Program-made: the position numbers and the translations under genes
The notes under the pieces: model-generated
Told to the model about the DNA's origin: nothing
Database searches by the model: none
Seen by the model: the letters and a program-made list of their open reading frames with translations, nothing else
DNA from: Ruminococcus sp.
GTDB lineage: Bacteria; Bacillota; Clostridia; Oscillospirales; Ruminococcaceae
DNA: 62,246 bases
Direction: 5' to 3'
Assembly: GCA_017620025.1 (NCBI GenBank)
Contig: JAFZRF010000010.1
Span: forward strand, 1 to 62,246
Shown here: positions 1 to 62,246 of the stretch, piece by piece
How the letters are laid out: each line of letters starts with the position of its first letter
Position numbering within the stretch: position 1 is the stretch's first letter

Positions 1-14
1 AAGAAAACCGCAGT

Positions 15-99
15 AAAAGCTGACATCCTCCCCCTTCCCCTACGGCTCCCCCTCTGGACTCCCCCTCACTCTCCCCTTGACCCCCTCCTGTCAGCTTTT
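15..99. repeat. Inverted repeat enclosing a C-rich/G-rich loop
   Basis: A perfect 11-bp inverted repeat (AAAAGCTGACA at 15-25, TGTCAGCTTTT at 89-99) encloses 63 nt that are almost purely pyrimidine on the plus strand. On the minus strand the loop contains at least six runs of four or five G, so a G-quadruplex is possible there. The loop shares CTCTGGACTCC with the dispersed four-hairpin repeat found elsewhere in the window. No coding sequence overlaps it. Confidence 0.6.
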
Positions 100-186
100 G
101 CTTTTTCAGAGACAGCAGGCCTTTTCGGGCTATCGCACGGGTGACATAATGTGCGCTGTTAGTTAAGTTGTGGCTTTCGGACGGGG

Positions 187-410
187 TGTAGGGGGCGATG
201 CCTACATCGCCCCGCCATATGGTTATGTGCATATGTAGGGGCTGCCTTCGGCAGCCCGCCCACTAACGTGAATCGCACATATCCGGCGGACGCCCGATGG
301 GCGTCCCCTACAGCGTTTGCTTCTGGCACAAACAAAAAAGCGGACCGCCAAAGGCGGTCCCTACATACCAGAATGCAGATGCGGTGCGATGTAGGCATCG
401 CGCCCCTACA
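187..410. repeat. Cluster of five short palindromic repeats
   Basis: Five units of about 25-30 nt lie at 187-216, 234-260, 285-312, 342-366 and 386-410. Most combine TGTAGGGG (or its complement CCCCTACA) at one edge, a short variable hairpin such as GCTGCC-TTC-GGCAGC, and CCGCC at the other edge; the last two are shorter. Units occur in both orientations. The stems differ in sequence but stay complementary, as in REP-like elements. Apparent reading frames here have no ribosome binding site and are not genes. Confidence 0.6.
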
Positions 411-522
411 TTCAGATCATCGCCGGCTGGCGATACAGATAATTCCGCATTCCGAATCCCGAATTAAAGCAAGCAGCTGAAAGCTTACCGCCTAATTATG
501 AATTATGCATTATGAATTTACA

Positions 523-547
523 AAGGGGCGCACAGTGTGCGCCCCTT
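523..547 (-). terminator. Terminator-like hairpin after the YbjN-like gene
   Basis: AAGGGGCGCACA and TGTGCGCCCCTT form an almost gapless stem just downstream of the minus-strand gene ending at 570. The following T-tract is weak. Confidence 0.55.
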
Positions 548-569
548 AATTACGGTATTGTTATAGTTA

Positions 570-1106
570 TTACTCGTCATCCTCCGACGAATCTTCTTCG
601 GCTTCCGCGCCTGAATTTCCTGCGCTGAGTTCTTCCTCTGCCTCGAGGAACTGTGAAAGAGTCATATAACCCTTGCACATCATAAGGAACTTGTCGTTGT
701 AGTCATCAACAGTAGATGCTGCTACGGAGATCATATAACGGAACATCTCCTTGCCGAGAATGCTGTCGATATAGCACTCGGTCTGTCTGTAGCGTATCCT
801 GCCGGAATCGATGCTGAAATCGAAATTTCCGTCCATAAGTCCGTTATTGGCTGTTGCCACCGCCATAGCCATATCCGGACGGAGCTCCTCCGGCACTGTG
901 AACGGCAGGTTGGATATGAAGCTGACTATCTGACGCTTCGGGAATACGAAGATAGTGAACTCCATTGGTATATCATCGCCGTGTATGGTACAGGTTATCA
1001 CCCTGTCATCATCATGTGCCACATAGTGAAAGCCCATTTCATCGAACATCTCACATATCGTCTCATAAGTCCTCTGTGCCTGCTTCTCAAGCATCTCGTT
1101 ATCCAT
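570..1106 (-). CDS. YbjN-like (type III chaperone fold) protein
   Basis: A 178-residue soluble protein resembling the YbjN/TY3-chaperone-like family: an N-terminal helix, alternating beta strands with the family-style segment around residues 55-75 (FPKRQIVSFISNLPF), and a later helix where such proteins keep NGLMDGNFDF. The last 25 residues are strongly acidic (Glu/Asp/Ser) and probably disordered. It starts 12 bp after the flavodoxin gene and is almost certainly co-transcribed with it. The molecular role of this family is not established. The family call is from recalled sequence character only. Confidence 0.6.
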   Translation of the reverse strand: MDNEMLEKQAQRTYETICEMFDEMGFHYVAHDDDRVITCTIHGDDIPMEFTIFVFPKRQIVSFISNLPFTVPEELRPDMAMAVATANNGLMDGNFDFSIDSGRIRYRQTECYIDSILGKEMFRYMISVAASTVDDYNDKFLMMCKGYMTLSQFLEAEEELSAGNSGAEAEEDSSEDDE

Positions 1107-1118
1107 TTATCTTCCTCC

Positions 1119-1604
1119 TCAAGCCTTTTCTATCTCCTCTGCAAGCTCACGCAGCTTTGCAAAGGCTGCTTCCTTGTCCTTCAGCGGGTCTGTAAGGCTC
1201 ACTGCACCCTTGTGCAAACACCCGGGTGTGGCCTTGCGTGCATTGTCTGTCGCCTTTGTTGCACTGCCGCTCGATGAGCAGGCAACAATGAAAATGTTCT
1301 TGCCGTTCATGGGATATTTTTTCAGAAAAGCACCTATCGCCGGAGGATAAGTATTCGCCCACACAGGAAAGCCGAGGATTATATTGTCATATTCCTCCGG
1401 ATCCTTTTCTATCGGTCTGAGGCCGGGATCCTCCTTCATGACTGCGCTCTTACCGCCGAGCAGAAACTTGCCGAAACCCTTTTTAGGCGGCTCCTTTTCC
1501 ACAGTCAGACGCTCTGCATCTATGTCGGGGTACTGACTGAGAAAATCCGCTGCACAGGCTGTATTTCCTTCAAACGAGTAATATATCATAAGTGTCTTCT
1601 TCAT
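1119..1604 (-). CDS. Flavodoxin family protein
   Basis: A short-chain flavodoxin-like FMN electron carrier of 161 residues. The N-terminus has the phosphate-binding loop after the first strand (MIYYSFEGNT), followed by GFPVWANTYPPAIGAF, the usual loop over the isoalloxazine ring, and IFIVACSSSGSATKA near residue 105. A longer reading begins at 1622, but GGGGGAC lies correctly before the ATG at 1604, so that start was chosen. It is the first gene of a two-gene operon with the YbjN-like gene. Partner redox enzymes cannot be inferred from the neighbours. Confidence 0.85.
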   Translation of the reverse strand: MKKTLMIYYSFEGNTACAADFLSQYPDIDAERLTVEKEPPKKGFGKFLLGGKSAVMKEDPGLRPIEKDPEEYDNIILGFPVWANTYPPAIGAFLKKYPMNGKNIFIVACSSSGSATKATDNARKATPGCLHKGAVSLTDPLKDKEAAFAKLRELAEEIEKA

Positions 1605-1656
1605 AATGTCCCCCATTATCACGCATCACTTTCCGGACACGTCAATGTATATAACA

Positions 1657-1685
1657 ATTATAACATTTTCCTTCTTCTATGTCAA
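1657..1685 (-). promoter_or_regulatory. Promoter of the flavodoxin operon
   Basis: On the minus strand TTGACA (1680-1685) and TATAAT (1657-1662) are separated by exactly 17 bp, upstream of the flavodoxin start at 1604. Confidence 0.8.
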
Positions 1686-1738
1686 TACAGATCACTCCTG
1701 CACCGGATTTATTAAAAGAACAAAATTTCTGTTTCTTA

Positions 1739-1787
1739 TTGAACATATGTTCTTTTAATGCTATAATAGTTATAAGAACATATGTTC
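1739..1787 (+). promoter_or_regulatory. SOS promoter with two LexA boxes
   Basis: TTGAAC (1739-1744) and TATAAT (1762-1767) with a 17-bp spacer form the promoter of the Y-family polymerase gene. Two identical palindromes GAACATATGTTC, the Gram-positive LexA/DinR box core, lie at 1741-1752 (overlapping the -35) and 1776-1787 (at the expected transcription start). LexA bound at either would block RNA polymerase. A weaker half-match, GAAC-AAAA-TTTC, is at 1718-1729. Confidence 0.88.
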
Positions 1788-1808
1788 ACAACGGAAGGAG
1801 GTATCGTC

Positions 1809-3338
1809 ATGGAGAACGGCGGACATATCTATATAGCCATAGACCTTAAATCGTTCTATGCTTCTGCCGAATGCGTTGACAGAGGGCTCGATCCTCTTGA
1901 CGCAAATCTTGTGGTCGCAGATACGAGCCGCACGGAAAAGACAATATGCCTTGCCGTCTCCCCTGCCCTCAAGGCATACGGCATCTCCGGCAGGGCAAGG
2001 CTTTTCGAGGTCATAAGTGAGGTCGAAAGAATAAACAACGGCAGACAGAGAAAGGCGCCGTACCGTCGATTCCGCGGTAGCTCCTGCATCGCCTCCGAGC
2101 TCAGGGCAGATCCCTCGCTGAAACTTGAATACATCGCCGCTCCCCCGAGAATGGATCTCTACATGACTATAAGCGCAAGGATATATACCATATATCTGCG
2201 GTACGTCGCTCCGGAGGATATCCATGTATACTCCGTGGACGAGGTATTCATAGACGCAACCGGCTATCTCAGGACATATCACTGCACTGCCCGTGAATTC
2301 GCTTCGATGCTGGTGCATGAAGTCCTTGACGAGACCGGAATAACGGCTACTGCGGGTATCGGCACGAATCTCTACCTCTGCAAGGTCGCTATGGATGTAC
2401 TTGCAAAGAAGATACCCGCCGACAAGGACGGCGTAAGGATAGCCGAACTCGATGAAAGGAAATACCGTGAGACGATGTGGGAGCATACTCCGATAACCGA
2501 TTTCTGGCAGGTCGGGAAAGGCACTGCCCGGAAGCTTGCCGAATACAATATGCGTACCATGGGCGATGTCGCACGCTGCTCGCTCGGCGGAGAGTACGAC
2601 TGGTACTCCCCGAAGCTGCTCTACAAGCTGTTCGGAGTACACGCAGAGATACTCATAGACCACGCCTGGGGCTGGGAGCCCTGCGGCATGAAGGAGATAA
2701 AGTCATACCGGCCGACGAACCGCTCTCTCAGCTCCGGACAGGTACTTCCCGAGCCGTATGAAACGGACGGCGGAAGACTGATCGTACGTGAGATGACCGA
2801 CCTGCTCGTGCTTGACCTTGTGGAAAAGGGCATGGTGACGGATCAGATAGTCCTCAGCATCGGCTACGACCGTGAGAACACCGGGAATGAGCGGCGTATT
2901 GAGGGATATACCGGCGGATACGTCCTCGATCCCTACGGCCGGACTATACCGAAGCCCTCGCACGGCTCTGTGCGGCTCGGGGAATACACCTCCTCCACGA
3001 AGCTCATCATGCAGGCGGTATGCGAGCTGTACGACAGCATAGTTGAGGACGGTCTGCTGATACGGCGAATAAACGTTGCTGCAAACCATATCATACCGAT
3101 GACTGAACTGAAAGAGCCGGAGAACATACAGCTTGATTTCTTCACCGACTTCGAGGAAACAGAACGTGCAAGGCAGCGCAAGAAAGCTGCCGATGAGCGT
3201 GAGCACAGCTTGCAGAGCGCTCTTATCGGCATAAAGGACAGATACGGCAAGAATGCCGTGCTCAAGGGAATGAACCTCCTCAAGGGCGCAAGAACTATCG
3301 AAAGAAACGGTCAGATAGGCGGACACAGAGCAGGCTGA
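1809..3338 (+). CDS. Y-family DNA polymerase (UmuC/UvrX-like)
   Basis: An error-prone translesion polymerase of 509 residues, of the UmuC/UvrX-like branch common in Firmicutes. Catalytic motifs are present: D12 in IAIDLKSFYASAE, and D144-E145 in YSVDEVFIDATGYL, the carboxylates that bind the two metal ions. The HhH-containing thumb follows (GKGTARKLAEYNMRTMGD), then a little-finger-like C-terminal half. The ATG at 1809 is chosen because GGAAGGAGG lies just upstream; the in-frame ATG at 1782 sits inside the second LexA box and has no binding site. Expression is expected to be SOS-induced. The sigma factor gene starts 67 bp downstream and could receive read-through. Confidence 0.92.
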   Translation: MENGGHIYIAIDLKSFYASAECVDRGLDPLDANLVVADTSRTEKTICLAVSPALKAYGISGRARLFEVISEVERINNGRQRKAPYRRFRGSSCIASELRADPSLKLEYIAAPPRMDLYMTISARIYTIYLRYVAPEDIHVYSVDEVFIDATGYLRTYHCTAREFASMLVHEVLDETGITATAGIGTNLYLCKVAMDVLAKKIPADKDGVRIAELDERKYRETMWEHTPITDFWQVGKGTARKLAEYNMRTMGDVARCSLGGEYDWYSPKLLYKLFGVHAEILIDHAWGWEPCGMKEIKSYRPTNRSLSSGQVLPEPYETDGGRLIVREMTDLLVLDLVEKGMVTDQIVLSIGYDRENTGNERRIEGYTGGYVLDPYGRTIPKPSHGSVRLGEYTSSTKLIMQAVCELYDSIVEDGLLIRRINVAANHIIPMTELKEPENIQLDFFTDFEETERARQRKKAADEREHSLQSALIGIKDRYGKNAVLKGMNLLKGARTIERNGQIGGHRAG

Positions 3339-3405
3339 TGTCACAGTTTCATCACTCTGACGCAGTATTATATACAGAAGCGCTTCACACGAAAGGAGAA
3401 TGCCT

Positions 3406-3972
3406 ATGACTGACAGCGAATACCGCAGCCTCGCGGAGAAGTCGCCTTTGAAGGCGCAGCGTGCGCTGTTCGACGAATACTACCGCTATGTATATGCCAT
3501 AGTGTTCGGCAGACTGCGCAATAACGCAAGCCGTGAGGATATAGAAGAATGCGTCAGCGATGCGTTCTCTGAGATATACCGCTGCTGCGGGAACAGCTCC
3601 GGCCATGACGGAGAGCTGCGAGGCATCGTCGGCACGATAGCAGACAGGACTGCGATAAAGGCCTATCACAGGCTCTCGTCACGCATACGCCCCGACAGCT
3701 CCATTGATGACGGCAGCGCCGATAATATCGCCGCACCCGATGATGTCGAGAGCGAGACAGACCGCTCACTGATGCGGCAGAAGCTCCTTGACTGCATCGC
3801 AGAACTCGGCGAGCCGGATGCTTCGATAATACTGCTGCGCTACTACTATGGAAGGAGCTCCGGCGAGACTGCCGCAGAGCTCGGGCTCACTCCGGCAGCG
3901 GTAAGGAAGAGATGCAGCAGGGCGGCGGAAAAGCTGCGAAAGAGACTGTCCGATGAGGGCATAACGATATAA
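3406..3972 (+). CDS. ECF-type RNA polymerase sigma factor
   Basis: A sigma-70 family protein of 188 residues, ECF size. Region 2 lies near residues 15-80 (ALFDEYYRYVYAIVFGRL and EDIEECVSDAFSEIYR), and region 4 at the C-terminus carries a helix-turn-helix (SGETAAELGLTPAAVRKRCSRA) for -35 recognition. ATG 3406 is preferred over 3400 because AAAGGAG at 3392-3398 is 7 nt from the former and only 1 nt from the latter. The next gene begins 11 bp downstream and encodes a single-span membrane protein, so a sigma/anti-sigma pair is likely. Its target promoters are unknown. Confidence 0.9.
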   Translation: MTDSEYRSLAEKSPLKAQRALFDEYYRYVYAIVFGRLRNNASREDIEECVSDAFSEIYRCCGNSSGHDGELRGIVGTIADRTAIKAYHRLSSRIRPDSSIDDGSADNIAAPDDVESETDRSLMRQKLLDCIAELGEPDASIILLRYYYGRSSGETAAELGLTPAAVRKRCSRAAEKLRKRLSDEGITI

Positions 3973-3983
3973 GGAGGGATCCT

Positions 3984-5237
3984 ATGAAAAAGAATGACAT
4001 TGATCTGAGTATCCTCGGAACGGACAAGGAGACCGCCGGCAGGCTCGCTGACGGGTTCGCCGTACCGGAGGAGGGCAAGGAAAAGATATTCAGGCAGAGC
4101 CTTAAAAAGTACAGGCAGGGTGCAGATACCGCCGCTGCCGGAGACTCGGTGCAAGGCGTCGAGAGATACCGCAGGCCGGTATGGGGCAGGATCGCCGCAG
4201 CTGCCGCTGTTGTTGCCCTTGCAGCAGCCGGAACGGGTACAGGCCTGCTGATGCTGAAAGGCCGTTCCCTGCCGCCTGCCATGTCAGAGCTGCCGGGCGG
4301 CGAGGAGGTAACCGAGGTGCCGGAGGAGACAGAAGCTCCCGCAACGGAAGCGCCTACTGAGGCTCCTACCGAAGCACCTACAGAGGCTCCGACCGAGTAT
4401 TTACGCGAGCTTGAGATACTGAGCGACACGATGCGCACCATTACAGATGAGGATCATATTCAGATCATATATGCCGGTACGGAGGATTACAGGCAGAACG
4501 GTCCTGCACGTCTTGACAGGGAGAAGTATATCGCAAAGTTCAGAGCGGCTGCGGATACAGAGGCTCTCAATACCCCGGAGCTGAAAAGCTACATCTATGA
4601 TATCATGCTCAATTCCCTGCATTACTTCGATACCATATCAGGTCATCACATTTTCATTTCTGCCGGCAACAATATTGAGACCGACTTCGGCTTCGATCAG
4701 GTGAACCATTACTCCTGGGAGGAGGAGAAAGATGAGGATAGAGGATTCTCATGGGCGGTATACAATTATGACGGCACTCATTACGATGTCAATAACCAAA
4801 GCATGGCATATGAGACATTTGTTTCCTCGGAAGAAAGCATTGGTTTCAACCTCGGAACGAATGACTGGATGATGCTCAACACAGCGGGAGAAAACGTAAG
4901 CAGCATACAGCCTGATTCATCTACGCTCGGAATAACGTCCAACACAGGATTTGCTCCGCAGCTTCCGCAGTCGCACCTCCACGACCTCAGCGCATGGCAG
5001 ATACTCAGCGTGACCGAGGTCAACGGCATGGAGTGTGCAGAGATCGAGGGCGACTGGTGGAAGGGACATTATAAGCTCTATGTCGATCTGCACCATGGCT
5101 TCCTTATGAAGTATGACAACTCAGACGGAGATCACTATGAGCTGACCGACCTTCGTATAGATGAGCCCGTTGAGAAGAAGACATTTGATCCGACAGGATA
5201 CTCAGGAACAGACATATTCGGCAACCCCGTACAATAA
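3984..5237 (+). CDS. Single-span membrane protein, candidate anti-sigma factor
   Basis: 417 residues: a cytoplasmic N-terminal part (1-68), a membrane helix at about 70-91 (alanine-rich), a low-complexity stalk containing four to five PTEA/APTEAP repeats (about 115-138), then a 270-residue outer domain of unknown fold. The arrangement (short cytoplasmic segment, one helix, large outside domain, immediately after an ECF sigma gene) fits an anti-sigma/sensor. The outer domain loosely resembles LolA/MucB-like or outer-membrane-lipoprotein sorting folds, but no motif proves this. AAGGAGG precedes the ATG. The cytoplasmic part lacks a recognisable HxxxCxxC zinc anti-sigma motif. Confidence 0.6.
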   Translation: MKKNDIDLSILGTDKETAGRLADGFAVPEEGKEKIFRQSLKKYRQGADTAAAGDSVQGVERYRRPVWGRIAAAAAVVALAAAGTGTGLLMLKGRSLPPAMSELPGGEEVTEVPEETEAPATEAPTEAPTEAPTEAPTEYLRELEILSDTMRTITDEDHIQIIYAGTEDYRQNGPARLDREKYIAKFRAAADTEALNTPELKSYIYDIMLNSLHYFDTISGHHIFISAGNNIETDFGFDQVNHYSWEEEKDEDRGFSWAVYNYDGTHYDVNNQSMAYETFVSSEESIGFNLGTNDWMMLNTAGENVSSIQPDSSTLGITSNTGFAPQLPQSHLHDLSAWQILSVTEVNGMECAEIEGDWWKGHYKLYVDLHHGFLMKYDNSDGDHYELTDLRIDEPVEKKTFDPTGYSGTDIFGNPVQ

Positions 5238-5252
5238 CACAGGAAAGCAAAA

Positions 5253-5282
5253 GGCCGCTGCCCGGATATCCGGACAGCGGCC
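5253..5282. terminator. Shared convergent terminator
   Basis: GGCCGCTG-CCCGGATATCCGG-CAGCGGCC forms a long GC-rich hairpin between the plus-strand gene ending at 5237 and the minus-strand gene ending at 5296. It probably serves both directions. Confidence 0.75.
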
Positions 5283-5295
5283 GTATCATTTTGTG

Positions 5296-7377
5296 TTATT
5301 CCTCTGTGCCAACTGATGCGATAACATCTGCAAGGAGGTTTGCGGGAAGCTGCTCATATCTGAGGAAATCAAATGTGAAGCTGCCGAGACCTCTTGTAGT
5401 CTGACGGAGGTACATTGCAAAGTCGTGCATCTCACGCATGGGAACTTCTGCAACGATAGTCGTGATACCGTGGCTTACAGGCTCCATGCCGAGAACTCTG
5501 CCTCTGCGCTTGTTGAGCTCGCCCATGATATCGCCGGTGTTCTCGTCGGGTGCAGTTACCTTGAGCTCGCCGATAGGCTCGAGCATTACGGGGTCTGCCT
5601 GACGGAGACCTTCCTTGTATGCGATGGAAGCGGCAGTCTTGAATGCCATTTCCGAAGAGTCAACGGGGTGGTAGGAACCGTCAACGAGGATAGCCTTGAG
5701 GCCTACTACAGGACAGCCTGCGAGAACGCCCTTTCTTACGGACTCCTCGAGACCCTTCTGTACAGCCGGGAAGTAGTTCTTCGGAACTGCGCCGCCGAAG
5801 ATCTTCTCCTCGAATACGAGGGTATCGCTTACGCAGGGCTCGAACTCGATCCATACGTCACCGAACTGGCCGTGGCCGCCGGACTGCTTCTTGTGTCTTC
5901 CCTGTACCTTTACCTTCTTGCGGATAGTCTCCTTGTAAGCTATCTTCGGTACTGTCAGGTTGATATCAACACCGAACTTGCTCTTGAGCTTGGCTGCTGC
6001 AACCTCGATATGCTGCTCGCCGAGACCGCTGAGTATCTGCTCCTTGGTGCTGTCGTCCTGTGTATATGTGAGGGTGGGATCCTCTTCGATAAGTCTCTGG
6101 ATGCTGGTGGAGATCTTAGCCTCGTCGCCCTGAGCCTTAGCCTTTACTGTCATTGAGTAGCAGGGCTTCGGGAACTCCATAGCTGCGAAGGTAACTACCT
6201 TTGAAGCATCGGAAAGCGTATCGCCTGTATTGGCGGAGATCTTTGAAGCTACAACGATCTCGCCGGCAGAAGCCTCTGTGAGCTCGGTCTGCTTCTTTCC
6301 GCAGAGGCTGTAGAGCTTGCCTATCTTCTCGGCAGAGCCTGTAGCGGAGTTCACTGCATCGCTGTTGGCCTTGAGCTTACCGGACATTACGCGGATCATC
6401 GACATCTTTCCAACGAAGGGATCGGCGATGGTCTTGAATACGTAGGCAGACATGGGAGCGGAAGCATCACAATCCACTTCAATGGGATCGCCTGATGCTG
6501 TCTCTGCCTCTGCCTTTGCGACCTCGTGAGGAGACGGGAGCAGAAGCTCGATCTCCTTGAGGAGCATATCTATACCGGCAAGATCAACTGCTGAGGTGCA
6601 TACTACAGGAGTGATGATACCTCTGTTCATGCCGTCGTGGATACCGTCGATAAGTTCCTTCTGTGTGAAGGCCTCGCCCTCGAAGAACTTCTCCATCAGC
6701 TCGTCGTTTGTCTCGGCAACAGCCTCGGAAACGGCAGCGATAAGTCCGTCAACACGATACTCGAACTTCTCGGAGATCTCAGCTGTAGGCATATCTGTCT
6801 CTACAGGGTTGCCCTTTGCGTCGTACTTGTAAGCCTTCATCTCGATGAGGTTTACATAGGATACGATCTGGCCGCCGCTGATAACAGGTACTACTACAGG
6901 GCATACCGTAGGACCGAAAACGGTCTTGAGCTCTGTGAGCACGTTGAAGAAGTTAGCGTCCTTGTCGTCGATCTTTGTAACAACGAACATTGTGGACTTG
7001 CCCTGCTTTACAGCCTCGTCGTATGCCTTTCTTGCACCGACCTTGACGCCGGACTTAGCGGATACGGTGATCATTACTGTATCGCTTGCACGGATACCCT
7101 CGATCATCTCGGCTGCGAAGTCAAACAGGCCGGGAGTGTCAAGCAGATTTACCTTGAAATTATTGTATTCAAAGGATGCAAGAGATGTGCCGATAGAAAT
7201 TGCTCTCTTGATCTCCTCGGGATCATAGTCGCAAACAGTAGTACCGTCAGCTGTCTTACCCAGTCTGTCGGTCGCTCCTGCCTTATAAAGCAGAGCCTCT
7301 GCAAGTGAAGTCTTACCAGAACCGTTGTGACCTGCAAGTGCGATATTTTTTATTTTGTTAACATCATATTCTTTCAT
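5296..7377 (-). CDS. Elongation factor G-like translational GTPase (EF-G paralogue)
   Basis: 693 residues with the full EF-G layout: G domain, beta-barrel domain II, then domains III-V. The G motifs are variant: the P-loop reads GHNGSGKT instead of the GHIDAGKT type, G3 is DTPGLFDF instead of DTPGHVDF, and G4 is TKIDDKD instead of NKMD. These match the EF-G-like/EF-G2 branch rather than canonical FusA, so it may act in ribosome recycling, back-translocation or an unknown role. No ribosomal-protein or tuf genes are adjacent, unlike the str operon that carries canonical fusA. AGAGGAG lies 10 nt before the start. It has its own promoter and is monocistronic. Confidence 0.88.
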   Translation of the reverse strand: MKEYDVNKIKNIALAGHNGSGKTSLAEALLYKAGATDRLGKTADGTTVCDYDPEEIKRAISIGTSLASFEYNNFKVNLLDTPGLFDFAAEMIEGIRASDTVMITVSAKSGVKVGARKAYDEAVKQGKSTMFVVTKIDDKDANFFNVLTELKTVFGPTVCPVVVPVISGGQIVSYVNLIEMKAYKYDAKGNPVETDMPTAEISEKFEYRVDGLIAAVSEAVAETNDELMEKFFEGEAFTQKELIDGIHDGMNRGIITPVVCTSAVDLAGIDMLLKEIELLLPSPHEVAKAEAETASGDPIEVDCDASAPMSAYVFKTIADPFVGKMSMIRVMSGKLKANSDAVNSATGSAEKIGKLYSLCGKKQTELTEASAGEIVVASKISANTGDTLSDASKVVTFAAMEFPKPCYSMTVKAKAQGDEAKISTSIQRLIEEDPTLTYTQDDSTKEQILSGLGEQHIEVAAAKLKSKFGVDINLTVPKIAYKETIRKKVKVQGRHKKQSGGHGQFGDVWIEFEPCVSDTLVFEEKIFGGAVPKNYFPAVQKGLEESVRKGVLAGCPVVGLKAILVDGSYHPVDSSEMAFKTAASIAYKEGLRQADPVMLEPIGELKVTAPDENTGDIMGELNKRRGRVLGMEPVSHGITTIVAEVPMREMHDFAMYLRQTTRGLGSFTFDFLRYEQLPANLLADVIASVGTEE

Positions 7378-7433
7378 ATTAGTTTACTCCTCTGCTTATG
7401 GAATTATGTGCAGTTTATACAACCACAATTGTA

Positions 7434-7462
7434 ATTATATCTCATAGCAGTATAAAATGCAA
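7434..7462 (-). promoter_or_regulatory. Promoter of the EF-G-like gene
   Basis: On the minus strand TTGCAT (7457-7462) and TATAAT (7434-7439) are spaced 17 bp, about 57 bp upstream of the start codon. Confidence 0.7.
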
Positions 7463-7491
7463 TAGTTTAACTAACTTTTCTACATATTATC

Positions 7492-9039
7492 TTACACTGA
7501 ACGCTCTTCCTTGTATAATTTGCACAAGAGGTTTCTGTTGTTTATACTTCCGGTATTCAATATTCTAACAAGATACAGTATTCCCGCATAAAGCAGCAGC
7601 CATACAGATACAAGTATGACAAGTCCCGGCAGCTTTTCCGGATCCGTCGCTGTACAGCGGCAGACAAGCTCCGCCGCAGGGAGAGAAGCCGCCGCTGCCA
7701 GTACCGGCACAATGACAGTCTCCACCAGGCGGAGCTTTGTACCGGAACAGCGCAGCACCCTTGCAAGGCGCATTATGTTCCCGAAGATGTTGCTTGCGTA
7801 GTAGGATACGGCAATACCGGCAAATCCGGCAACCGGTACAAGGATAAGTACTGCGGCGATGCGAATGACATATTCCGCAAGATAGTTGAGCGACGAGAAG
7901 CCCTGATGTCCGAGCCCCTTGATAAGAGCTTCAAGGACTATCTCCATGTATATGAAAGGAACGACAGGTGCAATGGCAGCTATCATCCTCCCGCCTGTCT
8001 CGCCGCCGCCGAGGAGCTCACCGACAGCAGAGCCGGTACGCATAAGCACCGCCGACGCCATAACGGCATACGCAAGAGTGCCGCGCAGCAGCCGTGAAGT
8101 CATGGATGCGATGCGTGATCTGTCGCCGGCCGCTGACGCTCTTGCCGACTCGCTCACTATTATGCCTGACATGGAGCAGAGCACGACCGAGGGGAAGAAC
8201 AGCGTCGGTATGACTATGGCCTCGAACACTCCGAAAAGGCTGAGTGCTGCATCTGCCGAATCGCCGTACTGCCTGAGACAGAAAGGTATCAGGGCATCAT
8301 TGGTGCTGCTGAGAACAGAGGTCAGCACTCCCCCGCCCATCATCGGAAAGGCAAGAGCGGCATACTGCCGGAAAGAGAGAGTCCCCTTTCCCGTGCTCCT
8401 GTGCGGCTGACGTGCAAAAAGCATCAGCAGAAGCAGCAGCGAAGAGAAACAGCCGGCGGAAACTGAGATGATAAGTATGCGGCAGAAATCCGTGATATCA
8501 GGCTTTCCGGCAGAGAGCGTGAGCGTGACAATCAGAAGCGACTTCACCGCAAACTCCGTAACATCGCCTGCCGCTGCTATGCCTGCTTTCCGGACGGCGT
8601 TGAAATAACCCTTCAGGCAGGCAGAGGCCGCTCCGGTCACAAGAGCAGCCGGCATGATGCGAAGAGCCTGCATCATCTCCTCGCCGCCGAAAAACCGCCT
8701 GCTTATCGTCCCCGAAAACAAAAGGAGGAGAGCCGATACCGCTGTGCTCAGTATCATGCAGAGCCTTATCCCGTGCAGGAGGACACGCTCCGGCGAACCG
8801 TTCTCCCTGCCGAGCTCGCCGGAGATAAGGCGGCTCGTGCAGAGAAAGGCGCTGCCGTTGGAGAGTATCCCGGCGAGCGACAGAAAGGCGCCCGTAAGTG
8901 AGAGCATACCCGTAGCCGAGGCTCCGAGGCGGCGGGTTATGAAAGCATTTATCACTAAAGCTGCTGAGTCAAGCAGCAGCTGCATGGCGGTCAGAAGTGC
9001 GGTATCACGCATCATCTTGTTATTCAGTATTCTTTTCAC
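7492..9039 (-). CDS. MATE/MOP-superfamily flippase (SpoVB/Wzx-like)
   Basis: A polytopic membrane protein of 515 residues with about 12-14 hydrophobic helices, resembling the polysaccharide-biosynthesis/SpoVB/MurJ-like flippases. Recognisable family features are the N-terminal helix followed by FITRRLGASATGMLSL and the central AFPMMGGGVLTSVLSS. Such proteins move lipid-linked glycans across the membrane. The reading frame opens with GTG at 9048, but GGAGAGGTGA fits better for the GTG at 9039, which is used here. It does not lie in a spore or capsule cluster, so the substrate cannot be assigned. Confidence 0.8.
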   Translation of the reverse strand: MKRILNNKMMRDTALLTAMQLLLDSAALVINAFITRRLGASATGMLSLTGAFLSLAGILSNGSAFLCTSRLISGELGRENGSPERVLLHGIRLCMILSTAVSALLLLFSGTISRRFFGGEEMMQALRIMPAALVTGAASACLKGYFNAVRKAGIAAAGDVTEFAVKSLLIVTLTLSAGKPDITDFCRILIISVSAGCFSSLLLLLMLFARQPHRSTGKGTLSFRQYAALAFPMMGGGVLTSVLSSTNDALIPFCLRQYGDSADAALSLFGVFEAIVIPTLFFPSVVLCSMSGIIVSESARASAAGDRSRIASMTSRLLRGTLAYAVMASAVLMRTGSAVGELLGGGETGGRMIAAIAPVVPFIYMEIVLEALIKGLGHQGFSSLNYLAEYVIRIAAVLILVPVAGFAGIAVSYYASNIFGNIMRLARVLRCSGTKLRLVETVIVPVLAAAASLPAAELVCRCTATDPEKLPGLVILVSVWLLLYAGILYLVRILNTGSINNRNLLCKLYKEERSV

Positions 9040-9093
9040 AGTTCTCACCTCTCCGTCTATTCTATGGCGAATAATTTAAAAAAATGCAATCCA

Positions 9094-9122
9094 TTGACAA
9101 GACTGAATTAATGGTGTATAAT
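9094..9122 (+). promoter_or_regulatory. Promoter of the 159-residue membrane protein gene
   Basis: TTGACA (9094-9099) and TATAAT (9117-9122) with a 17-bp spacer, 33 bp before the start codon at 9155. Confidence 0.82.
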
Positions 9123-9154
9123 TATATTGCATTTCAGAAAACGGAGGAATAATC

Positions 9155-9634
9155 ATGTTAGCATTCATCATTGTCGCACTTATCTCAGCCACCATCATAG
9201 CGGTCACATACACCGGCTATGCCAGGAAGAAAAACGCCTGTTCACAGATAGTCGAGTGCAGGCTCATCACGTACGATGAAAAGATACACGCCGCCCCGGA
9301 TCTAAGCGAGCCCGGAATTTTCACGAACTATTACGAGCAGCAGATGAAGTCTGACCGTGAAAGATTTATGGACATAGGAAGACGTGCTCCTGTCGAGTTC
9401 TCCCCTGTATACGCCTATACAGTCAACGACAAGGTCTACAAGATCAGAAGCAATATCTACACACCCAAGAGAAACGAAGCTCTCGGAAATATAATCCCGC
9501 TTTTCGTAGATCCCGATCATCCGGAGAGAAAATTCTTCCCGGAACCGGAAAAGGCAAAGCTGACATATATCTGTGCCGTTGCAGCAGCAGTGCCGGTAAT
9601 AATGCTTCTGTTCCTTTTCCTGTTCGGAGAATAA
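9155..9634 (+). CDS. Two-helix membrane protein, DUF3592-like
   Basis: 159 residues with a membrane helix at each end (about 2-21 and 136-157) and a roughly 110-residue beta-rich domain between. The middle contains VEFSPVYAYTVNDKVYKI and PLFVDPDHPERKFF, the pattern seen in DUF3592-type proteins (an aromatic strand, then an N/VDPxxP loop). The larger protein at 13756-14889 ends with a similar module, so the two appear to be related. Function is unknown. GGAGG lies before the ATG. Confidence 0.65.
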   Translation: MLAFIIVALISATIIAVTYTGYARKKNACSQIVECRLITYDEKIHAAPDLSEPGIFTNYYEQQMKSDRERFMDIGRRAPVEFSPVYAYTVNDKVYKIRSNIYTPKRNEALGNIIPLFVDPDHPERKFFPEPEKAKLTYICAVAAAVPVIMLLFLFLFGE

Positions 9635-9647
9635 TACAGTGTTATTA

Positions 9648-9820
9648 AGGGGACGCCTTCACTTGCAAGGCGTCCCCTCTTTCAAAACAGTCCCCCGGAT
9701 TGTTTTGAAATTCACCCCTTGCGAAGCGCCCTGCGGATAAATGTGGGACTCTGTCCCACACCCTGCCAGAGGCGCTGCCTCTGGACTCCGCTAAAGGGGC
9801 GCAGCCCCTTTAGAATCCCA
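9648..9820 (+). repeat. Dispersed four-hairpin repeat, copy A
   Basis: About 173 bp made of four consecutive hairpins: GGGGACGCCTT/AAGGCGTCCCC, AAAACA.T/A.TGTTTT around a run of C, CAGAGGC/GCCTCTG, and CTAAAGGGG/CCCCTTTAG, ending AGAATCCCA. Three further copies lie at 23096-23290 (inverted), 54601-54791 and 61931-62106 (interrupted). It has no reading frame of its own and sits between genes, downstream of 9155-9634. Confidence 0.85.
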
Positions 9821-9840
9821 CACAAATGAACAACGAACTA

Positions 9841-9877
9841 AAGCCATGAGAACATTGAACTGCTCCATGGCTTTTTT
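9841..9877 (+). terminator. Rho-independent terminator
   Basis: AAGCCATG and CATGGCTT form the stem, followed by a T run (CTTTTTT). It lies downstream of the 9155 gene and repeat copy A, just before the next promoter. Confidence 0.75.
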
Positions 9878-9899
9878 ATCTGCATTTTGCGTCTGCGGA

Positions 9900-9928
9900 T
9901 TGACTAATGGCCGGAAACATGGTATAAT
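9900..9928 (+). promoter_or_regulatory. Promoter of the rhodanese-TtcA fusion gene
   Basis: TTGACT (9900-9905), 17-bp spacer, TATAAT (9923-9928), 49 bp upstream of the start codon. Confidence 0.8.
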
Positions 9929-9977
9929 CCATAAAGCAGATCATGCACAGGAATCGTGTGCTGACGGAGGTAATACT

Positions 9978-11114
9978 ATGTCTTATGAGATAACAGCAGA
10001 GCAGCTTGGCGCAATGGCGCCGAAGGAATATATACTTATTGATATGCGTGACAGCTCGGCCTTTGAGTACGGCCATATCGACGGCGCTGTCTCTATGCCC
10101 GGAGAGACCTGCCTTGATGCAGAACTCCCCTCAGACAAGCTCGTCGCAGTTTATTGCAGGAGTGGCATCATAAGCCGTGAGCTTGCGGACAAGCTGCGTG
10201 ACAAGGGATATGACGCCTACAGCCTTGAGGGCGGCTATGCCGACTGGCTGCGTATAAGGCTCGAGGGCCTTCAGATAACGAAGGATGTTGAGCACAGCAT
10301 ACAAAAGAAGTTCAAGAAAAGCATCTGGTGCAGATTCACCAAGGCGATAAACGAATACCAGCTCGTCCAGCCCGGCGACAGGATAGCTGTCTGCATCTCC
10401 GGCGGCAAGGACTCCATGCTGATGGCAAAGCTCTTTCAGGAGCTCAAGCGCCATGACAAATTCCCGTTCGAGGTGAAGTTCCTCGTCATGGATCCCGGCT
10501 ACAGCCCGGAGAACCGCCGTGTTATCGAGAAGAACGCCGAATCCATGTCAATACCCGTAACGATATTCGAATCGGATATCTTCGATTCGGTATACAACAT
10601 CGAAAAGAACCCCTGCTATATCTGCGCCCGTATGCGCAGAGGCTACCTCTACAGCCATGCACAGGCACTCGGATGCAATAAGATAGCCCTCGGTCACCAC
10701 TTCGACGACGTGATAGAGACGATACTCATGGGTATGCTCTACGGCGGTCAGGTACAGACCATGATGCCGAAGCTCCACAGCACCAATTTCCCGGGAATGG
10801 AGCTTATTCGCCCGATGTACCTTATCCGTGAGGACGATATCAAGCACTGGAGAGACTACAACGGTCTGCATTTCATACAGTGCGCCTGCAAGTTCACGGA
10901 TACCTGCACAACCTGCGATCCGGACAGCCGTTCCGTCTCGAAACGCCTTGAGATCAAGAATCTTATTGCTCAGATGAAGAAGATAAATCCGCAGGTGGAG
11001 AAGAACATTTTCCGGAGCGTCGAGAATGTGAATCTCAGTACCGTAATAGCCTTCAAGGACAAAACCGGTGTACATAATTTCCTTGATGATTACGACGCTG
11101 AAGACAGTGAATAA
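9978..11114 (+). CDS. Rhodanese domain fused to a TtcA/PP-loop tRNA thiolase
   Basis: 378 residues in two modules. Residues 1-95 form a rhodanese domain with the active-site loop YCRSGIIS (C60), able to carry a persulfide sulfur. Residues 110-370 form a PP-loop ATPase of the TtcA type: SGGKDS at 141-146, a CYICAR pair, GHHFDDVIETILM, and a late cysteine cluster CKFTDTCTTC. TtcA proteins make 2-thiocytidine in tRNA using an iron-sulfur cluster. The fusion suggests a dedicated sulfur donor tethered to its acceptor. The start at 9978 is chosen for the GGAGG at 9966-9970; the frame opens farther upstream without a binding site. Confidence 0.87.
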   Translation: MSYEITAEQLGAMAPKEYILIDMRDSSAFEYGHIDGAVSMPGETCLDAELPSDKLVAVYCRSGIISRELADKLRDKGYDAYSLEGGYADWLRIRLEGLQITKDVEHSIQKKFKKSIWCRFTKAINEYQLVQPGDRIAVCISGGKDSMLMAKLFQELKRHDKFPFEVKFLVMDPGYSPENRRVIEKNAESMSIPVTIFESDIFDSVYNIEKNPCYICARMRRGYLYSHAQALGCNKIALGHHFDDVIETILMGMLYGGQVQTMMPKLHSTNFPGMELIRPMYLIREDDIKHWRDYNGLHFIQCACKFTDTCTTCDPDSRSVSKRLEIKNLIAQMKKINPQVEKNIFRSVENVNLSTVIAFKDKTGVHNFLDDYDAEDSE

Positions 11115-11281
11115 CGGTCACTTTTTTGACTGTAATCACGTTTCCACATTATACCAACAGTATTAAACAGCTTTTCAACACTTTTCCCACACGCTTTCAA
11201 CCCCGTTTTTGTCGTTTTGATATAAAAGGATGTTGCTGCTTTGTGCATTATGTAGACTTTTATTAAGTTGCATCTTTTATA

Positions 11282-11375
11282 TTGACAAACGAAAAAGACG
11301 GGGGTATAATTGATATATGGAGATAAATGCGGATATGTTGTCGGTTTTACGAAGAAAAAAATATAACAAAACCGA
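11282..11375 (+). promoter_or_regulatory. Promoter and 5' leader hairpin of the carboxypeptidase gene
   Basis: TTGACA (11282-11287) and TATAAT (11305-11310) are spaced 17 bp. The untranslated leader contains a perfect 8-bp inverted repeat, TCGGTTTT (11341-11348) with AAAACCGA (11368-11375), without a T run, so it is a leader stem-loop and not a terminator. The rest of 11115-11281 shows nothing recognisable. Confidence 0.75.
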
Positions 11376-11406
11376 ATGCGACTTTCCGTGATTTCAGAGG
11401 TGTAGA

Positions 11407-12489
11407 ATGAACAAAGAAAGGGAACCCGGAACGGCTCATAAGTTCAGACTTTCAGGCACGGCAGTTTCCATTTTTGTTCTGATCATTTCCGGCATTGCCG
11501 CAGTTTTTTACGGCTGCAGCAAGGTCCCGGCCGCTTTAGGTGCGGAGCAGTCCGCGGCAGAGTTATCTGCTGAGGGCAGCAGCGGGATACCCGGAGATAC
11601 GGCAGATCAGTCCGACAAAGGGAACACTGCGGTGCCTTTCGTTATCTATCCCCACCGTTCGGAGTCAACAACTGAATTCAGCGACGATCTTGACGCAGAG
11701 GCTGCGGTTCTTTTCAATGCCTCGACCGGTGAGATAGTTGCCGCAAAAAATGAGGAGGCTCCGATCTTTCCTGCGTCACTTACCAAGGTGATGACGCTCA
11801 TCGTTACTGTCGAAAACGCGGAAAGCCTTTCAGACACCGTCGAGATCACTCAGGATATGATCGATCCGATGGTGGAAGCGGACGCCTCAAGATGCGGATT
11901 TGAGCCCGGAGATACTCCCACGGTCGAGGATCTGCTCTATGGCATGATACTTGCTTCCGGTGCGGATGCCACCCTTGCGGCGGCTGATTACACCGCCGGC
12001 TCGGAAACTGCCATGGCCGCCATGATGAACAAAAAGGCTAAAGAGATCGGTCTTCACGACACCTATTTCACCAACGTGACCGGTCTTCACAGCGACCAGC
12101 ATCACAGTACGGTATCCGATATGGGTACTATCCTCGCATACGCCATACAGAATGACCTGTGCAGGAAGATACTCTCAACGGAATACTACGAGCTGGACGC
12201 AAATGAGATGTGTCCCGACGGGATAGAGCTCCACAGCACCCTCAAAAGCCGTATGTACGGCGATGAGATGCCCGGAATACTCGTTCTCGGAGGCAAGACA
12301 GGATATACAGATAAGGCAAAGTGTTGTGTAGAAAGCTTTGCGGAGGCTGACGGTGAGACTTACATCCTTGTTATCGCAGGAGCGACAACAAATTGGAATG
12401 CAGTATACGATACTCTTAGCTCTTACAGTATCTACTGCATAGGGGGTGAAAGCTATGAGCCTTCCAGATATAAGAAAAGAGAGAAATAA
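11407..12489 (+). CDS. D-alanyl-D-alanine carboxypeptidase, peptidase S11 (DacA/DacF-like)
   Basis: 360 residues. An N-terminal membrane segment (about 19-40, ending FYGC) leads to a Ser/Gly-rich linker and an S11 penicillin-binding catalytic domain that trims the terminal D-Ala from peptidoglycan stem peptides outside the membrane. The three active-site boxes are SLTK (124-127), SGADA (184-188) and KTG (297-299). The second box has Ala where many family members have Asn (SGN). The domain ends near the C-terminus without the usual C-terminal amphipathic extension. Its last 35 bp overlap the start of the next gene, so the two cell-wall genes are translationally coupled. Confidence 0.9.
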   Translation: MNKEREPGTAHKFRLSGTAVSIFVLIISGIAAVFYGCSKVPAALGAEQSAAELSAEGSSGIPGDTADQSDKGNTAVPFVIYPHRSESTTEFSDDLDAEAAVLFNASTGEIVAAKNEEAPIFPASLTKVMTLIVTVENAESLSDTVEITQDMIDPMVEADASRCGFEPGDTPTVEDLLYGMILASGADATLAAADYTAGSETAMAAMMNKKAKEIGLHDTYFTNVTGLHSDQHHSTVSDMGTILAYAIQNDLCRKILSTEYYELDANEMCPDGIELHSTLKSRMYGDEMPGILVLGGKTGYTDKAKCCVESFAEADGETYILVIAGATTNWNAVYDTLSSYSIYCIGGESYEPSRYKKREK

Positions 12490-13591
12490 TTATCAGCACT
12501 ATCCCATTACTGATAAGAATACAGCACTTTCATACAATACAGCAGAGACTGAGGCTTACAGCGAGACCTTCAGCCCCGCATTCCCGAAGAGTCGTGAAAA
12601 GACCCGCAAGGAACGCACAGAACGCTATGAAAGAAGAAACACGATGCTCAACACAGCATTGTGGGGATTATATATATTCGCTATCGGCGGCGCTGCTTTC
12701 AATGCAGTGTTCAAGAAAAGCACATACGAGATAACCGCCAACCACGGTAAATTTGCTGCACGTCCTTCCAACTCAGTTATCGACTATGTACCGGAGGGAG
12801 CAACTACTCCCTACTCCCCTCTTGCAAAGGGCGAGACACATACTCAGGTAGCTCTCAACGAGTTCCAGATGACTGATACTCTTACAATGGATGATGTACA
12901 TCACGGAACTCTCCTCCTTGTTGACGAGGAGCATCCGATACAGGACGGCGGAAAGGCTGACACCATAAGAGTCAGCGATACCATGAACGGCTACTATGCT
13001 CTCATCAGTCAGGACGTAAGACTTGCCCCCGAGGCAGTATCTGCACTGAACGAAATGATGGAGGCATACGGAAATATCAACGGATACGGCGATTTTGTCG
13101 TATACGGCACTACCGAGACATTCACCGGTGAGGGTTCATGCTGCCCGCAGTATTTCCCCGAGTCGCAGACAGGCTATACCGTTGATCTTGCTGTATCGCT
13201 CGGCGGGCTCCTCCCCTACGACGGCGAGGACAGTCAGCGCTGGGTCGTTGAGCACTGTGCAGAGTACGGCTTCATTGTACGCTATCCGCAGAACAAGGCC
13301 GCTGTAAACGGTCACGACTATGTTCCGTGGCATCTCAGATACGTAGGCAAGGTACACGCAGCCGCTATGGTAAAGAACAACCTCTGCCTCGATGAGTACC
13401 TGAGCTATGTAAAGCGCTATACATTCGACGAGCCGCTCGTTGTAACTGTCGATGACAAGATGTATCATGTCTTCTACACCAAGGCCGAAGAGGAAGGACC
13501 TACACACGTTCAGAGATTCCTTGACGGAGGATATGAGGTTTCCGGCAACAATACAGACGGCTTTATCGCAACTATCTGGAAAAACGACTGA
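12455..13591 (+). CDS. VanY-like (M15B) protein with missing active-site residues
   Basis: 378 residues: a cytoplasmic Lys/Arg-rich N-terminus, one membrane helix at about 62-80, then an outside domain. The C-terminal half (about 180-345) follows the VanY/M15B D,D-carboxypeptidase fold. The family's SxHxxGxAxD box reads ESQTGYTVDL here, so the first zinc ligand His is S237 while D244 remains. The EPWHxRYVG box reads VPWHLRYVG, so the catalytic Glu is V290 while H293 remains. It is therefore probably inactive as a carboxypeptidase and may bind peptidoglycan instead. ATG 12455 follows AGGGGGTG; a GTG at 12446 overlaps that site. Confidence 0.75.
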   Translation: MSLPDIRKERNNYQHYPITDKNTALSYNTAETEAYSETFSPAFPKSREKTRKERTERYERRNTMLNTALWGLYIFAIGGAAFNAVFKKSTYEITANHGKFAARPSNSVIDYVPEGATTPYSPLAKGETHTQVALNEFQMTDTLTMDDVHHGTLLLVDEEHPIQDGGKADTIRVSDTMNGYYALISQDVRLAPEAVSALNEMMEAYGNINGYGDFVVYGTTETFTGEGSCCPQYFPESQTGYTVDLAVSLGGLLPYDGEDSQRWVVEHCAEYGFIVRYPQNKAAVNGHDYVPWHLRYVGKVHAAAMVKNNLCLDEYLSYVKRYTFDEPLVVTVDDKMYHVFYTKAEEEGPTHVQRFLDGGYEVSGNNTDGFIATIWKND

Positions 13592-13629
13592 CAGGTCATA
13601 CCGTGTTTAGCGGGATGACCTGTTTTTTT
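13592..13629 (+). terminator. Rho-independent terminator of the cell-wall operon
   Basis: CAGGTCAT and ATGACCTG form the stem, followed by seven T residues, directly after the stop codon at 13591. Confidence 0.88.
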
Positions 13630-13685
13630 ATCCGCAGAGCAGTATCATCTCCTGTGACACAGAAAGCCGCCAATAGTAATATCAC

Positions 13686-13714
13686 TTGACTTTTACAGCC
13701 TGTTGTGATAGAAT
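13686..13714 (+). promoter_or_regulatory. Promoter of the 377-residue membrane protein gene
   Basis: TTGACT (13686-13691), 17-bp spacer, TAGAAT (13709-13714). Confidence 0.65.
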
Positions 13715-13755
13715 AATATCAATTTGATATGAACAACACTCAGAAAGGACGTACT

Positions 13756-14889
13756 ATGAACCCGCGTATCAGCTACAGACTTTTAAAAGAACTCATCAAC
13801 CCAGATACAGATATCACCCTTATGTCCGACGACGAATTCGATGCTCTGTCCCCTGCCGCTCAGAAGAAAGAAGTACGCAGGGCAATGAAATCAACAGGGA
13901 TAAAGAAATCGGATCTCAGAGCGGCTTTCAGGCCTACCGATATAACAGAACACAAGGACTCTTCCGCCACACTGATGGTCGTAACAGCGCTCTCCATGCT
14001 GGCCGGCTTCATTACCGCCATCACAGGACTTTGCCTCACGGAGAACAACGAAGAGCTCGGGGGGCTGATCGTAGTAATAGGTCTTATACTCGCCGCAGGA
14101 GTACCTGCTGTATGCTTCTTCCTTGACAGACTCGAACATGACAGAACACTTAAAAGGATGGAGAAGGATCCGAAATATGCCGGCATCCTTAAAAGGATAC
14201 GCGGCGAAGAGACTGCCGACACAAACTTCTCCGATGATACTCCGCCAAAGAAGGTGCTGCTGACAGGCGGTACAGGCATAGCTTTAGTTGCTGCCTCGCT
14301 TATATCGCTCAGCATATTCCGCAGCACTTTTCTCGGTATATTATTCGGTGCACTTTTCTTCACCGGATTTACCCTGCTCTCGATAAGTTTCAGGCTCAGC
14401 AAGAAGCGTGATGCAGCGATAATGATGAATTTCCCGGCTCTGATCGGCCTTATCGTGATGATACTGCACCTTACCGTACTGATAAAGCATGAGATGTACT
14501 ACGCTTCGGTTCTGGTATGCAGCATAGTATATATGATCACTCTCCTGCTCATGCCGGTGATATTCAATCTGATAAAGAGAACGCGCTGTACAGTTACTGT
14601 GCCGGCAAAATGTGTTTCCGTAAAAGAAACCAATCCGGCAAGCAGAACGAAGAATTCTTACCGTGCTGTCTGGAGATACAGCTATAATGGTGTGGAGTAC
14701 CTTCACGAGGATATCTCCTCAACCGAATATATCGGCCGCGGAGATACAAAGGATATCCGGATAAACCCCGATGATCCCCACGATATATACAATATCAGGC
14801 GGCCAAGCTCCTGCGGCCTCATGATTGTCTTCTGTGCAATAACTGCCTTTATTGCATTCATGATCTCGGCAGGCATCCCAATGACATAA
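13756..14889 (+). CDS. Multi-span membrane protein with DUF3592-like C-terminus
   Basis: 377 residues. A charged cytoplasmic N-terminus of about 75 residues precedes paired hydrophobic helices near 80-125, 170-215 and 230-285. A soluble module (about 290-360) containing SYRAVWRYSYNGVEYLHE and INPDDPHDIYNI then precedes a final helix. The late module resembles the DUF3592-like domain of the 9155 gene. The start is taken at 13756, preceded by AGAAAGGAC; the frame opens 27 nt earlier without a binding site. No enzyme motif is visible and the role is unknown. Confidence 0.6.
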   Translation: MNPRISYRLLKELINPDTDITLMSDDEFDALSPAAQKKEVRRAMKSTGIKKSDLRAAFRPTDITEHKDSSATLMVVTALSMLAGFITAITGLCLTENNEELGGLIVVIGLILAAGVPAVCFFLDRLEHDRTLKRMEKDPKYAGILKRIRGEETADTNFSDDTPPKKVLLTGGTGIALVAASLISLSIFRSTFLGILFGALFFTGFTLLSISFRLSKKRDAAIMMNFPALIGLIVMILHLTVLIKHEMYYASVLVCSIVYMITLLLMPVIFNLIKRTRCTVTVPAKCVSVKETNPASRTKNSYRAVWRYSYNGVEYLHEDISSTEYIGRGDTKDIRINPDDPHDIYNIRRPSSCGLMIVFCAITAFIAFMISAGIPMT

Positions 14890-14908
14890 CAGGTAAATAA
14901 CCATATAC

Positions 14909-14947
14909 AAGGAAACGGGAACGAATCATGATTCGTTCCCGTTCCTT
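14909..14947. terminator. Convergent bidirectional terminator
   Basis: A near-perfect palindrome, AAGGAAACGGGAACGAAT paired with ATTCGTTCCCGTTCCTT, lies between genes converging at 14889 and 14956. Confidence 0.8.
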
Positions 14948-14955
14948 ATATCATA

Positions 14956-15414
14956 TTACTGCTGTATAGTAGAATCCTTCTGTATAGCTTCCATTTTGGC
15001 ATAGCGCTTTTTGAGCTGCTGATTCATCAGTGAGGTATGCTTTCTGTCTACAAGATAATGTACAAAGCAGGTGAATGAATAGATGAATACTACTGCCAGG
15101 AAGGTAAGGAATGCCGAAAAAGGAGTGATCCTGCACCAGCCGAACATCTTCAGCAGGAACAGAGTTATCACAAATATGAGCATAAAATGCGTCACCCACA
15201 GTATCAGCGAGACCTTTACGCTTTTAGGATCAAAGCAGAGCAGAATAGCAGTAGGAAGTGCCGTTATGAATCCGCTGAACAGTATCTGCCAGAGTATGAC
15301 GCTCTCCATCTGCTGCCCGGAGAAAGTCAGATATATCGCCGCCGCAATAAGAACAGCAGTCGTGATGTCCACAAAATAATGCAATAATGAGATGAAAAAT
15401 TCCTTTATCATCAT
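14956..15414 (-). CDS. DUF3021 family four-helix membrane protein
   Basis: 152 residues with four hydrophobic helices (about 13-31, 42-60, 72-92, 100-122) and a basic, helical C-terminal tail. This matches DUF3021, a family that is habitually encoded directly after a LytTR DNA-binding protein. Here its start overlaps the LytTR stop by 4 bp, so the two are translationally coupled. By analogy with LytTR-associated membrane regulators it probably controls the DNA-binding partner at the membrane; that role is an inference. Confidence 0.8.
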   Translation of the reverse strand: MMIKEFFISLLHYFVDITTAVLIAAAIYLTFSGQQMESVILWQILFSGFITALPTAILLCFDPKSVKVSLILWVTHFMLIFVITLFLLKMFGWCRITPFSAFLTFLAVVFIYSFTCFVHYLVDRKHTSLMNQQLKKRYAKMEAIQKDSTIQQ

Positions 15415-15860
15415 TCAACCTCCTCGATACCAAGTCTGATCTTCAGGCTGTGAACATACTGCCTTGAGATCACAACTTTTTCGCCGTTTTTCAGATGAGC
15501 CTCCAGCTTGCCGCTGAAAAGCGGTGACAGATACTCTATCTTTTCCATGTTAACTATCATCGACTTTGAACAGCGCACAAAATCAAGCGGCATGAAAAGC
15601 TCCTCAAGCTCATAGAGCTTGTATTTGACTTCATACACCTCTGAATGATAATAGGCAAATACCCGGTTCTCGTTCGCTTCAAAATAGAATACATCCTGAT
15701 AGTTAAGACGCACTATCTTGTCGTCAAGATAACCGGTAATCTCCGTGTTTACAGTCTGATACGACAGGAGCATGGAGATCAGCCGCTGATCAGGTGATGC
15801 ACACCTGACGATAACAACGTCCTCGTCGTTCGGCTGAGGTGATTCGATTATTATTCTCAT
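15411..15860 (-). CDS. LytTR-domain transcription regulator
   Basis: 149 residues. The C-terminal 100 residues form a LytTR DNA-binding domain (VFYFEANENRVFAYY, FVRCSKSMIVNMEKIEYL, VVISRQYVHSLKIRLG). There is no CheY-like receiver domain, so it is not a classical response regulator. The N-terminal 45 residues form a short strand-helix extension. It pairs with the DUF3021 gene. LytTR proteins bind direct repeats spaced about 21 bp, and arrays with exactly this pitch occur at 18373-18426 and 25339-25392. The link is a proposal, as other LytTR proteins may exist outside the window. Confidence 0.88.
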   Translation of the reverse strand: MRIIIESPQPNDEDVVIVRCASPDQRLISMLLSYQTVNTEITGYLDDKIVRLNYQDVFYFEANENRVFAYYHSEVYEVKYKLYELEELFMPLDFVRCSKSMIVNMEKIEYLSPLFSGKLEAHLKNGEKVVISRQYVHSLKIRLGIEEVE

Positions 15861-15914
15861 GATCGGCCTCCGCTGATGTAATAAATAAAGTAATGTAAAA
15901 TAAGTATGTTTATG

Positions 15915-16691
15915 TCAGATCTCGATTGAACCGCCGTGTTCCAGCTTGTATACGGCTGTGCGTTCTCTGAGATATTCCTCTATTCCTGATGTGTCTATCT
16001 CCGAACTGAACGGAGGGAATGTGTCGTCATAATGGGTTAGCAGAACGGCTTTCGGCCTGAGTTTCTCATAGATGCCCGATGCGATCCCGAAAAGATCCTT
16101 CGTGCCCTGGTAAGGGAAGAATGCGATATCTGCACCCTCAGGATAAGCGATATCGTCGTCAACAGCAAGGCTGCCGAGTATCAGTATGCGCCTGCCATAT
16201 GCCTCAACGAGATAGCAGAGCGATTCCTTCTTTTCGGGGGATGTTGTGATCCTGAGCAGTTTTTTTATGATGCCCTTCCTGTTTGACCTCACACGCCTGC
16301 TGAACAGCGATTTCACGATATCCCAGGCAGTCAGACTGATGTGCTTTCCCTTGTAAGCAGTGATATGGAAATCCCCGATATCCAAAACCGAGCCGGCTTC
16401 TATCATACGGAGATTCTTTTTCCCGACTCCCATTCTGCTGAGGGTGCGATAAGGCGCTCTCGTACAGTATACAGCGGTATCACTGCGGATTATCCTGCCG
16501 ATACTGCTGATATGGTCAAAATGGCCGTGTGAAACGAGGATGTGGTCACAGCCGGAATAAGCATCTGCTGCGACCTTTATCCCGCTGTCGGGAAAAGGGA
16601 AAAAGGGATCGATAAGGAGCTGTGAACTGCCGGCAGCTATACGCACCGAAGCTGTACCGTACCAAGTGATCCTGATCTTGTTTTCTTGCAT
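15915..16691 (-). CDS. MBL-fold metal-dependent hydrolase (UlaG-like)
   Basis: 258 residues of the metallo-beta-lactamase fold. The metal-binding motif is SHGHFDH (HxHxDH) after a strand with DHIL, and LLTHYDD near residue 225 supplies another ligand. An N-terminal WYGTASVRI and LIDPFF are typical of the UlaG/YtnP-like branch. A 20-30 residue Arg/Lys-rich insertion follows ITAYKGKH. The substrate cannot be named. It lies 54 bp upstream of the LytTR gene on the same strand and may be co-transcribed with it. Confidence 0.82.
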   Translation of the reverse strand: MQENKIRITWYGTASVRIAAGSSQLLIDPFFPFPDSGIKVAADAYSGCDHILVSHGHFDHISSIGRIIRSDTAVYCTRAPYRTLSRMGVGKKNLRMIEAGSVLDIGDFHITAYKGKHISLTAWDIVKSLFSRRVRSNRKGIIKKLLRITTSPEKKESLCYLVEAYGRRILILGSLAVDDDIAYPEGADIAFFPYQGTKDLFGIASGIYEKLRPKAVLLTHYDDTFPPFSSEIDTSGIEEYLRERTAVYKLEHGGSIEI

Positions 16692-16748
16692 TAGCGATCA
16701 GCTCTTTCAATGGATATTTGCCTTATGGAATAATGTCTGTCTGAAATC

Positions 16749-16777
16749 ATTATACCAGATAAAGCCTTTAAAAGCAA
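16749..16777 (-). promoter_or_regulatory. Promoter of the MBL hydrolase gene
   Basis: On the minus strand TTGCTT (16772-16777), 17-bp spacer, TATAAT (16749-16754). Confidence 0.7.
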
Positions 16778-16814
16778 CAATAATATTCCCCCTGCCAAAC
16801 AAAACGCAATACCT

Positions 16815-17531
16815 TTATTTTTTTCTTGTCAATACGACCTCTTCTCCCTCTCTCGGAGTCAGTATCATCGTATCGCCTTCGATCCTGTAAGGAGTCTCCT
16901 TCATCCCGTCGCCATCTATCAGGACTACGATGGTATCTTCCTTAAGCTCGAATCCGCCCAGCACCTGCAGTGCATAAAACGAAGTTTTTCCCTCCGCAGC
17001 GGTGATGATTATGCTTCCTTCAACCAGATCAAGGCCGCTTTCCTCCTTGGAGAACATATCCATGTATTCTCCGCCGGTAAGCCTGTACTCTCCCAGAAGC
17101 TCCCCGGGAGCTTCAGTTTTTTCCATTTCAATGATGCTCTTTCCGTTTTTGCTCAGTAAAAAAACACCGTTCTCAAAAGAGTAATCATCCGCGGTGAAGG
17201 TCTTTCCGTTACAGATGATATTCCTGTCCTTGTCAAAATAAAAATCCCTGGTCACATCCAGTGTCATTCCCAGATATGCTTCATTCCTGCCGGCGATTAT
17301 CTGTTCATACTCCTCGCCGTTGAATTCTATGATCCAGGTTCCTATAGCAGCGCTCATCTGATCTACCGCCTGAGTTTCAGTCTCCGCAGCGGCTTCTGTC
17401 TCCGCAGCAGTTGCTGTCTCGGCTGCTGCCGTTTCAGGCAGACTGCTTTCAGCCGGAGGAGCCCCGGAAGCGCAGGCAGTCACTGATGCAGCGATCAGCG
17501 CTGATGCAATAAGTGCTAATACTCTTTTCAT
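16815..17531 (-). CDS. Lipoprotein, paralogue of the upstream lipoprotein
   Basis: 238 residues. The signal peptide ends with lipobox VTAC (C20), followed by a Thr/Glu/Ala-rich linker (about 25-55) and a beta-rich domain beginning SAAIGTWIIEF. It aligns along its length with the protein at 17557-18276 (AIGTWI, the FDKDRN strand, GELLGEYRLTGGEY against DVLGEYLLTACQY, ITAAEGKTSF against VIAEENRTSL). The fold may be lipocalin-like, as in other small lipoproteins with a GTW start, but this is not proven. It lies 25 bp after its paralogue and is probably in the same operon. Confidence 0.75.
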   Translation of the reverse strand: MKRVLALIASALIAASVTACASGAPPAESSLPETAAAETATAAETEAAAETETQAVDQMSAAIGTWIIEFNGEEYEQIIAGRNEAYLGMTLDVTRDFYFDKDRNIICNGKTFTADDYSFENGVFLLSKNGKSIIEMEKTEAPGELLGEYRLTGGEYMDMFSKEESGLDLVEGSIIITAAEGKTSFYALQVLGGFELKEDTIVVLIDGDGMKETPYRIEGDTMILTPREGEEVVLTRKK

Positions 17532-17556
17532 TTCTTCCCTCGCTTTTCCTGTGTTT

Positions 17557-18276
17557 CTATTTTTTACGCTGATATGTATTTTTCTCGCCCACTGAATTTG
17601 TGATCGTCATCGTATCGCCGTCCACCTCGTAAGGCGATTCGAGCAGTGTACCGTCAGCATATATATCAGTTACCATAACATCATCTTTAAGCTCAAAGCT
17701 GTCTATTTCATCAAGCAGCAGGAGCGATGTTCTGTTCTCTTCGGCGATGACCGTTATCCTGTCATCCACGATATCTATTCCGGATATTTCATCAGTATCC
17801 AGCGTCTCTTTCACCTTGTCCTTATACTGACAGGCGGTCAGCAGGTATTCCCCGAGAACATCATCCACGCCGTCGGTCTTTCTCATCTTCAATGCCGGCT
17901 TGTCTTTATAGACATAGGAGAATCTGCCGTTTTTCATTTCATATCTGTCTGCTGGGATCGTCTGGCCTTTGCTTATGAAATTCCGGTCTTTGTCGAAACA
18001 GAAATGATCGGTTATATCCAGAGTGACCCTCATATACGCTGCATTATCGCTCTCTATAAGCAGTTCAGTGTCAGTGTCGGTATCAGTATCATGCATGATC
18101 CATGTACCTATCGCAGGATTCACCTGTTCCTCTGCCTGAGTTGTGATCTCCTCAGCGGCTTCGGTCACGGGAGCAGCCGTCTCAGTTATACTGCTGTCTG
18201 ACACAGCAGGTTCGGAAGCACAGGAAGAAAGAGCTGCTGCTGTGATAATCGCTGTCAACAATGCCTTTATCCTCAT
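17557..18276 (-). CDS. Lipoprotein under the 21-bp-phased repeat array
   Basis: 239 residues. The signal peptide ends in lipobox LSSC (C19), followed by a Thr/Glu linker and a beta-rich domain starting NPAIGTWIMHD. It is a paralogue of the next gene downstream (16815-17531). The start at 18276 follows a strong AGGAGGGGG; the frame opens 18 nt earlier inside that site. Its -35 box touches the three-repeat array at 18373-18426, so the pair of lipoproteins is the likely target of an activator binding there. Confidence 0.75.
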   Translation of the reverse strand: MRIKALLTAIITAAALSSCASEPAVSDSSITETAAPVTEAAEEITTQAEEQVNPAIGTWIMHDTDTDTDTELLIESDNAAYMRVTLDITDHFCFDKDRNFISKGQTIPADRYEMKNGRFSYVYKDKPALKMRKTDGVDDVLGEYLLTACQYKDKVKETLDTDEISGIDIVDDRITVIAEENRTSLLLLDEIDSFELKDDVMVTDIYADGTLLESPYEVDGDTMTITNSVGEKNTYQRKK

Positions 18277-18344
18277 GGTTCCCCCTCCTGACACAGATCT
18301 CAGTATCCCGCAGTATATTGCCGGACGCTCTTTTTACAATATAA

Positions 18345-18373
18345 ATGATACCACAGTTTTCGCTTCCGGTCAA
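18345..18373 (-). promoter_or_regulatory. Promoter of the lipoprotein pair
   Basis: On the minus strand TTGACC (18368-18373), 17-bp spacer, TATCAT (18345-18350). The -35 overlaps the edge of the adjacent repeat array by one base. Confidence 0.75.
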
Positions 18374-18426
18374 TGCAACTTACCCCCTCAAAAATGCAAC
18401 TTACCATATCGAAAATACAGCTTACC
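18373..18426. promoter_or_regulatory. Three 12-bp direct repeats at 21-bp pitch (candidate LytTR sites)
   Basis: ATGCAACTTACC at 18373 and 18394 and ATACAGCTTACC at 18415 repeat at exactly 21 bp. Read on the minus strand they are GGTAAGTTGCAT, with the AGTT core of AgrA/ComE/VirR-type sites, and they end at the -35 of the lipoprotein promoter. On the other side they end 9 bp before the -35 of a plus-strand promoter. Confidence 0.75.
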
Positions 18427-18435
18427 GGACAGGAG

Positions 18436-18465
18436 TTGACAACGCCTTCCGAAAGCCTGTATAAT
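18436..18465 (+). promoter_or_regulatory. Promoter of the 168-residue membrane protein gene
   Basis: TTGACA (18436-18441), 18-bp spacer, TATAAT (18460-18465), divergent from the lipoprotein promoter and separated from it by the repeat array. Confidence 0.78.
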
Positions 18466-18524
18466 CATATTATAAGATGTGCAGAACTGTCTCTGCAAAT
18501 GCCGTTAATGAGAAGGGGATTATT

Positions 18525-19031
18525 ATGGTATTCAAGATCAAACACGAAACAAAAGCTGTCCTGATATTAGGATTTATATCTGCATTACTGTTCTGCCTGC
18601 TGATTTTTACGATGACTCTGAACCCGCCGACATGGATACTGCTTGCATTTATTGCAGCAGCGAGTGCAGGAATGACTGCAACTGTGGTACTCTATTTCGC
18701 CGAACAGATCGTCGGCACTTCTGTCATCGTTGAAGATGACACCGTAACGATAAAGGGGCTTTTCGGAAAGAAAAGAATCGATATCGGCGATATCAGCAAT
18801 ATCGATATAGAACCGTACAAAAGGCACCGGCATTCAAGATCCGCCGGCACTTACACCGAATACCGGATGCGAATGAGGATAAGCGTAAACAGCGGCAAGG
18901 ATATAGTACTTACCGACGGTGCAACGACCGTGAACGGTTTGAAAGGATTCATATTTGCAAAACGCGAACAGATGCCTGATGAGGACGTTTCGCTCTACAA
19001 GGCATATACAGTGATAAGCTCCATGATATGA
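18525..19031 (+). CDS. Two-helix membrane protein with PH-like cytoplasmic domain
   Basis: 168 residues. Two helices at about 10-30 and 35-57 are followed by a beta-rich domain (VEDDTVTIKGLFGKKRIDI, then ISNIDIEP), similar to the bacterial PH-like domains that follow a helical hairpin. A basic stretch, KRHRHSRS, lies in the middle. The start at 18525 is chosen because AAGGGG precedes it; the frame opens 48 nt earlier with no site. Function unknown. It diverges from the lipoprotein genes across the repeat array. Confidence 0.62.
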   Translation: MVFKIKHETKAVLILGFISALLFCLLIFTMTLNPPTWILLAFIAAASAGMTATVVLYFAEQIVGTSVIVEDDTVTIKGLFGKKRIDIGDISNIDIEPYKRHRHSRSAGTYTEYRMRMRISVNSGKDIVLTDGATTVNGLKGFIFAKREQMPDEDVSLYKAYTVISSMI

Positions 19032-19035
19032 CAGA

Positions 19036-19075
19036 AAGACCGTCCGTGCAGAGATCACTCTGCACAGACGGTCTT
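19036..19075. terminator. Convergent bidirectional terminator
   Basis: AAGACCGTC-GTGCAGAG paired with CTCTGCAC-GACGGTCTT, between genes converging at 19031 and 19102. Confidence 0.85.
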
Positions 19076-19101
19076 ATAATTGCTTTCTCAGCTTCACGGA
19101 A

Positions 19102-20871
19102 TCAGATGACCCCTGCATCGATTTTCTGTATCGTTATGGCATCTCCGCCGGTAATACCTTCTTCGCCGTCGCAGTCGGCATTCTTCTTTCCCTGCTCCGT
19201 GAGCGCATATTTCTCGGCGTTTGCAATGTACTGAAGAACTGCCACAGCATCGGAAACGGTGATCTTGCCATCCTCGTTAGCATCGCCGATATCGACGGTC
19301 TTCTCAGGAACATCTATATTCTTGATATAGTCAGCACTGACATAGCCTGTGCAGCCGCAGTACTCTACCTTGTACCAGCCTGGAGTGCCGCTCTCAAAGA
19401 TACCAAGCCGGGTATCTTTTGAAATGGAGAACAGTTTCCTCGAGTCGATATTTGCCTCCTCCATAAAATCGATCTTGTCTGCATCAGCCGAGACGCATCC
19501 GAAGAAAAGTCTTTCCTCTGGGAATTCACCGATGGTATATCTGCTTAAGCGCCATTCACCTTCTGCTTTCCTTAGCTCAATTATGTAATAGCTTGAAAGC
19601 TCATTGTTGTTAGCATTTGCGATCCTGCAGCTGTCAGGTGTAGCACTCAGGAGCATCCAATCATTTGTATAACCATATTTCCATTTGTCCTTTGATGTTA
19701 TCTCTCTATATACCACGCCGTCCTTTTCAATTATGAACCTTCTGCATTCTTCAAGCAGAGAATCTCTCAGTTCTCCGGTACAGGCCCTGTTTATCCAGTT
19801 CTCCATATAAGCAGGAGTAGCTACCTGATCATCAGCCTTTGCATACTCCACCCCGTCAACAGTGATCTTGTCTTCAGCATTCGGATCTCCGCCATTTGAA
19901 AGATTATACAGGATCGAATTGAGATCAGACGCTTTTGTTTCAGCTGCAATTTCATGGTCATAAACCGAGTTATTCACATCAAAAACACCGGAGTTGATAT
20001 CGCTTATAGTCCATTCGCCGTCGGTTTCTGTGAATACAACCCTGTAGTAACCACCGAACGTTCTCAATGCCGGTATCACACAGAATCTGTTCTCAGTTTT
20101 GTCTGTAACAGAAATGCCATATTCCGGAATAACCGGATAATAGCTTCCATTAACAGGATTTACATAGAGAATGCCGTCTTTTTCTCTGAAACGCCTATTG
20201 CAGCAGTACATCATATCTTCTTTTAATTGACCCGAGGTAGTATTTTCTATAAGAGTCTTTAATTCTGCCAGCGAACCTATCACCGACTGGTCGATTGCTC
20301 TGCAGAATTCATAATTGCAATCATCTACCTCGATGGTATCATCCGCATCATATTCCCCGCTTTTCTGAAAAAGATTGTAAAAGAAAGCAAAACCATTCAG
20401 TTTCTCATCTATCATCTTATCCATCTCAGGATCACCGTATCCGGAACGCACAAGACGTGCCGTTCCTCCGTTGCCGATATCGATAATGCCATCATGGTAG
20501 TATCCGCCTAAATCACCGGAATCTGTCCCTGTCGAGAAGAAAACTGCAGGAACGGATGTGCCGTCGGAATTTTTCTCTGTACTGATTTTCACCTTGCCGT
20601 TCTCTTCCGGGCTGTCTATATCAAGAGGAGTGTATGTAAAGTTGCCGTCATTATCTGCATCGATAAAACCGATGTATTCTGAGCATACATCAACTGTGTA
20701 GCCGCCGTCCGCAACATAGTACATCCATTTTCCTGCAATATCCTTTACAGTAACAGCATCAGCCGCTTCAGCAGCGGCAGCTGTGGCTACCTGTTCTGCT
20801 GCATATACAGCTGAGACCGGCATGGATGTGACGAGAGCAAGTGCGGCAAGCATCGGAATAATCTTCTTCAT
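19102..20871 (-). CDS. Secreted dockerin protein with SH3-like domain
   Basis: 589 residues. A signal peptide (about 1-24, ending VYAAE) leads to a large unassigned region (25-500). A bacterial SH3-like segment follows (GWYKVEYCGCTGYVSADYI, about 505-525). The C-terminus is a type I dockerin with two calcium loops: DANEDGKITVSDAVAVLQYI and the shorter DCDGEEGITGGDAITIQ. The dockerin would attach it to a cohesin, so it is a candidate cellulosome component. The middle holds two similar blocks, each with a DG(V/I)(V/L)Y strand and a TI/KITVD-type turn, suggesting an internal duplication. No catalytic motif is recognised. The start at 20871 follows GGGAGGAA. Confidence 0.8.
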   Translation of the reverse strand: MKKIIPMLAALALVTSMPVSAVYAAEQVATAAAAEAADAVTVKDIAGKWMYYVADGGYTVDVCSEYIGFIDADNDGNFTYTPLDIDSPEENGKVKISTEKNSDGTSVPAVFFSTGTDSGDLGGYYHDGIIDIGNGGTARLVRSGYGDPEMDKMIDEKLNGFAFFYNLFQKSGEYDADDTIEVDDCNYEFCRAIDQSVIGSLAELKTLIENTTSGQLKEDMMYCCNRRFREKDGILYVNPVNGSYYPVIPEYGISVTDKTENRFCVIPALRTFGGYYRVVFTETDGEWTISDINSGVFDVNNSVYDHEIAAETKASDLNSILYNLSNGGDPNAEDKITVDGVEYAKADDQVATPAYMENWINRACTGELRDSLLEECRRFIIEKDGVVYREITSKDKWKYGYTNDWMLLSATPDSCRIANANNNELSSYYIIELRKAEGEWRLSRYTIGEFPEERLFFGCVSADADKIDFMEEANIDSRKLFSISKDTRLGIFESGTPGWYKVEYCGCTGYVSADYIKNIDVPEKTVDIGDANEDGKITVSDAVAVLQYIANAEKYALTEQGKKNADCDGEEGITGGDAITIQKIDAGVI

Positions 20872-21031
20872 GGTAATTTCCTCCCTTATAAATATCATGT
20901 CAGCTAAACAATAAAACGCGTATTTATTATGCTTCCATACTTTATTATCCAAAGCATCGGATTCAAATTAACAGGCGCAATCCAAACACACAATTCGTCG
21001 CCAATGTTTATTGTTTTTGTGATTTATGTAT

Positions 21032-21060
21032 ATTATATCATATCATATAATGTGTGTCAA
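21032..21060 (-). promoter_or_regulatory. Promoter of the dockerin-SH3 gene
   Basis: On the minus strand TTGACA (21055-21060), 17-bp spacer, TATAAT (21032-21037). The untranslated leader would be about 150 nt. Nothing recognisable lies in 21061-21248. Confidence 0.82.
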
Positions 21061-21248
21061 CAATTAACACTTCAGACTCCTGCCTTCTCCCCGAATAATT
21101 AACCGATATATTCACCTGACCTTCTCTCCTGCGCTGCACAGGATGTCAGTCTTCCTGTGAGAACCTTCATTCCTGATGATACAAAAAGTATGGTTACATG
21201 ACAGTATTTGATCTATCAATATAAAACCGGAGATCATATGTTTTATAC

Positions 21249-21277
21249 TTGATTTTTTACTTGCTTTGCACTATAAT
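21249..21277 (+). promoter_or_regulatory. Promoter of the first CxxC small-protein gene
   Basis: TTGATT (21249-21254), 17-bp spacer, TATAAT (21272-21277). Confidence 0.7.
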
Positions 21278-21371
21278 AAAACCTGATCTCAAAAACTCAG
21301 GAAACAGTATGACAATCTGACTCCTGTTGCTGACGGTTGGGAGAAGTATTACAATTACGAGGTAATTCACA

Positions 21372-21608
21372 ATGAAGCAGATCAAAAATCACATACCATT
21401 TCACGATAAATACGGCGATCTGTATCTTACCGGTCTTGACGAGCTTTCCTGTAACAATAAACAGGGTATAAAGCTTGACGACATTATTGTACGCTGTAAG
21501 AAATGCGGCGAAATGATCGGTTATAACGAATCAGTCTGTCTGTACCGCAGCACAAAAGAAGAATATGTTTTTTGCACACGGTGTGCTGAAGAGATTTTCG
21601 GTGTCTGA
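21372..21608 (+). CDS. Small CxxC protein, copy 1
   Basis: 78 residues. It contains CKKCG and CTRC about 25 residues apart, a likely treble-clef or zinc-ribbon-like metal site. The first half reads as strand-turn segments (PFHDKYGDLYLTGLDEL). I do not recognise the family. A second copy at 22654-22893 is nearly identical from VPFHDKYG on. GAGGT precedes the ATG. Copy differences at the protein level are few (S/P, V/A, T/S). Confidence 0.65.
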   Translation: MKQIKNHIPFHDKYGDLYLTGLDELSCNNKQGIKLDDIIVRCKKCGEMIGYNESVCLYRSTKEEYVFCTRCAEEIFGV

Positions 21609-21763
21609 TCATGCCACTCCCCTGTTCTGCTAACACCTGCGTTCCTGCGTAAGAAAAAAGACACGACATCTGAATCCCGCCAATATGTCAGGCTTTATGC
21701 TCGTTTATTAAAGCCTGTACACTTTTCACTTTACTTTTCCGGCACGGATATGGTATAATGAAT
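21394..21763 (+). repeat. 370-bp direct duplication, left copy
   Basis: This segment is repeated at 22679-23048 at a constant offset of 1285 bp with no indel. It spans most of the CxxC small-protein gene, its 3' region and a promoter (TTTACT 21730-21735, TATAAT 21754-21759). The two copies bracket the methyltransferase gene. Divergence is higher outside the coding part. Confidence 0.9.
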
Positions 21764-21846
21764 TCAAAGATTTCATTATACTTATTTAATGCCCTTGCAC
21801 GAAACAAAAGATGAAAATATCAAAACAGAAACAGGAGGCTAGCTTT

Positions 21847-22620
21847 ATGGATTCAGAGATCAACAGGATATCCGACCTTGATATCTATCTGACAAGAATG
21901 CAGAGGTCGATACTCGACAAGATGTTTTTCATTGACAAGGTTTTCGAGCCGTTCAGATATATACTTGATTTCGGCTGTGCCAACGGAGAGCTTATCAAGG
22001 CTATGAAGCCCATGTTCCCGAACTATGAGTATATAGGCTATGACATAAGTCCCGAGATGATAGCAGCGGCTCGTGAAAATGTATCGGGCGCACGGTTCTA
22101 TGACGACTGGAGCAAGATAGATATCCCGTTTGAGGAGAGTCTTATCAACATTTCAAGTACGATACACGAAGTATATTCCTACGGCAGTGAAAAGGACATA
22201 GATATTTTCTGGGACAGAGTATTCGGAAGCGGCTTCAGATATGTTACCATACGAGATATGATGTTCCCGCAGGCAGAGAATATCCCGGCAAGAAAAGAAC
22301 AGCTCGAAGCCATCAGGAACAGCAGCTATGCCGAATGGCTGGAGAGCTTTGAAGATGTCTGGGGCAAAACAGAGAATCAGCGGCAGCTCGTCCATTTCCT
22401 GCTGAAATACAAGTATACCCAGAACTGGGACAGAGAAGTGCATGAAAACTACTTCCCGATCTTCACAGAGGACCTTTTGAAAAGAATACCCGATACATAC
22501 AGGCTTGTATTCAGCGATGCGTTCACCCTCCCCTATACTTCATGGCAGATACGGAAGGATCTCGGCTTTGAGCTTACTGAACACACCCACATCAAGCTTA
22601 TACTTGAGAAGATTATATGA
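21847..22620 (+). CDS. Class I SAM-dependent methyltransferase
   Basis: 257 residues. Motif I, ILDFGCANGELIKAM, is at about 38-52, and the acidic strand-2 end, YIGYDISPEMIAAAREN, follows. The C-terminal 150 residues contain many aromatic residues and no second known domain. Substrate unknown. ATG 21847 is preferred because AGGAGG lies upstream; the frame opens 36 nt earlier without one. Its promoter lies inside the left copy of the 370-bp duplication. Confidence 0.82.
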   Translation: MDSEINRISDLDIYLTRMQRSILDKMFFIDKVFEPFRYILDFGCANGELIKAMKPMFPNYEYIGYDISPEMIAAARENVSGARFYDDWSKIDIPFEESLINISSTIHEVYSYGSEKDIDIFWDRVFGSGFRYVTIRDMMFPQAENIPARKEQLEAIRNSSYAEWLESFEDVWGKTENQRQLVHFLLKYKYTQNWDREVHENYFPIFTEDLLKRIPDTYRLVFSDAFTLPYTSWQIRKDLGFELTEHTHIKLILEKII

Positions 22621-22653
22621 ATGCGATACACATCAGTGAGAAAGGAAAAGAAT

Positions 22654-22893
22654 ATGCCGGCACTGCTCCGAAAGAATGTACCATTTCACGATAAATACGG
22701 CGATCTGTATCTTACCGGTCTTGATGAGCTTTCCTGTAACAATAAACAGGGTATAAAGCTTGACGACATTATTGTACGCTGTAAGAAATGCGGCGAAATG
22801 ATCGGTTATAACGAACCAGTCTGTCTGTACCGCAGCACAAAAGAAGAGTATGCTTTTTGTTCACGGTGTGCTGAAGAGATTTTCGGTGTCTGA
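22654..22893 (+). CDS. Small CxxC protein, copy 2
   Basis: 79 residues, nearly identical to the 21372 product from residue 10 onward, with the same CKKCG and a CSRC pair. Its first nine residues differ (MPALLRKNV), so the duplication joined a new start region: the upstream 25 bp, including AAAGGAAAAG before the ATG, are not shared. Function unknown. It follows the methyltransferase gene by 33 bp and may be co-transcribed with it. Confidence 0.65.
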   Translation: MPALLRKNVPFHDKYGDLYLTGLDELSCNNKQGIKLDDIIVRCKKCGEMIGYNEPVCLYRSTKEEYAFCSRCAEEIFGV

Positions 22894-23048
22894 TCATGCC
22901 ACTCCCCTGTTCTGCTAACGCTTGAGTTCCTGCGTAAGAAAAAAGACACGACATCGGAATCACGCCAATACTTCAGACTTTATGCTTGTTTATTGAAGCC
23001 TGTACACTTTTCACTTTACTTTTCCGGCACGGATATGATATAATGAAT
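22679..23048 (+). repeat. 370-bp direct duplication, right copy
   Basis: Right copy of the 21394-21763 segment. Its promoter (TTTACT 23015-23020, TATAAT 23039-23044) now reads into repeat copy B and toward the 23395 gene. Confidence 0.9.
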
Positions 23049-23095
23049 GCACGAATATTCTTTACAGCTTGTCAAAAGCACCATATCAATCAGTT

Positions 23096-23290
23096 TGGGA
23101 TTCTAAAGGGGCTGCGCCCCTTTAGCGGAGTCCAGAGGCAGCGCCTCTGGCAGGGTGTGGGACAACGTCCCGCACACAACCGCCAAGCGCTTCGCAAGGG
23201 GTGAATTCCAAAACAGTCCGGGGGACTGTTTTGGAAGAGGGGACGCCTTGCAAGTGAAGGCGTCCCCTGATAAAACTAAGTTTTTTGATA
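23096..23290 (-). repeat. Dispersed four-hairpin repeat, copy B (inverted)
   Basis: The reverse complement of the repeat at 9648-9820, from TGGGATTCTAAAGGGG to CGTCCCCT and on through the shared edge GATAAAACTAAG. It lies between the right duplication copy and the 23395 gene. Confidence 0.85.
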
Positions 23291-23342
23291 GACTGAATTA
23301 ATGCACAGCATTCATTATACATTTCTTATGACCTTACAGATA

Positions 23343-23361
23343 CGCAGATCAGAGATCTGCG
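23343..23361. promoter_or_regulatory. Perfect palindrome before the DUF4261-like gene
   Basis: CGCAGATC-AGA-GATCTGCG, an 8-bp perfect inverted repeat with 3-nt centre, 34 bp before the start codon. It could be an operator or a leader hairpin. Confidence 0.4.
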
Positions 23362-23394
23362 AAACCATAATTATACAGAAAAGAGGTAATGATC

Positions 23395-24267
23395 ATGGAT
23401 GAAGTATTTCAGCAGGACCTGAGTGAAGAGCCGATACACGGATTAGTATTCCCCATGCTGCTGTTAATGAAGGAAAAATGCCCGAGGCCTGATGACAGCA
23501 CTGTACTGTCCGTCCTGCAAAAGCATCTCGGCGCTGTTGAGAATTTCAGCAGCGAGAAGGAGTGCATCGGATTTGCGGCGGCTGATTATCATGCAGATTT
23601 ACAGGACAAGAAGGTTTCACCGTTTCTGATGATAACGTCATGCTGCGAAAGCAAGCCTGAGAATATCGATGCATTTACAAGAAGTCAGATGTGGGATTGT
23701 CCGGATCATGAACAGATATTGTCCGAATGCAGATATCAGGTCATTGCTACGGATATGTTTTCTGCTTCACTCAGCCATACCGATCGTTCCGATCTGCTTA
23801 TGAACTATCTTGAGGCGCTTGTTGAGCTGTTCCCGTCCTGTGAAGCGGTGTATTTCCCGATATCCGGCAAGATGATGCCGGCGGACAAAATACGTCATCA
23901 TAATCTTGCTCCTGAGGACAGATTCCTGATGTTTGCGGTAAATGTACGTTATTTCCGCATTGAAGGATCGGAAGACATGTTGGTGGACAGTCTTGGTATG
24001 AAAACGCTGTTTATGCCCGATCTGCAATACCATTTCCACGGACTTGACCCGAATGAAGTGGTAAACCATGCCTACAATATGCTTTCATATATCCTTGCCA
24101 ATGACTGCCCGATCAAGAACGGCGACAGTATCGACGGATTACAGAACGGCGAGATCAGTATGGATGTGCAGTGGAAATGCCATTTCGAGAATAGCCTGAT
24201 CCAGCCTCCGAGAGAGGTAATCGATATCTGCATGAACGAATACGCTTCCGGCGGAAGGGATTATTGA
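23395..24267 (+). CDS. DUF4261-like protein
   Basis: 290 residues, soluble. The pattern fits DUF4261: a central DLLMNYLEALVELFPSCEAVYF segment, then VNVRYFRIEGSEDMLVDSLGMKTLFMPDLQ, the family's typical MVDTLGM-AL-LPD region. No catalytic residues are known for this family. ATG 23395 is chosen for the spacing from GAGGT. It stands alone between a repeat element and a convergent terminator. Confidence 0.65.
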   Translation: MDEVFQQDLSEEPIHGLVFPMLLLMKEKCPRPDDSTVLSVLQKHLGAVENFSSEKECIGFAAADYHADLQDKKVSPFLMITSCCESKPENIDAFTRSQMWDCPDHEQILSECRYQVIATDMFSASLSHTDRSDLLMNYLEALVELFPSCEAVYFPISGKMMPADKIRHHNLAPEDRFLMFAVNVRYFRIEGSEDMLVDSLGMKTLFMPDLQYHFHGLDPNEVVNHAYNMLSYILANDCPIKNGDSIDGLQNGEISMDVQWKCHFENSLIQPPREVIDICMNEYASGGRDY

Positions 24268-24323
24268 TCCCGGCAGCGTATGTCCGCAAGTGCATCGCAT
24301 CAGTAACATATCATCGTATATAC

Positions 24324-24365
24324 AGAACAGCACCCCTGCTTTTCCAGCAAGGGTGCTGTTCTTTT
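24324..24365. terminator. Convergent bidirectional terminator
   Basis: AGAACAGCACCC-TGC paired with GCA-GGGTGCTGTTCT and flanking T/A runs, between genes converging at 24267 and 24378. Confidence 0.88.
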
Positions 24366-24377
24366 GTGTTACTGAGA

Positions 24378-25232
24378 TTATCTTGATTTTCCCTCAAGCA
24401 TTACCAATGTACCGCACTCGGGCATATATGAGTACGCTGCTATATAGCTGCCGTTTTCGTCTTTATACTCAATGTTTCCCTTAGCAGGTGCATCAGTCCC
24501 GCTGAGCTCGCTGCAAAGAGAAAGTAAACTGTCATTTGTAATGTCATTGCCGGCTGCATCAGAATCACCGCCGAAGATATACTTCCTGTTATTGACATTG
24601 ATTATCTTATAGGATGCACTCTTTATCCCCTTCATTGAAGGGATATCATTGCTGAGAAGTGAATCAGCTATCAGTCCGAGGCCTGCAAATCCGATATAGC
24701 CGTCATCATCGCCGGGAATGATCTTATACATTGAAACTATATTTCTGCCCGAAGCGGGTGACATGATTATTCCGCAATTGTATAATCCGTCTTCAGAATC
24801 CAGCATTGCTTCCATAAGTTTTTTCTGGTTATTAGTATCAGCTCTTGTTATCATGCCGACGACCTGTTTGTTAGTATGTGTAAGCACATGGGTACTGAGT
24901 TCACTCGCATATATACCCTCAAGGTCATCTATATGCTCTGAGTAATACTCTGTGAATTCCTGCGCCTCCACGACAGCCTTGTCATTATCCGGATCTTCCA
25001 GCAACGCCTTTATCTCGGGGGCCTCGGCATACAGAGTCAGCGTTTTTTTGCCTTCTGTGAAGAAGTTTTCTATCAGCTCTACACGTTCTTCTGTCAGCCC
25101 GGCCATAGTGTTCAGAGCATTCTTCCTTGCAGCAACGGAAGCACCCTTCAGCGCACCTCCCGCAATTGCAATCACCAAAGCTCCCGCTATGACTGCAAGA
25201 GGCAGCTTTGATCTTTTCTTTTTCTCTTCCAT
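24378..25232 (-). CDS. Membrane-anchored Cache-type sensor domain without output domain
   Basis: 284 residues: a basic cytoplasmic tip, one membrane helix (about 10-28), and an outside domain with a long helix followed by beta segments (ALLEDPDNDKAVVEAQEF, VLTHTNKQVVGM, IIMSPASGRNIVSMY, YIGFAGLGLIA). This is the character of a double-Cache ligand-binding domain as found in chemoreceptors and sensor kinases. There is no second helix and no HAMP, kinase, MCP or GGDEF module. Its promoter abuts the three-repeat array at 25339-25392, so it may be regulated with the lipoproteins at 16815-18276. Confidence 0.68.
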   Translation of the reverse strand: MEEKKKRSKLPLAVIAGALVIAIAGGALKGASVAARKNALNTMAGLTEERVELIENFFTEGKKTLTLYAEAPEIKALLEDPDNDKAVVEAQEFTEYYSEHIDDLEGIYASELSTHVLTHTNKQVVGMITRADTNNQKKLMEAMLDSEDGLYNCGIIMSPASGRNIVSMYKIIPGDDDGYIGFAGLGLIADSLLSNDIPSMKGIKSASYKIINVNNRKYIFGGDSDAAGNDITNDSLLSLCSELSGTDAPAKGNIEYKDENGSYIAAYSYMPECGTLVMLEGKSR

Positions 25233-25310
25233 TATTACTCATCCCTTCATAATCATCGATCGTCAGGCTCCTGTATTTAAGAAGCCTCAGCCCGTCCCGG
25301 CTATATATTA

Positions 25311-25339
25311 ATGATAACACAGAGATGATCCGCTGTCAA
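25311..25339 (-). promoter_or_regulatory. Promoter of the Cache-domain gene
   Basis: On the minus strand TTGACA (25334-25339), 17-bp spacer, TATCAT (25311-25316). The -35 overlaps the repeat array by one base, exactly as at 18368-18373. Confidence 0.78.
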
Positions 25340-25392
25340 TGCAACTGACATACCTGAAAATGCAACTTACCCATTCAAAACTGCATCTTACC
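25339..25392. promoter_or_regulatory. Second 21-bp-pitch repeat array (candidate LytTR sites)
   Basis: ATGCAACTGACA (25339), ATGCAACTTACC (25360) and CTGCATCTTACC (25381) repeat at exactly 21 bp, in the same orientation and at the same distance from a minus-strand -35 as the array at 18373. The stretch 25393-25680 beyond it holds no gene I can support. Confidence 0.75.
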
Positions 25393-25680
25393 TTCTGAGC
25401 AGTTTTCAAATATTTCCTGTAGTAATACGAAACAATGCCATCGCTGCAGCAGTCTTTCAGAGATTGCCGGAATCATAGAAAGCATATGAATTTATGTGCC
25501 ATACTGAATCCGGTATCTTTACCGATGTAAGCTTTTCACATACGTAGAACATGGAATCTGAATCCTGCATATCCTTAAACCACTTATCTGAACCTCAGCA
25601 GGAATTGAACGAGTAACAGTCTCTCATAAGCATAAAGACGAGCAGCCTGATGCTAAATCAAAGATCAGCGGTATTATACA

Positions 25681-25709
25681 TTTACACTCAGAACAATCTG
25701 TGGTATAAT
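25681..25709 (+). promoter_or_regulatory. Promoter of the GH9-dockerin gene
   Basis: TTTACA (25681-25686), 17-bp spacer, TATAAT (25704-25709); leader of about 115 nt before 25831. Confidence 0.72.
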
Positions 25710-25830
25710 AGTATCAAAGAAACAAAGCAACGGTATCATATTTCTTACCGTTATTACGGACAATGCGCCATGTCTGCACTGACATTGCGTCCATATAATA
25801 TCTTTCAAACATATAAGGGAGGGAATTAAC

Positions 25831-28800
25831 ATGAACAAGAAACTCAAAGCCATCACCGGAAGCCTGACAGCGGCAGTCCTGCTCTCTGCTTACGCTTCGG
25901 TATTTGCAGTTCCAGTAAAAGCAGATGCCGGACAGCTGCTCGGGCAGACTGATTTTGAGGACGGTACCTGTCTTCCCTGGCAAATTTGCACGACTGCCCC
26001 TGCATACCAGTACTGCAGGTTCAATGACAGCGGTAAGTATGAAATTTACATCAGCAATCCGGACGGTCCGAATTCCCGCAGTGATCTGCAGTTCCGCTAC
26101 AGAGGCCTCAGGCTTGCCGAGGGACACAGATACACCGTGAAGGCAGAGATCACAGCATCTGACGCCGGTTACGTCTACTCAAGGATCGGCAACTACTCCG
26201 ACACTGTCGATTACTGGCATGATCTCGGCGACGGCGAGTGGAAGCCCCATCAGTTCTCTGCTGGTGAGACACTGAATCTTGAAACCTCATTTACTGCGGA
26301 AAACGTAGAAGACGAATTTGTTGAGTGGTCATTCCAGTATGCAAACAACAACGGTAAATACAACAACAATGATACTGGTATGCCTGCTGGCTCCACTATC
26401 ACATTCGATAACCTGTCACTCATCGACGAGTCAGGCAGTGAGTTCGACTTCGACAATACACAGGAGTCAGGTATTATCAGACCGCAGTCAAACGTTCGTC
26501 TGAATCAGATAGGCTACTATGAGTACCTCGCTAAGGTAGCGTCTTACGTTACAGATGCCTCCGAACCCCTTACCTTCCACATTTATGATTCATCAGGTGA
26601 GGAAGTCTACACCAATAAGGCTTGCAAGGTCATCAAGGACGATTTTGAATCCGGTACACCTGAGGATCGAGAAGGCTCATACAGGGATGAATGCCGGAGA
26701 ATGTACAAGGATTCCGGTAAATATGTTCAGTTGCTTGATTTCACCGAATTCAAGACCGGCGGCGCAGATTACTACATCGTTGTCGATGACACTGTCGGTG
26801 TAAGCGGCACAAGATCCGGCAATATTGAAGGCGCTTTCGATACCACTGTCGAGGACAGCAAGATCATGTGGACAAACTGGAAGACAGGCGTTTCCTACCA
26901 GATGAACAAATCGCACCCCTTCAATATCGCCAACACAGTATATGACGGACTTCTGAGGGATTCTCTCAACTACTTCTATCAGAACCGCTCAGGATGTGCG
27001 GTAAAATCAAAGTATATCTCGTCCGGCGATAAGGCTTCACTTTCTCATGACGAATACGGTCATAACCCGGATACAGGCTATGTACAGCCGAATTGGGTCA
27101 AGTGCTACACTAATGATTTCGACGGCGAAAAGGAGTATTCCGTAACCGCAACAGGCGGCTGGTACGATGCCGGCAATCACTGCAAGAGCGTGATCAACGG
27201 CAGCAGTGCTGTATGGACTCTACAGAATATGTACGAAATGTCAAATAAGCTCGGCACAGATGGTAAATGGACAGACGGCAAGACTGTTTTCATTCCTGAG
27301 AATGAAGACGACGTTCCCGATGTTCTTGATGAAGCAAGGTATGAGCTCGACTGGATGTTCGATATGATCGTCAAGCCGGAGGATCCTTACTTCGGCAAGA
27401 ATGCCGGAATGGTATACCACAAGATGCAGGATCACATACCGACAGGCCTTGCTGTCCACGCCTGGAAGTATGAGGGATATGATATCGAAAATATCACACG
27501 TATAGTAAAGCCTCCGACGTATGCAGCTACATTCAATATGATCGCCTGCGCCGCACAGGCATCCCGTCTCTGGAAGGACTTTGATCCGGAGTATGCGGCA
27601 AGGTGTCTCGAGAACGCTGAAACTTCGCTCGCTGCTATAGAGAAGCTCAAAAGCGATTGGAATATCAAGGAAGGTTCTTCAAAGAGACAGGGTTATACCT
27701 ACAGTTCATACACAGAAGGCGATGATGTCTATTTCGCTCCTATAGATCAGGCTGTTGGTGCAGAAGCCTACGGTGATGAATTCGCAGTCGATGACTACTA
27801 CTGGGCGCTCTGTGAGCTTTATGCCACAACAGGCAAGGAAGAGTATTATACAAAGCTCATGGAATACAGCAATCCCAACGACACTACCGGAATGGACAAG
27901 GCTCTCAGCCTGACCGCCAATCTCAGCACAGGTGAGAACTATAATTCATTGTGTTCCTTCAACGGGGGCTGTACAGCAGGCTATGGCACCCTTTCTCTCT
28001 ACCTCAACACTGAAGGATATGTTTCAGAGACTGATCGCCAGACGATAGCTGATAATATCATCAAGGCAGCAGATAGCTTCATTAAGACAGAAAACAAGCA
28101 GGGCATGGGCATCCCCTATACTAACGTCTCTTTCTATACCATTTTCGACTGCCACCATTTGTTAGGCTATGAATACGGCTCAAACTCTTATGTTGTAAAC
28201 AACGCTATAGTAATGGCCTACGCTTTCGATGCATCAGGGAAAACCAGGTATATCGACGGCGCTTCTGTAGCTATGGACTACATCTTCGGACGCAACGGAA
28301 ATGACTTCTCTTACGTATCCGGCTACGGTGATGTTGCTCTCCGGTACCCTCACCACAAGTTCTGGGCGCACGAAGTAAACCCTGACTTCCCGCTGGCTCC
28401 TTCCGGCGTTCTCTCCGGCGGTCCTGCATCCTATTTAAGTGATGATTACTCATCCTGTCTGGGATATAAGGAAGCCGGTATTGCAGGTCAGAAATGCTAC
28501 GCCGACAATACTGCGGCATTCTCTGTAAACGGTGCTGCCGTTCAGTGGAACGCTTCGCTTGCCTGGATGACTTTCTACTTGCAGGATGTAGCACCTACTC
28601 TTTATTTCCATGGTTATGACTGGAGTACTGAAACAGAGCCGACAACAAGCAAAGAGCTTCCAGAGGCGATACTGTGGGGCGACGCAAACGAGGATAACAA
28701 GGTAACCGTTGCCGATGCAGTGGCAACTCTCCAGTACATCTGCAATCAGACAAAATACGCTCTGACCGATCAGGGTTTAGCTAATGCTGATGTTGTTGAT

Positions 28801-28914
28801 CCCGGCAAGGGCATCACTGGTGAAGACGCTATTGCTATCCAGAAGATAGATGCAGGTCTTATCAGAGCTTCCGATCTCCCCGTAGATTCTGCAGGACTCA
28901 AGTATTTCAATTAA
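25831..28914 (+). CDS. Secreted GH9-fold dockerin protein lacking catalytic residues
   Basis: 1027 residues. Signal peptide 1-32, a CBM4-like module (about 35-210), an Ig-like CelD_N module (about 222-330), a GH9 (alpha/alpha)6 domain (about 345-930) and a C-terminal dockerin with DANEDNKVTVADAV (951 on) and GKGITGEDAIAIQKID. GH9 enzymes cut beta-1,4-glucans with an Asp base in DAGD and a Glu acid in a C-terminal motif. Here the first reads YDAGNH, with N449 in the base position and D446 retained. The second, YADNTAAFSVNGAAVQWNAS, matches the family signature except that the Glu is G901. The His-region signature (SGYGDVALRYPHHK) is also altered. It may be a non-catalytic, carbohydrate-binding cellulosomal protein. 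GGGAGGG precedes the start. Confidence 0.88.
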   Translation: MNKKLKAITGSLTAAVLLSAYASVFAVPVKADAGQLLGQTDFEDGTCLPWQICTTAPAYQYCRFNDSGKYEIYISNPDGPNSRSDLQFRYRGLRLAEGHRYTVKAEITASDAGYVYSRIGNYSDTVDYWHDLGDGEWKPHQFSAGETLNLETSFTAENVEDEFVEWSFQYANNNGKYNNNDTGMPAGSTITFDNLSLIDESGSEFDFDNTQESGIIRPQSNVRLNQIGYYEYLAKVASYVTDASEPLTFHIYDSSGEEVYTNKACKVIKDDFESGTPEDREGSYRDECRRMYKDSGKYVQLLDFTEFKTGGADYYIVVDDTVGVSGTRSGNIEGAFDTTVEDSKIMWTNWKTGVSYQMNKSHPFNIANTVYDGLLRDSLNYFYQNRSGCAVKSKYISSGDKASLSHDEYGHNPDTGYVQPNWVKCYTNDFDGEKEYSVTATGGWYDAGNHCKSVINGSSAVWTLQNMYEMSNKLGTDGKWTDGKTVFIPENEDDVPDVLDEARYELDWMFDMIVKPEDPYFGKNAGMVYHKMQDHIPTGLAVHAWKYEGYDIENITRIVKPPTYAATFNMIACAAQASRLWKDFDPEYAARCLENAETSLAAIEKLKSDWNIKEGSSKRQGYTYSSYTEGDDVYFAPIDQAVGAEAYGDEFAVDDYYWALCELYATTGKEEYYTKLMEYSNPNDTTGMDKALSLTANLSTGENYNSLCSFNGGCTAGYGTLSLYLNTEGYVSETDRQTIADNIIKAADSFIKTENKQGMGIPYTNVSFYTIFDCHHLLGYEYGSNSYVVNNAIVMAYAFDASGKTRYIDGASVAMDYIFGRNGNDFSYVSGYGDVALRYPHHKFWAHEVNPDFPLAPSGVLSGGPASYLSDDYSSCLGYKEAGIAGQKCYADNTAAFSVNGAAVQWNASLAWMTFYLQDVAPTLYFHGYDWSTETEPTTSKELPEAILWGDANEDNKVTVADAVATLQYICNQTKYALTDQGLANADVVDPGKGITGEDAIAIQKIDAGLIRASDLPVDSAGLKYFN

Positions 28915-28918
28915 TACC

Positions 28919-28957
28919 GAAAAAAGGCTGTACTTCTAAGTTGTACAGCCTTTTTTC
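28919..28957 (+). terminator. Terminator of the GH9-dockerin gene
   Basis: AAAAAGGCTGTAC and GTACAGCCTTTTTT form the stem and T tract, right after the stop codon. Confidence 0.9.
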
Positions 28958-28993
28958 TGTATACAGCAAACGGAAAATACAATATTTCTGTAA

Positions 28994-29083
28994 ATCTGAT
29001 TTACAATGATGTATAATAAACTCACCACCTCAAAACTGCATCTTACCTCTTGAGCAGTTTTCAATTATTTCCTCTGATAATAC
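28994..29083. promoter_or_regulatory. Degenerate third copy of the repeat array before the SASP gene
   Basis: 29031-29083 matches 25376-25428 at 47 of 53 positions, including the third repeat (CTGCATCTTACC, 29036). In the same 21-bp phase CTCACC at 29021 and TTTACA at 29000-29005 resemble earlier repeats, but they are weak, and no minus-strand -10 follows. The conserved right part (GAGCAGTTTTCAA then TAATAC) lies upstream of the SASP gene and could serve as its promoter region. Confidence 0.5.
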
Positions 29084-29146
29084 AGAGTGATGCAGACATA
29101 CTATAGTCACGGCATCAAAACATTCTTTTCTAAGGAGATAATTATT

Positions 29147-29353
29147 ATGAGCAACGGTAATTCAGGTTCTTCAAACAAGGGCGTTATGACACAGAAGGGC
29201 AGAGATGCTCTCAACAGATTCAAGATGGAGTCCGCAAGCGAGCTCGGTGTTGATCTCAGCCAGGGCTACAACGGCGACCTCACTTCAAGAGAGGCCGGTT
29301 CCATCGGCGGACGTATGGTTCAGAAGATGATCAATTCCTATAAGATGCAGTAA
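29147..29353 (+). CDS. Alpha/beta-type small acid-soluble spore protein
   Basis: 68 residues. It has the two SASP signatures: a helix with KMESASELGV (the region cut by the germination protease in spore-formers) and the C-terminal AGSIGGRMVQKMI, matching the NGxVGGxMVKxM box. SASPs coat and protect DNA in dormant spores. A Ser/Asn/Gly-rich N-terminal tip and an insertion, DLSQGYNGDLTSRE, separate the helices. ATG 29147 follows TAAGGAG; the frame opens 60 nt earlier without a site. No other sporulation gene is adjacent. Confidence 0.85.
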   Translation: MSNGNSGSSNKGVMTQKGRDALNRFKMESASELGVDLSQGYNGDLTSREAGSIGGRMVQKMINSYKMQ

Positions 29354-29358
29354 TGCAG

Positions 29359-29384
29359 AAAGGGACTGCTCCGGCAGTCCCTTT
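29359..29384 (+). terminator. Terminator of the SASP gene
   Basis: AAAGGGACTG and CAGTCCCTTT around CTCCGG. It may also serve the converging degV gene. Confidence 0.8.
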
Positions 29385-29389
29385 ACATA

Positions 29390-30262
29390 TCACTTGTTTT
29401 TCCTTCTTATTATGATGCCGACAACGTCCGGACCGATATTGGAGGATACTACACCTCCGATAGAACCGTACATCTCTGCCTTGCGGCCGGTCCTCTTCAC
29501 AAGCTCCTTCTCAACTTCTATTGCCACTGAAGAATCTCTGCCGTGGAGCATAACATACGGGGTCTGAGGAGTCATATTTTTTTCGGCCAGCTCTACGAGC
29601 TTCGGCACGATATTCTTCTCGCCTCTGATCTTCTCAACCGTTTCAGTTGTACCGTCTGCAAAGAGTATTACAGGCTTGAGTCCGAGCATCTCACCGGCAA
29701 ATGCGGCGGCAGCTGAGATACGTCCGGATTTCTTGGCATACTTCAGATTGTACGGTACGGCATAGATACCGCATACATCGAACCAGTCCTCCAGATAGGC
29801 GGTAACCTCCTCTGCCGATGCGCCTCTGCGTATCTTCTTTACAGCCTCAGTTATCGGATATCCGTAGAAAATCGAATAGCATTTCGAGTCAACATTGAAT
29901 ATCCTTACCTTGTCTTTAAAGTCAGGATTGTTATCGTAGAAGTCTTCCTTAGCTATAAGAGAATTATTGAACGTACCTGAGCCCTTTGAGTTGATGGTTA
30001 CACAGATGATATCCGTTACTCCGCTCTCAGCAAGCTCCTTGTATGCCTCCTCGAAACGGAGAGGCGATATCTGTGAGTGCTTCGGGACATCCGGACACTT
30101 CGCCATCATTTCGTAGAATTCCTGTGTTGACTTGTCGAAGATCTCCCGGAAGGTCTCGCCATCAAATGTGATCTCGAAAGGGAGCACCTTTATACCGAGC
30201 TCCTCTATCGTCTCCTTCGGCAGATCACAGCCGCTGTCGGTGAGTATTGCAATCTTGGACAT
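29390..30262 (-). CDS. DegV family fatty-acid-binding protein
   Basis: 290 residues of the DegV/FakB fold. The N-terminus IAILTDSGCDLP is the diagnostic TDS motif, and the phosphate/fatty-acid site region HSQISPLRFEEAY is at about 78-92. The C-terminal SIGGVVSSNIGPDVVGI matches the conserved IG..I..HxGPG region, with Asn in place of the common His. FakB members present fatty acids to the kinase FakA; no fakA is nearby. It follows trmL by 18 bp on the same strand and is probably in one operon. Confidence 0.9.
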   Translation of the reverse strand: MSKIAILTDSGCDLPKETIEELGIKVLPFEITFDGETFREIFDKSTQEFYEMMAKCPDVPKHSQISPLRFEEAYKELAESGVTDIICVTINSKGSGTFNNSLIAKEDFYDNNPDFKDKVRIFNVDSKCYSIFYGYPITEAVKKIRRGASAEEVTAYLEDWFDVCGIYAVPYNLKYAKKSGRISAAAAFAGEMLGLKPVILFADGTTETVEKIRGEKNIVPKLVELAEKNMTPQTPYVMLHGRDSSVAIEVEKELVKRTGRKAEMYGSIGGVVSSNIGPDVVGIIIRRKNK

Positions 30263-30280
30263 TTCTTTTCCTCCTTGGTT

Positions 30281-30784
30281 TCATTCCTGCCATGTGTAGT
30301 CCCTGAGCCTGCCCTCTGTGGAGAGCTCGGGATAGTCCCACTGGCGCAGCACCTCGTACACGCCTATCGCTACGGAGTTTGAGAGATTCAGACTTCTGAG
30401 CTCCGGCCGCATGGGTATCCTTACGCAGCTCTCCGGATTTTCGTAGAGAAGGGATTCCGGAAGCCCTGCATCCTCTCTGCCGAATACAAGATAGCTGTTG
30501 TCAGGGTACTCCACATCGCTGTGTACGTGACGCCCTTTTGTTGTGAAATAGAAGAATCTTCCGTCGGGATTGCGCCGGAAGAAATCCTCCATTCCGTCAT
30601 AATATGTTATGTCGAGCTTGTCCCAGTAGTCGAGCCCCGCCCGTTTCAGATACCTGTCGCTGACCTCGAAGCCGAGTGGCTTCACAAGATGGAGCCTTGC
30701 TCCGGTGACTGCGCAGGTACGGGAGATATTCCCTGTATTCTGCGGTATCTGTGGTTCTACAAGGACAATGTTGAGTACTTTCAT
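30281..30784 (-). CDS. trmL: tRNA (cytidine/uridine-34 2'-O)-methyltransferase TrmL
   Basis: 167 residues of the SPOUT trefoil-knot family that methylates the wobble ribose of tRNA-Leu. Diagnostic segments are NIVLVEPQIPQNTGNISRTC (N-terminal), FGREDAGLPESLL and the knot IPMRPELRSLNLSNSVAIGVYE. Length and motif order match TrmL. Two ATGs lie in tandem; the second (30784) has the better spacing from AAAGGAG. It is the first gene of a pair with degV. Confidence 0.93.
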   Translation of the reverse strand: MKVLNIVLVEPQIPQNTGNISRTCAVTGARLHLVKPLGFEVSDRYLKRAGLDYWDKLDITYYDGMEDFFRRNPDGRFFYFTTKGRHVHSDVEYPDNSYLVFGREDAGLPESLLYENPESCVRIPMRPELRSLNLSNSVAIGVYEVLRQWDYPELSTEGRLRDYTWQE

Positions 30785-30891
30785 CATAACTCCTTTGTTT
30801 CTCCGGAACTGCCTGCCGGCAGGTATAATCTCTTACGTGCGGCAGAGAATAACTGTGTCCCTGTGGACAAATAATTATTCCGGAGTGACCT

Positions 30892-31065
30892 ATGGATAAA
30901 AATGCTATAATCAAGGGAGCGGCTGTTGGAGCTGCGGCAGGGCTTGCCTGCTATGTATTCTCCTCCGCCGGACCTATGAGAAAAAACAGTATAAGAAAGA
31001 ATGCAGGCCGCACTCTTAAGGCTGCCGAAAGTCTTATTGACGACCTCGCCGCCGTTTTCAGGTAA
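30892..31065 (+). CDS. 57-residue single-helix small protein
   Basis: A short frame divergent from trmL, with CGGAGTG five bases before its ATG. The product begins MDKNAIIKGAAVGAAAGLA, a glycine/alanine membrane helix like that of YtxH-type small proteins, and continues with a basic region (MRKNSIRKNAGRTLK) and an amphipathic C-terminal helix. Function unknown. Its stop codon overlaps the 3' end of ruvX on the other strand by 8 bp. Confidence 0.6.
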   Translation: MDKNAIIKGAAVGAAAGLACYVFSSAGPMRKNSIRKNAGRTLKAAESLIDDLAAVFR

Positions 31066-31483
31066 GGCCTGAGTTTCTGCGGTAGCCGAGATAGCTCTCG
31101 AGTATTATGACCGCTGCGACTGCGTCCACCACTGCCTTGCGCTTCTTTCCGCGGGTATTCGTGGTGTTGAGGTAGCTGTGTGCGGATACCGTCGTATTGC
31201 GCTCATCCCAGAGCTTCACCGGTATACCTGTCAGCTCTCCGAGCTTTTCGGCAAAGAGAGTGCATTTCTCACAGCGCTCTCCGACAGTGCCGTTCATATT
31301 CTTCGGATAGCCGACAACTATTTCCTCCGCCCTCTGCTCTTTTGCAAGGGCGGCTGTTTTTTCGATACATTTTTCAAAATCCTTTTCGGAGATGACGCAG
31401 ACCGGCGAAGCCATAAGCTCGCTCTTTCCGCAGACTGCGATACCTGTTCGTGCGTCTCCGAAATCAACTGACATTATTATCAT
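31058..31483 (-). CDS. ruvX: RuvX/YqgF family Holliday junction resolvase-like nuclease
   Basis: 141 residues of the RNase H fold. The first acidic residue is in MSVDFGDARTGIAV, the second in EEIVVGYPKNMNG, and the third in LWDERNTTVSAH, with the closing VDAVAAVIILESYL. YqgF proteins act in 16S rRNA end processing and have been called resolvases. It is the last gene of a run that includes pyrK, pyrD and a small lipoprotein frame. AAAGG lies 9 nt before the first ATG, which is used. Confidence 0.92.
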   Translation of the reverse strand: MIIMSVDFGDARTGIAVCGKSELMASPVCVISEKDFEKCIEKTAALAKEQRAEEIVVGYPKNMNGTVGERCEKCTLFAEKLGELTGIPVKLWDERNTTVSAHSYLNTTNTRGKKRKAVVDAVAAVIILESYLGYRRNSGLT

Positions 31484-31499
31484 CTGATCATGCCTTTAC

Positions 31500-31589
31500 T
31501 TATAGTATGTCCGGTGCAGCATAATTGCTGTTACAGGACGACAGCAGCGCTGCACTGAGCAGAAACGCCGCTGTCGGAATCTTTTTCAT
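31500..31589 (-). CDS. 29-residue small lipoprotein
   Basis: A short frame between pyrD and ruvX: MKKIPTAAFLLSAALLSSC followed by NSNYAAPDIL. It has a full lipoprotein signal, a basic tip and hydrophobic core ending in lipobox LSSC, so the mature peptide would be a lipidated 11-mer. It starts 11 nt after the pyrD stop. A Shine-Dalgarno match is weak, so expression would rely on translational coupling. It could be a chance frame, but a complete lipobox signal in 29 codons is unusual. Confidence 0.45.
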   Translation of the reverse strand: MKKIPTAAFLLSAALLSSCNSNYAAPDIL

Positions 31590-31600
31590 ATGCCGCTGCG

Positions 31601-32512
31601 TCACCACGGCTTAACTGTGCCGATGATGTCACGGACGGAAGCTATTCCCTTGCTGTCAAGGAATTCATTCATCTCCTCAACGATCCGTACAGGTGCAAAG
31701 GGATCGGTGAATATGGCTGCTCCGACCTGTACTGCCGAAGCACCTGCCATCATAAGCTCTATGGCGTCACGGCCGGAGGATACTCCGCCCATGCCGATAA
31801 CGGGTATATTTACGGCGTTGGCGACCTGCCATACCATGCGGACAGCTACCGGGAACACCGCAGGGCCGCTGAGTCCGCCTACGTTATTGTGGAGCACCGG
31901 GCGTCCGGTGTTGATATCGATACGCATACCGAGAAGCGTATTTATAAGGGAGACTGCGTCTGCTCCGGCCGCCTCAACGGACTTGGCTATCTCCGTGATG
32001 CTGGTGACATTCGGGGAGAGCTTTACGACGAGATTCTTTGAGGTCGCTTCACGCACTCTGCGTGTAACCTCAGCTGCCATTGTGCAGTCTGTGCCGAATG
32101 CTGCTCCGCCCTGCTTAACGTTAGGACAGGAGATATTCAGCTCTATCATATGTACATCGGTATCCTCGAGCTTTGCAGCTACCTCGGCGCACTCCTCGGG
32201 AGTTGAACCGGCGATGTTTGCGAGGATGACCGTATCCTTTGTGAGAAGGTAGGGCAGCTCGGACTCGATGAAGTGATCGATGCCGGGATTCTGGAGACCT
32301 ACGGAATTGAGCATACCCGCAGGAGTCTCTGCGATACGGGGGGCTATATTGCCGGTGCGTCTGTGCAGGGTAGTTCCCTTTGTGGCTATACCGCCGAGCT
32401 TATCGAGCGGGAAGAGCTCCTCGTACTCCCTACCGTAGCCGAATACACCTGATGCCGGGATGATCGGGTTCTTGAAGCCGACTCCGCATACATTTACTGA
32501 AAGATCAGCCAT
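31601..32512 (-). CDS. pyrD: Dihydroorotate dehydrogenase B, catalytic subunit
   Basis: 303 residues, FMN-binding TIM barrel that oxidises dihydroorotate to orotate in pyrimidine synthesis. The class 1B active-site cysteine is in NISCPNVKQGG, the N-terminal GFKNPIIPASG and the C-terminal IGMGGVSSGRDAIELMMAGA phosphate-binding segment are typical. Its ATG overlaps the pyrK stop by one base (TAATG), so the two subunits are translated together. AGGAGG lies 10 nt upstream. Confidence 0.96.
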   Translation of the reverse strand: MADLSVNVCGVGFKNPIIPASGVFGYGREYEELFPLDKLGGIATKGTTLHRRTGNIAPRIAETPAGMLNSVGLQNPGIDHFIESELPYLLTKDTVILANIAGSTPEECAEVAAKLEDTDVHMIELNISCPNVKQGGAAFGTDCTMAAEVTRRVREATSKNLVVKLSPNVTSITEIAKSVEAAGADAVSLINTLLGMRIDINTGRPVLHNNVGGLSGPAVFPVAVRMVWQVANAVNIPVIGMGGVSSGRDAIELMMAGASAVQVGAAIFTDPFAPVRIVEEMNEFLDSKGIASVRDIIGTVKPW

Positions 32513-33282
32513 TACCAGATCACCTCCTCAGCACGGAATACAGGGCCGTCCTTGCAGACATGGGCGAAGTACTCCTCATCGTTGCGCTTTGTGCGGCAGG
32601 CACAGCCGAGACAGGCTCCGATACCGCAGGCCATTCTCTCCTCAAGGGAGATCTCACAGTATATATCATTCTCACCGCAGATAGCTGCGATGCCCTTGAG
32701 CATAGGCATGGGGCCGCAGGCATATACTGCGTCGATTCCGCCCTGTGCAGCAAGCTCCTTCAGAGGCTGTGTAACAAAGCCGTGGATGCCGGCAGAGCCG
32801 TCGTCAGTGCAGAGTACAGCCTCGGCACCTGTTGCACGGAAGTCATCCTGAAGGATAACTGCCTGGGCATTGCGGAAACCGGATATCATAACTGCCTTTT
32901 CGCCGTAGATCTTTGCAAGAGGGAGCATGGGAGGTGTTCCGATTCCTCCGCCGACGAGCACGACCTTTCTGAAGCTTTCATCAATGGTGAAGCCGTGTCC
33001 GAGGGGAGCGAGCATATCAATAAGGTCGCCCTTGTTGAGACGTGCTATCTCCTCCGTTCCCTGACCTCTTATCTCGAAAACTATCCTCAGAGTGCCCTGC
33101 TCACGGTCTATGCAGCAGATGCTTATAGGTCTGCGGAGCGTGAAGCCGTTTGCTCTGATATGGACGAACTGTCCGGGCACGGCAGCTGCCGCAACCTCCG
33201 GACAGGCTATCGTGAAACTGTAGATATTGCGTGCTATAGCCTCTTTAGCCCTGATGATGTATTGTCCCTGTGTGTATTTCAT
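32512..33282 (-). CDS. pyrK: Dihydroorotate dehydrogenase B, electron transfer subunit
   Basis: 256 residues. An FAD-binding barrel with LRRPISICC, an NAD-binding half (VVLVGGGIGTPPMLPLA), and the C-terminal [2Fe-2S] cysteines CGIGACLGCAC plus a later HVCKDGP. It carries electrons from PyrD to NAD+. The true start is 33282 (GGAAGGAG five bases upstream), not the longer frame reaching 33408, which overlaps the preceding gene. No other pyrimidine gene is in the window. Confidence 0.95.
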   Translation of the reverse strand: MKYTQGQYIIRAKEAIARNIYSFTIACPEVAAAAVPGQFVHIRANGFTLRRPISICCIDREQGTLRIVFEIRGQGTEEIARLNKGDLIDMLAPLGHGFTIDESFRKVVLVGGGIGTPPMLPLAKIYGEKAVMISGFRNAQAVILQDDFRATGAEAVLCTDDGSAGIHGFVTQPLKELAAQGGIDAVYACGPMPMLKGIAAICGENDIYCEISLEERMACGIGACLGCACRTKRNDEEYFAHVCKDGPVFRAEEVIW

Positions 33283-33307
33283 GGGTTCTCCTTCCGGTAT
33301 CTGCGTT

Positions 33308-34081
33308 TCAGACTCTTCTCTGCCTTCCGCAGTCCTTGCATTTCTTTGTGAACAGACCGCCCATCTTGCCGCCGCAGTAGATACATCTTCCTGTTCTTGC
33401 CCGCTCACGCACTACCTGTGCGCAGTTCGGGAAGAGGTGGAGATATGCCCAGTCAAAGACCGTGGTATCGTCGCAGCTGTCAAAGACGCCGTCAAGCAGC
33501 TTTGATATGCTGTAGCCTATGCTGACGGAGGTCAGGTTCGTGCAGCCGGAGAATGCAGTAGGGTGGATATTGATATACCTTTCCTTGTCCTTCTCCGCCT
33601 TTGTGTTTATCTCAACGGCATTGAGACCGGTGCAGCCGCCGAATGCGCCCTTGCCGATGCAGAAGTATATCTTCAGCTTGGAGGCGATATAATCGGCCAG
33701 ACCGGTTATCGTGCCGTTGTCTGAATAGCCTATGCGCGGGATATAGATACGTGTGAGACCGGTACAGCCGAGAAAGGCATAATTGCCTATCGCATTCACG
33801 CTCTCCGGCATGAATACATAGGTTATCTCGGAATGGTTCTCGAAGGCATGATCGCCTATCGTGGTCACTGCATCGGGTATAACGACCTCAGTTGAGCTTC
33901 CCCTGTAGCTCCTGAGGATGCCGTTCCTGATGACGAATTCACTCGAAGCCCCGTTGAAGCTGTTCACTGCTTCCTCCGTACTGAACGTCGAGCCGCAGTA
34001 ACGGCATCTCCAGGTGGGAGCCTCGTCATCTATCGTAAGTATCTCTCCGCATTGTGTACATTTCGCCTTTACAAAAGGCAT
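33308..34081 (-). CDS. Zinc-ribbon/leucine-rich-repeat (BspA-type) protein
   Basis: 257 residues without signal peptide. The N-terminus has two CxxC pairs (CTQCGEI, CRYCGST), a zinc ribbon. Residues 65-215 are LRR_5/BspA-type repeats (VVIPDAVTTIGDHAFENHSE, ESVNAIGNYAFLGCTGLT, HPTAFSGCTNLTSV). The C-terminus has another zinc pair set (CIYCGGK, CKDCGRQ). It is a shorter paralogue of the preceding gene's product and lies 32 bp after it. Zinc ribbons at both ends suggest an intracellular protein, unlike most BspA proteins. Function unknown. Confidence 0.75.
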   Translation of the reverse strand: MPFVKAKCTQCGEILTIDDEAPTWRCRYCGSTFSTEEAVNSFNGASSEFVIRNGILRSYRGSSTEVVIPDAVTTIGDHAFENHSEITYVFMPESVNAIGNYAFLGCTGLTRIYIPRIGYSDNGTITGLADYIASKLKIYFCIGKGAFGGCTGLNAVEINTKAEKDKERYINIHPTAFSGCTNLTSVSIGYSISKLLDGVFDSCDDTTVFDWAYLHLFPNCAQVVRERARTGRCIYCGGKMGGLFTKKCKDCGRQRRV

Positions 34082-34113
34082 ATTATCCCCTCTTTCCTAT
34101 ATCAGGAATATGC

Positions 34114-35451
34114 TTACTGCTCCTTCTTCCAGTTGCAGTTCCTGCATCTCTTGAGTAAATTGTACTGTCCGCCGCATCTCGGGCAGAGACCCTGTGAGCG
34201 GAAGTAAGCCTCCATGGAGCCGAATCTGAATACATCTGCTGCATTGTACTCGGTGCCTCTGAAGATGATCCTGGATACGCCGTTTCCGTCGCCCCTGCGG
34301 TCTACGTTGAAGGCAGGCTCGGAATCAGCTGTGCCGACATCCCACGAAGTCTTGGGGTTATCGAGTATGATCTCCTCAAGTCCGCAGTGCAGTGAGCCGA
34401 ATGCGATCTCAACTACTGTTCCGGGTACGGTAAGGCTCTTGAGGTTCTTGCAGTTATTGAATGTCTTGTAGTCTATCTTGGTAAGGCTTCCGGGGAGAGT
34501 TACCGACTTGAGCTCGGTACAGTCCTCGAATGCCGATCTTGCAATATCCATTACGCTGTCGGGTATAACTATTGAACGGAGCTGTGTGTTGCCCTTGAAT
34601 GCGCCTGCACCTATCTTTCTGATGCTGGAAGGGAGCTCAAGGTCAAGAGCGCTGCCGTGGTACTTCTTGAGTGTGATAAGATCCATCTCAAACTCCGGAA
34701 CATCCGGCTTCTTCTCCTCCGCAGTCTCAGCGGCGGGAGCTGTCTCGGGAGCCTTGGGTGCTTCCTGTGCGGGTGCCGAGGCGCTTACGGGTGCCTTCGG
34801 GGCTGCCTGTGCGGGCGCCGGTTCGCTTACGGGAGCCTTTGAAGCTTCCTGTACAGGTGTCGGTGCGCTTACGGGTGCCTTGGGAGCTGCCTGTACAGGT
34901 GCCGGTGCGCTTACGGGAGCCTTGGGGGCTTCCTGTACGGGTGCCGGTGCGCTTACGGGTGCCTTCGGGGCTGCCTGTACGGGTGCCGGAGCGCTTACGG
35001 GTGCCTTGGGTGCTTCCTGTACGGGTGCCGGGGCGCTTACGGGAGCCTTCGGAGCTTCCTGTACGGGGGCAGGTGTTGCTGCAGGTGCCTTGGGGGCTTC
35101 CTGTACGGGGGCCGGGGCGCTTACGGGAGCCTTGGGTGCTGCCTGTACGGGTGCCGGGGCTGCCGGTGCCTTGGGAGTTGACTGTACGGGCGCAGGTGCC
35201 TTCGGAGTCTCGGGTTTCTGAACCGCAGCTGCTTCGGGAGCCTTCACACCCTGTTCAGCCCTGACCGGTGTTCCCTCTGCCGGAGCAGTACGCTTCTTCA
35301 GCTTGATGACCACAGGCTTCTTTTTGGCCGGCGGCGTTACCTTGAGCTGCTCTCCGCAGTGGCCGCAATACCAGTATGCAAGTCCTTTCGCCGCATAGAT
35401 CTCAGCTCCGCAGCTGCTGCATTCCATACGTATAAAATCGTTCACGTTCAT
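34114..35451 (-). CDS. Zinc-ribbon/Ala-Pro-repeat/leucine-rich-repeat protein
   Basis: 445 residues: zinc ribbon (CSSCGAE at 11, CGHCGEQ at 29), basic linker, eleven 14-residue Ala-Pro repeats of type APVQEAPKAPVSAP (about 87-239), LRR_5 repeats (about 255-400; IPDSVMDIARSAFEDCTELK) and a C-terminal zinc ribbon (CPRCGGQ, CRNCNW). No signal peptide is visible. The Ala-Pro region should be an extended rod holding the LRR away from the zinc ribbon. GGGAGGTC precedes the ATG. It heads the run LRR-LRR-pyrK-pyrD-lipoprotein-ruvX; gaps are short, so all may be one transcript. Confidence 0.75.
   Translation of the reverse strand: MNVNDFIRMECSSCGAEIYAAKGLAYWYCGHCGEQLKVTPPAKKKPVVIKLKKRTAPAEGTPVRAEQGVKAPEAAAVQKPETPKAPAPVQSTPKAPAAPAPVQAAPKAPVSAPAPVQEAPKAPAATPAPVQEAPKAPVSAPAPVQEAPKAPVSAPAPVQAAPKAPVSAPAPVQEAPKAPVSAPAPVQAAPKAPVSAPTPVQEASKAPVSEPAPAQAAPKAPVSASAPAQEAPKAPETAPAAETAEEKKPDVPEFEMDLITLKKYHGSALDLELPSSIRKIGAGAFKGNTQLRSIVIPDSVMDIARSAFEDCTELKSVTLPGSLTKIDYKTFNNCKNLKSLTVPGTVVEIAFGSLHCGLEEIILDNPKTSWDVGTADSEPAFNVDRRGDGNGVSRIIFRGTEYNAADVFRFGSMEAYFRSQGLCPRCGGQYNLLKRCRNCNWKKEQ
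34735..35193 (-). repeat. 42-bp tandem repeat inside the LRR protein gene
   Basis: Eleven in-frame units of 42 bp (the first is 39 bp) encode the Ala-Pro repeats. Units alternate between GCTTCC and GCTGCC variants on the plus strand, a mosaic typical of repeats that expand and contract by recombination. Confidence 0.88.
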
Positions 35452-35488
35452 TTACTATGACCTCCCTTATAAAAAATATCTGTAATAC

Positions 35489-35517
35489 ATTATACCATAT
35501 ACTGTCTCGAAATGCAA
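35489..35517 (-). promoter_or_regulatory. Promoter of the LRR-pyr operon
   Basis: On the minus strand TTGCAT (35512-35517), 17-bp spacer, TATAAT (35489-35494). Confidence 0.75.
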
Positions 35518-35589
35518 CATATAATATATGAACATTATCTCAGCCGGCTACACTGCGGATACAATATGGAAACATTATTACATATTTTC

Positions 35590-35618
35590 TTGACAAATCA
35601 AAACGTATCGTGTAAAAT
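35590..35618 (+). promoter_or_regulatory. Promoter of the clostripain-like gene
   Basis: TTGACA (35590-35595), 17-bp spacer, TAAAAT (35613-35618). Confidence 0.78.
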
Positions 35619-35673
35619 GTAATTTGTAAAGTTGTATTATTACTTGAGAAATCTTTACTATATGGAGGTTATT

Positions 35674-38145
35674 ATGGATCCGAAACAGAACAGACCCCGT
35701 GGAAGGGAAAAGAACGTCACTTCCGGCGGAAGCGGCGCACGCAGACGCGGCGAAGGACTCGGTACAGGCAAAGTCGGCTCAAAGGACTATGAGAACCGAA
35801 AGCCATCCGGCGGCGGCGGAATGAAACGTGCCGGCGGTATCGGCGGAGGCTCCCTCCTCCTGATCCTCGCCTTCATCTTACTGCCCAAGCTCCTCGGCGG
35901 CGGCTCAGGCAGCACAGGAAACAGCGGTTCAGGTGGAATGGGCGACCTGCTCGGCGGCCTTCTCGGCGGCGGCAGCAGCTCAAGCAGTTCAAGCAGCAGC
36001 GGCGGTGCCGGAGACATACTCGGCGCACTCCTCGGCGGAATGGATACAGGCTCTGCTCCGGCAGGCTTTGACTTCAGCACAGGTGATACCAGCACAGGCG
36101 GCTATACCGCAAGCAGCGACGTTGCAGTAAACAACTCCGTAGCTTCCGGCTCACGTGCAAAGAGAACAAACATCATCGGCAACAATCAGGATACAGTTAC
36201 TCTGATGGTATATATGTGCGGTACTGACCTTGAGTCAAAGTACGGCATGGCATCATCGGATATGCAGGAAATGGCTTCTGCAAAATACGGCGATAACGTA
36301 AATATCATCGTATACACAGGCGGCTGCTCACAGTGGAAGATCCAGGGCATCAGCAATCAGAAGAACCAGATCTACCAGATAAAGGGCGGTCAGCTCAAGC
36401 AGCTCGAGGCTGATATGGGCAACGGCGCTATGACCAACCCGGACAACCTCTCCACTTTCATAAAGTACTGTGCAAAGAACTTCCCTGCTAACAGAAACGA
36501 GCTCATCCTCTGGGATCACGGCGGCGGATCTGTAAGCGGATACGGCTACGACGAGAAGAACAAGGCAAGCGGATCAATGAATCTTGCAAATGTGAGCAAG
36601 GCTCTCAAGGCCGGCGGCGTGAAGTTTGATTTCATCGGCTTCGATGCCTGCCTTATGGCTACCGCTGAGACAGCTCTCATGCTCGATGACTACGCTGACT
36701 ACCTCATCGCATCCGAGGAGACAGAGCCCGGTGTCGGCTGGTACTACACCAACTGGCTCACCAAGCTCGGCAGCAACACCTCAATGCCTACAACCGAGAT
36801 CGGCAAGAACATCGTTGACGACTTCGTTGCTACCTGCGCTACACAGTGCAGAGGCCAGAAGACAACACTTTCCGTCATCGACCTTGCTGAGTTCGCAAAC
36901 ACAGTTCCCTCAAAGCTCAATGCATGGGCAAAGTCAGTCAGCAGCAAGATCGCCGCAAACGACTATCAGTCCATCTCCGATGCACGTTATGCTACCCGTG
37001 AGTTCGCTGAGAGCACACGTATAGATCAGGTAGACCTTGTAAACCTTGCAGAGAATACTGCTACCCAGGAGGGCTATGAGCTTTCCAAGGCCATCAAGGA
37101 CGCTGTTAAGTACAACCGTACATCCACAAATATGACGAACGCTTACGGTGTTTCCATATATTTCCCGTACAAGAGAGCTTCCTACGTTGACTCTGCCTGC
37201 AATACCTACAGCCAGATCGGCATGGACAGCGAATACAGCAAGTGCATCCGTCAGTTCGCAAAGCTCGAGACCAGCGGTCAGATCGCAGCAGGCGGCACAG
37301 GCTCCGCTCTCGGCTCGCTCTTCAATCTCGGCGGCTCCGGCTCTTCAAGCTCCTCAGGCAGCGCTGATATGATCGGCTCACTGCTCGGCGCCTTCCTCGG
37401 CGGAGGCGTAAGCGGACGTTCCATCGCAGGCCTTGACAGCTCAAATACCTCATTCATGGACGAGAGCTCCATATCACAGAGCAGTGCTGCGGATTACCTC
37501 GCTATGAACTACTTCGATGCCTCCAAGCTCGTATGGACAAAGGACGGAGACCAGTACAAGATGACACTGCCCGAGAATCAGTGGTCACTGGTACACTCCC
37601 TCGACCTGAATATGTTCTACGATGACGGCACAGGATATATCGACCTCGGTCTCGACAATATCTACACCTTCGACGATGACGGAAACCTCATTGCCGATAC
37701 AGACCGCAACTGGCTCGCTATCAACGGCCAGACCGTTGCTTACTACCATACCGATACAACAGAGGCTGATGACAAGTGGACTATCTCAGGATACGTTCCT
37801 GCTCTCCTCAACGGCGAGCGTGTAAAGCTCGACATCGTATTCGATACGGACAATCCCAACGGCTACATTGCAGGCGCTACTCCCGACTATGAGCTCTCCG
37901 GCGATACAGATACCATCGCCAAGGAGATGACAGAGATCAAGGAGGGCGACAAGATCGACTTCGTATGCGATTACTACACCTACGACGGCAACTATCAGGA
38001 CAGCTACTTCCTCGGTGATACCCTCATTGTAGGCAGCAAGATGGAGATTAGCAACTCAGACGTAGGCGACGGCGAGGTAAGACTTATGTACTGCTTCACC
38101 GATATCTACGATCAGGAATACTGGTCAGAGGCTATTGTAAAGTAA
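35674..38145 (+). CDS. Clostripain-family (C11) cysteine peptidase, membrane-anchored
   Basis: 823 residues. A basic N-terminus, one hydrophobic segment (about 57-70, LLLILAFILLPKLL) and Gly/Ser-rich linkers lead to a C11 peptidase domain (about 165-470). The catalytic pair is H282 in WDHGGGS and C326 in GFDACLMA, as in clostripain, an Arg-specific protease that self-activates. A second Gly/Ser-rich stretch with LLGAFLGGG (about 560-580) precedes a C-terminal beta-rich domain of 230 residues. The Gly/Ser/Leu motif DLLGGLLGGGSSS occurs near both linkers. The start at 35674 follows GGAGG; the frame opens 42 nt earlier without a site. Confidence 0.87.
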   Translation: MDPKQNRPRGREKNVTSGGSGARRRGEGLGTGKVGSKDYENRKPSGGGGMKRAGGIGGGSLLLILAFILLPKLLGGGSGSTGNSGSGGMGDLLGGLLGGGSSSSSSSSSGGAGDILGALLGGMDTGSAPAGFDFSTGDTSTGGYTASSDVAVNNSVASGSRAKRTNIIGNNQDTVTLMVYMCGTDLESKYGMASSDMQEMASAKYGDNVNIIVYTGGCSQWKIQGISNQKNQIYQIKGGQLKQLEADMGNGAMTNPDNLSTFIKYCAKNFPANRNELILWDHGGGSVSGYGYDEKNKASGSMNLANVSKALKAGGVKFDFIGFDACLMATAETALMLDDYADYLIASEETEPGVGWYYTNWLTKLGSNTSMPTTEIGKNIVDDFVATCATQCRGQKTTLSVIDLAEFANTVPSKLNAWAKSVSSKIAANDYQSISDARYATREFAESTRIDQVDLVNLAENTATQEGYELSKAIKDAVKYNRTSTNMTNAYGVSIYFPYKRASYVDSACNTYSQIGMDSEYSKCIRQFAKLETSGQIAAGGTGSALGSLFNLGGSGSSSSSGSADMIGSLLGAFLGGGVSGRSIAGLDSSNTSFMDESSISQSSAADYLAMNYFDASKLVWTKDGDQYKMTLPENQWSLVHSLDLNMFYDDGTGYIDLGLDNIYTFDDDGNLIADTDRNWLAINGQTVAYYHTDTTEADDKWTISGYVPALLNGERVKLDIVFDTDNPNGYIAGATPDYELSGDTDTIAKEMTEIKEGDKIDFVCDYYTYDGNYQDSYFLGDTLIVGSKMEISNSDVGDGEVRLMYCFTDIYDQEYWSEAIVK

Positions 38146-38159
38146 TAAAGCACCAATGG

Positions 38160-38194
38160 GGGTGTGATAACATGACGTTATCACACCCTTTTTT
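38160..38194 (+). terminator. Terminator of the clostripain-like gene
   Basis: GGGTGTGATAAC and GTTATCACACCC form the stem, followed by six T. Confidence 0.92.
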
Positions 38195-38329
38195 CTGTCG
38201 GGCAGAGGCAGCAGGCGGCCTGCGTATTGACTGTATGTGCTGCCGCATTTCATAATGTGTCATCCGCCCGGGCTGATATAATAAAAACAAAAATCTTTTT
38301 CAAAAAGGGTAGAAATTTCCGGGCGACTG

Positions 38330-38338
38330 TGTTATAAT
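38330..38338 (+). promoter_or_regulatory. Extended -10 promoter of the oxaloacetate decarboxylase operon
   Basis: TGT-TATAAT (extended -10) with no clear -35, about 135 bp before oadA. The rest of 38195-38473 shows no gene or riboswitch I can recognise. Confidence 0.5.
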
Positions 38339-38473
38339 AAGATTTGATTGGAGTTTTTTTCGGTCATTTGCCGCTTATCTCCCGGATATATGCGGATGAG
38401 GGTAAATGACTGAGAAAAGCACATGACCGGTCTGCCTGGTGCAGATCCAAAATATACACAAGGAGGAGCGTAC

Positions 38474-39874
38474 ATGAAAAAAGTACAGCTTACAGAGACC
38501 ATCCTTCGTGACGCAAATCAGTCACTGATGGCGACACGACTGCCGTATGCAGACTACGAGGGTATCCTCGCAGATATGGACAAGGCAGGCTACTATTCCG
38601 TAGAGTGCTGGGGCGGAGCTACATTCGATTCCTGTCTCCGTTACCTTAACGAGGATCCCTGGGAGAGACTCAGAGGCCTCAGAAAGAACCTTCCCAACAC
38701 AAGGCTCCAGATGCTCCTGAGAGGTCAGAATCTTCTCGGCTACAAGCACTACCATGATGATGTAGTTGAAAAGTTTATTGAGCTCTCTATAAAGAACGGT
38801 ATCGATGTTATCCGTATCTTCGATGCTCTGAATGACTTCAGAAATATCGAGACTGCTCTCAATTCTGTAAAGAAGTTCGCAAACGAGAGGACTATCGCTT
38901 CCGGTTGTATCTCCTACACACAAAGCCCTGTACATACAGTTGACAAGTACATCGAGATGTGCAAGGAGCTCAAGACCATGGGCTTCGATACTATCTGCCT
39001 CAAGGATATGGCAGGAACCATGAGCCCCTACGAGGCTGAGCACCTCATCAAGGGCATCAAGGACGCTATCGGCGATATGACTCTTATCCTCCACACACAC
39101 TGCACCACCGGCATGGCTTACATGACCCTCACAAAGGCTATCGAGTCCGGTATCGATGTTATCGATACAGCTACCTCATGCTTCTCCGGCGGTACCTCAC
39201 AGCCCGCTACCGAGACTATGTTCTACGCTCTCCAGCAGTACGGCATAGACTCAGGTCTTGACGAGGATGTTATAAATAAGGTCAACGATTACTTCAAGCC
39301 CATCAAGCAGAAGTACATCGACAACGGACAGCTCAACCCCAAGAGCCTTGCTACGGACGCTCAGGCACTCGTATACAAGGTACCGGGCGGTATGCTCTCC
39401 AACATGATCGCCAACCTTACAGATATGAAGGCTATGGACAAGTTCGATGCCGCTCTCGCAGAGATCCCGAAGGTAAGAGCTGACATGGGATATCCTCCGC
39501 TGGTTACTCCCCTTTCACAGATGGTCGGCAACCAGGCCGTTACCAATGTGCTCGTAGGCGAGAGATACAAGAACATCTCCAAGGAGATCAAGAATTACAT
39601 CAAGGGCGAGTACGGCAATCCCCCCGCTCCTATCGCACAGGAGCTCGTTGACAAGGTGCTCGGAGACAGCGAGCCCGTTGACTGCCGTATCGAGGATCAG
39701 AAGCGCACAGGTGAGGACTTCGCCGCTGCCAAGGAGGCTCTCGGAGACCTCTGCCGCTGCGAGGAGGACATCATGAGCTATATCTGCTATCCCGATCAGA
39801 CTGTAAAGTTCCTTGAAGCCCGCAAGGCAGCTGAGGAAAACGAGGCTGTATATACCATTCAGGCTATGGACTGA
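38474..39874 (+). CDS. oadA: Oxaloacetate decarboxylase alpha subunit (carboxyltransferase)
   Basis: 466 residues of the DRE-TIM/5S carboxyltransferase family. LRDANQSLMATR near the N-terminus, CWGGATFDSCLRYL, FDALNDFRNI and LHTHCTTGMAYM (metal-binding His) are typical. It transfers carboxylate from oxaloacetate to biotin. Larger family members carry a C-terminal biotin domain; this one stops before it, and the biotin carrier is the separate gene at 40288. The start at 38474 follows AAGGAGGAG. It heads a four-gene operon coding for a Na+-exporting decarboxylase. Confidence 0.93.
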   Translation: MKKVQLTETILRDANQSLMATRLPYADYEGILADMDKAGYYSVECWGGATFDSCLRYLNEDPWERLRGLRKNLPNTRLQMLLRGQNLLGYKHYHDDVVEKFIELSIKNGIDVIRIFDALNDFRNIETALNSVKKFANERTIASGCISYTQSPVHTVDKYIEMCKELKTMGFDTICLKDMAGTMSPYEAEHLIKGIKDAIGDMTLILHTHCTTGMAYMTLTKAIESGIDVIDTATSCFSGGTSQPATETMFYALQQYGIDSGLDEDVINKVNDYFKPIKQKYIDNGQLNPKSLATDAQALVYKVPGGMLSNMIANLTDMKAMDKFDAALAEIPKVRADMGYPPLVTPLSQMVGNQAVTNVLVGERYKNISKEIKNYIKGEYGNPPAPIAQELVDKVLGDSEPVDCRIEDQKRTGEDFAAAKEALGDLCRCEEDIMSYICYPDQTVKFLEARKAAEENEAVYTIQAMD

Positions 39875-39889
39875 TAAAGGAGGATATAT

Positions 39890-40288
39890 ATGAATCCTGT
39901 ATTTCTTTCACAGGTCTCTGCAAGCGGTGAGAAGCTGAGCATAGGTGATGCTTTTATAACTGCCATCTTCGGATACACTGTAGTATTCGTAGGCCTCGTT
40001 ATCCTGATGTGCGTTATCACAGCAGTAGGCTCTTACTTCAAGGGCAAGGATGCCAAGGCCGAAGCAGAACAGAAGGCTTCACTAGAGGCTATCGCTAAGA
40101 AGGTCGAGGCAAATCCCCTGACCATCGTTCCCGCAGAAGCAAAGAAGGCTCCCGGTTCTGCCGGAAAGATCAAGCTCCACAGCGTTCCCGACAAGGAAGC
40201 TGCCATGATCATGGCTATCGTTGCAGATGCAATGCAGAAGCCTATCAATGAACTCCACTTTATTTCTATCAAGGAGGTAGAAGACTAA
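39890..40288 (+). CDS. oadG: OadG-like sodium pump gamma subunit
   Basis: 132 residues with one membrane helix (about 22-45, FGYTVVFVGLVILMCVITAV) preceded by a short outer N-terminus and followed by a charged, Lys/Glu-rich linker. Gamma subunits hold the alpha and beta subunits together. The C-terminal 50 residues (VPDKEAAMIMAIVADAM) resemble the extended tail seen in Clostridial OadG proteins. Its stop overlaps the biotin carrier start by one base (TAATG). Confidence 0.85.
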   Translation: MNPVFLSQVSASGEKLSIGDAFITAIFGYTVVFVGLVILMCVITAVGSYFKGKDAKAEAEQKASLEAIAKKVEANPLTIVPAEAKKAPGSAGKIKLHSVPDKEAAMIMAIVADAMQKPINELHFISIKEVED

Positions 40289-40689
40289 TGAAGTATAAAG
40301 TTACCCTTAACGGAAAGACATACGAGGTCGAGGTCGAGCACGGCAAGGCTGTTCTCCTTGACGAATACGAGGCTCTTGCTCCTGCACCTGCCGCAGCTCC
40401 GGCTCCCGCAGCTGCTCCTGCTGCCGCTGCAGCTCCCGCACCTGCCGCTCCCGCTGCTCCCGTTGATCTTGCCGCAGGCGAGACCGTTGCAGCTCCTATG
40501 CCCGGTAACATCCTCAGAGTCGATGTTAAGCAGGGCGATACCGTAAAGTCCGGTCAGATACTCGTTATCCTCGAGGCTATGAAGATGGAGAACGAGATCG
40601 TTGCCCCCAAGGACGGCACTGTTGCTCAGGTCGTTGTAGACAAGGGCTCCGTTGTTGACACAGGTGCACCTCTGGTCATCATCGCATAA
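40288..40689 (+). CDS. Biotin carboxyl carrier protein of the decarboxylase
   Basis: 133 residues: a short N-terminal beta segment, an Ala/Pro-rich flexible hinge (about 30-65), and a biotinyl domain with the biotin-acceptor lysine in EAMKMEN. The hinge lets the biotin swing between the alpha subunit and the membrane beta subunit. The operon position between gamma and beta genes is standard. Confidence 0.93.
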   Translation: MKYKVTLNGKTYEVEVEHGKAVLLDEYEALAPAPAAAPAPAAAPAAAAAPAPAAPAAPVDLAAGETVAAPMPGNILRVDVKQGDTVKSGQILVILEAMKMENEIVAPKDGTVAQVVVDKGSVVDTGAPLVIIA

Positions 40690-40700
40690 GGAGGGGCACC

Positions 40701-41918
40701 ATGGATATTCTTGAAACACTGAACCGCCTGTGGTCGGATTCAGGCTTTCAGAGCTTCTTTGTAAACGGAGGCTGGAAGAACCTTATAATGATCATCATTG
40801 CCTGTGTTCTTCTCTACCTCGGTATCGTAAAGAAGTTCGAGCCGCTTCTGCTCGTAGGCATCGCTTTCGGCTGTCTGCTCGTAAACCTCTCCTACTTCGG
40901 ACCGGAATCCTCAGACGCCCTCTACCACATCGACCTGTGGGACAACTTCCTTAATCCGGAGCATCCGGACTATCACAGCTACGGCGCTATAATGGCGCAC
41001 GGCGGACTGCTCGACATACTCTATATCGGTGTTAAGGCCGGTATCTATCCGTCACTTATCTTCATGGGCGTAGGCGCTATGACAGACTTCGGTCCCCTTA
41101 TCGCAAACCCCAAGAGCCTTCTCCTCGGAGCTGCTGCACAGATGGGCGTATTCCTCGCATTCTTCGGTGCCGTTCTCCTCGGATTCACAGGAAACCAGGC
41201 TGCTTCCATCGGTATCATCGGCGGTGCTGACGGCCCGACAGCCATCTTCCTCACAACAAAGCTCGCTCCTGAGCTCCTCGGACCTATCGCTATCGCAGCC
41301 TACTCCTACATGGCTCTGATCCCGATGATCCAGCCCCCGATCATGAAGCTCCTCACAACCGAGAAGGAGCGACAGGTAAAGATGGAGCAGAATAGAAACG
41401 TAACAAAGACAGAGAAGATCGTATTCCCGATCATCGTTGCCATGTTCGTTATCCTTCTCCTCCCCTCAACCGCTCCCCTCATCGGCTGCCTCATGCTCGG
41501 CAACCTCTGGAGAGAGTGCGGCGTTACTGAGAGACTTTCCGATACAGTACAGAATGCTCTTATGAACATCGTTACTGTATTCCTCGGAATCTCCGTAGGC
41601 GCTACAACAGTTGCTTCACGTTTCCTTTCACTCGAGACAATCAAGATCGTTGTTCTCGGTCTTACCGCTTTCTGCTTCTCTACTATCGGCGGACTTCTTG
41701 TCGGCAAGCTGATGTACAAGCTCACAGGCGGAAAGGTAAATCCCCTTATCGGTTCTGCCGGTGTATCCGCAGTGCCTATGGCTGCCCGTGTATCACAGAT
41801 GGAGGGTCAGAAGGCCAATCCTTCAAACTTCCTTCTCATGCACGCTATGGGCCCGAATGTTGCAGGCGTTATCGGTTCAGCTATCGCTGCCGGATTCCTT
41901 CTTGCAGTATTCAAGTGA
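40701..41918 (+). CDS. oadB: Sodium-translocating decarboxylase beta subunit
   Basis: 405 residues with about nine to eleven membrane helices. Two key functional segments are visible: the conserved loop with IGIIGGADGPTAIF, whose Asp is the Na+ site in OadB, and the C-terminal GSAGVSAVPMAARV. It decarboxylates carboxybiotin and exports Na+. The subunit closes the operon before a strong terminator at 41929. Confidence 0.95.
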   Translation: MDILETLNRLWSDSGFQSFFVNGGWKNLIMIIIACVLLYLGIVKKFEPLLLVGIAFGCLLVNLSYFGPESSDALYHIDLWDNFLNPEHPDYHSYGAIMAHGGLLDILYIGVKAGIYPSLIFMGVGAMTDFGPLIANPKSLLLGAAAQMGVFLAFFGAVLLGFTGNQAASIGIIGGADGPTAIFLTTKLAPELLGPIAIAAYSYMALIPMIQPPIMKLLTTEKERQVKMEQNRNVTKTEKIVFPIIVAMFVILLLPSTAPLIGCLMLGNLWRECGVTERLSDTVQNALMNIVTVFLGISVGATTVASRFLSLETIKIVVLGLTAFCFSTIGGLLVGKLMYKLTGGKVNPLIGSAGVSAVPMAARVSQMEGQKANPSNFLLMHAMGPNVAGVIGSAIAAGFLLAVFK

Positions 41919-41928
41919 TAAAGAATCA

Positions 41929-41958
41929 ACGGAGACAGTTCGCTGTCTCCGTTTTTTT
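41929..41958 (+). terminator. Terminator of the oad operon
   Basis: ACGGAGACAG and CTGTCTCCGT form the stem around TTCG, followed by seven T. Confidence 0.95.
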
Positions 41959-41990
41959 GCATCAGTCCGTATCAGTTTAAGCTTTTTATA

Positions 41991-42019
41991 TTGACCTTTA
42001 AGGAGATTTCTGATATAAT
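41991..42019 (+). promoter_or_regulatory. Promoter of the mscS gene
   Basis: TTGACC (41991-41996), 17-bp spacer, TATAAT (42014-42019). Confidence 0.82.
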
Positions 42020-42047
42020 TAAAGTATAAAAACAAAGGAGGGACGAT

Positions 42048-42893
42048 ATGACAGCTTCACAGACAATACAGGATCAGGTAGACCGTGCTTCAGGCATTCT
42101 CTCAGGCATCGCCGAGCATCTGAAGGCTGCTGCACCGTCTATAGTCGCCGCACTCATCATACTCGCTGCCGGTTTTCTCATATCAAAGCTGATCGCACAT
42201 ATAGCTTCAAAGGCTATCGGAAGATCCAAGATCGACGGCAGTGCAAGAAGCTTCCTCGTCTCACTCATAAGGATCACCCTCTATGTCATAGTGCTTATTA
42301 TGGCGCTCTCGATGCTCAAGGTGCCGATGTCGTCGATACTCACAGTTCTCGGCGCAGCAGGCCTCGCTGTCAGCCTTGCGCTCCAGAACTGCCTTTCAAA
42401 TCTCTGCGGAGGCTTCATAATCCTCTTCTCGAAGCCCTTCTCCTCGGGAGATACCGTTGAGCTTGACGGTACCGTCGGAAAGGTATCGGCAATCGGTATC
42501 CTTTACACAAAGATCGTTACTCTCGACGGAAAGACTGTATATATCCCGAACGGCAAGGTCTCGGAGTCGAAGATAATCAACTTCACCGCCGATTCGGTGC
42601 GCCGCATAGACCAGACATTCAGTATCGCCTTCTCTGCCGATGCAGACAAGGCAAAGCAGGTGATACTCGATATCATCAAGAACAGTCCCATACTGCTCGA
42701 TTCTCCTGCACCGGTAGTACGCATGAGCGGACAGACCGAATGTGCAGTTACCATCGATGCTCTTGTATGGACTAAAAACGAAAACTACTACACTGCCCGC
42801 TATGATCTTATTGAGGGCGTGAAAGCCGCATTTGACCGTGAGGGCATTGAGATTCCCTTTCCTCAGACAGACGTACATATCAAGAACACCTGA
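42048..42893 (+). CDS. Small-conductance mechanosensitive channel (MscS family)
   Basis: 281 residues: three membrane helices (about 28-47, 68-90, 98-122), the third being the Gly/Ala-packed pore helix (LTVLGAAGLAVSLALQNCLSNL), then the beta domain (FSSGDTVELDGTVGKVSAIG) and C-terminal cytoplasmic part. It would release solutes on osmotic downshift. GGAGGG precedes the ATG. The phosphoesterase gene follows by 23 bp. Confidence 0.93.
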   Translation: MTASQTIQDQVDRASGILSGIAEHLKAAAPSIVAALIILAAGFLISKLIAHIASKAIGRSKIDGSARSFLVSLIRITLYVIVLIMALSMLKVPMSSILTVLGAAGLAVSLALQNCLSNLCGGFIILFSKPFSSGDTVELDGTVGKVSAIGILYTKIVTLDGKTVYIPNGKVSESKIINFTADSVRRIDQTFSIAFSADADKAKQVILDIIKNSPILLDSPAPVVRMSGQTECAVTIDALVWTKNENYYTARYDLIEGVKAAFDREGIEIPFPQTDVHIKNT

Positions 42894-42916
42894 CAGCGAC
42901 CGAGAGGAGGCATATC

Positions 42917-43804
42917 ATGGCTTCATCCTATGGTTACAATGGTTACAGACGTACACAGCAGCGCCGCCCGGTCAGGACTGCAAGGAAAAAGCATCCTCTG
43001 CTGCGTAAGATATTCATCATAGCTGCGCTTTTCGGCCTGTGGTGGTTCAGCAACTATACCCTCAGGACAAAGCACACATCTGTTCACTCAGACAAGATAA
43101 AGGAGCCGTTCCGTGCGGTCGTGCTCGCAGATCAGCACGCAACTGAGAACGGCATATCCAACGACGTCATAGAATCCCGCATCGACAATGCTGAGCCGGA
43201 CGTCATCTTTGTGCTGGGCGATATGTACTCAAGAGAAAGCGAATGGGATCAGATAAAGATACCAATAGGCCTTATATCAGACCTTACGGCAAAGGGCTAT
43301 CCGGTATACTTCGTTCCCGGCGATCATGATACCGGCAGCGATTATCTGCTCGCTCTCAAGTCGGCTCGTGTAAAGATCATGAGCTACCGTTCGGAGACCG
43401 CCGATATCAAGGGCAACCGTATACAGATCATGGGTATAGACAACGTGAACTACAGCCCTGGCTTCGACCTCTCGACTGCGTTTACAAAGGACCCGGAGGC
43501 ATTCAGCATCCTTATGGCGCATATCCCGAACTACAAGGCATTCTCAGCTTTCGGGGCCGATCTTACGCTCTGCGCCGATACTCACGGCGGTATGACGAGA
43601 CTGCCGCTCCTCGGTCCGATACTTGATGTATCAGATATGAAGCTGCTCCCGAAGGTCACCGGCGACGGTGAATACTACGACAAGGGATGGTTCAGCTATG
43701 AAGGCGGCGAGATGTTCATAACCTCCGGCATAGGTGCTTCTCCCCTGCCGGTAAGGCTGTGGAACAGACCGGAGATCGTGGTCATGGACTTTTATCCTCT
43801 TTGA
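42917..43804 (+). CDS. Membrane-anchored metallophosphoesterase
   Basis: 295 residues: a basic N-terminal segment, one membrane helix (about 33-48) and a calcineurin-like domain. Metal motifs in order are LADQHA (DxH), LGDMY (GD), PGDHD (GNHD-type box with Asp replacing Asn), AHIPN and CADTHGG (replacing GHTHGG). Such proteins hydrolyse phosphate esters or undecaprenyl/lipid-A-type pyrophosphates; the substrate is unknown. The Asn-to-Asp change in the third box and Asp in place of Gly-His in the last are unusual. Confidence 0.8.
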   Translation: MASSYGYNGYRRTQQRRPVRTARKKHPLLRKIFIIAALFGLWWFSNYTLRTKHTSVHSDKIKEPFRAVVLADQHATENGISNDVIESRIDNAEPDVIFVLGDMYSRESEWDQIKIPIGLISDLTAKGYPVYFVPGDHDTGSDYLLALKSARVKIMSYRSETADIKGNRIQIMGIDNVNYSPGFDLSTAFTKDPEAFSILMAHIPNYKAFSAFGADLTLCADTHGGMTRLPLLGPILDVSDMKLLPKVTGDGEYYDKGWFSYEGGEMFITSGIGASPLPVRLWNRPEIVVMDFYPL

Positions 43805-43816
43805 CAAGGAGATACA

Positions 43817-45046
43817 ATGATAGATATACTTATTATCGGCGGCGGCGCATCAGGGCTTGCTGCCGCCGTCTTTTCAAAGCAGACCGCTCCGGATGCGGAG
43901 ACAGTCATAGCAGAAAGACTGCCGCGAGTCGGCAAGAAGATACTTGCGACCGGCAACGGCAGATGCAATCTCGGCAACAGGAATCTTTCGGCAGACAACT
44001 ACCACGGCTCCGTGGATGCAATGGACGTCATCTCACGTACTCCCTCAGCGGAGGAGTTTTTCCGCAGTCTCGGTGTACTTACCTTTTCCGATGAGCAGGG
44101 CAGGCTCTACCCCTACAGCGGGGCGGCGGCTACCGTGCTCAATGCGCTCAGACAGCGTGCAGAGACTCTCGGTGTGCGTGTAGAATGCGGATTTGCCGTC
44201 TCAGGTATCAGATACGGAAATGATCACTGGGAGGTAACGGCGGATGACGGGAGGACTCTGAAATGCCGCAGGCTTATTATTGCTGCCGGCGGTCATGCTG
44301 ATCCGAAATCCGGTACGGACGGGACTATGCTGCGTATCCTGCGTGATATGGGATATCAGATAGCAAAATGCTCTCCGGCTGTTGCTCCGCTGAAGACCGA
44401 TCCGGCTCTGCTAAAAGGCCTCAAGGGCATTCGTGCAAGATGCCGTGTTCAGGCTTATGCAGAGGGCAAGTACCTTCATACCGAGGAGGGCGAGATACAG
44501 TTCACGGAGACGATGCTATCCGGTATCTGCGTGTTCAATCTTGCCTATCTGTGGGGCAGGTACGGAGAGAAGCTGCGTATCATCACAGACCTTGCACCGG
44601 ATATGAATACCGAGGAGCTCTGCGGTTATCTCCGTGAGGTGAGAAAGCTCTCAGGCGAGGCACCGGTAAGCGAGCTGCTGTGCGGTATGTTCCGGCGTGA
44701 GCTTGCCGCATACATCACAAAAGCGGCACTCAGAAAAAAGGATATCCAGCAGATAAGGAAGCTCACCGACAGCGACCTCCGTCACGTTGCTGATACCGTC
44801 AAGGGGCTCTCCTTCCCTGTTACAGGCTGTGCGCCGTGGCAGAACGCTCAGTCCACCTGCGGCGGAGTAAAGGCTGTATGTATAGGCAGCGATATGAGCT
44901 CAAAGCTGCACGGCAACCTCTGGCTGTGCGGCGAGATAGCCGATACCGCCGGAGACTGCGGCGGATATAATCTCCAGTGGGCGTGGTCTTCCGGTATCCT
45001 TGCCGGAACGAATGCGGCGCTCTCACTGAAAGGAAGTAAACGATGA
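43817..45046 (+). CDS. BaiN/HI0933-family FAD-dependent oxidoreductase
   Basis: 409 residues. The dinucleotide-binding N-terminus IIGGGASGLAAAVFS and LPRVGKKILATGNGRCNLGN are the diagnostic segments of the YhiN/BaiN (aminoacetone oxidase-like) flavoproteins. The C-terminus GEIADTAGDCGGYNLQWAWSSG closes the FAD site. Annotated roles vary; the physiological substrate is not known. Its stop overlaps the next flavoprotein gene by 4 bp (ATGA), so translation is coupled. Confidence 0.9.
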   Translation: MIDILIIGGGASGLAAAVFSKQTAPDAETVIAERLPRVGKKILATGNGRCNLGNRNLSADNYHGSVDAMDVISRTPSAEEFFRSLGVLTFSDEQGRLYPYSGAAATVLNALRQRAETLGVRVECGFAVSGIRYGNDHWEVTADDGRTLKCRRLIIAAGGHADPKSGTDGTMLRILRDMGYQIAKCSPAVAPLKTDPALLKGLKGIRARCRVQAYAEGKYLHTEEGEIQFTETMLSGICVFNLAYLWGRYGEKLRIITDLAPDMNTEELCGYLREVRKLSGEAPVSELLCGMFRRELAAYITKAALRKKDIQQIRKLTDSDLRHVADTVKGLSFPVTGCAPWQNAQSTCGGVKAVCIGSDMSSKLHGNLWLCGEIADTAGDCGGYNLQWAWSSGILAGTNAALSLKGSKR

Positions 45047-46635
45047 TAAGAGTAAGCGGGATAAGCGTCCCTCTTGAATACGACTTCACAAAGCTCCGTG
45101 AGCTCTGCGTCAGGAAGCTCGGCATAGCCGACAAAAGCATAAAGGAAGTCAGGCTTTCAAAAAAGGCTGTCGATGCCCGCAGGAAGTCGGACGTACACTT
45201 TACCATATCCCTCGACATACAGGCAGCCGGAGAGGAAAGGCTGCTGAAGCGGCTCAAAAATGCCGTCGCTGTCAGCGCTGAGGAGTATACTGTTCCTGTG
45301 CCGGAAAAGCTGCCGGAGAAATCTCCGGTCATCGTGGGATTCGGGCCTGCGGGTATGTTCTCCGCACTCGTTCTCGCTATGGCAGGCGCAAAGCCGGTAG
45401 TCCTCGAGCGCGGATATGACGTTGACAGCCGTGTCAAGGCGGTGGAGGAATTCCAGTCCGGCGGAAGGCTCGACCCGGAATGCAACGTGCAGTTCGGCGA
45501 GGGCGGCGCAGGCACCTTCTCTGACGGAAAGCTGACCACAGGGATACGTGACAGGCGCATCGGCTGGGTGCTGAAGCAGCTTGCAGAGGCAGGCGCACCG
45601 GAGGAGATACTCTATCTTGCCAAGCCGCATATCGGCACGGACAAGCTGCGTGAATGCGTAAAGAACATACGAAAGAAAGTCATAAGCCTCGGCGGGGAGA
45701 TACGCTTCGGGGCAAGGTTCTGCGGATATACCGAAGAAAACGGCCGCATAACCGCCGCGGAGTACGAAGGATCCGACGGCAGGCATACCATAGAGACCGA
45801 CAGGGTGATACTCGCCTCCGGCCACAGCGCCCGTGACGTGTTCGAGCTGCTTTACAGCCGGAAGGTCTCGCTCAGTCAGAAGAATTTCTCCGTGGGTGTC
45901 CGTATAGAGCATCTGCGGAAAGACATAGACAGCGCTATGTACGGCAGCTTCGCCGGACATCCTGCGCTGAAAGCCGCCGACTACAAGCTGGCGGTGCATC
46001 TGCCGGACGGAAGGAGCCTTTATACCTTCTGTATGTGCCCGGGCGGCTACGTCGTTGCAGCCTCCTCGGAGGAGGGCAGGCTCGCCGTGAACGGTATGAG
46101 CTGCTTTGCCCGTGATGCAGAGAACTCCAACAGCGCACTGCTCGTCGGCATAGGTCCGGCGGACTACGGCAGCGACCATCCGCTTGCGGGTATGTACCTG
46201 CAGCGTGAGCTTGAGGAAAAGGCTTTTATCGCAGGAGGTTCGGATTACTCCGCTCCCGTGACGACAGTGGGCGGTCTGCTGGGCGGATATACCCCAGACA
46301 GCTTCGGCAGGGTAAAGCCTTCCTACCGTCCTTCCGTAAGATTTGCGCCGCCGGAGGAATACCTCCCGGACTACGTCTGCGGCGCTCTGCGTGAGGGCAT
46401 AAAGGAAATGGGAAAGAAGATAAAGGGCTTCGATATGCCCGATGCGGTGCTCACAGGCATCGAGAGCCGCAGCAGCTCACCGGTGCGTATCGACCGTGAC
46501 AGCAGTCTTCAGTCACTGTCGCTCCGGGGGCTCTATCCATGCGGTGAGGGTGCCGGATATGCTGGCGGCATAGTATCAGCCGCCGTTGACGGCATAAAAT
46601 GTGCAGAGGCTGTCCTCGGAAAGGAAGATATATGA
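45043..46635 (+). CDS. NAD(P)/FAD-dependent oxidoreductase (COG2509 type)
   Basis: 530 residues. An N-terminal ferredoxin-like subdomain (about 1-85) precedes the FAD motif VIVGFGPAGMFSALVLA (about 95-115), with GEGGAGTFSDGKLTTGIRD and the C-terminal GAGYAGGIVSAAVDGIKCAE typical of this group of large uncharacterised flavoproteins. The gene is coupled to its neighbours on both sides by 4-bp ATGA overlaps. Confidence 0.9.
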   Translation: MIRVSGISVPLEYDFTKLRELCVRKLGIADKSIKEVRLSKKAVDARRKSDVHFTISLDIQAAGEERLLKRLKNAVAVSAEEYTVPVPEKLPEKSPVIVGFGPAGMFSALVLAMAGAKPVVLERGYDVDSRVKAVEEFQSGGRLDPECNVQFGEGGAGTFSDGKLTTGIRDRRIGWVLKQLAEAGAPEEILYLAKPHIGTDKLRECVKNIRKKVISLGGEIRFGARFCGYTEENGRITAAEYEGSDGRHTIETDRVILASGHSARDVFELLYSRKVSLSQKNFSVGVRIEHLRKDIDSAMYGSFAGHPALKAADYKLAVHLPDGRSLYTFCMCPGGYVVAASSEEGRLAVNGMSCFARDAENSNSALLVGIGPADYGSDHPLAGMYLQRELEEKAFIAGGSDYSAPVTTVGGLLGGYTPDSFGRVKPSYRPSVRFAPPEEYLPDYVCGALREGIKEMGKKIKGFDMPDAVLTGIESRSSSPVRIDRDSSLQSLSLRGLYPCGEGAGYAGGIVSAAVDGIKCAEAVLGKEDI

Positions 46636-47531
46636 AGCTGCTCGTTACAGGCGGTACGGTCTTTGCAAGCCGATATACCGCAGAGTATTTCCGTGACAGA
46701 GGTCACGACGTCTACACTCTCAACCGCGGCAGCCGCCCTCAGCCTGAGGGTGTCACCCTTATTAAGGGAGACAGACACGACTGCCGGGAACTGCTCAGAG
46801 CTCACAGCTTTGATGCCGTGCTTGATATAACAGCTTACAACGCCGAAGATGTGAACGGACTGCTTGACGGGCTCGGGGACTTCGGAAGCTATATACTCAT
46901 AAGCTCCAGCGCTGTTTACCCTGAGACCGCTCCGCAGCCGTTCAGCGAATCGGAGGAATGCGGGCCGAACATCATCTGGGGCAGCTACGGCACTGACAAG
47001 ATCGCTGCCGAGAAAGCTCTGCATGAACGTGTGCCGGAGGCTTATATCCTCCGTCCGCCTTATCTCTGCGGCAGGATGAACAATCTCTACCGTGAGGCAT
47101 TCGTGTTTGAATGTGCTGAGAAAGGGCTGCCGTTCTATGTGCCGGAAGACGGTACGCTTCCCCTGCAGTTCTTCGATATCGGGGATATGTGCCGGTTCAT
47201 GGAGATACTGCTTGAGAAAAAGCCGGAGCAGAGGATATACAACGTCGGCAACAGCAGTACGGTAACTGCTGAGGAATGGGTGCTGGAGTGCTACAGCGTG
47301 CTCGGCAAAGTACCGGAGATAAAGTATGTAAAGGCCGATTTCCCGCAGAGGAGCTATTTCCCATTCCACCCTTACGCCTACAGGCTCGACGTTTCCGCTA
47401 TGGAGGCGCTTATGCCGGAGACACTGCCCTTCCGTGAAGGGCTCGTAAGTTCCTATGAGTGGTACAAAGACCACAGGGACTGTATCGTAAGAAAACCGCT
47501 TCTTGACTACATAGAGAATAATCTGAGGTGA
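46632..47531 (+). CDS. NAD-dependent epimerase/dehydratase family protein
   Basis: 299 residues with a Rossmann N-terminus (LLVTGGTVFASRYTAEYF). The serine of the extended-SDR active site is in ISSSAVYP, followed by the YxxxK-like SYGTDKIAAEKALH. It resembles NAD-dependent nucleotide-sugar epimerases and the chloroplast CSP41-type proteins. The start at 46632 overlaps the preceding stop by 4 bp. The substrate is not evident from the neighbours. Confidence 0.82.
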   Translation: MKLLVTGGTVFASRYTAEYFRDRGHDVYTLNRGSRPQPEGVTLIKGDRHDCRELLRAHSFDAVLDITAYNAEDVNGLLDGLGDFGSYILISSSAVYPETAPQPFSESEECGPNIIWGSYGTDKIAAEKALHERVPEAYILRPPYLCGRMNNLYREAFVFECAEKGLPFYVPEDGTLPLQFFDIGDMCRFMEILLEKKPEQRIYNVGNSSTVTAEEWVLECYSVLGKVPEIKYVKADFPQRSYFPFHPYAYRLDVSAMEALMPETLPFREGLVSSYEWYKDHRDCIVRKPLLDYIENNLR

Positions 47532-47535
47532 TATC

Positions 47536-48045
47536 ATGCTAAGATTCAGACCGTTCAAGGAATGCGATGCACCGGTAATAGCCGGATGGATAAGAGACGA
47601 ATACTCTTTCCGGCTGTGGTGCGCAGACAGATTTGAGAAATACCCGCTCACGGCCGCTGACCTTATCGGGCACTATGACGGCTTTGCGGACTCGGACAGC
47701 TTTTTCCAGTTCACTGCATACGATGAAAAGGGCGTTGCAGGGCATATGATAATGCGCTTTACTGACAGTGAAAAGAAGACAGTGCGCTTCGGCTTCGTGA
47801 TCGTTGACTATGACCGCAGAGGAACAGGACTCGGCAAAGAGATGATGCTCATTGCGGAGAAGTACGCCTTTGAGTTTCTCGGTGCTGAGAAGATAACTCT
47901 CGGCGTATTCGAGAACAATCCCGCAGCCTACCACTGTTACCGTGCAGCAGGCTTCCATGAGGTTAAGACTGAGAATACAGAGACATACGGAGTATTCGGA
48001 GAAACATGGAAGTGCATCGAGATGGAGCTTGAACGCCCGGAATAA
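47536..48045 (+). CDS. GNAT family N-acetyltransferase
   Basis: 169 residues with the acetyl-CoA loop DRRGTGLGKEMMLIAEKYAF (R/QxxGxG/A) and the C-terminal ITLGVFENNPAAYHCYRAAGF typical of RimJ/RimL-like GNATs. The substrate is unknown. It starts 4 bp after the epimerase gene, so it belongs to the same operon. Confidence 0.9.
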   Translation: MLRFRPFKECDAPVIAGWIRDEYSFRLWCADRFEKYPLTAADLIGHYDGFADSDSFFQFTAYDEKGVAGHMIMRFTDSEKKTVRFGFVIVDYDRRGTGLGKEMMLIAEKYAFEFLGAEKITLGVFENNPAAYHCYRAAGFHEVKTENTETYGVFGETWKCIEMELERPE

Positions 48046-48121
48046 TAAAGTATTTATGGGCAGCTGCCCTGAATAAAAAGAGAGACACAAACACCTATAC
48101 CCCACAGAATGGAGGAGAACT

Positions 48122-48391
48122 ATGAAGATAAACGTTATAGGCGGCGAGATGAGCCGTGCAGAGATCGACCAGTACCTCGAGTACGCCAGACAGAAATATA
48201 TCGGCAGGCAGATAAGCCAGATGGATATCACCATTGACGGTGAGTTCGTAGATCTGAAAGTGCATTTCTGCGATACAAACTTCCAGCACGCCTACCGGTC
48301 CGCAGACTACCTCGTAAACACCATGGACAAACTCAATGACGCCAAGCAGAAGGAGTTCTCCGAAAAGGAAAGACATCCGGCTGTGGAGTGA
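48122..48391 (+). CDS. Small conserved protein, function unknown
   Basis: 89 residues, soluble. The N-terminal part SRAEIDQYLEYARQKYIGRQ is helical, followed by a strand pair (MDITIDGEFVDLKVHF). The pattern is reminiscent of small proteins I recall near anaerobic nucleotide-reductase genes in Clostridia, but none is here and I do not assign a function. GGAGG precedes the ATG; rsmA starts 17 bp downstream, so the two are probably co-transcribed. Confidence 0.6.
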   Translation: MKINVIGGEMSRAEIDQYLEYARQKYIGRQISQMDITIDGEFVDLKVHFCDTNFQHAYRSADYLVNTMDKLNDAKQKEFSEKERHPAVE

Positions 48392-48408
48392 AACCAAACG
48401 GAGGAAAA

Positions 48409-49266
48409 ATGAACCTTACCAACATAAGCACCGTGAAGGACGTACTTTCACGGCACGGCTTCAGCTTCTCAAAGGGGCTGGGGCAGAACTTCATAATCAA
48501 TCCCGATATCTGCCCGAAGATCGCTGAATACGGCAACGCTCAGGCAGGCTACGGCATACTTGAGATAGGCACCGGCATCGGTGTTCTCACCAAGGAGCTT
48601 GCTCTCCGCGCGGACAGGGTCTCCGCTGTTGAGATCGATACCCGCCTGCTGCCCGTACTCGCTGAAACTCTCGACGGACTGGACAACATAAAGATATACA
48701 ACGAGGACGTAATGAAGGCTGACCTTCACCGCATCATCGCCGAGGACTTCGCAGGACTCAGGGCGGCGGTCTGTGCCAACCTCCCCTACTATATAACCTC
48801 GCCCGTTATCATGCTCCTGCTCGAGAGCCGTCTCCCGATAGACTCCATAACCGTTATGGTACAGAAGGAGGCCGCTCAGAGGCTCTGCGCCGCTGTGGGC
48901 AGCCGTGAATCGGGAGCGATAACAGTAGGCGTCAACTATTACGGTGAAGTGAAGAAGCTGTTCGACGTTTCCCGCGGCAGCTTCATGCCTGCGCCGAATG
49001 TGGATTCGGCTGTCATACGCATTGATCTGCACAAGGAGCTGCCGCTCAGTCAGGAGGACGAGAAATTCTTTTTCTCCGTCGTCAAGGCAGGTTTCTCGCA
49101 GCGCAGAAAGACACTGGCGAATGCGCTTTCCTCGAATATGGGGATAGCCAAGCAGGAGGTATATGATACTCTTGCCTCACTCGGACTCAACGAGCAGTCA
49201 CGCATAGAGGCGCTGACTATGGAGCAGCTGACTGCCTTTTCCAAGGCTCTCAGCAGCAGAGTATAA
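48409..49266 (+). CDS. rsmA: 16S rRNA dimethyladenosine transferase RsmA (KsgA)
   Basis: 285 residues. It dimethylates the two adenines of the 3' hairpin of 16S rRNA. SKGLGQNFIIN, the motif I ILEIGTGIGVLTKELA, the NLPYYITSPVIM catalytic motif (N/D-PPY type) and the C-terminal FSQRRKTLANALS are all present. ATG 48409 follows GGAGG; a frame opens 21 nt earlier. It ends before a bidirectional terminator. Confidence 0.97.
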   Translation: MNLTNISTVKDVLSRHGFSFSKGLGQNFIINPDICPKIAEYGNAQAGYGILEIGTGIGVLTKELALRADRVSAVEIDTRLLPVLAETLDGLDNIKIYNEDVMKADLHRIIAEDFAGLRAAVCANLPYYITSPVIMLLLESRLPIDSITVMVQKEAAQRLCAAVGSRESGAITVGVNYYGEVKKLFDVSRGSFMPAPNVDSAVIRIDLHKELPLSQEDEKFFFSVVKAGFSQRRKTLANALSSNMGIAKQEVYDTLASLGLNEQSRIEALTMEQLTAFSKALSSRV

Positions 49267-49272
49267 AAACTT

Positions 49273-49305
49273 ACGCCCGGACAAGGTAAAGCCTTATCCG
49301 GGCGT
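49273..49305. terminator. Convergent bidirectional terminator
   Basis: ACGCCCGGA-AAGG paired with CCTT-TCCGGGCGT, between rsmA and the converging YhfC-like gene. Confidence 0.8.
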
Positions 49306-49308
49306 TGT

Positions 49309-50121
49309 TCATTCTTCTTCGGGATACAGTATCTCGTCTCTTATGCTTTCTCCGTCTGTTATGCGGTACACAAAGTATATGACAGCCGTGCAGGCCATGA
49401 TGCCTGTCAGGCTTTTGAATACGACGCTCCCGGCAAACGATGCGACCCACGGAAGGAAGTTGACAAAGAGGTGCAGTCCCATGGCGAGGGCGAGCCAGCG
49501 CAGTCTGCGGTCGGAAGCTATCAGCTTCTTGTATACCAGCAGGGACAGTGCGAGCTGTACACCGAATACGGCTACGATTCCGACTGCGCCGATAAGGCTG
49601 ACGATAATGCCGCTGCCGGCAAGCCTGCTGAACTCTTCAGTTATTGCCTGCGCCTGTTCGGGAGTCTTTCCGGCTGTGAAGTATGTGATGCCTTCAGTGT
49701 TGAGAGTATGCGCACGGCTTACAATGCGGAAGGAATCGGCTGCACGCATAAGGCATTCAAGTCCGCCGTGGCCTATAGCATAGCAGACAGCTGCGGGAGT
49801 GCTGCGTACTCCCGATACCGGATACTTCATGGCGAGCCAGCGGCCAGTCTCCTCGGTGTACGCCACAAGCTCGGAGGCTATGGCCTGCTTTGCTGCAAAG
49901 GAGGCCGAGCCCAGCATGAGCATTGCTGCGATGTCGGCTGTCCTCGTTGCAAGAAAGTATGTCACCGCTCCGGCGATCAACGGGAAAATGCTCACCCTGC
50001 TGTATCTCTTCATGAAGAGGAAAGCCGCAACCGGAAGAATCAGATACACAAGACCTGTTATGCAGTAACCGAGAACGGTGCTGCCGGAGAATACTATCTC
50101 CTGTATTTCATTTTCAGTCAC
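49309..50121 (-). CDS. YhfC-family intramembrane protease
   Basis: 270 residues with about seven hydrophobic helices. Conserved elements of the YhfC (DUF2324) glutamic-type intramembrane protease group are EETGRWLAMKY (EExxR) and AIGHGGLECLM (GHGGxE). The start is taken as the GTG at 50121, because AGGAGG lies seven bases upstream; the frame could extend back through the tRNA, which is not plausible. Its substrate is unknown. Confidence 0.82.
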   Translation of the reverse strand: MTENEIQEIVFSGSTVLGYCITGLVYLILPVAAFLFMKRYSRVSIFPLIAGAVTYFLATRTADIAAMLMLGSASFAAKQAIASELVAYTEETGRWLAMKYPVSGVRSTPAAVCYAIGHGGLECLMRAADSFRIVSRAHTLNTEGITYFTAGKTPEQAQAITEEFSRLAGSGIIVSLIGAVGIVAVFGVQLALSLLVYKKLIASDRRLRWLALAMGLHLFVNFLPWVASFAGSVVFKSLTGIMACTAVIYFVYRITDGESIRDEILYPEEE

Positions 50122-50205
50122 GGGCTCACCTCCTGACATTTCATACCTGATATGTATGTATAGTACCACATCATAGCGGTCTGTGTCAAGAGAACTGTCT
50201 GTATA

Positions 50206-50238
50206 CAAAAAAATTCCGGAGCATCTGCTCCGGAATTT
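50206..50238 (-). terminator. Terminator of the tRNA-Pro gene
   Basis: On the minus strand AATTCCGGAGC and GCTCCGGAATT form a stem followed by seven T, about 20 bp after the tRNA 3' end. Confidence 0.9.
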
Positions 50239-50257
50239 GGGGTAATGTTGATTACAC

Positions 50258-50333
50258 TGGTCTGAGTGACGGGACTTGAACCCACGGCCTCTACCACCCC
50301 AAGGTAGCGCGCTACCAACTGCGCCACACCCAG
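50258..50333 (-). tRNA. tRNA-Pro (anticodon GGG)
   Basis: 76 nt folding into a standard cloverleaf. The acceptor CTGGGTG pairs with CACTCAG, the anticodon stem CTACC/GGTAG holds the loop TTGGGGT (anticodon GGG), the T-arm is GTGGG-TTCAAGT-CCCGT, and CCA is encoded. The first base pair is C-G, as in bacterial tRNA-Pro. Confidence 0.95.
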
Positions 50334-50377
50334 TCCGTTGTACCGTTTTGCGGTTTTCTCCGTAACCAACGATATAC

Positions 50378-50406
50378 ATTATACCATGCCTGAAATGATT
50401 TGTCAA
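50378..50406 (-). promoter_or_regulatory. Promoter of the tRNA-Pro gene
   Basis: On the minus strand TTGACA (50401-50406), 17-bp spacer, TATAAT (50378-50383): a full consensus promoter. Confidence 0.88.
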
Positions 50407-50535
50407 GGGTTTTTTGAAAAAAATTCAGAATATTTTATAGCTTTATGTCTGTGGCTATATACCGTCCAATACTCTTCATTCACCTGTGAGGGATGGTAAA
50501 TAATCATCGTAAAATACAAAAAATCCTTTATCCGG

Positions 50536-50564
50536 TTGACTTTGTGCCGCAGGTGCGGTATAAT
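50536..50564 (+). promoter_or_regulatory. Promoter of the EAL-solenoid gene
   Basis: TTGACT (50536-50541), 17-bp spacer, TATAAT (50559-50564). Transcription would begin near 50571. Confidence 0.8.
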
Positions 50565-50579
50565 TAAAGTGTATAGATA

Positions 50580-50650
50580 TTACGGTCGCTGCATACCGTA
50601 AATGCAGCCCGCAGAGATTGTCACTCCACCCGTCTTACCAAGGCTCTGCG
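50580..50650 (+). promoter_or_regulatory. Two leader hairpins of the EAL-solenoid mRNA
   Basis: TTACGGT (50580-50586) pairs with ACCGTAA (50595-50601), and CGCAGAG (50610-50616) pairs with CTCTGCG (50644-50650). The second stem ends two bases before the GATGGAGCG binding site, so it could modulate translation. The leader is too short for a known c-di-GMP riboswitch. Confidence 0.5.
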
Positions 50651-50664
50651 AGATGGAGCGATCT

Positions 50665-53394
50665 ATGAGTATCTTTAATCTTTCAGAAAATCCTCCGACC
50701 CTGAGCCATGACTGGCAGATCTTCCAGCAGTTCATAGGCAATATCGGCGCCTTCACCTATCTTGCCAAGGAAAAGGCCGCTTATCTCGATGAATCGGCTT
50801 GCAGGATGCTCGCCTGTTCGGGTTCAAAGCTCAATGAGTTCGAGTTCTTCAATCTGCTCGAAAAGATCTCAAAATGCCCGGTCGAGGGTCAGAAGCACAT
50901 CTACCGCTTCACCAATAACAATATTACAAAGTATATCAAAATGAATATCTACGAGAGCAGCGATGAGTGGCTCGGCTTCGTGCAGGACTTCACAAGGCAG
51001 TTCACGGAGCGCACCGAGCTCAATTCCTTTGTGGATTACGATCCGATAACGAGGCTCCCCTCCTATCCTTCCTTCTCTCAGACGGTAAGGAAGCTGCTCC
51101 CGGAGGTACAGTCATGCTGTCTTGCCACACTCTTCATCAACGGCGTTGAAAAGCTCGGCTCCTTCCTCACCGTTGACAGCACCAACAGCTGCATAACCTC
51201 CGTTGCGGAGGCTCTGAAGGGATTTACCGGCGAGAACGTAATTATGGGCACCAAGTCCAACTATGAGCTTTTCGTATTCTTCCGTGACTGCGACAAGATG
51301 CAGATATACAACCTCCTCAACGGTATGGATGAGGCTGTGCAGAACTGCGTCCTCACGGACGATTTCGGTGAGGTTATCGACATCTCCGACAAGAGCAGCC
51401 TCTCGCTCTCTATCGGCTGTTCCTCCTATCCGGATGAAGCCTCCGACTTCAATATGCTCGTGAACTATTCGGAGTTCGCTCTCTACGAGGCAAGGACAGA
51501 CCGCAGACACGTTATCAACTGGTTCTCGGAGGAGAACTACATACGTGAGAAGGATTCCTACAAGAACGCCCAGATGTTCTCCCGTCTCGTGCAGGAGAAT
51601 ATGCTGATGTATTACCTGCAGCCTATCGTCGAGACACAGACCGGCAACATCGTCGCCTATGAAGCACTCATGCGTACCACGGGCGATATCAAGATGCCGC
51701 CCCGTCAGATACTCGCCATTGCTGACAGTCAGAGCAATCTCTACGCCATCGAGAAGCTGACATTCTTCAACACCCTGAAGCTGCTCAGCGAGAACCAGCA
51801 GTTCTTCGCCGAGAGAAAACTGTTCATCAACTCAATGGCCACAAGTCTTCTCTCAGATGACGACTTCAACGAGCTCTACCTCACATACGGAGAGCTGCTC
51901 GAGAAGGTCGTTATCGAGATAGTCGAGGACAGCGCGGCAAATGCCGATGCCATAGAGACTCTCCGCAAGCGCTGCGGCTTCATACACGCCCAGCTTGCTA
52001 TCGATGACTACGGCACCGGATATTCCAACAGCTCAAACCTGCTGAAATATTCACCGGACTATGTTAAGATAGACCGTTCGCTCATCAGCGATATCCAGAA
52101 CGATATGAAGAAGCAGCAGCTCGTTACGCAGATCATAGAGTTCTGCCGTGACAATCAGCTGACCTCTCTTGCAGAGGGCGTGGAGACCGCGCAGGAGATG
52201 AAGACAGTCATCAGGCTCGGCGTTGACCTTGTTCAGGGCTACTACACCTCCAAGCCGAAGCCGGTATTCCTCGACAGCATATCCAAGGATATCAAGGACG
52301 AGATAATCAGGACGAACCTTGAGTCCCGCCACAGCGGCATGAAGAAGATATACGCCGCAAGGAACGATCAGGAGATCGATCTGCTCAAGCTGGCACTCGA
52401 GAAGTACACCGATATACATATCTATCAGAGCAGCCTCACCATTATCGGAGATCCCGAGAAGCAGGTGAAGATGAATATATCCGTCATGGATAATCACAGC
52501 TGCGATCTCACGCTCAGGAACGTGAATATAACAAGCGGCAACAGCAAGCCCACTATCACAGTCGGTGAGTATGCCCGCCTGTCACTCAACGTGAGCAAGA
52601 CGAACCGCATCAGCTATTCCGGTATAAGCGTACCGATGGGCAGCCAGTTCGAGCTCACCGGAAAGGGAACACTTGTTATCGACTGCAACGCTTCGGAGGG
52701 TATCGGCATCGGTACGGACTTTGATCACAGCTACGGCGATATTACGGTCGATATGCTCGGCTCACTTGAGATAATATGCAACAGCACCGAGACAGTCTGC
52801 ATCGGCGGCGGCATGAATGAGGACGATTCCTCGATCGAGCTGAAATCAGGCAAGATCAAGATAAATATGTACACCCACAACGGACTTGCCGTAGGAAGCT
52901 ACAACGGCGATGCCAGTGTGGACATAGCGGACGGATGCGATCTTGACATCACGTTCTCCGGCATCAACGTCGTAGGTATAGGAAGCTGCAGAGGCATTGC
53001 CGCTGTTACCTCCTCCGCAATGGTCACTCTCTCCGGTACAGGCGCACAGGCTGTCGGAATCGGAGCACTCAATGAGGGCGAGGGCAGTGTCCTCGTCACG
53101 GGCGGAAGGATAAGCATCAAGATGCGTGCGGCACGTCAGACCTGTATCGGCGCTATCGGCGGCAGCGTGAACGCCAAGATACGCAACGCCGAGATAATCA
53201 TCGACTCCGAGGGCGATGATGCAACGGGCATCGGTGATGCTCAGGGAAGCGGAAACGTATCAATCATCGATTCCAAGCTAAATCTGCGTATGTATGTCGG
53301 CAATCCGCTCGATATAGGAAGCGCATCCGGCGATACGGAGATCGCAGGTTCTGACATCTACTCGCTCGTAAACAACCAGCGTATCCAGCACTGA
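50665..53394 (+). CDS. EAL c-di-GMP phosphodiesterase with C-terminal beta-solenoid
   Basis: 909 residues, no membrane helix or signal peptide. Residues 1-115 are PAS-like. Residues 125-290 form a GGDEF fold starting DPITRLPSYPSF, whose active-site motif is degraded to SNYEL (198-202). The EAL domain (about 310-550) is intact: E333-A-L, N389, D447-D448 in DDYGTGYS, K468, E504 in LAEGVET and Q524 in QGYYTSKP, so hydrolysis of c-di-GMP is expected. From about 600 to the end there are eight repeats of 27-33 residues, each an isoleucine-rich strand, a G(I/V)G-type turn (GIGIG, CIGGG, VGIGS, VGIGA, TGIGD) and a second strand. This is a beta-solenoid. The start is placed at 50665 after TGGAGCG; earlier ATGs lack a site. 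Confidence 0.88.
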   Translation: MSIFNLSENPPTLSHDWQIFQQFIGNIGAFTYLAKEKAAYLDESACRMLACSGSKLNEFEFFNLLEKISKCPVEGQKHIYRFTNNNITKYIKMNIYESSDEWLGFVQDFTRQFTERTELNSFVDYDPITRLPSYPSFSQTVRKLLPEVQSCCLATLFINGVEKLGSFLTVDSTNSCITSVAEALKGFTGENVIMGTKSNYELFVFFRDCDKMQIYNLLNGMDEAVQNCVLTDDFGEVIDISDKSSLSLSIGCSSYPDEASDFNMLVNYSEFALYEARTDRRHVINWFSEENYIREKDSYKNAQMFSRLVQENMLMYYLQPIVETQTGNIVAYEALMRTTGDIKMPPRQILAIADSQSNLYAIEKLTFFNTLKLLSENQQFFAERKLFINSMATSLLSDDDFNELYLTYGELLEKVVIEIVEDSAANADAIETLRKRCGFIHAQLAIDDYGTGYSNSSNLLKYSPDYVKIDRSLISDIQNDMKKQQLVTQIIEFCRDNQLTSLAEGVETAQEMKTVIRLGVDLVQGYYTSKPKPVFLDSISKDIKDEIIRTNLESRHSGMKKIYAARNDQEIDLLKLALEKYTDIHIYQSSLTIIGDPEKQVKMNISVMDNHSCDLTLRNVNITSGNSKPTITVGEYARLSLNVSKTNRISYSGISVPMGSQFELTGKGTLVIDCNASEGIGIGTDFDHSYGDITVDMLGSLEIICNSTETVCIGGGMNEDDSSIELKSGKIKINMYTHNGLAVGSYNGDASVDIADGCDLDITFSGINVVGIGSCRGIAAVTSSAMVTLSGTGAQAVGIGALNEGEGSVLVTGGRISIKMRAARQTCIGAIGGSVNAKIRNAEIIIDSEGDDATGIGDAQGSGNVSIIDSKLNLRMYVGNPLDIGSASGDTEIAGSDIYSLVNNQRIQH

Positions 53395-53458
53395 CAGGAA
53401 GAGCCGGACGCAAAGCTCCGGCTCTCTCAATATAAGAAAAGAAAGGTTTTGTAAAAAT

Positions 53459-54553
53459 ATGAAGTTAGGCATGGTCGGCCTCCCGAATGTAGGCAAAAGC
53501 ACACTCTTCAACGCTCTCACCAACGCAGGTGCAGAGTCCGCAAACTACCCGTTCTGCACTATCGAGAAGAACGTCGGTATCGTATCAGTACCCGACGAGA
53601 GACTCGACAAGCTCGCAGAGATGTACGACCCGGACAAGTTCACACCGGCTACTCTCGAATTCGTGGACATCGCAGGTCTTGTAAAGGGCGCATCAAAGGG
53701 CGAAGGACTCGGCAACAAGTTCCTTGCTGATATCCGTGAGGTGGATGCTATAGTACACGTTGTGCGCTGCTTCGAGGATGCCAACATTGTTCACGTTGAC
53801 GGCAGCATCAATCCGCTCCGTGACATCGAGACTATCAATCTTGAGCTGATATTCTCGGATATAGAAATGGTTGACCGCCGCATCGACCGTGCAAAGAAGG
53901 CCGCAAAGAGCGACAAGAAGTATCTTGCAGAGGTTGATTTCCTCGAGAGACTCAAGGAGCATCTTGAGAACGGAAAGTCCGCAAGAGGCTTTGATTTCAC
54001 AGACGATGAGCGTGAAATGATCAAGTCAACTCCCCTGCTCTCCGCAAAGCCCGTCATCTATGCCGCCAATCTGAGCGACAGCGACTTCGCCAACAACATA
54101 GACACCAATGAGAACTACCTCAAGGTAAAGGCTCTTGCGGAGGAAGAGCACTCCGCTGTTCTCCCGATATGTGCACAGACTGAGGCTGAGATAGCCGAGA
54201 TGGACGAGGAGGACAAGAAGATGTTCCTCGCAGAGCTCGGACTCGAGGTATCAGGTCTTGACCGTATCATCAAGGAGGGCTATGCGCTGCTCGGCCTTAT
54301 CTCCTTCCTCACAGCAGGCAAGCAGGAGGTACGTGCATGGACTATCACAAGAGGCACAAAGGCTCCGCAGGCTGCCGGAAAGATCCATACCGACTTCGAA
54401 AAGGGCTTCATCCGTGCGGAGGTCATCTCCTATGACGACCTTATGGAGTGCGGTACAATGGCCGCTGCCAAGGATAAGGGACTTGTAAGACTCGAAGGCA
54501 AGGAGTACGTGATGCAGGACGGAGACATCGTTGTTTTCCGTTTCAATGTATAA
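53459..54553 (+). CDS. ychF: Redox-regulated ATPase YchF (OLA1 type)
   Basis: 364 residues of the Obg-like ATPase group. The P-loop MVGLPNVGKSTLFNALT is at the N-terminus, followed by NYPFCTIEKN, DIAGLVKGASKGEGLGNKF and the TGS-like C-terminus with IHTDFEKGFIRAEVISYDD. It prefers ATP and associates with ribosomes. A weak AAAGG lies before the ATG. It is followed by a terminator and a repeat element. Confidence 0.97.
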   Translation: MKLGMVGLPNVGKSTLFNALTNAGAESANYPFCTIEKNVGIVSVPDERLDKLAEMYDPDKFTPATLEFVDIAGLVKGASKGEGLGNKFLADIREVDAIVHVVRCFEDANIVHVDGSINPLRDIETINLELIFSDIEMVDRRIDRAKKAAKSDKKYLAEVDFLERLKEHLENGKSARGFDFTDDEREMIKSTPLLSAKPVIYAANLSDSDFANNIDTNENYLKVKALAEEEHSAVLPICAQTEAEIAEMDEEDKKMFLAELGLEVSGLDRIIKEGYALLGLISFLTAGKQEVRAWTITRGTKAPQAAGKIHTDFEKGFIRAEVISYDDLMECGTMAAAKDKGLVRLEGKEYVMQDGDIVVFRFNV

Positions 54554-54570
54554 GCTATCAGTATAAAAGA

Positions 54571-54595
54571 ACGCCCTCTCCGGAGGGCGTTTTTG
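54571..54595 (+). terminator. Terminator of ychF
   Basis: ACGCCCTC and GAGGGCGT stem followed by five T. Confidence 0.9.
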
Positions 54596-54600
54596 TATGA

Positions 54601-54791
54601 CAAAGAACTTTAGTTTTACCAGGGGACGCCTTCACTTGCAAGGCGTCCCCTCTTTCAAAACAGTCCCCCGGACTGTTTTGGAATTCACCCCTTGCGAAGC
54701 GCCCTGCGGCAATGCAGGGCTTCGCCCCACACCCCACCAGAGGCGCTGCCTCTGGACTCCGCTAAAGGGGCAAAGCCCCTTTAGAATCCCA
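54601..54791 (+). repeat. Dispersed four-hairpin repeat, copy C
   Basis: A complete copy from AAAGAACTTTAGTTTTACC through AGGGGACGCC to TAGAATCCCA. It lies between the ychF terminator and the stop of the converging EamA transporter gene, and is also a likely terminator-like structure in both directions. Confidence 0.88.
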
Positions 54792-54812
54792 GACTGATGG
54801 AGACATCCTTGC

Positions 54813-55706
54813 TTATTCTGCGGAGTCGGCTTTTCCTCTGTCCGGAAGATTCAGTATCACCAGTGCGGCAAGGATAAGCGCTATGCCGGCTATCTTCACG
54901 GGGCTTCTGTCCTCGCCGTATACCGTCATGCCAAGCACCGCTCCGACAAGCGGCTCAACTGATACCAGTATCGCTGCCTTCGAGGGCTCCATGCGGGAAA
55001 GTCCCCAGGTGTAGAGAAAGTACGGCAGCACTGTACATATCACGCCTATGCCCATACACCAAAGCAGAAGTGTCCCCGAGCCTGACACTGTATGCAGAGT
55101 CTCCGCCGGACGGCTGACCGGGAGCGCTCCGCAGAAGCCGAGTATGAAGGTCCATACCGTTACCGTAAGGGAGGAATACCTTTTCAGAGCCACACGTCCG
55201 AAGATGGTATAAAGACCGTAGAACAGGCCGGAGGCAAGTCCTGTAAGCAGTATCGGCGGAGTTATGCCAGTACTTCCTGTGATGCCCGCCACAAGCGCAC
55301 AGCCTGCCACTGTCATTACAAGTGCTGCTATTTTCAGAGCTGTGATGTGCTCCCGGAAGAACAGCGCAGACATGAGCATTATGAATACAGGCGAGGTATA
55401 GAGCAGAACCACCGCAACAGAGGCCTGTGAATGTATCATGGTATAGAAATAGCAGATATTGAACAGCACGATGCTGATGATGCCTGTCCCGGCGAACATC
55501 CATATGTCCTTAGGGCGTATCCTCAGCTCCCTGTGTGAAGTGAGGAGAACATAGAGCGTCAGGACAGGTGCGGCGACCGCAAGACGTATCAGCGTTATCT
55601 GCATTGCATCGAGACCTGCGGCACTGAGCGCACGTATGAACAGACTTATTATTCCCCACAGCACTCCCGCACCCACAACAGCTATTACGGGCAGCAGCTT
55701 CTTCAA
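54813..55706 (-). CDS. EamA/DMT-superfamily transporter
   Basis: 297 residues with ten hydrophobic helices in two five-helix EamA halves; the C-terminal half ends AAILVSVEPLVGAVLGM, a typical EamA segment. Start is TTG at 55706, with AAAGGAGGAG upstream. The substrate is unknown; DMT proteins export metabolites or amino acids. It has its own promoter. Confidence 0.9.
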   Translation of the reverse strand: MKKLLPVIAVVGAGVLWGIISLFIRALSAAGLDAMQITLIRLAVAAPVLTLYVLLTSHRELRIRPKDIWMFAGTGIISIVLFNICYFYTMIHSQASVAVVLLYTSPVFIMLMSALFFREHITALKIAALVMTVAGCALVAGITGSTGITPPILLTGLASGLFYGLYTIFGRVALKRYSSLTVTVWTFILGFCGALPVSRPAETLHTVSGSGTLLLWCMGIGVICTVLPYFLYTWGLSRMEPSKAAILVSVEPLVGAVLGMTVYGEDRSPVKIAGIALILAALVILNLPDRGKADSAE

Positions 55707-55738
55707 CGGCCTCTCCTCCTTTATCTCAGTTATTGCCT

Positions 55739-55767
55739 ATTATACTCCACGCAGTTATGATTGTCAA
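55739..55767 (-). promoter_or_regulatory. Promoter of the EamA transporter gene
   Basis: On the minus strand TTGACA (55762-55767), 17-bp spacer, TATAAT (55739-55744). A 15-bp palindrome, TACGCTG-T-CAGCGTA, lies 23 bp farther upstream at 55791-55805 and may be an operator. Confidence 0.8.
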
Positions 55768-55907
55768 GTATGATGCGGTTTATTCAGTCTTACGCTGTCA
55801 GCGTATCACACCGAGCATAACAGGCCTTTTTGTATGAATGCACAAGTTACAATGTGCCCTTTTGTTGTTAATGACGGAGAAATCTGTGTTTTACTGCCTC
55901 TCAGGTA

Positions 55908-55936
55908 TTGACAAGCAGTGCAAATAATGGTACAAT
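55908..55936 (+). promoter_or_regulatory. Promoter of ileS
   Basis: TTGACA (55908-55913), 17-bp spacer, TACAAT (55931-55936). The short leader before 56000 has no T-box features. Confidence 0.78.
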
Positions 55937-55999
55937 AAAATGTATTATTATCGCCGGGGCTAAAGAGAACGGTCACGGCAAAGAAAAGGTGAGTGAATT

Positions 56000-58900
56000 A
56001 TGAAATACGAAGAACTTGCAGGAAAGCCGGATATATCCGCTATCCAGGAAAGCGTACTGAAATTCTGGAAGGACGAGAAGGTCTTTGAGAAGTCAGTCAA
56101 CAAGGAGGGCGCTCCCGAAGTCGTCTTCTATGACGGACCTCCCTTCCCGACAGGAAAGCCGCATCACGGTACTATCCTCGTTTCCTTCATCAAGGACATG
56201 ATCGCAAGATACTGGACTATGAAGGGCTACAAGGTGCCGAGAGTATGGGGCTGGGACTGTCACGGTCTTCCCATTGAGAACCAGGTCGAGAAGGACCTCG
56301 GTATAGACGACAAGAACTATATCGAGAATACCCTCGGTATCGACGTATTCAACGACAAGTGCTTCGAGCTGGTTTCCGGCAACAATGAAGCATGGAAGGA
56401 ATACGTTGAGCAGATGGCTCGCTGGGTCGATTACGACGGTGCTTACAAGACCATGAACCCGACCTTCATGGAGAGCGTTATGTGGGCTTTCAAGCAGTGC
56501 TACGACAAGGGCCTTATCTACCGTGATTACCGTGTAACCCCTTACTGCACACACTGTGAGACTTCACTTTCTATATCCGATACAAGAGAGTCCGACTCCA
56601 CACGTCCCCGTCAGGACAGATGGATCATCGCCAAGTTCGCCACAGACGAGAAGATAGACGGCAAGCCCGTATTCTTCCTCGCATGGACAACTACCCCCTG
56701 GACTCTCCCCTCAAACCTCTGTCTTGCTGTAGGTGAGGCTCTCGACTACTCCTTCGTTGACGTGGGAGAGGAGATCTTCATCGCCTGCACAAACGTACTT
56801 CCCAAGTACGAGAAGATATTCGGCAAGGAGCCCGTTATCGTGAAGTCCTGCAAGGGCGCTGACCTCGTAGGACGTACATACGAGCCTCTCTTCCCCTACT
56901 TCGCAGAGCTGAAGGACAAGGCATTCAGAGTCGTTACTGCTGATTACGTAGGCTCCGACGAAGGTGTCGGCATCGTACATACAGCTCCCGCCTTCGGTGA
57001 GGACGACTACTGGACCTGCAAGAACAACGGCATCCCGCTGGTCAACCCTGTTGACGCAAAGGGACGCTTCACAGAAGAGGTAACAGACTTCTATGAGCCC
57101 GACGGCGAGAAGAACGTTATCGAGATGAATCCTACAGTTATCCGTTTCCTCTATGACAACGGAAAGGCTGTTGCAGACGGTACCATCGAGCATAACTATC
57201 CGCACTGCTGGAGATGCAAGCGCCCGCTCATCTACAAGGCTATGGACGCATGGTACTTCGATGTTACAAAGATCAAGGACAGACTCATCGAGTGCAACGA
57301 GGAGATCAACTGGGTTCCTGAGACAGTAAAGCACGGCAGATTCGGCAAGTGGCTCGAGAATGCCCGTGACTGGAACATCTCACGTAACCGTTACTGGTCA
57401 ACTCCTATCCCGATCTGGGAGTGCGATACCTGCGGAGACAGAACTGTACTCGGCAGCATCGATGAGATCGAGCAGGCAAGCGGAATCCGCCTCACAAACC
57501 TCCACCGTCAGTACATGGACAAGGTAACATTCAAGTGTAACTGTCCCGGATGCACAGGTACAAAGGTACGTGTACCCGAAGTACTTGACTGCTGGTTCGA
57601 GAGCGGTTCGGTTCCCTTCGCTCAGAAGCACTACCCCTTCGAGAACAAGGAGTGGTTCGATTCACACTTCCCGTCCGACTTCATCGTAGAGTACACCGGT
57701 CAGATCCGCTGCTGGTTCTACTACCTCCACGTACTCTCCGTTGCGCTGTTCGACAAGCCCTGCTTCTCCAACTGCGTAGTACACGGTACTATCCTTGCAA
57801 AGGACGGAAAGAAGCTCTCCAAGTCCTCAAAGAACTATACAGATCCCATGCTCCTGATGAAGAAGTACGGTACAGACGCATTCCGTCTCTACCTCTATCA
57901 GACAAACGCTATGCTCATCGGCGACCTTCTCTTCGATGACAACGGCATCCAGGACGCTTATCAGCAGATGATACTCCCCTACTGGAACGCCTGCAACTTC
58001 TTTATCTCCTATGCCAATATCGACGGCTACCGTCCGGAGACTCTCACAGCTCCCGACACCGACAACCAGCTCGACCGCTGGATGCTCGCAAAGCTGTATG
58101 AGGCAACCGCTACTATCACAAAGAACATGGACGCATACTTCGTAAACAAGTATGTTGACAGCCTTATCGAGCTGGTGGACGGTCTTACCAACTGGTTCAT
58201 CCGCCGCTCCAGAAGAAGATTCTGGGAGAAGGGTATGTCCGCTGACAAGAAGAACGCATACGATACGCTCTACTACGTTCTCGTCAACATGACAAAGCTC
58301 TTCGCTCCCGTTGCTCCCATACTCTCCGAGAAGCTCTATCAGACTCTCACAGGCAACTTCTCCGTACACCTCGATTCATGGCCGGAGATCCCCGAGAGCT
58401 TCAAGGATGACGAGCTCCTCGCTCAGGTTGAGCTCGTAAGAAACGTTATCTATCTTGCACGTTCCATCAGAAGCAAGAACAACGTAAAGAACCGTCAGCC
58501 CCTTACATCTCTCGGCGTTGCTCTCTCCGACAACTCCGGCATCCCCGTTATCGAGGCATTCCGTGATATCATCGCCGAGGAGCTCAACGTAAAGACTGTT
58601 GAGGTGCTCGACAGCGTTGAGAGCATAGCTGAAGTAAAGTACGCTCCCAACTTCAACGAGATCAGGAACCGCTATCCCGACAGAGTTCCGGATATCATCA
58701 AGGCTGTAAAGAGCGGCAAGTTCGCACTCACCGCTGCCGGAGCAGAGCTTGATGTAAACGGCGCCAAGGAAGTATTCGACTCCGAGATCATCCTCGTTAC
58801 ATATCAGGCAAAGGCCGGCCAGCACGTTGCCAGCGAGAAGGGAATAGTCGTATCACTCGATCTGACTATCACCGATGAGCTCCGTGAGGAAGGCTTCGCC

Positions 58901-59116
58901 CGTGATATCGTAAGAAGCATCCAGGATGCACGCCGTCAGATGGACTGCGAGATCATGGACAACATCACCCTGAAGCTCGAGGGAGACATCCCGGAGGCAT
59001 GGGTGGACTACATCTGCTCCGAGACTCTCAGCAAGCTCGGTGATGCAGAGCCTACTATGACATTTGAAGTGGCTTACGACGACAACAGAAAGGTCACTGT
59101 AAGCGTTACAAAGTAA
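56000..59116 (+). CDS. ileS: Isoleucyl-tRNA synthetase, type 2 (eukaryote-like)
   Basis: 1038 residues, class Ia synthetase charging tRNA-Ile. The HIGH-type motif is in PPFPTGKPHHGTILVSF, followed by WGWDCHGLPIENQVEKDLG; the KMSKS motif is KKLSKSSKNYTDP. An editing CP1 domain lies between (about 190-400; AWTTTPWTLPSNLC). The GWDCHGLP form and the length are those of the eukaryote-like, mupirocin-tolerant group rather than of the common bacterial type. No T-box precedes it, although Firmicute ileS often has one. ValS follows at 64 bp. Confidence 0.95.
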   Translation: MKYEELAGKPDISAIQESVLKFWKDEKVFEKSVNKEGAPEVVFYDGPPFPTGKPHHGTILVSFIKDMIARYWTMKGYKVPRVWGWDCHGLPIENQVEKDLGIDDKNYIENTLGIDVFNDKCFELVSGNNEAWKEYVEQMARWVDYDGAYKTMNPTFMESVMWAFKQCYDKGLIYRDYRVTPYCTHCETSLSISDTRESDSTRPRQDRWIIAKFATDEKIDGKPVFFLAWTTTPWTLPSNLCLAVGEALDYSFVDVGEEIFIACTNVLPKYEKIFGKEPVIVKSCKGADLVGRTYEPLFPYFAELKDKAFRVVTADYVGSDEGVGIVHTAPAFGEDDYWTCKNNGIPLVNPVDAKGRFTEEVTDFYEPDGEKNVIEMNPTVIRFLYDNGKAVADGTIEHNYPHCWRCKRPLIYKAMDAWYFDVTKIKDRLIECNEEINWVPETVKHGRFGKWLENARDWNISRNRYWSTPIPIWECDTCGDRTVLGSIDEIEQASGIRLTNLHRQYMDKVTFKCNCPGCTGTKVRVPEVLDCWFESGSVPFAQKHYPFENKEWFDSHFPSDFIVEYTGQIRCWFYYLHVLSVALFDKPCFSNCVVHGTILAKDGKKLSKSSKNYTDPMLLMKKYGTDAFRLYLYQTNAMLIGDLLFDDNGIQDAYQQMILPYWNACNFFISYANIDGYRPETLTAPDTDNQLDRWMLAKLYEATATITKNMDAYFVNKYVDSLIELVDGLTNWFIRRSRRRFWEKGMSADKKNAYDTLYYVLVNMTKLFAPVAPILSEKLYQTLTGNFSVHLDSWPEIPESFKDDELLAQVELVRNVIYLARSIRSKNNVKNRQPLTSLGVALSDNSGIPVIEAFRDIIAEELNVKTVEVLDSVESIAEVKYAPNFNEIRNRYPDRVPDIIKAVKSGKFALTAAGAELDVNGAKEVFDSEIILVTYQAKAGQHVASEKGIVVSLDLTITDELREEGFARDIVRSIQDARRQMDCEIMDNITLKLEGDIPEAWVDYICSETLSKLGDAEPTMTFEVAYDDNRKVTVSVTK

Positions 59117-59126
59117 TATCAAGCCG

Positions 59127-59154
59127 ATACCGTACAGGTCAGCCTGTACGGTAT
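59127..59154 (+). terminator. Hairpin between ileS and valS
   Basis: ATACCGTACAGG and CCTGTACGGTAT form a 12-bp perfect stem without a T run. It may attenuate or stabilise the ileS transcript. Confidence 0.55.
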
Positions 59155-59179
59155 TGCGGCAATTGAAAGGAATGATACG

Positions 59180-61876
59180 ATGAATCACGATCTGCCCAAA
59201 ACCTATAATCCCCGTGATGTTGAAAAGCGGATCTATGAAAAGTGGGAATCTGACGGCTGTTTCAGAGGCGTCATTGATCCCTCAAAGAAGCATTACTCTA
59301 TCGCTATGCCCCCTCCGAACGTAACCGGACAGCTCCACATGGGCCACGCCGTTGACAATACCCTCCAGGATATCCTCACACGTTTCAAGAGGATGCAGGG
59401 CTATGCTGCTCTGTGGGTACCCGGCACCGACCACGCCTCCATCGCTACAGAGGCAAAGATCGTTGAGCAGATGAGAGAGGAAGGCCTCACCAAGGACGAT
59501 CTCGGAAGAGACAAGTTCATGGAAAGAGCCTGGGCATGGAAGAACAAGTTCGGCGGAAGGATCGTAAAGCAGCTCCGCACACTCGGCTCCTCCTGTGACT
59601 GGGAGAGAGAGCACTTCACAATGGATGATCAGTGTTCCGAGGCCGTACTCAAGGTATTCACGGACCTCTACGAGCAGAAGCTTATCTACCGCGGAAACCG
59701 TATGGTAAACTGGTGCCCGAAGTGCAAGACCTCCATTTCCGATGCTGAGGTTGAGTACGAAGAGCAGGCAGGACATTTCTGGCACATCCTCTATCCCGTA
59801 AAGGAGACAGGAGAGTACCTTGAGATAGCTACCACACGTCCGGAGACCATGCTCGGTGATACTGCCGTTGCCATCAACGCAGAGGATCCCCGCTACAAGC
59901 ACCTCCACGGCTGCCACGTTATCCTCCCCCTCATCGACAAGGAGATCCCGATAGTATGTGATGAGCACGCTGATATGGAAAAGGGTACCGGTGTTGTTAA
60001 GATCACTCCCGCTCACGACCCGAACGACTATGAGGTAGGCCTCCGCCACGATCTGCCTATGGTACGCTGCTTCACCTATGACGGTCACATGACCGGCAAG
60101 GCTGACGTTGAGGAGTACCTTGAAGCTGAGAAAGCAGGACGTCTCACCGAGGGCGAGGCAGAGGTCCTCGACTGCGGCAAGTACGCAGGCATGACAACAG
60201 CTGAAGCAAGAAAGGCTGTTCTTGCAGATCTTGAGGCTCTTAACCTCCTCAAGGAGACTGAGGACTTAAAGCACGACGTAGGTACCTGCTACCGCTGTCA
60301 TACAACTATCGAGCCCATGATCTCAAAGCAGTGGTTCGTTCGCATGAAGCCCCTCGCAGAGCCTGCTGTCAAGGCTGTTGAGGACGGCGAGCTGAAATTC
60401 GTTCCGGAGCGCTTCACAAAGATATACCTCAACTGGATGAGAAATACCCGTGACTGGTGCATTTCCCGTCAGCTCTGGTGGGGACACCGCATCCCTGCAT
60501 GGTACTGCGCCGACTGCGGCGAGACAATCGTTGCAAAGGAAGCACCCTGCAAGTGTACAAAGTGCGGCAGCACGAATCTCGATCAGGATCCCGATACACT
60601 CGATACCTGGTTCTCCTCTGCTCTCTGGCCTTTCTCGATACTCGGCTGGCCGAACACTGATTCAGAGGACTACAAGTTCTTCTATCCCACAAGCACACTC
60701 GTTACCGGTTACGACATCATCGGCTTCTGGGTAAGCCGTATGATCTTCTCCGGTCTTGCATACACAGGAAAGCTCCCCTTCGATACAGTTGTTATCCACG
60801 GTATCGTTCGTGACAGCCAGGGCAGAAAGATGTCCAAATCTCTCGGCAACGGCATCGATCCCCTTGAAGTAATCGAGCAGTACGGCGCCGACGCTCTCCG
60901 CTTCATGCTCGTACAGGGAAGCTCTCCCGGAAACGATATGCGCTACAGCGAAGAGAAGATCGTTGCTATGCGTAACTTTACCAACAAGATATGGAACGCT
61001 TCACGTTTCCTGCTTATGAATATGTCCATCGACAGCTTCAGCATCCCTGCTGACCTCGAGCTCGAGGACAAGTGGATTCTCTCCAAGCTCAACAGCCTTA
61101 TCAAGGACGTTACACATAATATGGAGACCTTTGAGACAGGCGTTGCAGCACAGAAGATCTACGACTTCATCTGGAGCAGCTTCTGTGACTGGTACATCGA
61201 GCTCGCAAAGATCAGACTCAACGGCGACGATGAGACCAAGAAGAACAACGTACAGAACGTTCTCTGCTACGTTCTCACAGACATCATGAAGCTCCTGCAT
61301 CCCTTCATGCCCTTCATCACTGAGGAGATCTATCAGGCTCTGCCTCACGAGGAAGGCTATCTGATGATGCAGAGCTGGCCGGAGTATTCCGACGCTCTCA
61401 ACTTCCCCGAGGATGTTGCAAAAATGGAGCGCATCATGGAGACTATCAGCAAGGTTCGTGAGACACGTGCAAACCTCAACGTTCCCAACTCACGCAAGGC
61501 ACACGTAACTATCGTTACCGATGAGCCTGCTTCCTACGCTGAGGCAAAGGACTTCCTTATCCGTCTTGCAAGCGCTTCCTCCGTTGACATCGTATCCGAG
61601 GAGACAGGCGACATGGCAGGCATGGTAAGCACTGCTACAGCTGACGCAAAGATCTTCCTCCCCCTCGCTGAACTGGTTGATACAGAGAGCGAGCGTGCAA
61701 GGATCAACAAGGAGCTTGAGAAGGCTTACAAGGAAATGGAATTTGTTAACAGCAAGCTGAACAACGAAAAGTTCATGTCCAAGGCTCCCGAGAACGTAGT
61801 GGCTTCCGTTCGTGAGAACGAGGCAAAGACAAAGGCACTTATCGAGAAGCTGGAGCAGATGCTCAAGGCACTCTGA
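59180..61876 (+). CDS. valS: Valyl-tRNA synthetase
   Basis: 898 residues, class Ia synthetase charging tRNA-Val. HIGH motif in PPPNVTGQLHMGHAVDN, the editing domain with TTRPETMLGDTAVAIN, the KMSKS motif in GRKMSKSLGNGIDP, the anticodon-binding helical domain and a C-terminal coiled-coil arm (about 830-897, ARINKELEKAYKEMEFVNSK) are all present. AAAGG lies upstream of the ATG. The gene is 63 bp downstream of ileS. Confidence 0.97.
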   Translation: MNHDLPKTYNPRDVEKRIYEKWESDGCFRGVIDPSKKHYSIAMPPPNVTGQLHMGHAVDNTLQDILTRFKRMQGYAALWVPGTDHASIATEAKIVEQMREEGLTKDDLGRDKFMERAWAWKNKFGGRIVKQLRTLGSSCDWEREHFTMDDQCSEAVLKVFTDLYEQKLIYRGNRMVNWCPKCKTSISDAEVEYEEQAGHFWHILYPVKETGEYLEIATTRPETMLGDTAVAINAEDPRYKHLHGCHVILPLIDKEIPIVCDEHADMEKGTGVVKITPAHDPNDYEVGLRHDLPMVRCFTYDGHMTGKADVEEYLEAEKAGRLTEGEAEVLDCGKYAGMTTAEARKAVLADLEALNLLKETEDLKHDVGTCYRCHTTIEPMISKQWFVRMKPLAEPAVKAVEDGELKFVPERFTKIYLNWMRNTRDWCISRQLWWGHRIPAWYCADCGETIVAKEAPCKCTKCGSTNLDQDPDTLDTWFSSALWPFSILGWPNTDSEDYKFFYPTSTLVTGYDIIGFWVSRMIFSGLAYTGKLPFDTVVIHGIVRDSQGRKMSKSLGNGIDPLEVIEQYGADALRFMLVQGSSPGNDMRYSEEKIVAMRNFTNKIWNASRFLLMNMSIDSFSIPADLELEDKWILSKLNSLIKDVTHNMETFETGVAAQKIYDFIWSSFCDWYIELAKIRLNGDDETKKNNVQNVLCYVLTDIMKLLHPFMPFITEEIYQALPHEEGYLMMQSWPEYSDALNFPEDVAKMERIMETISKVRETRANLNVPNSRKAHVTIVTDEPASYAEAKDFLIRLASASSVDIVSEETGDMAGMVSTATADAKIFLPLAELVDTESERARINKELEKAYKEMEFVNSKLNNEKFMSKAPENVVASVRENEAKTKALIEKLEQMLKAL

Positions 61877-61894
61877 TTTACCGTATATTAAAAA

Positions 61895-61921
61895 ACAGGC
61901 ATTCCGCTACGGAATGCCTGT
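61895..61921 (+). terminator. Terminator of valS
   Basis: ACAGGCATTCCG and CGGAATGCCTGT form the stem around CTA; the T run is weak. Confidence 0.8.
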
Positions 61922-61930
61922 AACTCTTTC

Positions 61931-62106
61931 AAAAAACCTTAGTTTTATCAGGGGACGCCTTCACTTGCAAGGCGTCCCCTCTTCCAAAACAGTCCCCCGG
62001 ACTGTTTTGGAATTCACCCCTTGCGAAGCGCCTTGCGGATAAATGCGGGACGCTGTCCCACACCCTGCCAGAGGCTCTGCCTCTGGACTCCGCTAAAGGG
62101 GCGCAG
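61931..62106 (+). repeat. Dispersed four-hairpin repeat, copy D (truncated)
   Basis: Matches the other copies from AAAAAACCTTAGTTTTATCA through TAAAGGGGCGCAG, then stops before the expected CCCCTTTAGAATCCCA. The break is at the IS30-like insertion. Confidence 0.9.
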
Positions 62107-62246
62107 GCAGATTATAATATGAAGTGCAACAAATAAAAAAAGAATTGACTTCATCTCGTCCAAGGTGTAAAATTGAGTTTACCACAACACCAACAACACG
62201 GAGGACAAGATGAAGTCATATACTCATTTTACACTAAAAGAACGAA
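62107..62246 (+). mobile_element. Left end of an IS30-like insertion sequence
   Basis: The sequence departs from the repeat consensus near 62107. GAAGTGCAACAA at 62121-62132 resembles the terminal sequence of IS30-family elements. A promoter follows (TTGACT 62145-62150, 17-bp spacer, TAAAAT 62168-62173) and then the transposase start. The right end is outside the window. Confidence 0.65.
62210..62246 (+). CDS. IS30-like transposase, 5' fragment (cut by window edge)
   Basis: Only the first 12 codons are in the window, beginning MKSYTHFTLKER after a good GGAGG at 62200-62204. HxTLxER at the N-terminus is the usual opening of IS30-family transposases (HLTLEER-type). The rest, including the DDE domain, is not visible. 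Confidence 0.62.
   Translation, partial: MKSYTHFTLKER

Follow-up and report, generated by a model that had tools for sequence, protein, structure and literature searches.

The window, by which we mean the whole 62,246-nucleotide stretch of DNA analysed, derives from a rumen bacterium of the R. flavefaciens group of Ruminococcus, and carries a gene for a protein in which an EAL domain is followed by a C-terminal β-solenoid (Table 1). Whole-protein orthologues with 69-94% identity were found in nine named Ruminococcus records. A fusion confined to one genome, or a frameshift chimaera, was ruled out, as at least 117 of the 125 genus genomes hold a match of 53% identity or higher; 105 of these matches run from residue 1 or 2 to residue 904 or further, and the remaining 12 cover less of the protein, several of them lying at the end of a contig. 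The match in G097, restricted to residues 1-548, may reflect a real loss of the solenoid. No match in a plasmid collection covers 80% of the protein, the 15 matches listed reaching at most half of it and ending at the EAL domain.

In 34 of 35 distinct loci of the genus the gene is followed by a co-oriented ychF (median gap 70 bases, range 16-876), the exception (L026) ending at a contig edge. The same holds for 6/6 loci of a second genus (L051-L056, 41-44% protein identity) and, within the short flank covered, for none of the 16 more distant loci L057-L072. The genes that lie upstream in the window were found again only in the nearest relative (L015 and L017, one and the same protein). A promoter-like site precedes the EAL-β-helix gene, none was found between this gene and ychF, and one weaker match falls inside the first gene; this suits a two-gene unit with ychF without proving it, and since the region has six such sites where 3.8 would be expected, the site is weak evidence. 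The gap before ychF (53395-53458) holds a GC-rich inverted repeat (GAGCCGGA...TCCGGCTC, identified by eye) that lacks a T run and might serve in mRNA processing or in attenuation. A tRNA gene (50261-50333, minus strand) is located between the EAL-β-helix gene and a gene for a YhfC-type intramembrane protease; since the 5' portion of the latter's open reading frame (49309-50406) overlaps with the tRNA gene, the YhfC start is probably further in.

Table 1. Features of the EAL-β-helix gene and its flanks, in window coordinates.
Feature	Position	Strand	Basis or remark
EAL-β-helix protein gene	50665..53394	+	909 residues; start shared by orthologues, which have MSIF there
N-terminal domain, residues 1-120	50665..51024	+	Profile A4: no match in the PDB, none convincing in Pfam
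Degenerate GGDEF-like domain, residues 121-290	51025..51534	+	Profile A5 against solved GGDEF domains; SNYEL replaces GGDEF
EAL domain, residues 304-534	51574..52266	+	Pfam PF00563 and alignment to BlrP1
EAL-to-solenoid linker, residues 535-580	52267..52404	+	Alignments A1, A3
EAL-proximal solenoid turns, residues 581-690	52405..52734	+	Highest conservation among the stretches compared
Distal solenoid turns, residues 691-909	52735..53391	+	Variable by majority frequency; model pLDDT >85 per 10-residue block
ychF, downstream neighbour	53459..54553	+	Pfam YchF-GTPase_C; possible operon partner
Promoter-like site, TTGACT-17-TATAAT	50536..50564	+	11/12 matches; upstream of EAL-β-helix gene

At an E-value of up to 10, EAL was the only family reported by Pfam for the 909-residue protein; the match to PF00563 (E 5e-50, residues 304-531) spans the whole domain (profile positions 3-236 of 236). 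None of the 15 NCBIfam models listed reached its cut-off, and their matched stretches stop by residue 534. Residues E333, N389, E418, E421, D447, D448, K468, E504 and Q524, which by BlrP1 numbering are the metal-binding and catalytic positions of the EAL domain, are all kept. They are identical in 56/56 distinct solenoid-bearing EAL pieces tested, a set that includes a minority of the genus loci L008-L046, with the exception of E421 (55/56, one E421D). The protein is thus a probable active c-di-GMP phosphodiesterase, judged by its kept catalytic positions. Close EAL relatives without a solenoid exist (L083-L085), so the solenoid is probably not needed for catalysis.

For the stretch in front of the EAL domain, the window protein alone gave no Pfam GGDEF match, and the profile of 12 relatives (A5) matched solved GGDEF domains with a best E of 1.6e-8. 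The GG(D/E)EF signature is lost, reading SNYEL here and SNYEI, SGYEM, SYKDF and others in relatives. The sister protein L077 reads GGDVF and the solenoid-less L080 reads SGDEF (both by eye), and Pfam GGDEF matches the sister proteins L077, L078, L079 and L061; as some sister GGDEFs are less degenerate, a dead GGDEF cannot be taken as family-wide. Hydropathy analysis gave no signal peptide and no membrane helix in the protein, and an exported solenoid was ruled out for want of any hydrophobic segment. An earlier sequence-only reading had proposed just this protein: an intracellular c-di-GMP phosphodiesterase with all the EAL metal and catalytic residues that could be checked, a GGDEF site degraded to SNYEL, no export signal and a C-terminal β-solenoid. 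Residue conservation, signature loss and the lack of any sign of export were borne out, the enzymatic activity is probable on the grounds given above, and the structure prediction which that reading had called for folds the tail confidently as a right-handed β-helix.

The AlphaFold2 model of the solenoid has a pLDDT of 91.5 and a pTM of 0.90, and its best structural matches in the PDB are right-handed β-helices, including L. reuteri SRRP and Cthe_2159. By sequence, the solenoid yielded only three weak arginase matches among solved structures, and an exported solenoid relative yielded none. An artefact of repeat composition was ruled out as the source of the solenoid signal (0/20,000 shuffles). 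In the model the last strand ends two residues before the C-terminus of the protein, so that the last coil may be uncapped. The paralogue L087:3116-5284 has a solenoid with exactly one additional 28-residue coil compared with the 20 others in the solenoid profile A3, which comprises 21 sequences.

Conservation was computed over 36 distinct orthologues from the genus, that of the window included (44 rows less eight duplicates). In mean majority frequency the N-terminus scores 0.848, the GGDEF-like domain 0.883 and the EAL domain 0.857; within the solenoid the value is 0.907 for residues 581-690 and 0.785 for residues 691-909, a gap reached by 0/10,000 permutations within the solenoid. To judge from this pattern the proximal turns are under constraint, probably as an interface and as a cap, and the capping structure alone may explain part of it. 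The gradient bears on the idea that β-helices stack on one another, by their ends or their sides, and so gather the phosphodiesterase in a filament or a large oligomer. Uniform-coil solenoids are prone to such stacking, as in bactofilins, the last coil may be uncapped, and the extra coil tolerated in L087 is what a rod would allow; the distal end is, however, the least conserved part, whereas a polymer contact should be conserved, and we regard self-assembly as quite improbable.

Across 21 diverse family solenoids, the only positions with pairwise identity above 0.5 outside glycine, alanine, cysteine and hydrophobic residues are Y563, Y581, P629, N647, P657, S774 and N903. Charged residues and others typical of a functional site show no conservation across these solenoids, and a catalytic or ligand site common to the family cannot be made out. 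An enzymatic role of the solenoid is improbable, since what is fixed looks like structural scaffold, and we set it aside on these grounds; the few conserved tyrosine, proline, asparagine and serine positions likewise argue against one shared polysaccharide site, polysaccharide being one of the targets, beside a filament or a partner, that the sequence-only reading had suggested. This weighs on the possibility that the β-helix has kept the carbohydrate binding of its surface relatives, senses an intracellular glycan or oligosaccharide and gates the EAL domain. Fold similarity between β-helices says little on function, and the LacI-type classes described below already carry a sugar-sensor-type domain at the opposite end; we consider such a ligand sensor possible, yet rather unlikely.

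The solenoid was found, at E-values of up to 1e-20, in 114 of the 125 genomes of the genus and in 66 of the 68 good ones (completeness of 90% or more, contamination of 5% or less). Some whole-protein match occurs in 123/125, several of these reaching only the EAL domain or a paralogue. At the level of the family, 176/396 genomes match the protein at 1e-20, EAL-only matches included. Profile A3 matches 20/295 genomes of the order, 18/391 of the class and 4/398 of the phylum, in samples that overlap and each count the genome of the window. EAL-solenoid fusions were found in the family beyond the genus and, outside Ruminococcaceae, in two further families (f198 and f28). The genome of the window itself (75.86% complete) holds one solenoid and seven matches to the protein, itself included.

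Several architectures share the tail. Proteins of the first class have about 910 residues, like that of the window, and those of the second 860-900; a class with a one-TM GGDEF has 1005 residues and one membrane helix (one examined, L079), and a minimal class of 703-722 residues consists almost solely of EAL domain and solenoid. A further class of 1108-1307 residues, devoid of membrane helices, carries a LacI-type Peripla_BP_3 domain, assigned by Pfam for L073, L077 and L078 and judged by sequence for L076 and L092; these five are apparent sugar-sensing c-di-GMP phosphodiesterases with a β-helix. Hydropathy also flagged residues 13-31 of L088, likely upstream of the true start, and L089 as borderline. 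In the proteins examined, the solenoid always stands directly behind the EAL domain while the N-terminus varies, and such a constant tail behind varied inputs suggests that the classes have an output or positioning function in common. In none of the 21 family members run is the solenoid covered by a Pfam or NCBIfam model, and we found no description of EAL-solenoid proteins in the open-access papers searched, in line with the sequence-only reading, which knew of no described protein with this domain order. On these genome searches, the EAL-solenoid family is widespread and in the genus almost a core gene, and its tail adds a domain family beyond the existing Pfam and NCBIfam models.

In a tree of 71 EAL domains, from which L004 was excluded because its frame is broken by stops, the distribution of the solenoid requires three changes (shuffled mean 13.9). 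The starred branches force at least two changes, some forks being weakly supported, and one gain followed by two losses is a possible history of the tail on this tree. The solenoid-less LacI-GGDEF-EAL proteins L083-L085 group with the solenoid-bearing L078 at 100/100. All three stop right behind the EAL domain and are likely solenoid losses (Pfam was run on L085 only). A solenoid gained once could also persist as a stabilising tail with no specific role, in keeping with the faster evolution of the distal turns and with the loss that at least one lineage may have undergone (L083-L085 beside L078). A neutral passenger would, however, hardly be retained in nearly all good genomes of the genus and present in three families, with proximal turns that are more conserved than the enzyme (0.907 versus 0.857), and we hold this explanation to be very improbable.

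For the origin of the tail, 37 solenoid loci (L093-L129) were compared, with strong matches defined as at least 185 bits and weak ones as at most 61 bits. An EAL domain lies beside the solenoid in 23/23 strong loci and in 0/14 weak loci within the stretch fetched (about 1.5 kb on each side where the contig allows). Seven of the 14 weak loci encode a hydrophobic, export-type N-terminus, called by hydropathy for L105, L107, L108, L109 and L114 and by eye for L127 and L128; the other seven are cut at the locus end, have no export N-terminus or were outside the inspection (L106, L126). Both weak loci run in Pfam contain surface-protein modules (CarboxypepD_reg with SpaA; Flg_new) together with Beta_helix_3, the latter above the cut-off in one of the two. 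A profile of five weak-locus solenoids aligned to A3 in hhalign with a probability of 98.7% (E 2.8e-16), against 0.42% for the reversed profile and at most 1.56% for 30 column shuffles; the five were picked from the hits of A3, a choice that makes a match more likely, but the controls do not reproduce the match. From these profile comparisons we conclude that the cytoplasmic solenoid descends from the exported domain or shares an ancestor with it. Given the EAL domain in all strong and no weak loci, and the export-type N-terminus in seven of the latter, it seems that the cytoplasm acquired a β-helix of surface type, the direction from outside to inside being the one we infer. The sequence-only reading, accurate in its description of the protein, had missed both the conserved multi-class family and this homology to exported GIGGG-repeat domains. 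A bolder version, which we deem unlikely, is that the glycan-reading β-helix of a surface adhesin was internalised once in an ancestor of these gut Clostridia, and now senses glycans or the pilus machinery from within the cytoplasm, directly gating c-di-GMP breakdown. If true, plant-fibre adhesion or carbohydrate status would be coupled to signalling, parallel to the LacI-type sugar sensors of the sister proteins.

The genome of the window has 19 GGDEF matches, 18 of them above the cut-off. It contains no PilZ effectors, and a search for c-di-GMP-I riboswitches gave no match, control genomes giving none either. It has one T2SSE (type II/IV secretion) ATPase with an MshEN domain; this PilB-like protein (L145:1324-3000) is a candidate c-di-GMP effector. 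According to a review, R. flavefaciens expresses type IV pili and the pili of R. albus bind cellulose (PMC13234629). With an MshEN ATPase and pili in these species, a role in pilus control is plausible; the ATPase does not link the EAL-β-helix protein specifically to pili. Little was found on c-di-GMP in cellulolytic Ruminococcus in the open-access papers searched.

We favour, with a probability of about one half, a cytoplasmic c-di-GMP phosphodiesterase that uses its right-handed β-helix as a docking or positioning arm. The EAL domain would hydrolyse c-di-GMP produced by the many GGDEF proteins of the cell, with the N-terminal domain and the degenerate GGDEF serving as presumed input. The β-helix, derived from an exported adhesin-type domain, would form a rigid arm for docking: the conserved turns next to the EAL domain would pack on that domain or on its dimer, while the variable turns at the far end would bind a partner that differs between the classes, so that the enzyme is placed or switched. 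A plausible readout would be type IV pilus extension via the PilB-type ATPase with its c-di-GMP-binding MshEN domain. The protein joins a well-understood catalytic domain to the fold of surface adhesins, and with both in one chain the role of the helix is testable through EAL activity with and without the tail.

Among known systems, the PF00563 phosphodiesterases BlrP1, DosP and DibA share with the window protein the EAL domain, its catalytic positions and a GGDEF-like domain in front, whereas the C-terminal β-helix falls outside all the NCBIfam models listed. Bactofilins are cytoplasmic β-solenoids as well, which means that a solenoid inside the cell has precedent; they are short, polymerising and cytoskeletal and have no EAL domain, and the Pfam bactofilin model gave no match in the window protein (E up to 10; weak matches may be filtered). 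The binding region of the L. reuteri adhesin SRRP (PDB 5ny0) has 8% identity to the solenoid. Cthe_2159 (PF14262, PDB 4peu), a carbohydrate-binding right-handed β-helix that binds polysaccharide and calcium, shares its fold; of the 50 matches listed it has the lowest rmsd (2.6) and the highest identity (16%), on an alignment that is shorter, at 218 residues. It differs in that the window protein has no export signal, and PF14262 matched 1 of the 21 family solenoids (E 0.019) and not the window protein. PF18889 (Beta_helix_3), which covers part of the exported GIGGG-repeat surface proteins of Bacillota, matched neither the window protein (E up to 10) nor the 21 solenoids (E up to 1). These exported proteins differ from the window protein by an export-type N-terminus in 7/14 and by having no EAL domain in the stretches fetched, but their coils are homologous to those of the window solenoid and follow the same coil pattern.
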